From a virus: a stretch of 25,274 nucleotides of DNA. Within the stretch, counting starts at the first letter, position 1; each line of letters opens with the position of its first letter. Shown piece after piece: positions 1 to 25,274 of this stretch. The stretch covers positions 1 through 25,274 of the IMG/VR virus record IMGVR_UViG_3300030060_005648. The stretch is one strand, 5' to 3'. The position numbers were made by a program, and so were the translations under genes. The notes beneath the pieces are model-generated. The model was not told the DNA's origin, did no database searches, and saw only the letters and a list, made by a program, of their open reading frames with translations.

Positions 1-743
1 TGTTTTAAAAATATACCTGATTCTTTTAATTTCCATATTCCTTTATCGTTATCTTTTCCCCACTCCCATTTTTCACAGTCCCAATCGGTAGAAATTAAAG
101 GTTGATACTCTATATTTTTTTTATCTAATAGATGTTTCAAAACTAATTGCTCAGCAAAAATTAAATATTGAGGATGAGGTACTTCCATATTAGTAAACTC
201 TTCCATAATTTTTAAACTTAATTCTGCATATTCATTAGTAAACTTATAATCAGGTAAATTTAAAAATGCAACATTGACTGATTCTGTTTGCCATCTTGCT
301 TTATAAGATAATTTTTTTACATATTCATCTAAAGAAGTTGGATAATATCCTTTTCCTACTTCTAAATTATGTACGTAGACTTTATCTAAATCTAAATATT
401 GTTTTATAGGTCTGTAAATATGAGTATCATTATCCATCAGTATAACATGTTCTTTTACTGAGGCTAATACTTGAAGTTTAGAAGAAGCCCAAAAGACGCT
501 TTTATTTATTTTTCTTGGATTAGGAATAGGAAGTATTTTATGCCAAAAATCTAATACTTTTAATCTATCTAAAGCATCTATAGTAATATCATCTGCGTAT
601 AATACACAAGTGTCTTCAGGATGATTTCTTCTCCAAAGGTTTACTGATGCTAGTAATAACAGTACGTTAAGCTTGCTATTAGTATAATAATCGAATGAAT
701 TTTGATTATCTTTTATATTTTCTAAAACCCAAATTATTTTCAA
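1..743 (-). CDS. Putative glycosyltransferase-like protein, 3' end outside window
   Basis: The frame is open from 743 to the left edge (about 247 codons), so the C-terminus is missing. An in-frame TAA at 750-752 lies just upstream and the first plausible start is TTG at 741-743 (TTG AAA ATA ATT TGG). No ATG fits unless the protein is much shorter. The sequence begins KIIWVLENIKDNQ, has LYADD near residues 48-52 and VILMDNDTHIYRP with a D-x-D motif at about 104-106. A hydrophobic strand followed by DxD is typical of the metal- and nucleotide-sugar-binding site of GT-A glycosyltransferases. This is a fold-level guess from two motifs; no family was confirmed. It follows the adhesin-like gene with a 20-base gap. 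A role in modifying virion or host-surface glycans is possible but is inference. Confidence 0.6.
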   Translation of the reverse strand, partial: MKIIWVLENIKDNQNSFDYYTNSKLNVLLLLASVNLWRRNHPEDTCVLYADDITIDALDRLKVLDFWHKILPIPNPRKINKSVFWASSKLQVLASVKEHVILMDNDTHIYRPIKQYLDLDKVYVHNLEVGKGYYPTSLDEYVKKLSYKARWQTESVNVAFLNLPDYKFTNEYAELSLKIMEEFTNMEVPHPQYLIFAEQLVLKHLLDKKNIEYQPLISTDWDCEKWEWGKDNDKGIWKLKESGIFLK

Positions 744-750
744 AACTTTT

Positions 751-758
751 TATTTATA
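751..758 (-). promoter_or_regulatory. T4 late-promoter-like TATAAATA
   Basis: Read on the minus strand this is a perfect TATAAATA, the T4 late -10 element, and the only copy in that orientation that I found. It lies 7 bases before the TTG of the glycosyltransferase-like gene, so a transcript starting about 6 bases downstream would have almost no leader. An AT-rich ribosome-binding region is the alternative. Confidence 0.3.
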
Positions 759-763
759 TTTCT

Positions 764-1477
764 TTAACAACTACCTGATGCTATTACTACTCCACTTCCG
801 TTAGTTTGAACAAAATCATTACCAGCTACCTGTATGAATCCAGCTCCAACGGTAGATGATAAACTATCGTTAGTACCTACAGTATCTCCAATTACAGGTA
901 TACTTCCTTCAGCATCTCCATTATAAAAATAAGCAGTACCAACTGAGCTTGAACAAGCTGCAGCGCTATCACCTCCTACAACGCTACCGTTGAACGATGG
1001 AAACGTAACAGAGCCTGTATCGGCATGAGTAGTTGTAAAGTGAGCGTGATAATTGTTATGATCTGCTATTGAAGCATCAGTTAATGTAACTGTATTATTA
1101 GTACTTATAGATGATCCGCCTCCTCCAGCAGCTGTTCTCCAAGAATCAAAAGTATGAGGATAATTAGCTCTAGCATGTAATGTTATTGAGGCTGCTGATA
1201 TATCTAAATTTTTAACTGTAATAGTAGAAGTAGATGCTGCTACTGAATATGGAGCATTTACTTGACAAGTTCCACCATTTCCAGGTACTACGTTACCATA
1301 AAATACTGAAGCTCCTTGGAGTATCTGTATACCGAAATCAGCAGGTCCTTGAGATGGATGGAAGTCACTAAAAGCAGTACTTTGAGAAATATTGCTTGCT
1401 CCTTCATCTATCGCATTAGACCAACTTGGAAAAGTTGATGCTGAAATATCGTTAGTACCGTATATAAATCTTGCCAT
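764..1477 (-). CDS. Adhesin-like virion protein with InlB-B-repeat-like segment
   Basis: 237 aa, ATG start directly after the TAG of the preceding gene (TAGATG). The protein is rich in Ser, Thr, Gly and Ala and looks all-beta. Residues about 100-148 read LHARANYPHTFDSWR, then a Gly/Ser/Asn stretch, then HNNYHAHFT: the spacing (aromatic, F-x-x-W, G/S/N turn, A-H-F) resembles divergent InlB B-repeat domains found in surface adhesins. The C-terminal part has YFYNGDAEGSIPVIGDTV and ends GVVIASGSC, recalling short terminal domains I associate with fibre proteins of Bacteroidota phages. Cysteines occur near residue 70, near 170 and at the C-terminus. Its place at the end of the fibre cluster suggests a receptor-binding tip or accessory fibre. 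The family assignment is from memory and unverified. Confidence 0.65.
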   Translation of the reverse strand: MARFIYGTNDISASTFPSWSNAIDEGASNISQSTAFSDFHPSQGPADFGIQILQGASVFYGNVVPGNGGTCQVNAPYSVAASTSTITVKNLDISAASITLHARANYPHTFDSWRTAAGGGGSSISTNNTVTLTDASIADHNNYHAHFTTTHADTGSVTFPSFNGSVVGGDSAAACSSSVGTAYFYNGDAEGSIPVIGDTVGTNDSLSSTVGAGFIQVAGNDFVQTNGSGVVIASGSC

Positions 1478-2029
1478 CTATTTTACAGTTTCTATTTTAT
1501 CTTCTGAAATAAATGTTGTTAAGTATTCGTAAAGTCTTTTATAACAATATTCATATAAATTATCGAATGCTTTCAAATCTATTACAGTTCTTTTTTGTTT
1601 TTTAGTTCCTTTTAAAACGGTCTTTTGTTTAATTACATCTCTATATTTAATTACTTCATCTCCGTTTTCATCGAAGCTAACATAAGGTACTTTTTCAGTA
1701 ACATCCTCTTCTCCATATTCTGGTATGTCTACTTCTCTTTCTTCAGCGACTTGACTCTTTATATATTGAGACAATTCTAACTCTTTACCGTCACTACTAG
1801 GAGAATCATAATACATTATTTTATTTTGTACTAATCCCTCCATAGGTTTTACTTCTTCTTCAAGATATACTCTATTATGTCTAATAGCGTGCTCTCGATC
1901 TATCCAATACGTAACTTGAAATCCAAGTTGCGCAGTTACTTTGTTGAAAGAAAATCCTTCAACTCTTACATATAGTTCTTGAGTCGGGCCTTGACTCGTC
2001 TCAAGATCAGCGTTTATAATGAAACCCAT
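1478..2029 (-). CDS. Uncharacterised tail/fibre-region protein
   Basis: 183 aa, ATG start 10 bases after the TAA of the S74 protein, stop abutting the next ATG. It opens MGFIINADLETSQGPTQELY, then has a beta-strand-like half with aromatic residues (FSFNKVTAQLGFQVTYW) and a charged half with many Glu and Lys (EEREVDIPEYGEEDVTEKVP, then KQKTVLKGTKKQKR). The C-terminus is predicted helical with several Tyr (YEYCYKRLYEYL). There are no signal peptide, membrane segment or catalytic motif. I do not recognise a characterised family. Sitting between a chaperone-tipped fibre protein and an adhesin-like protein, it is probably a virion component such as a fibre connector or assembly factor. Confidence 0.7.
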   Translation of the reverse strand: MGFIINADLETSQGPTQELYVRVEGFSFNKVTAQLGFQVTYWIDREHAIRHNRVYLEEEVKPMEGLVQNKIMYYDSPSSDGKELELSQYIKSQVAEEREVDIPEYGEEDVTEKVPYVSFDENGDEVIKYRDVIKQKTVLKGTKKQKRTVIDLKAFDNLYEYCYKRLYEYLTTFISEDKIETVK

Positions 2030-2039
2030 ATAATATAAC

Positions 2040-2600
2040 TTATTTATTTTTTAATTCTTCTATTTCTCCTTTTAACTCTTTTATTGCATTTACTAAAATA
2101 GGTACTACTTTAGCATAATCAACTGTAAGATGAGGATCTTCTCCATTCAATCCATTTACTTCTTTGACTAATTCTGGAACTATTTCCTGTACTTGCTGTG
2201 CAATAAACCCTATATCATGTCTACCATTAAGTTTTTCTTTCCAGTCAAACTCTTTAGCTTCTAAATTTAATATATGATCTAATCCATATTTTGTATCTAC
2301 GATGTTAGTTTTTAATCTTTCATCTGAAGATACAGTAGATGAATATGCTACTACATCAGCATTAGCATGAAATGTACCACCATCTGCAAATCTAAAGTCT
2401 TCGGCATTATCGATTGCTACTTTAATCATAGCATCAGTACCGAAATCTATGTATTCGTCATTAGCGGCTGCTCCAACCTTAGCTACTCCTAGTAAATTAT
2501 TTGAATTTGCGTTTAAATCTCCGGTTAGAAGAACAGAACCGGAAACTGAGTTAAGGGATGCATCGGACCCCGAAACTATTACTTTTTTCCAATTTGGCAT
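2040..2600 (-). CDS. Fibre/appendage protein with C-terminal peptidase S74 chaperone domain
   Basis: 186 aa. The N-terminal ~90 residues form a short beta-rich stalk with the fibre-like repeat SGSVLLTGDLNANSNN. Residues about 91-186 match the intramolecular chaperone of endosialidases and many tail fibres: SSDERLKTNI (S92, D93, R95, K97), GFIAQQVQEIVPELV, VDYAKVVPILVNAIKEL and a terminal coiled coil rich in Glu and Lys. In characterised relatives this domain trimerises the fibre and cuts itself off at the Ser of the S-D-x-R-x-K box; the residues look intact here. The protein is very short for a fibre, so mature product could be only about 91 residues unless it assembles onto the larger proteins upstream. 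Start ATG at 2600 gives MPNWKKVIVSGSD. Confidence 0.85.
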   Translation of the reverse strand: MPNWKKVIVSGSDASLNSVSGSVLLTGDLNANSNNLLGVAKVGAAANDEYIDFGTDAMIKVAIDNAEDFRFADGGTFHANADVVAYSSTVSSDERLKTNIVDTKYGLDHILNLEAKEFDWKEKLNGRHDIGFIAQQVQEIVPELVKEVNGLNGEDPHLTVDYAKVVPILVNAIKELKGEIEELKNK

Positions 2601-2738
2601 AATTTTAAGTTTTATGGTTGGTTACTACAATAGCCCACTTCCCCTTACGGGGCCAATAAAGCTTTACCATTATAAATAGCCATTATAATATAATAAAAAA
2701 AGCCTAATAAAACTAATTATCCGATAAAAAAATGATTA
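2601..2738 (-). other. 138-base gap with GC-rich hairpin and overlapping mini-ORFs
   Basis: The gap between the 383-aa and S74 genes is less AT-rich than its surroundings in the middle. On the minus strand it holds CCCC-GTAA-GGGG (2641-2652), a 4-bp stem closed by a GNRA-type tetraloop, with no T-run after it. Two tiny frames overlap it: a 12-codon frame from ATG 2683 to TAA 2645, starting MAIYNGKALL, and a 21-codon frame from ATG 2670 to TAA 2605, starting MVKLYWPRKG. Neither is supported as a gene. A TATTTATA motif lies at 2671-2678. Confidence 0.4.
2671..2679 (-). promoter_or_regulatory. CTATTTATA boundary motif upstream of S74 protein
   Basis: Minus-strand CTATTTATA in the gap before the S74 gene, 70 bases from its ATG. 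It is one of seven boundary copies of this octamer. TATTTATA matches six of eight positions of the T4 late element TATAAATA, so a diverged late promoter is possible. Confidence 0.35.
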
Positions 2739-3890
2739 TTATACGTAAATATAGATATCCCCGTTATCTATCCTGATATTACCATAGTGATCTGCTTGAG
2801 AACCTGTAGCTATATCAGATGATCCAGAAACGACTCCTGCTACGTAGTAATCAGCTGTTGCTGTAGTTGAAGAAGCTGCAGCGCTACCTACTGCTAATCT
2901 ACCGTCGTTAGAATTGAAATCTCCATTCCAAAATAAAGCTGAACCAGAATTAGCTGCTCCTTCTGAGCCTCCAAAGATAATTCCTGATTCATCTGTTGCA
3001 GTACTTGATCCTGAGTTAAGGAGAATAAATTTATCTTGTACGTTTAAATTAGATACTTGATTTTCTATAGTATCTCCAGTAACAGTTAAGTTTCCTGTAA
3101 TAGTAGCATTTCCTGTAACTGTTAATAAAGAACCGTCAAAAGTTAAATTAGCTTCACCGTTCATAGATGAGCTGTTTATAGCAGTCAATACTCTATTATT
3201 GAGCCCATTAGTAATCATTGAAGTACCTACAGTACCGTCATCTATTTGAGATCTTAGAGTTCTACCAACATATTGATAGACGGTCATATAGACATATTGA
3301 GTAGCTGAAGGAGCTTGACCACTATTCCAAGTTAATACTCCAGTCTTATAATCGAATACATAGTTATCATCAGTTATAGCATCAGTACTTATACCTCCTG
3401 CAGTAGCAGAAGTATCTTTAAATACAACAGCTTTATAACCTGTAGTGCTAGCTTCAGCATTTCTAGTACTGTGAGCTGCTATTATATATTTAGGAGAAAC
3501 AAAATTAGTCTGTTGATCTGTTTCTATTAGCTGATCTGATGAAACTGAACCTGAAGGAGATGCAGGATCAGATGTAGTAAAATAATAAACTTGTCTATTA
3601 CCGTTACCAGCTGGTTTTAATTTTTTTCTATAATGATATTTTAGAACTTCTACATTAGGTGCTAAAGTTGGGCTCACTACACTACCAGAAATAATACCAC
3701 CATCTTGACTTGAACCACTAAAAGCTAATTGGGAACTACCAGTAGGAATAAGACCATCATCTGTAAATATTTCACCTGCTCCGAGGTCAAATACATCCGT
3801 GAACGCTTCTTGAGCTAAAGTAAGTTCATCAGTTGTAAACCTCCTACCTTGTAATAATCGTTCTGATCTGTTGCTTGAATTATATGCCAT
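2739..3890 (-). CDS. Putative virion fibre/appendage protein
   Basis: 383 aa, ATG start 15 bases after the 864-aa gene. The N-terminal ~75 residues (MAYNSSNRSERLLQGRRFTT, then AFTDVFDLGAGEIFTDDGLI) look like an attachment domain. A middle beta-rich domain follows (YHYRKKLKP, YYFTTSDPASPSGS, TQYVYMTVYQYVGRTLRS). From about residue 240 come shaft-like repeats, LTFDGSLLTVTGNATITGN and LTVTGDTIENQV, as seen in phage fibres, then DKFILLNSGSSTATDESGII and a Gly/Ser-rich end closing with NIRIDNGDIYIYV. No enzyme motif is visible. The next gene encodes an S74-chaperone protein with a similar short stalk, so the two may form one appendage. The role is inferred from repeats and context. Confidence 0.7.
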   Translation of the reverse strand: MAYNSSNRSERLLQGRRFTTDELTLAQEAFTDVFDLGAGEIFTDDGLIPTGSSQLAFSGSSQDGGIISGSVVSPTLAPNVEVLKYHYRKKLKPAGNGNRQVYYFTTSDPASPSGSVSSDQLIETDQQTNFVSPKYIIAAHSTRNAEASTTGYKAVVFKDTSATAGGISTDAITDDNYVFDYKTGVLTWNSGQAPSATQYVYMTVYQYVGRTLRSQIDDGTVGTSMITNGLNNRVLTAINSSSMNGEANLTFDGSLLTVTGNATITGNLTVTGDTIENQVSNLNVQDKFILLNSGSSTATDESGIIFGGSEGAANSGSALFWNGDFNSNDGRLAVGSAAASSTTATADYYVAGVVSGSSDIATGSQADHYGNIRIDNGDIYIYV

Positions 3891-3905
3891 TTTTATTCCT
3901 CTTTA

Positions 3906-6500
3906 TTACGATACTGATACTGTTATTTGTTCTATTGTTTTTGCAGGTTTACCAGTATATCTAATTAGTAACCAGATTTTATCGTTAGTTCCATTAATTG
4001 TCTGTCCTACAGCATTACTTAATCCTAATGTCAATGTTCCTGATGAATTAGTTAATGATGAAAAGTCTGCTTGTACGTCTACATTAGCATTAAATGGATT
4101 TAATTGATTACTAGCTCCTTGATTATCTAATGCTCCTCCGTATGAGCTATTCCCTTTTACAGCATCAAATATTATAGTTCTTGCATCACCACTATTAGCT
4201 GGTAATTGATTTTCAAATATTACACCTATAGCTATTTTATTATTAGTAGTAGTATTAAAGTCTACTAAATCATCTGATGAATTAGGAGATAAGTCTATAG
4301 TTAATGTACCTTGGTTAGAACTTGCTCCAGTTTCGAATTCTCTCAAATACCATTTGTAATGAGAAGCACTAAATCCTCCTGTTGGATAGAAATATCCAAA
4401 TGATGATTCAGGGTTTACTAAATATCCTGGTTTTACTTGCAATCCTTTACCGTCTCCTAAACTAAGTTTGTCTGTACTAGTCCAAGATGTAGTTAAACCA
4501 GTAGGTGAAAGTATTACTCTTCTATATGTTTCATTTGTAAATCTTTCGATTAAAGCAGTTGATGCAGTTCCTCCTCCAAAATATCCCATCGATCCACTAG
4601 CTGCAGGTTGACCAAATGTACCGGCAGTATGAATAGCTACTGTGTTAGTTTTTAAAGTAGATTGAGATGATGATCTATTTCTACCTTTTATATCTAAAGT
4701 AAAATCTGTATCGACGAATCCATTTTCTCTAAATGTCTGTCCAGTACCACTTAAAGTATACGTTGCATCTATATGAAAGTTATCAGTTCTAAAAGGTACT
4801 GATGTTGTACTTCTTACTACTCCTCCTGTACTATAAACTGCATTAGCTGTTTGTATAGTTCCACCTGATGTTGATAATGTATCAACTCCTGAGGTATTAC
4901 TTACAGTAACATTAGATGGAGTTGGAGAAGTTATACTTACATCTCCTAAAGTAGTTGATGAAGCATATAAAGGTTCAAATAAACCACTTGCTGTGGAAGT
5001 CAATTTATAAGTTCCCCCAGTTATATGAGGTACTCCAGATAAAGATCCTGAAGTTAAAGTTAATGCAGTAACAGAAGTAGAACCTGTACTTAAAGTTTGA
5101 GACCCTATATTACTTTCTATATTATCTACTGGTGCCCAGAATATAGTTTCACTTGCAGTGTTTGTATCAAAATCAGCTTGTGATCCTGTTGCTATCCCAA
5201 TAGTAGTATTAATAGTATATGTACCTGATGAAGATACGCTAGTTAAAGATTGAGCAGTCCAGTTTACTAAGTTTTTAGAAAATACAGTAGCAAACTTACC
5301 ATCTTGAAATGCTGCTGGTATTACTGCAGGATTTACTGTGTTAATTTTAGCCAACGTTACTCCGCCAGAAGTACCGAAAGCAGATTGAGTTAAAATAGTA
5401 GCTGATGAAGAAGCTTCTGATTGTTGATCTGATCCTGTATTTGAGAAAGTCCAACTATGTGAACCACTTACTTTAAAAGCAGATGCCCCACCACTATCTA
5501 ATCCCCCTAATCCAAATAATTCAGAATCAGCAGATGAAGATACTGTTGTAGAGCCTCCAGCTACAGAGGTATAAGAAATCAACGGAGTAGTAGACTTATA
5601 TATAGTTTTACCTGGGAATAATGTTCCTCCTACTTCGGCAAAACCTTTAGTAATTAAATATTCAACATCATCTATATCTTGATCTTGAGGTACATTACCT
5701 GCTATCGAGTCAGTTGAACCTAAACTTTTATTTTCGCTAATAGAACCATATGTTTTAGTATTAGCAGTTGGATTAGCAGCTGATGAAGAGAGAAGACCTG
5801 CTACAAACCTTAAAATTTCACTAACATGAGTAGTATTATCAAAGTTATCAAAATAACTTCCGTCTAAATTAGTACCCCATTGGTTAGATGTAGGATAACC
5901 ATTTTGAATATTATTAGTAAAGATAGCTGTAGAAGATGTAGCAGCTGTATGTACGCTTAAAGAACCTGTTACACCTAAGCTACCAGTTATTTGAGCTGAA
6001 CCAGAAAAAGGAAAGGTATCTCCACTACTATTTAATGCAAAAGATGCTGTTACTGCATGAGAAGCAGAAACTACCGTTCCATCTATACTTGCTGAATTTA
6101 CATATGATGCTGTATTTGCGGTTATTACAGCTCCATCTACATTAGCGCCAGCTACATAAGAAGCCGTATCAGCTATAACAGCATGAGATGAAGAAACTTC
6201 ATTAACTATTTCGTGAGAGGCAGATACTGCATAAGAAGCACTTACTATAGTTAAATCAAAAGTACTACCATCGCCTTTAGTAAATGTAACTACTTGTGTT
6301 GAGCCTGAATTAGATGCTGTTGTTATTAAAGATCCTGTATTGCCGCCTCCTGCATTAACAGCAGCTCCGTTTAAAGTGATAGATCCAGTAATATCTAATG
6401 AACCAGTTACTACTTCTGATCCGCTTACTACTAAAGAACCTGTTAGTACTCTAGCATTAGATAAATCTCCAGATATCTGTTTTCTTGAAATAATTGCCAT
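3906..6500 (-). CDS. Large tail-fibre-like protein
   Basis: 864 aa, the largest product in the window. The N-terminus (MAIISRKQISGDLSNARVLT) leads into shaft repeats TGSLVVSGS, TGSLDITGS and SGSAQITGSLGVTGSL. Residues about 85-160 hold a tandem array built on S-A-S-x-A-V and T-A-S-Y-V units (VSASYAVSASH, VIADTASYV, VITANTASYV, VVSASHAVTASF), typical of a trimeric fibrous shaft. The central and C-terminal parts are Ser/Thr/Gly-rich and beta-rich without catalytic motifs, ending in DKIWLLIRYTGKPAKTIEQI, possibly a globular tip domain. No S74 chaperone is present. It precedes two more fibre-like genes. Fibre function follows from repeats and length; the receptor cannot be read from sequence. Confidence 0.75.
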   Translation of the reverse strand: MAIISRKQISGDLSNARVLTGSLVVSGSEVVTGSLDITGSITLNGAAVNAGGGNTGSLITTASNSGSTQVVTFTKGDGSTFDLTIVSASYAVSASHEIVNEVSSSHAVIADTASYVAGANVDGAVITANTASYVNSASIDGTVVSASHAVTASFALNSSGDTFPFSGSAQITGSLGVTGSLSVHTAATSSTAIFTNNIQNGYPTSNQWGTNLDGSYFDNFDNTTHVSEILRFVAGLLSSSAANPTANTKTYGSISENKSLGSTDSIAGNVPQDQDIDDVEYLITKGFAEVGGTLFPGKTIYKSTTPLISYTSVAGGSTTVSSSADSELFGLGGLDSGGASAFKVSGSHSWTFSNTGSDQQSEASSSATILTQSAFGTSGGVTLAKINTVNPAVIPAAFQDGKFATVFSKNLVNWTAQSLTSVSSSGTYTINTTIGIATGSQADFDTNTASETIFWAPVDNIESNIGSQTLSTGSTSVTALTLTSGSLSGVPHITGGTYKLTSTASGLFEPLYASSTTLGDVSITSPTPSNVTVSNTSGVDTLSTSGGTIQTANAVYSTGGVVRSTTSVPFRTDNFHIDATYTLSGTGQTFRENGFVDTDFTLDIKGRNRSSSQSTLKTNTVAIHTAGTFGQPAASGSMGYFGGGTASTALIERFTNETYRRVILSPTGLTTSWTSTDKLSLGDGKGLQVKPGYLVNPESSFGYFYPTGGFSASHYKWYLREFETGASSNQGTLTIDLSPNSSDDLVDFNTTTNNKIAIGVIFENQLPANSGDARTIIFDAVKGNSSYGGALDNQGASNQLNPFNANVDVQADFSSLTNSSGTLTLGLSNAVGQTINGTNDKIWLLIRYTGKPAKTIEQITVSVS

Positions 6501-6501
6501 C

Positions 6502-6918
6502 TTACGCTTCTAATTTTCCTGTTATCATATACTCATCACTAGCACTTATAGTATACCCTAATTGCGTTGCATTAAAAGTAATAACTACATTAGGTCCACT
6601 CTGTGCTACGGATGTTACTGCTTCTTTTTCAACAGCTACTCCATTTATAAATATCGTGAAATCATTGATACTTTGAGTTGGAAACCCAGTTGGTACAGTA
6701 GCTAGTGAAGTTGATACAAAAGTTGCTGTTGCAGAACCGGTATTTACTGTTACAGTCTTACTATTGCTTGTATGAGCGTTGTTGATTACAGAATATGCTT
6801 TTTGTTCACTTGTCATAGTTTCTATAGTTTGTTGTACTAACTTACCACTAGTAGATACGTTATCGTAAAAACGAACTGCTAAGGAAGTACTTCTTGTTGC
6901 TGAAAATCTTTTAGCCAT
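6502..6918 (-). CDS. Small putative tail or fibre-attachment protein
   Basis: 138 aa. Its ATG overlaps the stop of the gp15-like gene by one base, and it ends one base before the 864-aa fibre gene, so the three are probably translated together. It begins MAKRFSATRSTSLAVRFYDN and is rich in Thr, Ser and Val, with predicted beta strands (SKTVTVNTGSATATFVST, FTIFINGVAVEKEAV) and the ending SDEYMITGKLEA. I do not recognise a family. Size, composition and position suggest a structural adaptor between tail and fibre. Confidence 0.65.
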   Translation of the reverse strand: MAKRFSATRSTSLAVRFYDNVSTSGKLVQQTIETMTSEQKAYSVINNAHTSNSKTVTVNTGSATATFVSTSLATVPTGFPTQSINDFTIFINGVAVEKEAVTSVAQSGPNVVITFNATQLGYTISASDEYMITGKLEA

Positions 6919-7778
6919 TATAAATCATTTATATTTACTACACTTTCTAATCCAAATATTACTGCTCCTTTGCTGAAATATTTAAGATTGCCTTGTTTTA
7001 AAGTATTAATAGTATCAGGTACTATATGTCCCATTAAATTTATATCAAATTCAGTCTTTACTGTTCTGTCTTGACCTTTGACTAATTCAGTAACCATGTT
7101 AAAATCATTTATCATAGCTCTAAAACTAAATTTATTTGGATCACCCCAGTATGAATCTGATGCATAATTAATACTTTCTATCATTTTATTCATTTGTTCT
7201 ATAAACTGTGTAAATATAATACATGAATAAGTGATATTTACATAATCTGGTACTGCTACAGCATAATATTCATCTACTGGTGTTCTATTATTTAATATAG
7301 AGAATCTATCATATTGATTTTTCTTAGACCACTTCTTTTTAAACACCCCAAAGTTATGAGGATTATTAGCATCCATCTTATTACCTAAGTTTCTATTCTT
7401 AGATATAGTATTTCTTTTTATTAGTATGAGAGGTAGTTGTATTTTACCCTTTTGATCACGGTAAAACCCGTCGCTTTGCACGGCTTTCCATCTTTCCGGT
7501 GAACCGTATAGGACAGGTACGTTCTTTTGGGATCCATTTTGAATAACAAAAGGCTTAATTACATTATTAAAGTAATAAAATATAGCTTCGTCTATGTCTC
7601 TTAGACCTAAACTAAAAGGTTTTACAGTATCGTCTTTGACAGAGCGTTGATTTTCTCTTTTTTTAAGATTAGTACTATCTGGTTTAGTAGCTTTATACCT
7701 TTCTACTTCGTAGGGTTCGATAGTATCTACTCTCTTCTGTCTTTGATTCTTAGGATTTATGTTGATATCGTCTGCCAT
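6918..7778 (-). CDS. Putative tail terminator/sheath stabiliser (gp15-like)
   Basis: 286 aa, close to T4 gp15 (272 aa). The first ~55 residues are charged and probably disordered (NPKNQRQKRVDTIEPYEVER). The folded part includes IDEAIFYYFNNVIKPFVI, VPVLYGSPERWKAVQSDGFY, KIQLPLILIKRNTI and YVNITYSCIIFTQFIEQMNK, then KTEFDINLMGHIVPD. The sequence of an aromatic helix, V-P-V-x-Y-G-S-P-E-R-W and a late beta region is one I associate with T4-type proteins that cap the tail tube and sheath. It directly follows the gp14-like gene with a 3-base gap, matching T4 order 13-14-15. Assignment is by synteny and pattern, not alignment. Confidence 0.6.
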   Translation of the reverse strand: MADDININPKNQRQKRVDTIEPYEVERYKATKPDSTNLKKRENQRSVKDDTVKPFSLGLRDIDEAIFYYFNNVIKPFVIQNGSQKNVPVLYGSPERWKAVQSDGFYRDQKGKIQLPLILIKRNTISKNRNLGNKMDANNPHNFGVFKKKWSKKNQYDRFSILNNRTPVDEYYAVAVPDYVNITYSCIIFTQFIEQMNKMIESINYASDSYWGDPNKFSFRAMINDFNMVTELVKGQDRTVKTEFDINLMGHIVPDTINTLKQGNLKYFSKGAVIFGLESVVNINDL

Positions 7779-7781
7779 ATA

Positions 7782-8282
7782 TTATAAATAAGTAGTTCCT
7801 TCAAAATCTATACCTGTTGCTTCTTTTCTAGTCATGTGAGCTGTGCATATAATAGATAAGCTGCTTCCAAACTTGTCTCCATACGAAGTTAAATTGTAAG
7901 ATTTGTTTCTTCCTACAAATAATTGGTTCTCAGTTACGTTATCTACTTCGTAATAATCTTCTTGCCAGTTAATTATATCACCAGCTTCTGGAATAACAGA
8001 AGAATCTTTCAAATCTTCTCTTAAAAACGCAAATGATACTTCTCTTTCAAGATCTGGTAGTGTTAAATCATTAATATCTATCACTTGATCACCTCTAGTT
8101 ATTAAACAATTAAGTTTAGCCGGTACAAAGTAAGTTTTACTTAATGATTCTCCGTATAAATTAGCTACAGTTTGGTCTAAGTTAATTTTATAGTAAATAA
8201 CTTCTTGTTCTATTATATCTTTTAATAGCTCTCTGTTGATATTTACTAATAAGTCAAAATCTCTATTACTTCCGAATAACAT
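7782..8282 (-). CDS. Putative neck protein (gp14-like)
   Basis: 166 aa, shorter than T4 gp14 (256 aa). It begins MLFGSNRDFDLLVNINRELL, a helical start, then EQEVIYYKINLDQTVANLYG, a segment FVPAKLNCLITRGDQ, the well-marked REVSFAFLREDLKD, GDIINWQEDYYEVDNVTENQ and FVGRNKSYNLTSYGD. The run of beta strands with FLR-x-D-L and E-D-Y-Y-E-V-D is one I associate with short neck/head-closure proteins of marine T4-like phages. Its ATG overlaps the stop of the 100-aa gene by one base (TAATG), suggesting coupled translation. It would join the gp13-like protein in the collar that seals the head to the tail. Evidence is pattern plus gene order. Confidence 0.6.
   Translation of the reverse strand: MLFGSNRDFDLLVNINRELLKDIIEQEVIYYKINLDQTVANLYGESLSKTYFVPAKLNCLITRGDQVIDINDLTLPDLEREVSFAFLREDLKDSSVIPEAGDIINWQEDYYEVDNVTENQLFVGRNKSYNLTSYGDKFGSSLSIICTAHMTRKEATGIDFEGTTYL
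7783..7790 (-). promoter_or_regulatory. TATTTATA boundary motif upstream of gp15-like gene
   Basis: Minus-strand TATTTATA overlapping the TAA of the gp14-like gene and ending 4 bases before the gp15-like ATG. Such a short distance would give almost no leader if it were a promoter, so a translation-linked role is equally possible. Confidence 0.3.
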
Positions 8283-8584
8283 TACTTATCTTCTATTGTG
8301 TTTTCAGCTATTTCTATATCTTTTATAAAACTATACTTATTCATAGCATTAGTTTTAAAAGCATTAAAAGCTTCTGTTGCTTCTTTTTGTGAAATTAGCT
8401 TTACTTTAAATGTTTCTCTATACTCTCCATCCCCAGAAGCTAATGTAACAGTAGTTACTCCAGGTAATGCTCTTAGTAATTCAGCTAAATTACCTACTTT
8501 TTCGCTTCCATCAAAAATTACTTGTACCATACCTTCGTATGTACTGTAATTAATCTCTTCTTTTAATATATCCAATAACTTCAT
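8282..8584 (-). CDS. Small uncharacterised neck-region protein
   Basis: 100 aa, overlapping both neighbours by one base (TAATG on each side). After a short helix (MKLLDILKEEI) comes a likely beta-alpha-beta fold: VQVIFDGSEKVGNLAELLR, LPGVTTVTLASGD, ETFKVKLISQKEATEAF, then YSFIKDIEIAENT. The pattern of a strand, helix, then L-P-G-V-T-x-V and another strand resembles ferredoxin- or ACT-like small domains. I know no characterised homologue. Lying between gp13-like and gp14-like genes, it is probably a connector component or assembly factor. Confidence 0.65.
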   Translation of the reverse strand: MKLLDILKEEINYSTYEGMVQVIFDGSEKVGNLAELLRALPGVTTVTLASGDGEYRETFKVKLISQKEATEAFNAFKTNAMNKYSFIKDIEIAENTIEDK

Positions 8585-9798
8585 TAACCAACGTATATAG
8601 TCATAGGTACTCCACCTAATGCATCATTTAAAAATTTAGTATTATTAGCTTGATTTTCCAACTGACCTGATATAGAAGCTGTATTTAGTATCTCTCTAAG
8701 TTCAGTTACGTATGCTTCTTTCTCACTTCTCACATCAGCAAGTAGATCTGCCTGGTTTAAAGTAGCTTCTGCACCAGGAACTGGTACTGTTTGGTACTTT
8801 CCTCTTACATACGCTAACATTTCTTTAGCTAAACTAGAGGCATATTTAAATATCCACTGTCTACCTATAGAATTTATTTCAGAATATATAGGATTGTTAG
8901 TAGGAACATTAGATATGTTAGTAATTAAGTTACTATCGTTGTTAGAATAGTAAGATCCACCTGATCCTTGTACTCCTCCTACTAATTCAGCACTAGAAGT
9001 TATATTTAAACCGTCATCTACAAATCTTTTTTCGTTTTCGATGTAGTAATCTATCTTTAACGACCCTGATTCTTTAGGTATAGGGAATATCCTTAGTTGA
9101 TTATTGTGTACTTCAAAGCTATATGCCGATCTTCTTATCTGATCGTTAAATTCTATAGCTTGAGTCTTTAAAATATCGAAAGATGCAGGCATTAATAAGA
9201 AATTTACCCCTGGACTGAATGATCCGAAGTCAAAAGCGTCCATAAGTGATTGAATACCTGTACCTGTACCAGCATATGGGTCAAAAAACCTTTGTATTGC
9301 TGGTGGAGCTTCATAATATATCTTTCTTATCTCTATTCTACTGTTTACTCCTTGAGAAGTTGCCCATTTTTGTAGATCATAGTCTTGAATAGAGCTAGTT
9401 AAGTCAAGCATACCACTATGAAGTGTAGTTTCACCTCCTACTCCGGCTTCCATACCGTATTGTTTAGATACTCTTACACTATTCTGTAGTGAAGGTCTAA
9501 TTAAAGTAGTATTTACTGCTTCTCCTTGTATACCTCCTTGTAATCCACTAAATGATTGAGCTATTTGTTGTTGATATACTTCTGTACCGTAAGTAGTTAC
9601 TGCTTCTTCAAAGCAAGCAAAGAAAGAACCCGATTGAAGTTCAACATCCATCATTGGAAACCCTAATTTTCTTGCGCAGAAGTCAGCTACCTTAGGAGCA
9701 TCCTTTTGAAATTCTAAATCATCATCATAAAATCCGAAAGGTGTCATTTCACCTGCTATAAAGTTAGCAGAACCGTCATATATTACTATATTTGCCAT
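8584..9798 (-). CDS. Putative neck/head-tail connector protein (gp13-like)
   Basis: 404 aa, somewhat longer than T4 gp13 (309 aa). It begins MANIVIYDGSANFIAGEMTP and contains ARKLGFPMMDVELQSGSFFA, FEEAVTTYGTEVYQQQIAQS, the distinctive RFFDPYAGTGTGIQSLMDAF, LMPASFDILKTQAIEFNDQI and RRSAYSFEVHNNQLRIFPIP. These are features I associate with a conserved structural protein in marine T4-like phages, placed after the capsid gene and before gp14/gp15-type genes. The last ~90 residues are helical (WIFKYASSLAKEMLAYVRGK). The gap from the preceding stop is 6 bases. The gp13 name rests on order and function by analogy; a different connector protein is the main alternative. Confidence 0.55.
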   Translation of the reverse strand: MANIVIYDGSANFIAGEMTPFGFYDDDLEFQKDAPKVADFCARKLGFPMMDVELQSGSFFACFEEAVTTYGTEVYQQQIAQSFSGLQGGIQGEAVNTTLIRPSLQNSVRVSKQYGMEAGVGGETTLHSGMLDLTSSIQDYDLQKWATSQGVNSRIEIRKIYYEAPPAIQRFFDPYAGTGTGIQSLMDAFDFGSFSPGVNFLLMPASFDILKTQAIEFNDQIRRSAYSFEVHNNQLRIFPIPKESGSLKIDYYIENEKRFVDDGLNITSSAELVGGVQGSGGSYYSNNDSNLITNISNVPTNNPIYSEINSIGRQWIFKYASSLAKEMLAYVRGKYQTVPVPGAEATLNQADLLADVRSEKEAYVTELREILNTASISGQLENQANNTKFLNDALGGVPMTIYVG

Positions 9799-9804
9799 AT
9801 TTTA

Positions 9805-10233
9805 TTATTTAGATACTAAAAAGTATTCTACTGTTGATACAAGATCTACTGGTTGAGCTTTTACTTTTACAATATTATCGAAACTTCCTGTTGCTACGTC
9901 TTGAAAGCTACCTGTTAGAAAGGTATTATCAAACATAAAGCTTCCTGATGCTCCTACTATCATATTATAAGTCTCGTTTGAAGAAGATAATTGTAATATA
10001 ACAGAACCTGTAGAATGATTAGTAAATCTAAAATATAGTAAACTACTACTAATAAATTGACCAGCTCCTTCTCCTCCTGAAAAGTCTACTACATCAGTAA
10101 ATGAACCTGAAGAAATGTTAAAAGTTCTTTCATCATGGAAACTAGCTGAAGGGATATTAACTTCGAAATCAGTTCCTCTTTCTTTACCTTCTATTTTAAC
10201 TCTTTCTCTTATATTGTAATTTAAAGTTGCCAT
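9805..10233 (-). CDS. Uncharacterised beta-rich virion protein
   Basis: 142 aa, first gene after the terminator at 10259-10284, so probably first in the neck-fibre transcription unit. It begins MATLNYNIRERVKIEGKERG and is rich in Ser, Phe and Thr with alternating strands (ASFHDERTFNISSGSFTDVV, SSLLYFRFTNHSTGSVILQL, MIVGASGSFMFDNTFLTGSF), ending VSTVEYFLVSK. A single small beta-sandwich is likely. There is no signal peptide or membrane span. It could be a head decoration or neck protein. I do not recognise a named family. Confidence 0.65.
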   Translation of the reverse strand: MATLNYNIRERVKIEGKERGTDFEVNIPSASFHDERTFNISSGSFTDVVDFSGGEGAGQFISSSLLYFRFTNHSTGSVILQLSSSNETYNMIVGASGSFMFDNTFLTGSFQDVATGSFDNIVKVKAQPVDLVSTVEYFLVSK

Positions 10234-10247
10234 TATATATCTTTTTT

Positions 10248-10256
10248 TATAAATAG
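10248..10256 (-). promoter_or_regulatory. CTATTTATA boundary motif; candidate promoter of neck-fibre unit
   Basis: Minus-strand CTATTTATA lies just after the T-run of the terminator and 14 bases before the ATG at 10233. A new transcript must start near here if the terminator works, which makes this the best-placed copy for a promoter. Confidence 0.45.
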
Positions 10257-10258
10257 TT

Positions 10259-10284
10259 AAAAAAAAAGAGGCCCGAAGGCCTCT
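10259..10284 (-). terminator. Rho-independent terminator after the 78-aa membrane protein
   Basis: On the minus strand AGAGGCC, loop TTCG, GGCCTCT, then nine T (10267 down to 10259). This is a perfect 7-bp stem with a stable UUCG tetraloop and U-tract, 11 bases past the stop at 10296. Confidence 0.95.
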
Positions 10285-10295
10285 CTTAGTTATTC

Positions 10296-10532
10296 TTAAC
10301 CTTTCTTTTTCAGAATGTGGTATAAGACGAAGGCACCTACTAGTCCTAGTAAACCTTCAGCATTCAATCCACCTAATATTCCCATGATATTATCTACCAC
10401 TGAAATAGCAGGCCAGAACGGAATGTTAGCACCTTTGAATAGTACTTCAAGTACAACCCCCAGTGCAATTAAACTTACACCGATTTCTGTTAGTTGATTG
10501 GCCCAAGAGCCTATCTTCTTTAAAAAATCCAT
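10296..10532 (-). CDS. Small two-helix membrane protein, holin-like
   Basis: 78 aa, ATG start preceded by an A/T-rich leader. After an amphipathic start (MDFLKKIGSWANQLTE) comes a hydrophobic span at about 17-32 (IGVSLIALGVVLEVLF), a loop containing NIPFWPAISVVDN, a Gly-rich stretch, then a second span at about 60-74 (GLLGLVGAFVLYHIL), and a basic end KKKG. Two spans, short loop and charged tail resemble small holins, but many phage membrane proteins look like this and no lysin gene is seen in the window. It is the only gene here enclosed by two terminators, one on each side, so it probably has its own promoter and expression level. An inner-membrane assembly role is the alternative. Confidence 0.75.
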   Translation of the reverse strand: MDFLKKIGSWANQLTEIGVSLIALGVVLEVLFKGANIPFWPAISVVDNIMGILGGLNAEGLLGLVGAFVLYHILKKKG

Positions 10533-10600
10533 ATTTATTTGGTTTTTAGTTAGACAAAAGATAACTGTCCGACTTCAATTAAGAAAGGAATTCCATGTTA

Positions 10601-10610
10601 ATAAATAGGC
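10601..10610 (-). promoter_or_regulatory. Variant boundary motif GCCTATTTAT before the 78-aa gene
   Basis: Minus strand GCCTATTTATTAACATGG directly follows the T-run of the capsid-gene terminator. It matches CTATTTAT but has T in place of the final A. It sits 68 bases before the membrane-protein ATG and is the natural place for that gene's promoter. A mini-frame MEFLS starts inside the leader. Confidence 0.35.
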
Positions 10611-10637
10611 AAAAAAAAAGCGGCCCAGAAGGACCGC
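10611..10637 (-). terminator. Rho-independent terminator after the major capsid gene
   Basis: On the minus strand GCGGTCC, loop TTCT, GGGCCGC (seven pairs including one G-T wobble), followed by nine T. It lies 29 bases beyond the capsid stop at 10667 and would end the head-gene transcript there. Confidence 0.93.
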
Positions 10638-10666
10638 CTTTCTCTTAAAAAATCTATAGATTAATC

Positions 10667-12265
10667 TTATAAATCATTCATATCTGAAATAAAGACTTTT
10701 CCGTAGAATTCAGGTCTTATCATCTTCTTAGCATATCTAGTCATGATACCTTTTCTTGGAGTGAAGGTCTCAGGATCGTATACTAGAGGAGTCATAAGTA
10801 ATGGTATATACGGTGAGTAAACCGCTCCAGTTTCTAAGAATTGTGAACCTCTATATCCCATAAGAATAATATTCTCAGTCATATAAGGGTTTTTATAAAC
10901 TCTGAATCTGTTAGCTAAGCTTCCTACTCTTTGTACACCAAAGTTGAAATCAGCCTGATCTCCGTCAGTGTTAGCTGCATATCCTGGAATAGATTCTAGA
11001 ATAGTAGCAACGTTTGGAGAACATACTAAGAAGTTCGCACCACCTCTAAGAGTTTTTTGGTGAATCTTATTAGATACTTTTTGGATTTTAGTTCCTAAAG
11101 TTTGGAACCACTGTCCTTGAGTATTATAAAATCCTGGACTTAATGTAGCCCAAGCTGTACCATTCCAAACTTTGTTTGAAACGACAGACCATCTCTCAGT
11201 TGTTACTGCGTCATTAATAAGCATGTCTAGGATCTCAAGATCAATCTCCATTGAGATATACTCACTCAATAAAGAAGTTAACTCAGCCTCAGCGTCGATG
11301 CTGTGGTATGCGTTAAGATCTTGAGCGAATTCTGGAGTCCATTGTGCTTTTAGTTTTCTAGTTTTAGCAACAATTGCTTCACTAGCTAATCTTACGTCGA
11401 TAGACGGGATTTTAATAGATGTGTCAACAGCAGCAGTTGAATTTGCTTCGAAGTCACCTCTTGCGTTATCATCTGGTTGTACGTGATATAATACAGTAGA
11501 AGCAGGATTTTTAACTGTTAGGTTAGATGCAGTTACAACGAAAGTAACGTCATCACCAGATACAGTAGTTAATTCTGGGTTACTAGTAATATCTACAGAA
11601 GCAGAAAATAATCTAAATGCTCTAACTGCTTTATAATCAGGTCTTGCACCAGCGGCTTTTCCTGACAAATCAGCTGTAACAGTTCTAAATTCTGATACGA
11701 TTAGATCATCATTGTATCCAATTGAAGAAGAAACCGCAGATCCAGTAGTAATAGTTTCAGTGTGTGAAGCTGAATTTACTGTATATCCGAATTGTCCAGC
11801 GCCATAAAGACCACCAGAAACTTCCTCATCAACAGACATTTTGTTAGAAGCAGAAGATACATTACCATACAAGTTATCACCAGCTGTTCTTCCTCCTACA
11901 GAGTCTCCATATTTGAAGTCTAGGTAGAATACAAGTCCTGAAGGTAAATTCATTGGTTGTACAGAAACGAAATCTTGAGCAACGATTTGAGCAAATACTT
12001 TTCTAACTAAAGGTAGAGCTACACCAGCCCAGTTCTCACCAGCTCCAGCAGTGAAAGTAGCAGACCCTCCGTGACCGGAAGTGTTTGCTTCAGCAACGAT
12101 TTGTTTAGCTTGGTTTTCTAAGATAACAGCCATGTTATTTTTGACTCTATTATCTTCGATACCTTCTAACAAACCAGATGCTTCCCACTTAGAAGCTAAT
12201 TTTTCAGAATCCTTTAGCATGCTCTTATAAGTATTTGAGCTCTCTAATAGGTTGTTAATTTCCAT
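10667..12265 (-). CDS. 23: Major capsid protein (gp23-like)
   Basis: 532 aa, close to T4 gp23 (521 aa). The N-terminal ~59 residues are a helical, charged delta region ending QIVAE; the site V-A-E/A (E59/A60) matches the I/L-x-E consensus of T4-type prohead proteases, and T4 gp23 is cut after residue 65 in the same way. The mature chain would begin ANTSGHGGSATFTAGAGENW. Later hallmarks are FAQIVAQDFVSVQPMNLPSG, FYLDFKYGD, AKTRKLKAQWTPEFAQDLNA, HSIDAEAELTSLLSEYISME and a C-terminal GIMTRYAKKMIRPEFYGKVF. Together these identify an HK97-fold T4-superfamily capsid protein. It follows the scaffold gene and is closed by a strong terminator. Confidence 0.95.
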   Translation of the reverse strand: MEINNLLESSNTYKSMLKDSEKLASKWEASGLLEGIEDNRVKNNMAVILENQAKQIVAEANTSGHGGSATFTAGAGENWAGVALPLVRKVFAQIVAQDFVSVQPMNLPSGLVFYLDFKYGDSVGGRTAGDNLYGNVSSASNKMSVDEEVSGGLYGAGQFGYTVNSASHTETITTGSAVSSSIGYNDDLIVSEFRTVTADLSGKAAGARPDYKAVRAFRLFSASVDITSNPELTTVSGDDVTFVVTASNLTVKNPASTVLYHVQPDDNARGDFEANSTAAVDTSIKIPSIDVRLASEAIVAKTRKLKAQWTPEFAQDLNAYHSIDAEAELTSLLSEYISMEIDLEILDMLINDAVTTERWSVVSNKVWNGTAWATLSPGFYNTQGQWFQTLGTKIQKVSNKIHQKTLRGGANFLVCSPNVATILESIPGYAANTDGDQADFNFGVQRVGSLANRFRVYKNPYMTENIILMGYRGSQFLETGAVYSPYIPLLMTPLVYDPETFTPRKGIMTRYAKKMIRPEFYGKVFISDMNDL

Positions 12266-12290
12266 AATTTCTAAAAAAATTTAAAATTTG

Positions 12291-13496
12291 TTATTTAATA
12301 ATACCGGCTAATTTTTGCATTCTTCTAACAGTTTCAGAAACTTCATTAATTACTTCTGGTTTACCAGATGCAGTAGTTCCTGTTGCTTTAGATGCCATGC
12401 CTAGTTTAGTCTTAGCTTCTTTGATATTGTTTTTAGTTTCTTTTTTACTAACAACATTATCTGAAACTGTTTCATAAACTAATTTAACCTCTTTTACAGT
12501 TTCTGCTTTATCAAAAGCAGCTATAATGTTAACCTTTTGACTTTCAGAAAGGTCGTTTGATTTAAAGATTTTGTTAACGTAAAGTAATTTTGAATTTAGA
12601 ATATTTACTTCATTCAATTCACTTTTAAGAGTTTTGATAGTCTCTAAAGCTTGAGCTAGATCTGATTTGCTTTCTTCTAATGCTTGTTCTTCAGCATCTC
12701 CGATAACACCTTCAGCTTCTTTCTCAACTTCATTGAAATCCTCTTCACCGTCTTTATCTTCGTTAATATTTACGTCTACCTTCTGTCTGTGGTTATCAGC
12801 ATTAGGTTTAGCATTGAACTCGTCTAATTCTTCTTCACTTACTGAAGATTCAAGTTCTCTAATTAACTCATCAAGATCGATTTCTTCCTCGTCCTCACCA
12901 GGCATGTCCATTGGTTCTTCTACAGCATCAGGCTCATCACCCATACCTTCGATATCACCAGCATCCATATCCATAGCAGGCTCTTCGTCAGCGCCCATTT
13001 CTTGACTAATAATATCTCTAATTAAGTCTTTGAATTGATCTACACTTAAATCAGAAATATCCTCATCACCTTTAGGCTCGTCTTCAACCTCCGCTTCGTC
13101 CTCAGATTCGTCTGAGTCATCCTCCGCTTCGTTTTTTTCATCGTCAGCATGCATTGCTTCGTCTTTATTGTCTCCGTGAGCTTCCTCCATATCGTCGTCA
13201 TGTTTAGCTTCTTCTACTTCTTCAAGAGATTCTTCCATGTTATCTTTCTCCTTCTTAGGAGCTTCTTCCATGTTGTCTTTCTCTTTCTTAGGAGCTTCTT
13301 CCATAGTTTCGTCGTCTTTTTTCTTAGGCGCTTCTTCTATTTTAGAATCTTCCATTTCTTGTAGTTTTGCAGCTAACATATCTTTTAAATGTGGAGTTAG
13401 AGTTTCTTCTAATGCTTCCTTAGCGTTAGCAATAGCAGCAGCTCTTACAGACTTAGCTTCAGCAATAGCTTGCTTAAATAAATCTTTGTTTGCCAT
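12291..13496 (-). CDS. 22: Prohead core/scaffold protein (gp22-like)
   Basis: 401 aa, very acidic. The N-terminus MANKDLFKQAIAEAKSVRAA contains I-A-E/A at E13/A14, like the cleavage site near the start of T4 gp22. Residues about 57-89 carry an 11-residue tandem repeat (MEEAPKKEKDN) and residues 90-260 are dominated by Asp and Glu. The C-terminal third is a helical coiled coil (LAQALETIKTLKSELNEV, SKLLYVNKIFKSNDLSE) ending in VSETVRRMQKLAGIIK, an ending I associate with gp22-type proteins. In T4 such a protein forms the internal core that shapes the prohead and is destroyed by the gp21 protease. Position between protease and capsid genes matches T4. Length exceeds T4 gp22 (269 aa), mainly because of the acidic region. 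Confidence 0.88.
   Translation of the reverse strand: MANKDLFKQAIAEAKSVRAAAIANAKEALEETLTPHLKDMLAAKLQEMEDSKIEEAPKKKDDETMEEAPKKEKDNMEEAPKKEKDNMEESLEEVEEAKHDDDMEEAHGDNKDEAMHADDEKNEAEDDSDESEDEAEVEDEPKGDEDISDLSVDQFKDLIRDIISQEMGADEEPAMDMDAGDIEGMGDEPDAVEEPMDMPGEDEEEIDLDELIRELESSVSEEELDEFNAKPNADNHRQKVDVNINEDKDGEEDFNEVEKEAEGVIGDAEEQALEESKSDLAQALETIKTLKSELNEVNILNSKLLYVNKIFKSNDLSESQKVNIIAAFDKAETVKEVKLVYETVSDNVVSKKETKNNIKEAKTKLGMASKATGTTASGKPEVINEVSETVRRMQKLAGIIK
13226..13327 (-). repeat. Tandem 33-base repeat within the scaffold gene
   Basis: Three consecutive units at 13226-13258, 13259-13291 and 13292-13327 (the last 36 bases and diverged) encode variants of MEEAPKKEKDN. The first two differ at only a few bases, so the array is recent and may vary in copy number between relatives. 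Confidence 0.85.
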
Positions 13497-13636
13497 TTTT
13501 AAAAAAAAATTGTTGTGATTGTACGATTATTAAGAATCGTAATAGGGATTATAATTTGTTTGATACAATATATAAGATTGTATATTCTTATATAAATATA
13601 TACTTTTTCTGGAAACCTATTTTCTTGGTTTTATTA
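13497..13636 (-). promoter_or_regulatory. 140-base leader of the scaffold-capsid unit
   Basis: This is the longest gap in the head cluster. It holds a TATTTATA copy at 13591-13598 inside a run of alternating A/T, then a 7-bp hairpin, TACGATT and AATCGTA around a 6-base loop (13522-13541), then a T/A tract right before the scaffold ATG. The layout suggests a separate promoter and a structured 5' leader for the most highly expressed genes, consistent with their need in excess over the portal and protease. Confidence 0.5.
13591..13598 (-). promoter_or_regulatory. TATTTATA boundary motif before the scaffold gene
   Basis: Minus-strand TATTTATA about 94 bases upstream of the scaffold ATG. Unlike the closely spaced copies it leaves room for a leader that includes the hairpin at 13522-13541. 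Confidence 0.35.
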
Positions 13637-14491
13637 TTAAACTAAAGAGTACAGTGGATAGTAAAGTTCCATATACTTATCGTAAAGATCCTTATTACTT
13701 AATTTTCCTTCACTCCACGGGTCTAGTAAATCTTTCTGATAATTAGTGTTAAGTACTTCTTTTTGTTGCGCTTTGCTCAAGTAATCATCTTTACTCCCTC
13801 CTTTATCCCAAACACTAGAATCATCTCTAAAATGTCCAATTTTTCCATCACTTTTGTTTTCTTCTTGGAAAGCACTTTGAACAAAGAACATTGCCCTTGT
13901 TATTTCGATATGAAGAAAAAATCCTTCAGGATTAGGACCTGTAAATGTATCAACTGTTGCAACAGCGTAAATTGAACCTTCACCTTTTTCAGCTTCTGTA
14001 GGATCTTTTTTAAATGCATCTTTAAATGATACGGGTTCTTCTTTGTACACTACTGGTTCATCATCATCTTCTATGTAATAATCATCAATATCATCACCAA
14101 GTCTTTCGGTTTGAGGAAATAAATAATCTAAATAATTATCCCATTTATCATCGAATCCTTCATATCCGCTTTCTTCTTGATAATAACCAGCTATTAATTT
14201 ACCAATATCTGAAGCTGGTTCATCAAAATAATCGGCTACATCTTCAGCATCTTTCCAAGTTGCAGCTGCTTTCATAAAACTAACTATTTCTTCATCTTCA
14301 TAATCATCAAAACCATTTTGTTCTTGCATTATGCTATATACTTCACCAGCTAGATTATCATCTTTAACTTCAGGAAATTTTTTTTGAAAATCCTCCCATG
14401 AAAGATCAGCTATTGCTTCTTCTGAAATAAGCTTACTTTGAGCAGTAAGTTTGTTTTCAACTAAAAATTTTCTTAAATTAAAGTTTTTCAT
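13637..14491 (-). CDS. Acidic putative internal head protein with capsid-targeting-like leader
   Basis: 284 aa. Its ATG shares a base with the protease stop (TAATG). The first residues MKNFNLRKFLVENKLTAQSK match the leader of three other proteins in the window; L-V-E/N at residues 10-13 is a candidate prohead-protease site. The rest is strongly acidic (EDEEIVSFMKAA, DDIDDYYIEDDDEP) with many aromatic residues, and includes a more structured segment EGSIYAVATVDTFTGPNPEG and FFLHIEITRAMFFVQSAFQE. No enzyme family is recognisable. Lying between protease and scaffold, it is well placed to be a core component or a protein delivered inside the head. In T4, internal proteins carry such leaders; here the role is inferred. 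Confidence 0.75.
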   Translation of the reverse strand: MKNFNLRKFLVENKLTAQSKLISEEAIADLSWEDFQKKFPEVKDDNLAGEVYSIMQEQNGFDDYEDEEIVSFMKAAATWKDAEDVADYFDEPASDIGKLIAGYYQEESGYEGFDDKWDNYLDYLFPQTERLGDDIDDYYIEDDDEPVVYKEEPVSFKDAFKKDPTEAEKGEGSIYAVATVDTFTGPNPEGFFLHIEITRAMFFVQSAFQEENKSDGKIGHFRDDSSVWDKGGSKDDYLSKAQQKEVLNTNYQKDLLDPWSEGKLSNKDLYDKYMELYYPLYSLV

Positions 14492-15069
14492 TATGCTCTT
14501 AAAATATCGTTAATAATATTGTCTAGATTAAAATATTTAGATACTTTACCTTTACCTTCATTTAATGATACAGGGTTCATAAATGCACCATGTGTAGAAG
14601 GATTAGATACAAAGTCCCAGCATACTAGTTCAAAATCAGGCTGTACTTCTAAATGTCCTTCGTTTGTTTGTTGAACTGATCCGGTACCTCTAGATGATAT
14701 ACCAATAGTATGACCAGCTTTTATAATTTCTTTTACTATATTACCAGCAGGGGTATTCAATAGCTCTACCTTACCCATCAAGTCATCACCATCCCAATAT
14801 AACTCTTTAACTATGTGAGAAGCGTTTTTTAAAGAGACTACGGGCGTTTCAGGATGATCTAACTCTCCAAAAGCATTTCCTTTTTGAACGAACTCTTTCA
14901 CGTATTTTTCCGCTTCTCTTTTAAGAAGATCTTTACTATATACTCTACCGTTTTGATTCTCTGCTGAAGCTCTTTGCATTACTCCTTCAACTTCAAATAC
15001 ACCAGGTCTGGTTTTTGATTCTTTTAAGGTAGGTTTAAAAGGTGTTACGTCTACTAATAATTGTGCCAT
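14491..15069 (-). CDS. 21: Prohead maturation protease (gp21-like)
   Basis: 192 aa from ATG 15069 (MAQLLVDVTPFKP). An in-frame TTG at 15081 could add four residues but would overlap the upstream stop; the ATG lies 4 bases past it and is preferred. T4 gp21 is 212 aa. Hallmarks are GVMQRASAENQNGRVYSKDL, GNAFGELDHPETPVV with H72, and AGHTIGISSRGTGSV with S125/S126, which correspond to the catalytic His and Ser of T4-type prohead serine proteases with a herpesvirus-assemblin-like fold. The enzyme would cut scaffold, capsid and internal proteins after x-E. An L-K-E/S site at residues 15-18 could serve self-processing. Flanking genes encode proteins with likely cleavage sites. Confidence 0.92.
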   Translation of the reverse strand: MAQLLVDVTPFKPTLKESKTRPGVFEVEGVMQRASAENQNGRVYSKDLLKREAEKYVKEFVQKGNAFGELDHPETPVVSLKNASHIVKELYWDGDDLMGKVELLNTPAGNIVKEIIKAGHTIGISSRGTGSVQQTNEGHLEVQPDFELVCWDFVSNPSTHGAFMNPVSLNEGKGKVSKYFNLDNIINDILRA

Positions 15070-15073
15070 AATT

Positions 15074-15319
15074 TTATCCAATTAAGTCTTGTCTTCCGAT
15101 TGCTTTAAGAATAACTTCTGATCTTTTATCTAGATCTTGATAAGCTGCATCTTCTTGATTAAATTCAGCAGCACCATCTATTATAGCTTTTACAAATTCA
15201 GCAATAGATACTCCATTATTATCAGCAGCTATAAATTCTTGTATAGCTTGTGAAGCTAATTGTTCATTAACTGTAGTTTTATTTTCAGCTAAAAATTTTC
15301 TTAAATCGAAGGTTTTCAT
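15074..15319 (-). CDS. Small putative internal head protein with capsid-targeting-like leader
   Basis: 81 aa. It opens MKTFDLRKFLAENKTTVNEQ, with L-A-E/N at residues 10-13 as candidate prohead-protease site. After removal of 12 residues about 69 would remain: a helical, mildly acidic domain (ASQAIQEFIAADNNGVSIAE, FVKAIIDGAAEFNQED, SEVILKAIGRQDLIG) without known motifs. It starts 12 bases after the 202-aa gene and stops 4 bases before the protease ATG. Size is comparable to T4 internal and core proteins, but no sequence similarity is claimed beyond the leader logic. Confidence 0.75.
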   Translation of the reverse strand: MKTFDLRKFLAENKTTVNEQLASQAIQEFIAADNNGVSIAEFVKAIIDGAAEFNQEDAAYQDLDKRSEVILKAIGRQDLIG

Positions 15320-15331
15320 TTTTTATTCTTT

Positions 15332-15940
15332 TTATTTTATTGCTCCTTTATCTTTTAAGGCTTGAACGTACATATCAGCATATTCTTCATAAGGAACCTC
15401 TAAATCTATTCCTTTTTGTTTTCTTGCTTGACCACGATAATAATCATCTAATTCTTGTGCTAAACCTTGTCTTATGTCGTAGTTCTTCTTATTAAACCCA
15501 GGAATATCAAGTTCTGGGTATTTTGTTCTCCATACTTTATTTAAATTCCTTTTATCATGAGTATGGTAATACCAATCTTCATGTCTATTTGATCCTGCTT
15601 CATCCCATATCATTGTTCTAACTACAGGAACACCTAATTGTCTTTTCATCACACCATAGGATATATACTCATAATCTTCATCCTGAAAGTATTTAATTAT
15701 ATCAGCCGGTGCTTTGCCTTTAATACCTTTTGCTAATTTATCACTTATTGTAACTCCATGTTCTTCATCCAGAAATATAAGTATAGCTTTATCTCTATCA
15801 CTATATGATTCTATATCTTCAATATCTTCAAAAACTTCAGGTGAACCCATTGAAAGATATTTTTTTACGAATCTTGAAGATACATCTTCTTTTAGTAAAC
15901 GATTTTCTGCTAAATATTTTCTTAAGTCAAAATTTTTCAT
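15332..15940 (-). CDS. Putative internal head protein with capsid-targeting-like leader
   Basis: 202 aa, ATG 5 bases after the 779-aa gene. It begins MKNFDLRKYLAENRLLKEDV, the same leader as at 14491, 15319 and 24336, with L-A-E/N at residues 10-13. The remaining ~190 residues look like a folded soluble protein with mixed charge: ESYSDRDKAILIFLDEEHGV, TISDKLAKGIKGKAPADI, RQLGVPVVRTMIWDEAGS, RHEDWYYHTHDKRNLNKVWR and ELDDYYRGQARKQKG. Clustered His, Trp and Tyr around residues 118-135 hint at a binding or catalytic site, but I recognise no family. If packaged with DNA it might act in the host at infection; that is speculation. Confidence 0.72.
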   Translation of the reverse strand: MKNFDLRKYLAENRLLKEDVSSRFVKKYLSMGSPEVFEDIEDIESYSDRDKAILIFLDEEHGVTISDKLAKGIKGKAPADIIKYFQDEDYEYISYGVMKRQLGVPVVRTMIWDEAGSNRHEDWYYHTHDKRNLNKVWRTKYPELDIPGFNKKNYDIRQGLAQELDDYYRGQARKQKGIDLEVPYEEYADMYVQALKDKGAIK

Positions 15941-15945
15941 TTACT

Positions 15946-18285
15946 TTATTTATTCTTTTTTTCGTTAATACCAAAAATATTCTTCTTAGGGCCTTCTTGA
16001 GCTATAGGTAATGATCTGACTGGTTTAATGTTAGGTAAATTTAATCCTCCTGTAAAGTTATTTTTCATAACAGGTCTCAAATCTTTTTTGAATGCGCTTT
16101 CAATAGCTGGAGCTAAAAATCCTCCTACTTTTAATCCTTCATCATTTTTTATTTCTCCTAACTTATCGTAAACTTTCTGTATCTTTTCTCTAGTTCTTTC
16201 GTAAAATGATTCTATATCATTTACTACATTTTGAAGATCGATAACAGATTGTTTCATTCCTGCAAAGCTTTCGTAGTCATCAGCTATTTTAGCTAGTTGA
16301 TTAGTAGCGGCTTCTTCAATCATATCATCTTTTAAACTTTTTTTAATAATACCTTTGATAGCTTCTTTAAGTTGTACAGATTGTTTTTCTGTGATTCTAT
16401 ATTCTTCAACTTCAGCTTCTGGTTCTACTACTTCATCATCTGCTAAATCTTTTAAGAACTCTAATGCTCTTTTTAATTTAGGATTAGCAAATAAAGCAGG
16501 TTGTTCTTTATCGTCTACTTGGTCTACAAACTTTAAAATAGCTTGAGCCATAGTTTTAGGATTTTTAACGTTAGTATTTATTCTAGTTAAAGTAGCAGAA
16601 GGAATTTCTTCTTCATCAACTCTATCGTAATTAGCATCTACAAATAGATCAAAATGAAATACAGGATCTTTTCCGAAATCTCCATCCATTATATCATTTT
16701 TATGTGTTTTGATATAATCCTTAATAAGAGAATCTATACCGGGTATCTCTCCATACTTTTCTTTTATCTTACCAATATGAGATGCTAATACTTCTTTTAA
16801 TACTTTTCTTGTATCAGCAGCACCGCCTGTATAGTTGCTAGGAGAATCAGTTTTAACTTTACCTTTTCTATCGATATTCATTACTTCATCTTTACCCATA
16901 GCTTTTTTGATAGCTTTATCTTTAGCAGCCATATAATCATCTGAATCTATATCTCCATCACCATCATGATCTTTTCCTTTGTCTTCAGAAGCCATATAGA
17001 TAGGTTCGATAGCTTTTGTAATTTCTTGTGCAATTGCTAGTTCTTCATTCTTATCTTCTTCTTCATATTGTTCTTCTAAGTTTTCTGAAATAGAATAAAT
17101 AGCATCTAGCTCAGATGTACCGTCTTGTTCATCCATCAAGGCCTCAGCTTCTGTAAATAATTCGTTAAATACTCCACGTACTACATCTTCATCATGACTA
17201 GATGATAATTTACTTTCTAAGAATTTTTTAATATCTGGGAGTGTTGCTACGTATTTTTGTTTAAAAGGTATACTTTCTTCTTCGTTCTTTTTTCTTTTGT
17301 GGCCATGATGAGAAGATGTAATAACTTCTAATTCGTTTAAAGGTATATTTTTTACTGTCTTACTTCCTTCTTTAAAAAATACATCATAATGAGTTACTGT
17401 TCCATCTTCTAATAAAGTATGCTCTCCTTCTAAACAAATACCATGTCCATATTTTTCATGTAATACATGATTAGCACAATCATGCTCAATTTCTTTCTCT
17501 TCGTCTTTTTTATCTATAGTTTCCTTAATATAATTAACTAGATTCTTTTTAAACATTTTTAATGCTTTGTTTCCTTCTTCTTCATCTTCATGTTTAAAAG
17601 CATCAATTGCAGTATTGAGGTCTTGATTAGGTGTGTGATAATTTACATCTTCTAATGAGTTATAAATCTTCATCATATGCTCTACCTCTTCTCCTGATGC
17701 TCCTTTACCAGGATCTACTTCCGGAATAGCCATTGCAGCTCTAATCATTCCTCCGTAATCAAAGTTTTCAGAATATTTATCTCCTGGTTGATATGCTTCT
17801 TTTAAAGTAGCTTTTTTCATTCCGTTGAAAGTATCAACGTTATTTTTCTTACCTACTGGGACCATCTGATCGTTTTTATTTACTTTATCAGATTCGTTAC
17901 CAACTAAGTTTATATAATGAGAAGGATTTTTTTCTAAGTTGTCTTTTGCTTTCTTTTCTGCTTTAAAAAAGTCGTCAGCATTAAGAGTCATATGAGGCAT
18001 TAATCCAGCTGCTTGCAACTCAATTCTTATTCCTCTATCTAAAGCATCTAATGAATAAGTTAAGGCAGGTCTTTCATCGTATGATTTTGTTTTAGTAGGT
18101 TTTTTTTCAGCCTTAGCTTCAAAAACTAATCCTCTGTTTTTAAGAATTTGTACTGAATCGTCAAATCCATTGAATTGAGATATAAAATCAGGGAACTGTT
18201 GTCTCATCTGTCTAACAAATTCTCCTTTAGCCATCTTGCCTTCTTGGACGGCTCTAAATTTTTCAGTTGCTGTTTGTTGTCTCAT
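15946..18285 (-). CDS. Large putative head-assembly protein with EF-hand-like loop
   Basis: 779 aa, charged, predicted largely helical and multi-domain. Residues ~1-55 form a helical start (EKFRAVQEGKMAKGEFVRQM). Around residues 270-315 a compact segment with C270, HEKYGHGICLEGEHTLLED and THYDVFFKEGSKTVKNIPLN looks like a small SH3/KOW-type barrel, ending in a His/Lys cluster SSHHGHKRKK. Residues 439-450 are DHDGDGDIDSDD, a good EF-hand calcium loop (D1, D3, D5, G6, I8, D12). The C-terminal 150 residues include coiled coil (VIDLQNVVNDIESFYERTRE). Several x-E/A sites (such as V-F-E/A near 54-57) could be cut by the prohead protease. It fills the place of T4 genes 67/68 between portal and protease, so a core or internal protein is likely; exact role unknown. 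Confidence 0.72.
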   Translation of the reverse strand: MRQQTATEKFRAVQEGKMAKGEFVRQMRQQFPDFISQFNGFDDSVQILKNRGLVFEAKAEKKPTKTKSYDERPALTYSLDALDRGIRIELQAAGLMPHMTLNADDFFKAEKKAKDNLEKNPSHYINLVGNESDKVNKNDQMVPVGKKNNVDTFNGMKKATLKEAYQPGDKYSENFDYGGMIRAAMAIPEVDPGKGASGEEVEHMMKIYNSLEDVNYHTPNQDLNTAIDAFKHEDEEEGNKALKMFKKNLVNYIKETIDKKDEEKEIEHDCANHVLHEKYGHGICLEGEHTLLEDGTVTHYDVFFKEGSKTVKNIPLNELEVITSSHHGHKRKKNEEESIPFKQKYVATLPDIKKFLESKLSSSHDEDVVRGVFNELFTEAEALMDEQDGTSELDAIYSISENLEEQYEEEDKNEELAIAQEITKAIEPIYMASEDKGKDHDGDGDIDSDDYMAAKDKAIKKAMGKDEVMNIDRKGKVKTDSPSNYTGGAADTRKVLKEVLASHIGKIKEKYGEIPGIDSLIKDYIKTHKNDIMDGDFGKDPVFHFDLFVDANYDRVDEEEIPSATLTRINTNVKNPKTMAQAILKFVDQVDDKEQPALFANPKLKRALEFLKDLADDEVVEPEAEVEEYRITEKQSVQLKEAIKGIIKKSLKDDMIEEAATNQLAKIADDYESFAGMKQSVIDLQNVVNDIESFYERTREKIQKVYDKLGEIKNDEGLKVGGFLAPAIESAFKKDLRPVMKNNFTGGLNLPNIKPVRSLPIAQEGPKKNIFGINEKKNK

Positions 18286-18287
18286 GT

Positions 18288-18518
18288 CTATAAATAGTCA
18301 AATGCTTTAGTATGATATGGCCTATCTGGACGGCTTATTTTTTTGAAACCTAGACTCTTTGAAACTTTAAGAGCTTTTTTTGCTTTACCAAAAGCGCCCG
18401 GTGTTGCATAATTTTCTCCAGCACCAGGAGTAAAAGAAGCAGATCCGCCAGATACGTTTGCTTCTTGCAATTCAGATAGTACTTCTCTTACTAATTGAAT
18501 TACTTGAGACCTTGTCAT
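18288..18518 (-). CDS. Small head protein mimicking the mature capsid N-terminus
   Basis: 76 aa; ATG overlaps the preceding stop (ATGA). The first 19 residues (MTRSQVIQLVREVLSELQE) form a helix ending in L-Q-E/A, a candidate prohead-protease site. The next residues, ANVSGGSASFTPGAGENYA, align with the capsid protein directly after its own cleavage site (residues 60-80), with 15 of 19 aligned positions identical when two capsid residues are gapped. The tail is basic (GKAKKALKVSKSLGFKKISR). T4 has a small core gene, 67, in this place; no homology to it is claimed. A short basic, cleavable protein sharing the capsid arm sequence may be incorporated in the prohead shell or core. That the two share a motif is seen; the function is inference. 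Confidence 0.78.
   Translation of the reverse strand: MTRSQVIQLVREVLSELQEANVSGGSASFTPGAGENYATPGAFGKAKKALKVSKSLGFKKISRPDRPYHTKAFDYL
18289..18297 (-). promoter_or_regulatory. CTATTTATA boundary motif before the 779-aa gene
   Basis: Minus-strand CTATTTATA overlaps the last codons and stop of the 76-aa gene (GAC TAT TTA TAG) and ends 3 bases before the 779-aa ATG. Part of the match is forced by coding sequence, which weakens this copy as a promoter. Confidence 0.25.
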
Positions 18519-19369
18519 AAGTTTTTTAATTCATTTACAAGATCGTAATATTGCATAAGATTAACTAAATGAGTATCATTTACTTTTTCAGTTTTAGCTA
18601 AAGGAGTAATATTTTTTACTACTTCCTGTAGTTTAATCTTAACAACATCATCTTTTACTTTTGTAATTAATTTATTAACTTCTTTTAAAATATTATCAAA
18701 TTCTTTATTTACTAATTTATAAAGTCTACGATTAGAGTTTACTGATGTAATAAATTCTTTAAGAATATTTTTTTGTTCAGGTAATAAATCTTTATACTTA
18801 TCATTAAATTTTTCTAATAAAATTTTAAATGTAAGCATTTTTAAATCTTTGTCGTATTTACTGTAGTCTTCTATTAAACTGTCTTTAACAGCATCTTTTT
18901 CCTGAGGATTAGAAGTTAGATGTTCTAAAATAGTAAACTTATTATCAACTAAAAATTGAGGGTCTACTAAATTACTATTATTCTGAGCTTCTAATAAGCA
19001 GTACAGAGCAGCTAGAGGTTTATAAGCTCTAACTTCCATTCCAAAAAACTCTTCTAAATTATAATGTTTTTTAATTTCAGATATAAGCTCATATTTTTGA
19101 GCTTTTAAAGTTTTTTGATCTAATTTTCTTGAAACTTCAGTAATAGTGGATAAAACAGCTTCTGCTTTACTCTGTATAAGTTTATTATTTTTTATAAGGA
19201 ACTCATATAGTTTATACTCTTTTGCTAAAGTACTTTTGTTACTATAGAATTTTTTAAGTATTTCTATAGCTTTTGAGTCTTTATTGTCTAGGGTATCTGC
19301 TGCTATTTGTTTAACTAACAGTTCAAATATGAGACCAGTATTACGATACTTCGAATGCTTTATCTTCAT
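18515..19369 (-). CDS. Uncharacterised helical protein after the portal gene
   Basis: 284 aa, Lys- and Leu-rich and predicted almost entirely alpha-helical. It begins MKIKHSKYRNTGLIFELLVK and continues QIAADTLDNKDSKAIEILKK, FYSNKSTLAKEYKLYEFLIK, LEEFFGMEVRAYKPLAALY and LPEQKNILKEFITSVNSNRR, ending in VNLMQYYDLVNELKNL. There is no targeting leader, membrane span or enzyme motif. I recall similar openings among proteins of uncultured marine T4-like phages next to the portal gene but know no function. Its stop overlaps the start of the 76-aa head protein by 4 bases, so the two are probably co-translated. A portal-associated or prohead-initiation role is possible. Confidence 0.7.
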   Translation of the reverse strand: MKIKHSKYRNTGLIFELLVKQIAADTLDNKDSKAIEILKKFYSNKSTLAKEYKLYEFLIKNNKLIQSKAEAVLSTITEVSRKLDQKTLKAQKYELISEIKKHYNLEEFFGMEVRAYKPLAALYCLLEAQNNSNLVDPQFLVDNKFTILEHLTSNPQEKDAVKDSLIEDYSKYDKDLKMLTFKILLEKFNDKYKDLLPEQKNILKEFITSVNSNRRLYKLVNKEFDNILKEVNKLITKVKDDVVKIKLQEVVKNITPLAKTEKVNDTHLVNLMQYYDLVNELKNL

Positions 19370-19385
19370 TATATACGTTTACTAT

Positions 19386-19393
19386 TATAAATA
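19386..19393 (-). promoter_or_regulatory. TATTTATA boundary motif before the 284-aa gene
   Basis: Minus-strand TATTTATA in the 28-base gap after the portal gene, ending 16 bases before the ATG at 19369, a spacing almost equal to that of the portal copy (17 bases). Confidence 0.4.
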
Positions 19394-19397
19394 TGTA

Positions 19398-21293
19398 TTA
19401 TTTACCTAAATCCTTGATATTGTCTTCTTTTAGTAACTCGCTATCGTCATCTTTAGATTTTTTGAAAACAATATCTTTCAACATATCTTTATTTTGTAGA
19501 TAAACTTTCTCTGTAGAGTTGGTTTCCATAACATTATCATTGTCGGAAGGGTAGCCTCCTTTCATGCCTTGCTGACCTAAAGGATCTCTTCCTCCCATAG
19601 GGTTATCATTAGTGCCATATATAGAAGCTTTTTCTCTTGGTCTTCCTCCTTCAGGACCTGGCTGTCCCCACTCAGGTGTATCTTCATACCCTGTAGGAAC
19701 TTCTCCTGGACCTGCTCCTTTTGGTGTAGAAGTAGATCTTCTACCGTACATTGAAGCAAGATCATGAGGTGTACCGTAAGTAGTACCTGATTTAGCTGGG
19801 TCATTACCTTCTCCTTCTATCTGTCCTATTCTAAATAGTCTTTTAGAATCTTCTCTAACTAAATCTCTCATTTCATTATACTTATCTTCTGACATATCAA
19901 ATATGTTTTCGTATATATAATCAGATGAGAATAATTTAGTATCTTTCATTTGATTAGCAAGATCAACTTTTTCTTTTAAGAGAGCTACTTTTTCTTGTTC
20001 AAATATAATAGACGGAGTAGTAAGTTTAATTTCAAAGTTAGTTAAACTTTCACCGGTAAATCCTTGAGAATATAAGTGAACTAATGCTATTTTAGTTAAC
20101 TCTGATTCCATAATTCGTTGAACTCTTTCAACTGTTCTAGCGAATCTTATATCTTCAGCAGCTAAAGTTGCTTTTCCTTGTAAATCTCCTTCATATCCGA
20201 AGTATGCTTTTGGAATCTTAAGTGCTGCAAACATTTTTTGTTGCAAATATTGTACGTCAGTTACACCATCGTAATCTAATCCTTTAGTAGTTTCAATTCT
20301 TGTAGATGTATCTCCTCCTCTAACAGGTAGATAATAATCCTCCATCATATTCTGTAGATTAAATTTAAGGTTATATTGTCCTTGATCATCTACATAAGGA
20401 GTTTTTTTCATTTGGTTGATAGTTTTTTGCATAAACTGCTCAACTTCATTAGGAGGTACGTTTCCTACATTAATATAGAACATTCTTTTTTCAGGAGATC
20501 TCATTATTCTATGAATTAACATAGCATCTTCCATCAAAGTAACTTGTTTAAATATTTTTCTTGCAGGCTCTAAATAAGATCTACCGTAAGGTAAGTAATG
20601 AGTATCTGAGATTAACCTAAAATGAGCTATTTCGTAATTATCAAATTCAACTATTTTATCGTTCTTTTTTCTTTTAGGTAAATATTGAGGATTTTGTGAT
20701 GATGCTAAACCATCTGGATCTAATTGAAAAATAACTTTAGCAGGATTATCTGGGTCTTCTCCTTCTCTTCTTACCATATGGTATACGGTATAAGGTAAAA
20801 CGTTATAAACTCCAAATTTTTCTGAGATTTCTAATTTTAAAAAGAAATCACCGTACTTACACATATTTCTAGTCCATGACCATAAGTTAAATTCTATATT
20901 TAAGACATCATAAAATAAGTTATAAAGTACTCTTTGTATATTTTCGTCAGAAGATTTTATAGCTAATATTTCATTTTGGTCATTTTTTACTGTAGCTTCA
21001 TCAGAAAGTATGTCAAGTGCAGAAGCAACCAATGGATCTGTATCCATAGCTTCATAATCTGAATATAATTGTATCCTAAGTGTTTGATAATTTAAGTTAG
21101 GATTAAATATATTTTTATTATTGTAGATATATAATCTAGTAAATCTATCTATTAAGGAATTCGTCTGGTATCTACCTGTTCGTTGTATAGTATTGACATC
21201 AGCTATTTTTAGCTCATTGCCACCTACATTCCTTACTACAACATCTGAGGAAAATAGTCTTCGTAGTCTACCAAAAAGTGAAGTATCTGCCAT
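19398..21293 (-). CDS. 20: Portal protein (gp20-like)
   Basis: 631 aa (T4 gp20 is 524 aa). The start MADTSLFGRLRRLFSSDVVV is followed by typical portal elements: RTGRYQTNSLIDRFTRLYIY, DYEAMDTDPLVASALDILSD, SWTRNMCKYGDFFLKLEISE, LPYGRSYLEPARKIFKQVTL, HRIMRSPEKRMFYINVGNVP, KTINQMKKTPYVDDQGQYNL, EDYYLPVRGGDTSTRIETTK and ALKIPKAYFGYEGDLQGKAT. The dodecameric portal sits at one capsid vertex, docks the terminase and passes DNA. The extra length is a Gly/Pro-rich C-terminal region from about residue 500 (TYGTPHDLASMYGRRST, AGPGEVPTGYEDTPEWGQPG) that looks disordered. It follows the terminase with a 27-base gap and no sheath or tube gene between. Confidence 0.93.
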   Translation of the reverse strand: MADTSLFGRLRRLFSSDVVVRNVGGNELKIADVNTIQRTGRYQTNSLIDRFTRLYIYNNKNIFNPNLNYQTLRIQLYSDYEAMDTDPLVASALDILSDEATVKNDQNEILAIKSSDENIQRVLYNLFYDVLNIEFNLWSWTRNMCKYGDFFLKLEISEKFGVYNVLPYTVYHMVRREGEDPDNPAKVIFQLDPDGLASSQNPQYLPKRKKNDKIVEFDNYEIAHFRLISDTHYLPYGRSYLEPARKIFKQVTLMEDAMLIHRIMRSPEKRMFYINVGNVPPNEVEQFMQKTINQMKKTPYVDDQGQYNLKFNLQNMMEDYYLPVRGGDTSTRIETTKGLDYDGVTDVQYLQQKMFAALKIPKAYFGYEGDLQGKATLAAEDIRFARTVERVQRIMESELTKIALVHLYSQGFTGESLTNFEIKLTTPSIIFEQEKVALLKEKVDLANQMKDTKLFSSDYIYENIFDMSEDKYNEMRDLVREDSKRLFRIGQIEGEGNDPAKSGTTYGTPHDLASMYGRRSTSTPKGAGPGEVPTGYEDTPEWGQPGPEGGRPREKASIYGTNDNPMGGRDPLGQQGMKGGYPSDNDNVMETNSTEKVYLQNKDMLKDIVFKKSKDDDSELLKEDNIKDLGK

Positions 21294-21310
21294 TAAACGT
21301 TTAATTTATA

Positions 21311-21320
21311 TATAAATAGT
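21311..21320 (-). promoter_or_regulatory. ACTATTTATA boundary motif before the portal gene
   Basis: Minus-strand ACTATTTATA starts right after the terminase TAG and ends 17 bases before the portal ATG. A transcript starting about 6 bases downstream would have a leader near 11 bases. Confidence 0.4.
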
Positions 21321-22895
21321 CTATTTTAGTAACCAAGTAATATCTTCGGTACCACCTGGCGTCTTTATAAGATAAGGATTTTCTTTCTTATTTCCAACTG
21401 TTTTTATAACAGCTTGGTTTCTAGCATTCAAATTGCTAAAAGAAGATAATTGAGCTCTAGCTAAATCCATTCCCTGTTGTCTTAATCTTAAAGCAGTATC
21501 TCTAACATATAGAGCTGATGCGCAAGACATAATTAAATCGTCATTATATCTGGTTTGAGCTTGAGCTTTTCCGTTTTTCCATATGAAAACACGCATTTCT
21601 TGTAATAATCTTTTAGATTGAAACGTAACAGACTTTTCTCTAACGTATTCAATCATTTTTGCTATAACTAAAGGTCGTGTTCTCATAGACATAGTAAAGC
21701 CTGGTACTAGTTTATCTCTTTCATACTTATGCATATAAGATTCAACAGTATCTAATTGATTAGTTGGGCTGTAATATAAGTTTCTATACTCTCTTTCTAA
21801 GATCTGTTCTATAGTAGCCCATCCAATATTAGCATTTTCTACTACTAATAAAGCATCATTATACTCAGATGCTATAGCTACGAGTACATTACCGAAATCT
21901 TTAGGTGCTATTTTACCTTTATATTCAGCTACTTGAACACAATTATCTATATCGAATACATGAAATGCAGAGTAGTCAGTAGAATCTCCTCTAGCTACGT
22001 CAGCACACACCATATATGATTTACTGTAATCAGCAGATTCCCAAATCCATAAATTACCATCAACTCCTCTTCTTTCCATAGGTTCTTTTTCATAAGTTTG
22101 TTCATAGTAAGTCATATCTTCAGGTTCAAATACCGTATCTCCAGAAGCAAGAAAGTCACAATCACATTCTTGACCTGCCATTCTTGGACCTAAATCTGCA
22201 TCTTGTTGTTCTCTCCACTTTTGATCTCTTTCAGGATGAACTGTCCATGGTAATCTTATAGGAATAAAACTATTTTCTTTTACTACTGCTTTTTCCCATG
22301 TAAGATGAAACCAGTTACCTACACCATTAGGAGTAGATAAAGCCATACATTGACCACCTGTAGCTAATGTTTGTTGTGCTGCAGTAAACGTTTCATCAAT
22401 ATTATCTATAAACGCCGCCTCATCAATTAGAAGTAATGATACTGCTTCTGATCTTGCTGCATCAGTATTAGAAGACTTAGCTGCTATTCTTGAACCGTTT
22501 TTTAATCTTAATGATAATTTATTTTTTTCTACTGAGGGTAGTTTCAACCATTTAGGAAGCTGGTCATACATAAAGATAACTTTAGTAACTAAGTTTCTAG
22601 CTGTAGCTTGAGTGGTTGCTAATGCTAATACGTTTTTATCTTTATGAAATATCATTAACCAGAGAGAATAAGCTGCTGATAATGTAGATATACCTAGCTG
22701 TCTTGACTTTAAAGTAATGACATATTGATTATCTTTAAATACATGAAGTATTTTTTCTTGAAAAGGGTATAAGTTAAAAAGAATCCTACCTCTAGTAGGG
22801 TGCTGAATATAGCAGTACTTTCTCATAAAGTACGCCGGATCTTTAGCGCACTTAAGATACTCTTGTGCGATTATTTTTTTTATATCTTGTGCCAT
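21321..22895 (-). CDS. 17: Terminase large subunit (gp17-like)
   Basis: 524 aa (T4 gp17 is 610 aa). ATPase part: an adenine-side motif LYPFQEKIL near 42-50, a Walker A variant SRQLGIST at residues 64-71 lacking the usual GK-[ST] lysine (K63 lies just before it), and Walker B LLLIDEAAFID. Nuclease part: D299 in CADVARGDSTDYSAFHVFD, E353 in LLVVENANIGW and D452/D453 in YNDDLIMSCAS form the RNase-H-like acidic set that matches T4 D401, E458 and D542. The enzyme packs DNA through the portal and cuts the concatemer. The start is 2 bases after the upstream stop. No small terminase subunit gene is recognised in the window. Confidence 0.95.
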   Translation of the reverse strand: MAQDIKKIIAQEYLKCAKDPAYFMRKYCYIQHPTRGRILFNLYPFQEKILHVFKDNQYVITLKSRQLGISTLSAAYSLWLMIFHKDKNVLALATTQATARNLVTKVIFMYDQLPKWLKLPSVEKNKLSLRLKNGSRIAAKSSNTDAARSEAVSLLLIDEAAFIDNIDETFTAAQQTLATGGQCMALSTPNGVGNWFHLTWEKAVVKENSFIPIRLPWTVHPERDQKWREQQDADLGPRMAGQECDCDFLASGDTVFEPEDMTYYEQTYEKEPMERRGVDGNLWIWESADYSKSYMVCADVARGDSTDYSAFHVFDIDNCVQVAEYKGKIAPKDFGNVLVAIASEYNDALLVVENANIGWATIEQILEREYRNLYYSPTNQLDTVESYMHKYERDKLVPGFTMSMRTRPLVIAKMIEYVREKSVTFQSKRLLQEMRVFIWKNGKAQAQTRYNDDLIMSCASALYVRDTALRLRQQGMDLARAQLSSFSNLNARNQAVIKTVGNKKENPYLIKTPGGTEDITWLLK

Positions 22896-22897
22896 AA

Positions 22898-24040
22898 CTA
22901 ATCTACTTCGTTATAATCTATCGTTCTTCCTTGCGAGGATAACTTAGATTGATAAGCAGGTAAAATTCTAAAATCCAACCCATAAGGTTGATTTTTGTGT
23001 TGCATTATTACAAACATAGGTTCGTATTGAGAACCGTCTATTTGACTTTTTTTAGTAAAAACAAACTGTGTATCAATTGTAACAGTATTACTATCGTTAT
23101 CAAATTCAAAATGACTATCATTAAAATCTTGTATAGCAATTACTGTTTTTGGATCATCCGTTCCAAACATAAACTTTTCATCTTCTATTGCAGGAAAATT
23201 ATCTACAACTATTTTAGTAACTCTTCCTTTAGTATTTTGGTCTATCATTAAGTATCTATCGTCTCTATGAGATTCAGGGTTAGGTACTAGACCTATAGGG
23301 TAATCATCATCATTTAACGATTTATTAACGAAATTTTTTCTAAACTCAGATACCTTGCCTCCTATAGAAGCCCATCTAAATCCATTTTGATATTCTTTAA
23401 CTGAGATATTACCTACTGTGTTTTGATTTGATAAAAGCTGTACGTCGGCTTTTTGTCCTTCTTTTGTGTTAGTAGAAGCATCTATTGCACCAGTTACATT
23501 ATCTACTTTATGAGTTACTCCGTTTTTACCTTTAAATATTACGTTTATGAATCCTCCAGCTGCTAATGAATTTATACTATTAAGAAGTTTTTCTTCGTTT
23601 TCTTTTCCACCAGTACCTTTTTTACCTGTACTTACATTTACTAGTACTTCACCAAATTTTTTAGAATCAAATCTTAATGCTGGTACTGAGTTTCTTTCGT
23701 TACCAGGGCCTCCTGCAGCTATATATGCAACGTCTTCAGGTTTAATCTTAAAAATATTTGCAATAAACTTTTTTAACCCGTCTTCATCTTTAATAGTTAG
23801 AATATTAATTCTATTTCTATATTTACCAGTTTTAAAAGACTTAACATTATTTTCTTTTCCGGATGGACTATCAGCTATATATTGAGCTGCTTTAATGTTA
23901 TTTTTAGTAGTTATTTCCTCGTTGAGATTTATATTAAAAAGAGATTGGAATACCCTTATATCATCTTCGTTGTTAAGATCAGGATATCCTTTTTTGGTTC
24001 TATATGACCATTCTAATATTACTCTATCTATAAGATTCAT
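22898..24040 (-). CDS. Putative PD-(D/E)XK-like nuclease or packaging-associated protein
   Basis: 380 aa; ATG shares a base with the preceding stop (TAATG). The N-terminus has MNLIDRVILEWSYRTKKGYP and DDIRVFQSLFNINLNEE, perhaps an adaptor. The central region has ENEEKLLNSI (E147, E149, E150), EGQKADVQLLSNQNTVGNI with D199 and ISVKEYQNGFRWAS with K215. An acidic helix, then D, about 15 residues, then S-V-K is a layout seen in divergent PD-(D/E)XK nucleases where the usual E before K is replaced. The rest is beta-rich (TVTIDTQFVFTKKSQIDGSQ). The nuclease reading is tentative; it depends on three conserved-looking residues. Directly upstream of the terminase, a DNA-processing or packaging role would fit. 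A structural protein is the alternative. Confidence 0.7.
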   Translation of the reverse strand: MNLIDRVILEWSYRTKKGYPDLNNEDDIRVFQSLFNINLNEEITTKNNIKAAQYIADSPSGKENNVKSFKTGKYRNRINILTIKDEDGLKKFIANIFKIKPEDVAYIAAGGPGNERNSVPALRFDSKKFGEVLVNVSTGKKGTGGKENEEKLLNSINSLAAGGFINVIFKGKNGVTHKVDNVTGAIDASTNTKEGQKADVQLLSNQNTVGNISVKEYQNGFRWASIGGKVSEFRKNFVNKSLNDDDYPIGLVPNPESHRDDRYLMIDQNTKGRVTKIVVDNFPAIEDEKFMFGTDDPKTVIAIQDFNDSHFEFDNDSNTVTIDTQFVFTKKSQIDGSQYEPMFVIMQHKNQPYGLDFRILPAYQSKLSSQGRTIDYNEVD

Positions 24041-24336
24041 TAGTCTCTTTTTAGATCTTGTTCTGGCATATCGATATCATCAGGATTTTTTTCAAAGCTT
24101 GTATTAGTTAAAGTATATTCAACTTTTCTTACATTTTTACCATCTTTGTCTCTAACATATACCTCTACTCCTGCAATTGCTCCTAATTTTATTAAATCAT
24201 CAAGTTGATCTCCTGATATTCCTATACCGGTAGGGGCCATTTCTTCATCTAATTGAGAATTGCTTTCAGATAACTGGGCATTAGTGGTTACTTTATTTTC
24301 AATTAAAAATTTTCTAAGATTAAAATTATTTTTCAT
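24040..24336 (-). CDS. Small putative internal head protein with capsid-targeting-like leader
   Basis: 98 aa, ATG 10 bases after the preceding gene. The leader MKNNFNLRKFLIENKVTTNA has one more Asn than the other three copies; L-I-E/N (residues 11-14) is the candidate prohead-protease site. The remaining ~85 residues are acidic and include GIGISGDQLDDLIKLGAIAG and VEVYVRDKDGKNVRKVEYTL, possibly a small helix-plus-strand domain. It is separated from the other three leader-bearing genes by the nuclease-like, terminase and portal genes. Packaging inside the head is inferred from the leader only. Confidence 0.72.
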   Translation of the reverse strand: MKNNFNLRKFLIENKVTTNAQLSESNSQLDEEMAPTGIGISGDQLDDLIKLGAIAGVEVYVRDKDGKNVRKVEYTLTNTSFEKNPDDIDMPEQDLKRD

Positions 24337-24346
24337 ATCACTATTT

Positions 24347-25274
24347 TTATGCTTCAGGTTCTTCAGCTGGTTCTTCGAAATCTATAGGCTCATCAGTTAA
24401 GTCTGCTCCTCCTTCTTCTCCTCCTTCAGGATCAGGTGCATCTAAATCAGTTCCTGCTCCAGTTCCAGCATCAGCTCCAGGAAAATCTCCTCCTCCACCA
24501 GTATCAGCAGAATCTACGTCTGTTCCTGCTTCTCCTGCTTCTCCGCCAGATGCTAATGGTGCTTGTCTATATAATACTTCTAATTTATCTAATGCTTGTT
24601 GGTATTCTGAGATTTTATTTAAATAGTATCTTTTACCCATTATTTGAGCTTGAAAACCATCTCCTAACCATTTAAGTATATAATCTTGACCGTTTTTTAA
24701 ATTTACTCTGAATGATGTAGGTCTAGGGGAAACCCAATCAATACTTTCAACAAATTCTTTAAAGTCTTCAGTTTGAAGTTTAACAATAGCATTTTTTAAT
24801 GTAGGAAATTTATTAAGCATTATATCAGTTGAATCTTCTAATACTGTTTCTTTAGGTGCCTTTGGATCTGGTTGTTCTTCAGGTTCAGGTTCTTGTTCGT
24901 TTACTAAATCTGATAAATTTTCATTGAGTTCGTATCTTAAATAAGCTCCTATAGTATTGTTTAGTTTACTACCTTCATTTAAGACTTCTTCCATAGCTCT
25001 TCTTATCTTAAATCTTTCATATTGTTCTGGGTGATTTTTCCTAAGATAAGATTGCATTTTCCTAAAGTTAGTCTTTATTAATTCAAAAAGATCTTTAGCT
25101 TCTTGATCCGACTTAACAGAATCTCTACCCATTAGAGTTTTTATATCTTTTAAAATTTTAGCATACCTATTGTAAAGGTTTTCAAAAGACGGCAGTCTTA
25201 TTATTGCATGTTTATATGAATTAGTCTCTTTGTTATAAGCTGTGGTATAATAATAAGTCTCATATTCTTTATCT
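24347..25274 (-). CDS. Acidic uncharacterised protein, 5' end outside window
   Basis: The frame runs to the right edge without a stop: upstream of the ATG at 25132 the codons continue (DKEYETYYYTTAYNKE, then SFENLYNRYAKILKDIKTL), so that ATG is probably internal and the real start lies outside. At least 308 residues are visible. The first part is helical and basic to neutral (NFRKMQSYLRKNHPEQYERF). A Pro/Glu linker (NEQEPEPEEQPDPKAPKE) follows, then a folded domain (MLNKFPTLKNAIVKLQTEDF, SFRVNLKNGQDYILKWLGDG, QAQIMGKRYYLNKISEYQQA). The last ~70 residues are a low-complexity tail of Gly, Ala, Asp, Glu and Pro. I recognise no family; being next to packaging genes, it may be a virion or head-assembly protein. 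Confidence 0.7.
   Translation of the reverse strand, partial: DKEYETYYYTTAYNKETNSYKHAIIRLPSFENLYNRYAKILKDIKTLMGRDSVKSDQEAKDLFELIKTNFRKMQSYLRKNHPEQYERFKIRRAMEEVLNEGSKLNNTIGAYLRYELNENLSDLVNEQEPEPEEQPDPKAPKETVLEDSTDIMLNKFPTLKNAIVKLQTEDFKEFVESIDWVSPRPTSFRVNLKNGQDYILKWLGDGFQAQIMGKRYYLNKISEYQQALDKLEVLYRQAPLASGGEAGEAGTDVDSADTGGGGDFPGADAGTGAGTDLDAPDPEGGEEGGADLTDEPIDFEEPAEEPEA

Follow-up and report, generated by a model that had tools for sequence, protein, structure and literature searches.

A shared N-terminal leader on many unrelated phage proteins: a likely capsid-targeting propeptide resembling that of T4 internal proteins

Propeptides of head proteins in described phages

The passages cited from a review (PMC9026906) describe the targeting sequence of the T4 internal proteins IPI, IPII and IPIII as a short N-terminal propeptide of 10-19 residues, carried by proteins unrelated in sequence and ending in [IL]-x-E, in a genome with a gp21-type protease. 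For IPIII the first 10 residues suffice, with processing set by residues 8 and 10, and the review lists IPI as inhibiting a type IV restriction enzyme. IPII and IPIII begin MKTYQEFIAE-A, and IPI begins MKTFKEFTSTTTPVSTITE-A with no earlier [LI]-x-E; given the propeptide lengths in the review, IPI would be cut at ITE-19. The leader that we discuss here is likewise short, N-terminal, variable in length, found on unrelated proteins and ended by such a site in genomes with a gp21-type protease. However it is mostly about 18-24 residues long, is conserved over its full length, stands before 101 cargo clusters and has copies fused in frame. Homology with the T4 internal-protein leaders was not detectable, as 437, 614 and 804 of 1000 shuffles scored at least as high as the real sequences, and we therefore describe the leader as working like the T4 sequence and not as a member of it.

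In the cited part of PMC5694885 head propeptides of SPN3US and phiKZ are likewise removed by a prohead protease, and multiple sites per propeptide are known in SPN3US and in T4 gp23. However several of the SPN3US/phiKZ propeptides exceed 100 residues, and the shared N-terminus reported there belongs to two paralogs, gp53 and gp54 (15 identical residues, with the rest diverged), and not to many unrelated proteins. An N-terminal signal also directs DarB of phage P1 to the capsid, but P1 is a phage of another type and the cited part of PMC9024508 describes the signal for DarB and a reporter fusion. Our literature search, which covered few subscription journals, found no report of the present leader, including in the cited parts of PMC4360716 and PMC7198788, and no virion proteomics of a carrier phage.

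Tagged genes and head genes of the window

The window is the whole stretch analysed, 25,274 nucleotides of IMG/VR record IMGVR_UViG_3300030060_005648. Four minus-strand open reading frames, with starts at 24336, 15940, 15319 and 14491, begin with nearly one peptide (MKNNFNLRKFLIENK, MKNFDLRKYLAENR, MKTFDLRKFLAENK and MKNFNLRKFLVENK respectively), as an initial annotation made from the letters alone had noticed. Its motif, written as a regular expression, matches 4 times when all six frames of the window are read, and not once over 200 single-base shuffles of it. The annotation had the likeness end at E-N-[KR]; that much stands, but the likeness runs further, as three of the four continue K-x-T-x-x-x-x-L, a second half of the leader that points to the likelier cut site. 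The features are as follows.

24040..24336, minus strand: tagged protein of 98 aa, no Pfam or PHROG match
24265..24336, minus strand: leader of the 98-aa protein, MKNNFNLRKFLIENKVTTNAQLSE; LDE-31, conserved in the relatives L008 and L022, is an alternative end
15332..15940, minus strand: tagged protein of 202 aa, no Pfam or PHROG match
15887..15940, minus strand: short-type leader of the 202-aa protein, MKNFDLRKYLAENRLLKE; expected cut after LKE-18
15074..15319, minus strand: tagged protein of 81 aa, no Pfam or PHROG match
15263..15319, minus strand: leader of the 81-aa protein, MKTFDLRKFLAENKTTVNE
13637..14491, minus strand: tagged protein of 284 aa, no Pfam or PHROG match
14420..14491, minus strand: leader of the 284-aa protein, MKNFNLRKFLVENKLTAQSKLISE; expected cut after ISE-24
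14491..15081, minus strand: gp21-type prohead protease (Peptidase_S77, PF03420), by profile matches
12291..13496, minus strand: acidic 401-aa protein between protease and capsid genes, no family match
10667..12265, minus strand: major capsid protein gp23 (PF07068), by family matches
12089..12097, minus strand: V-A-E-59 ahead of A, where the capsid protein is likely to be cut on maturation
18288..18518, minus strand: 76-aa protein with its own L-Q-E-19 ahead of ANVSGG

Three of the tagged genes do flank the protease gene as had been stated, those at 15332-15940 and 15074-15319 lying before it and that at 13637-14491 after it, while the 98-aa gene lies two genes upstream of the terminase gene, a 380-aa gene (22898-24040) coming between them. 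In the 202-aa protein LLKE ahead of DVS is kept in relatives L306, L307 and L308, the cargo of the 81-aa protein stands behind RVLKE in L239, and a relative of the N-terminal domain of the 284-aa protein (L305) has the short (Y) leader type.

The protease passes the curated cut-off of the Peptidase_S77 profile (E 1.2e-32, 113.4 bits, cut-off 27) and also matches phrog_207 at 1.2e-52; its start is probably the ATG at 15069, because most relatives align from residue 5. The position and composition of the acidic 401-aa protein suggest that it is likely to be the scaffold. With regard to the Far-T4 phages, gp23 is in pairwise comparison 69.8% identical to that of Flavobacterium phage immuto and 35.2% to that of RM378. 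Each of the 107 distinct gp23 relatives compared has [VI]-x-E where it is expected, as recognised by pattern in 105 and by inspection in 2. The sequence of the 76-aa protein past L-Q-E-19 resembles that of the capsid protein past its own site.

A module with a sharp end

The sample consists of 300 sequences, being the window and fetched loci, some of them overlapping. With each distinct 50-aa start taken once, the tag-pattern scan, whose counts are lower bounds, gave at least 184 distinct core copies, some far from the protease. Of these copies 179 have a possible start codon no more than 6 residues away, and some continue an upstream frame with ATG at the tag. The other five, four fused tags and a chance match inside an ATPase (L186), were excluded from the profile. 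After exclusion of cargo below 30 aa, 187 tagged proteins gave 183 cargo sequences in 101 clusters, which bears out the suggestion that the leader is modular and common to otherwise unrelated proteins. The nearest isolate found is immuto, with four leader copies (gp003, gp076, gp077 and gp092; in gp076 the distal site would be LKE-24), and a search with the leader over 50,697 phage records had matches only in the four immuto records. In bases 8000-32000 of the record of Microcystis phage Mel-JY01 the tag is at 0 of the 29 annotated gene starts listed. A pattern search of the available loci for a second leader type, FDIHxWQAK, gave 3 distinct copies.

With regard to the protease, PF03420 was found in 14 of the 17 viral contigs of at least 60 kb among the tag-pattern matches listed. 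In the other three gp23 and a terminase match are missing too, which probably means that the fragment does not include the head genes. The protease is present in every tagged contig where gp23 was found, which supports the link with a gp21-type protease that the initial annotation had proposed to check. Across 257 Gb of prokaryote genomes a degenerate DNA pattern for the core matched just 4 stretches. Among loci selected by protease or capsid, some overlapping, only 39 of 160 have the tag within the stretch covered, and of 20 records with protease and gp23 three lack any tag match at E 1, while another has a single one, at E 0.07. The carriers are viruses of the T4 group and probably infect Bacteroidetes.

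The annotation had placed the cut at the first L-x-E, giving mature ends that begin N-[KR]. The ending at an [LIVM]-x-E stands, but conservation continues past the first L-x-E to a second [LIVM]-x-E, so N-[KR] is probably not the final mature end and, to judge from the sequences, the cut site proposed was probably wrong. Although [LIVM]xE is a weak motif, found in 31-42% of 26-aa control windows (54/171, 52/152 and 53/126), the second site is present in 170/179 leaders, and with one leader per cargo cluster the figures are 94/101 against 18/99 control windows. The information content of 108 F-type leaders is 1.64 bits at the distal E and drops to 0.44 one residue further on.

Some cargo carries other short leaders in relatives. 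In one pair the untagged MKLADIIFE/SDEQQLGAEL corresponds to the tagged MENSFNLRKFL..EILKE/SDENQLGAEL, and in another MKDFDIHEWQAKYLRE/SVEF corresponds to MDNFDLKKYLVENRLHQE/SVEF; one pair misfits in that the tagged copy ends H-Q-E. In the largest cargo family [LIVM]xE is in the first 20 aa of 26/26 untagged starts, compared with 7/40 for residues 61-80. Many of the 119 untagged cargo matches are cargo domains embedded in larger proteins, with no short leader ahead of them. Alignment A3 contains one manually added row, L182:5806-6354, whose membership is doubtful (18% identity), and omits L195 and L201, two members of the same cargo cluster.

There are also fusions, and in 12 of the 15 immuto gp077 homologs listed the reading frame runs on into a tag downstream. 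In 11 of these 12, which are mutually related and of which several keep ATG at the tag, [LVM]xE stands within 12 aa ahead of the tag (control 1714/4352 positions); the L211 fusion is an exception, with L-x-E 22 residues away. Two of the three unfused homologs end in KKEDK, with no linker, and L010, a fusion from a different family, has L-K-E ahead of the tag.

Family searches with one member for each of the 101 clusters (E <=0.01) matched 9 Pfam, 14 PHROGs and 10 PADLOC families, each by a single cargo member, and few clusters were matched. The best Pfam match is an HD domain (2.1e-6), and we do not read defence functions into the PADLOC matches. L221:193-1044 matches AAA_18 and dNK, both below cut-offs, and a PDB sequence search with it found nothing. 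The largest cargo family has hydrophobic stretches. Structure prediction was too poor for use, with mean pLDDT of 59.6 for the largest cargo family and 54.5 for the 202-aa protein of the window.

Proposed function and its meaning

We have here a module with a sharp end, exchange of leaders and a link with the protease gene, and we think it likely that the leader is a modular capsid-targeting propeptide, T4-like in its working, with the distal site as the main cutting point of the S77 protease. The part that would bind the prohead core is the N-terminal half, made up of M, two or three further residues and then F-[DN]-L-[KR]-K-[FY]-L-x-E-[NG]. The second half (long form K-L-T-x-N-S-[KR]-x-L-x-E, short form often K-L-L-K-E) ends at the [LIVM]-x-E at which the genome's own gp21-type protease would cut, so that targeted cargo would be free inside the head and might then be ejected into the host. 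On this reading the leader has been copied onto many unrelated genes, and it can be replaced by other short leaders, as the relatives show.

The nearest alternative, which we see as unlikely but with some chance of being right, is that targeting is as proposed but with the cut at the first L-x-E, after LVE and before N-[KR], or at both sites. The E and N there are nearly invariant, in part because the search patterns required L-x-E, the ten residues that suffice in T4 IPIII end at such a site (PMC9026906, as cited above), and T4 gp23 and SPN3US have several sites per propeptide (PMC5694885, likewise). However F-type leaders are conserved for up to 12 residues more, homology of cargo begins near the distal site, and T4 IPI has no [LI]-x-E ahead of its putative site. 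It is distinctly improbable that the leader is an uncut anchor that binds core or shell and remains: the targeting half could work alone and cleavage has not been observed, but the module ends at [LIVM]xE, the fused tags mostly follow such a site, and it recurs in the other leaders of one family.

Least probable are two readings in which the capsid is not the address. One takes the leader for an element of recombination or of translation start, conserved through the copying of DNA or for the sake of expression and not as a peptide address. In its favour, codon agreement at same-residue positions is 0.76 against 0.57 predicted from codon usage (loci L001-L003, and so pairs within the window, not being included), which indicates that copies share recent DNA. 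Against this, 219 of 390 differences between core copies are at third codon positions (the others having 108 and 63), which is weak evidence for peptide conservation as the copies were chosen by peptide, and four tags are inside fused proteins with no start codon of their own nearby. Hardly any more credible is an address for some other place (host membrane, portal or tail) whose occurrence alongside T4-type heads would be incidental; the distance of tagged genes from head genes in some records and the hydrophobic stretches of the largest cargo family would fit it, but the leader ends at the same kind of site as the capsid protein of the lineage.

If the capsid-targeting reading is right, a trick known from phage T4 would extend to many proteins, and a short pattern would list candidate capsid-carried and possibly injected proteins of an uncultured phage group. 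As T4 IPI is listed as a type IV restriction inhibitor (PMC9026906, in the part cited), the tagged set is a source of candidate counter-defence proteins, and the occurrence of the same cargo behind different leaders is a natural experiment on the requirements of a capsid address. More broadly, and here we neither favour nor doubt it, T4-like phages of Bacteroidetes may use one recombining, protease-cleaved tag on at least 100 protein families as an open address system, including tandem fusions that the protease would separate, a P-loop kinase-like protein and a membrane-seeking protein, so that the set delivered to the host could be read from the genome alone.

The leader as an N-terminal module

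The window is the head-gene region of a T4-type phage, in which a terminase, a portal protein, an S77 (gp21-type) prohead protease and a gp23 major capsid protein are recognised, the protease match being solid. Among named entries of the phage collection, its closest relatives are the records of Flavobacterium phage immuto (protease 74.1%, capsid protein 69.8%). Passages in PMC4360716 and PMC7198788 describe an environmental group named Far-T4 that is tied to marine Bacteroidetes, and we infer that the window phage belongs to this group.

The four minus-strand genes with a nearly identical start peptide reported in the initial annotation are indeed present: the motif occurs four times in the window and in none of 200 base shuffles. 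A broader expression, run on 300 partly overlapping sequences (window and fetched loci, 3.37 Mb), yields 184 distinct copies of this leader, or tag, and 179 of them have a possible start codon within six residues. The leader is an N-terminal module. With it removed, 183 cargo sequences fall into 101 clusters (single-linkage, E 1e-3). The cargo is itself modular, since a C-terminal module, FIDExDLDDHLENxHxEWEKWK, which ends two tagged proteins and also stands alone behind the tag, recurs in loci L304, L308 and L015. One tagged protein (L221:193-1044) has a P-loop; its matches to AAA_18 and deoxynucleoside kinase are weak and fall under the Pfam cut-offs.

When copies within one locus are compared (62 pairs), 752 of 868 positions have the same residue. 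At these positions the codons also coincide at a frequency of 0.76, against 0.57 expected from codon usage, so that the copies share recent DNA ancestry. Differences at codon positions 1, 2 and 3 number 108, 63 and 219, and the third-position excess suggests that the leader peptide is maintained, but the copies had been picked by peptide.

The end of the leader and the likely capsid maturation site

The search patterns fixed the core, F-[DN]-L-[KR]-K-[FY]-L-x-E-[NG], and left the second half of the leader free. In 108 leaders of the F type the columns are informative from the core through a Glu at +20 (1.64 bits), and then fall to 0.44 and less; 71 of the shorter Y type end earlier, frequently in K-L-L-K-E. 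A second [LIVM]xE is present in 170 of 179 leaders, as against 54/171, 52/152 and 53/126 in control windows of equal length; the figures are 94/101 as against 18/99 when each cargo cluster contributes a single leader and 16 residues are searched. The earlier proposal of a T4-like capsid-targeting leader, cut after the first L-x-E and before N-[KR] and borne by proteins that may be injected, is well supported as a reading of the sequences once its cut site, length and scope are amended, as conservation runs on to the second [LIVM]xE, the putative site of cutting.

The capsid protein has [VI]-x-E at the expected maturation site in all 107 distinct relatives; the pattern catches 105 of these (99 V, 6 I), and the two that it missed were read by eye. 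A 76-aa protein of the window has a site of its own, set beside that of the capsid protein below.

Candidate cleavage sites in the window
18288-18518, 76-aa protein between portal and protease: L-Q-E before ANVSGGSASFTPGAGENYATP
12089-12097, site in the capsid protein: V-A-E before ANTSGHGGSATFTAGAGENWAG

The two segments that follow these sites resemble each other, and both are present in many relatives. Downstream of the capsid gene a 100-aa protein (8282-8584) starts MKLLDILKE, then EINYS, resembling the short leaders of relatives.

Distribution of the leader and the prohead protease

The consensus leader (tblastn, E ≤10, 50,697 phage records) matched four immuto records and no others, and in immuto a profile of 34 leaders picks out positions 1803, 103809, 117637 and 118632, four copies in all. 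Immuto gp077 (NC_055915.1:117631-118632) is tagged; its annotation as cob(I)alamin adenosyltransferase is doubtful. Searched as a degenerate DNA pattern, the core matched at least 120 stretches in viral contigs; prokaryote genomes (257 Gb) gave four stretches, on three contigs. Of the latter matches, three share a 104-kb MAG contig on which gp21-type and gp23 genes also lie, and one is on a 7.4-kb contig (PBPJ01000018.1) that was assigned to a Woesearchaeota bin but may be misplaced phage DNA. One more, in locus L186, sits inside an ATPase by chance.

PF03420 (protease) and PF07068 (gp23) were found in all 20 records first tested, ten of which had been picked by likeness to the protease or capsid protein or as the isolate; 17 of the 20 have a tag match at E ≤1, one of these at only 0.07. 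The pairing of tag and gp21-type protease considered in the initial annotation holds in 14 of the 17 viral contigs of at least 60 kb found by the tag patterns, and the remaining three have neither a gp23 nor a terminase match (the terminase search being run without a positive control). The tag may adjoin the protease gene (records G004 and G010) or be separated from it by over 100 kb, counted in record coordinates (G005). One 268,739-base contig (G026, with locus L297) has the gp21-type protease and gp23 genes twice each, at a distance of about 200 kb, either from two phages joined in assembly or by real duplication. In-frame stops occur within gp23 matches at G014:C55:37764-39218 (three TAA) and G025:C1:150626-152065 (one TAA), possibly reflecting an insert or sequence error.

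Exchange, fusion and likeness to T4 leaders

Some cargo families are found in relatives behind other starts, the search giving 119 untagged rows, many of them cargo domains within larger proteins instead. The largest family (alignment A3, with L113:940-1470, L287:757-1344 and relatives), whose gene directly follows the protease gene in many relatives, has the tag in 14 of 40 rows and other starts in 26, many of these fitting MK[LI]xx[LI][IL][LF]E, then S. All 26 have [LIVM]xE in the first 20 residues, as against 7/40 rows at residues 61-80. Just one column of A3 never varies, a Glu within the cargo that comes after [LVI]-x in 37/40 and before a partly hydrophobic stretch, which suggests a second cut ahead of a partly hydrophobic mature part. 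A domain of the window's 284-aa protein stands behind a Y-type leader in L305, and the LLKE before DVS of the window's 202-aa protein is retained in L306-L308. Not every exchange pair fits, as L247 has HQE at the junction.

In the family of immuto gp077, 12 of 15 listed homologs run on in frame into a downstream tag, with [LVM]xE at most 12 residues ahead of the tag in 11 of these 12 mutually related, and so not independent, fusions (eight as ALQE; control 1714/4352 positions, 0.39). Of the three homologs without a fusion, two (one of them immuto's) lack the linker and end in KKEDK. A fusion from another family (L010) has L-K-E ahead of the tag.

In T4 (NC_000866) IPII and IPIII start MKTYQEFIAE-A and IPI starts MKTFKEFTSTTTPVSTITE-A; in section 2.6 of PMC9026906 residues 4 and 7 of IPIII are said mainly to set targeting, and residues 8 and 10 processing. 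Alignment scores between the T4 leaders and this leader are no better than those of shuffles, and for that reason we say "works like" and do not claim descent. The plan looks alike in both, in that the N-terminal half is aromatic and [LI]-x-E forms the end, and by this analogy the leader would work like a capsid targeting sequence, with putative roles in targeting and cutting.
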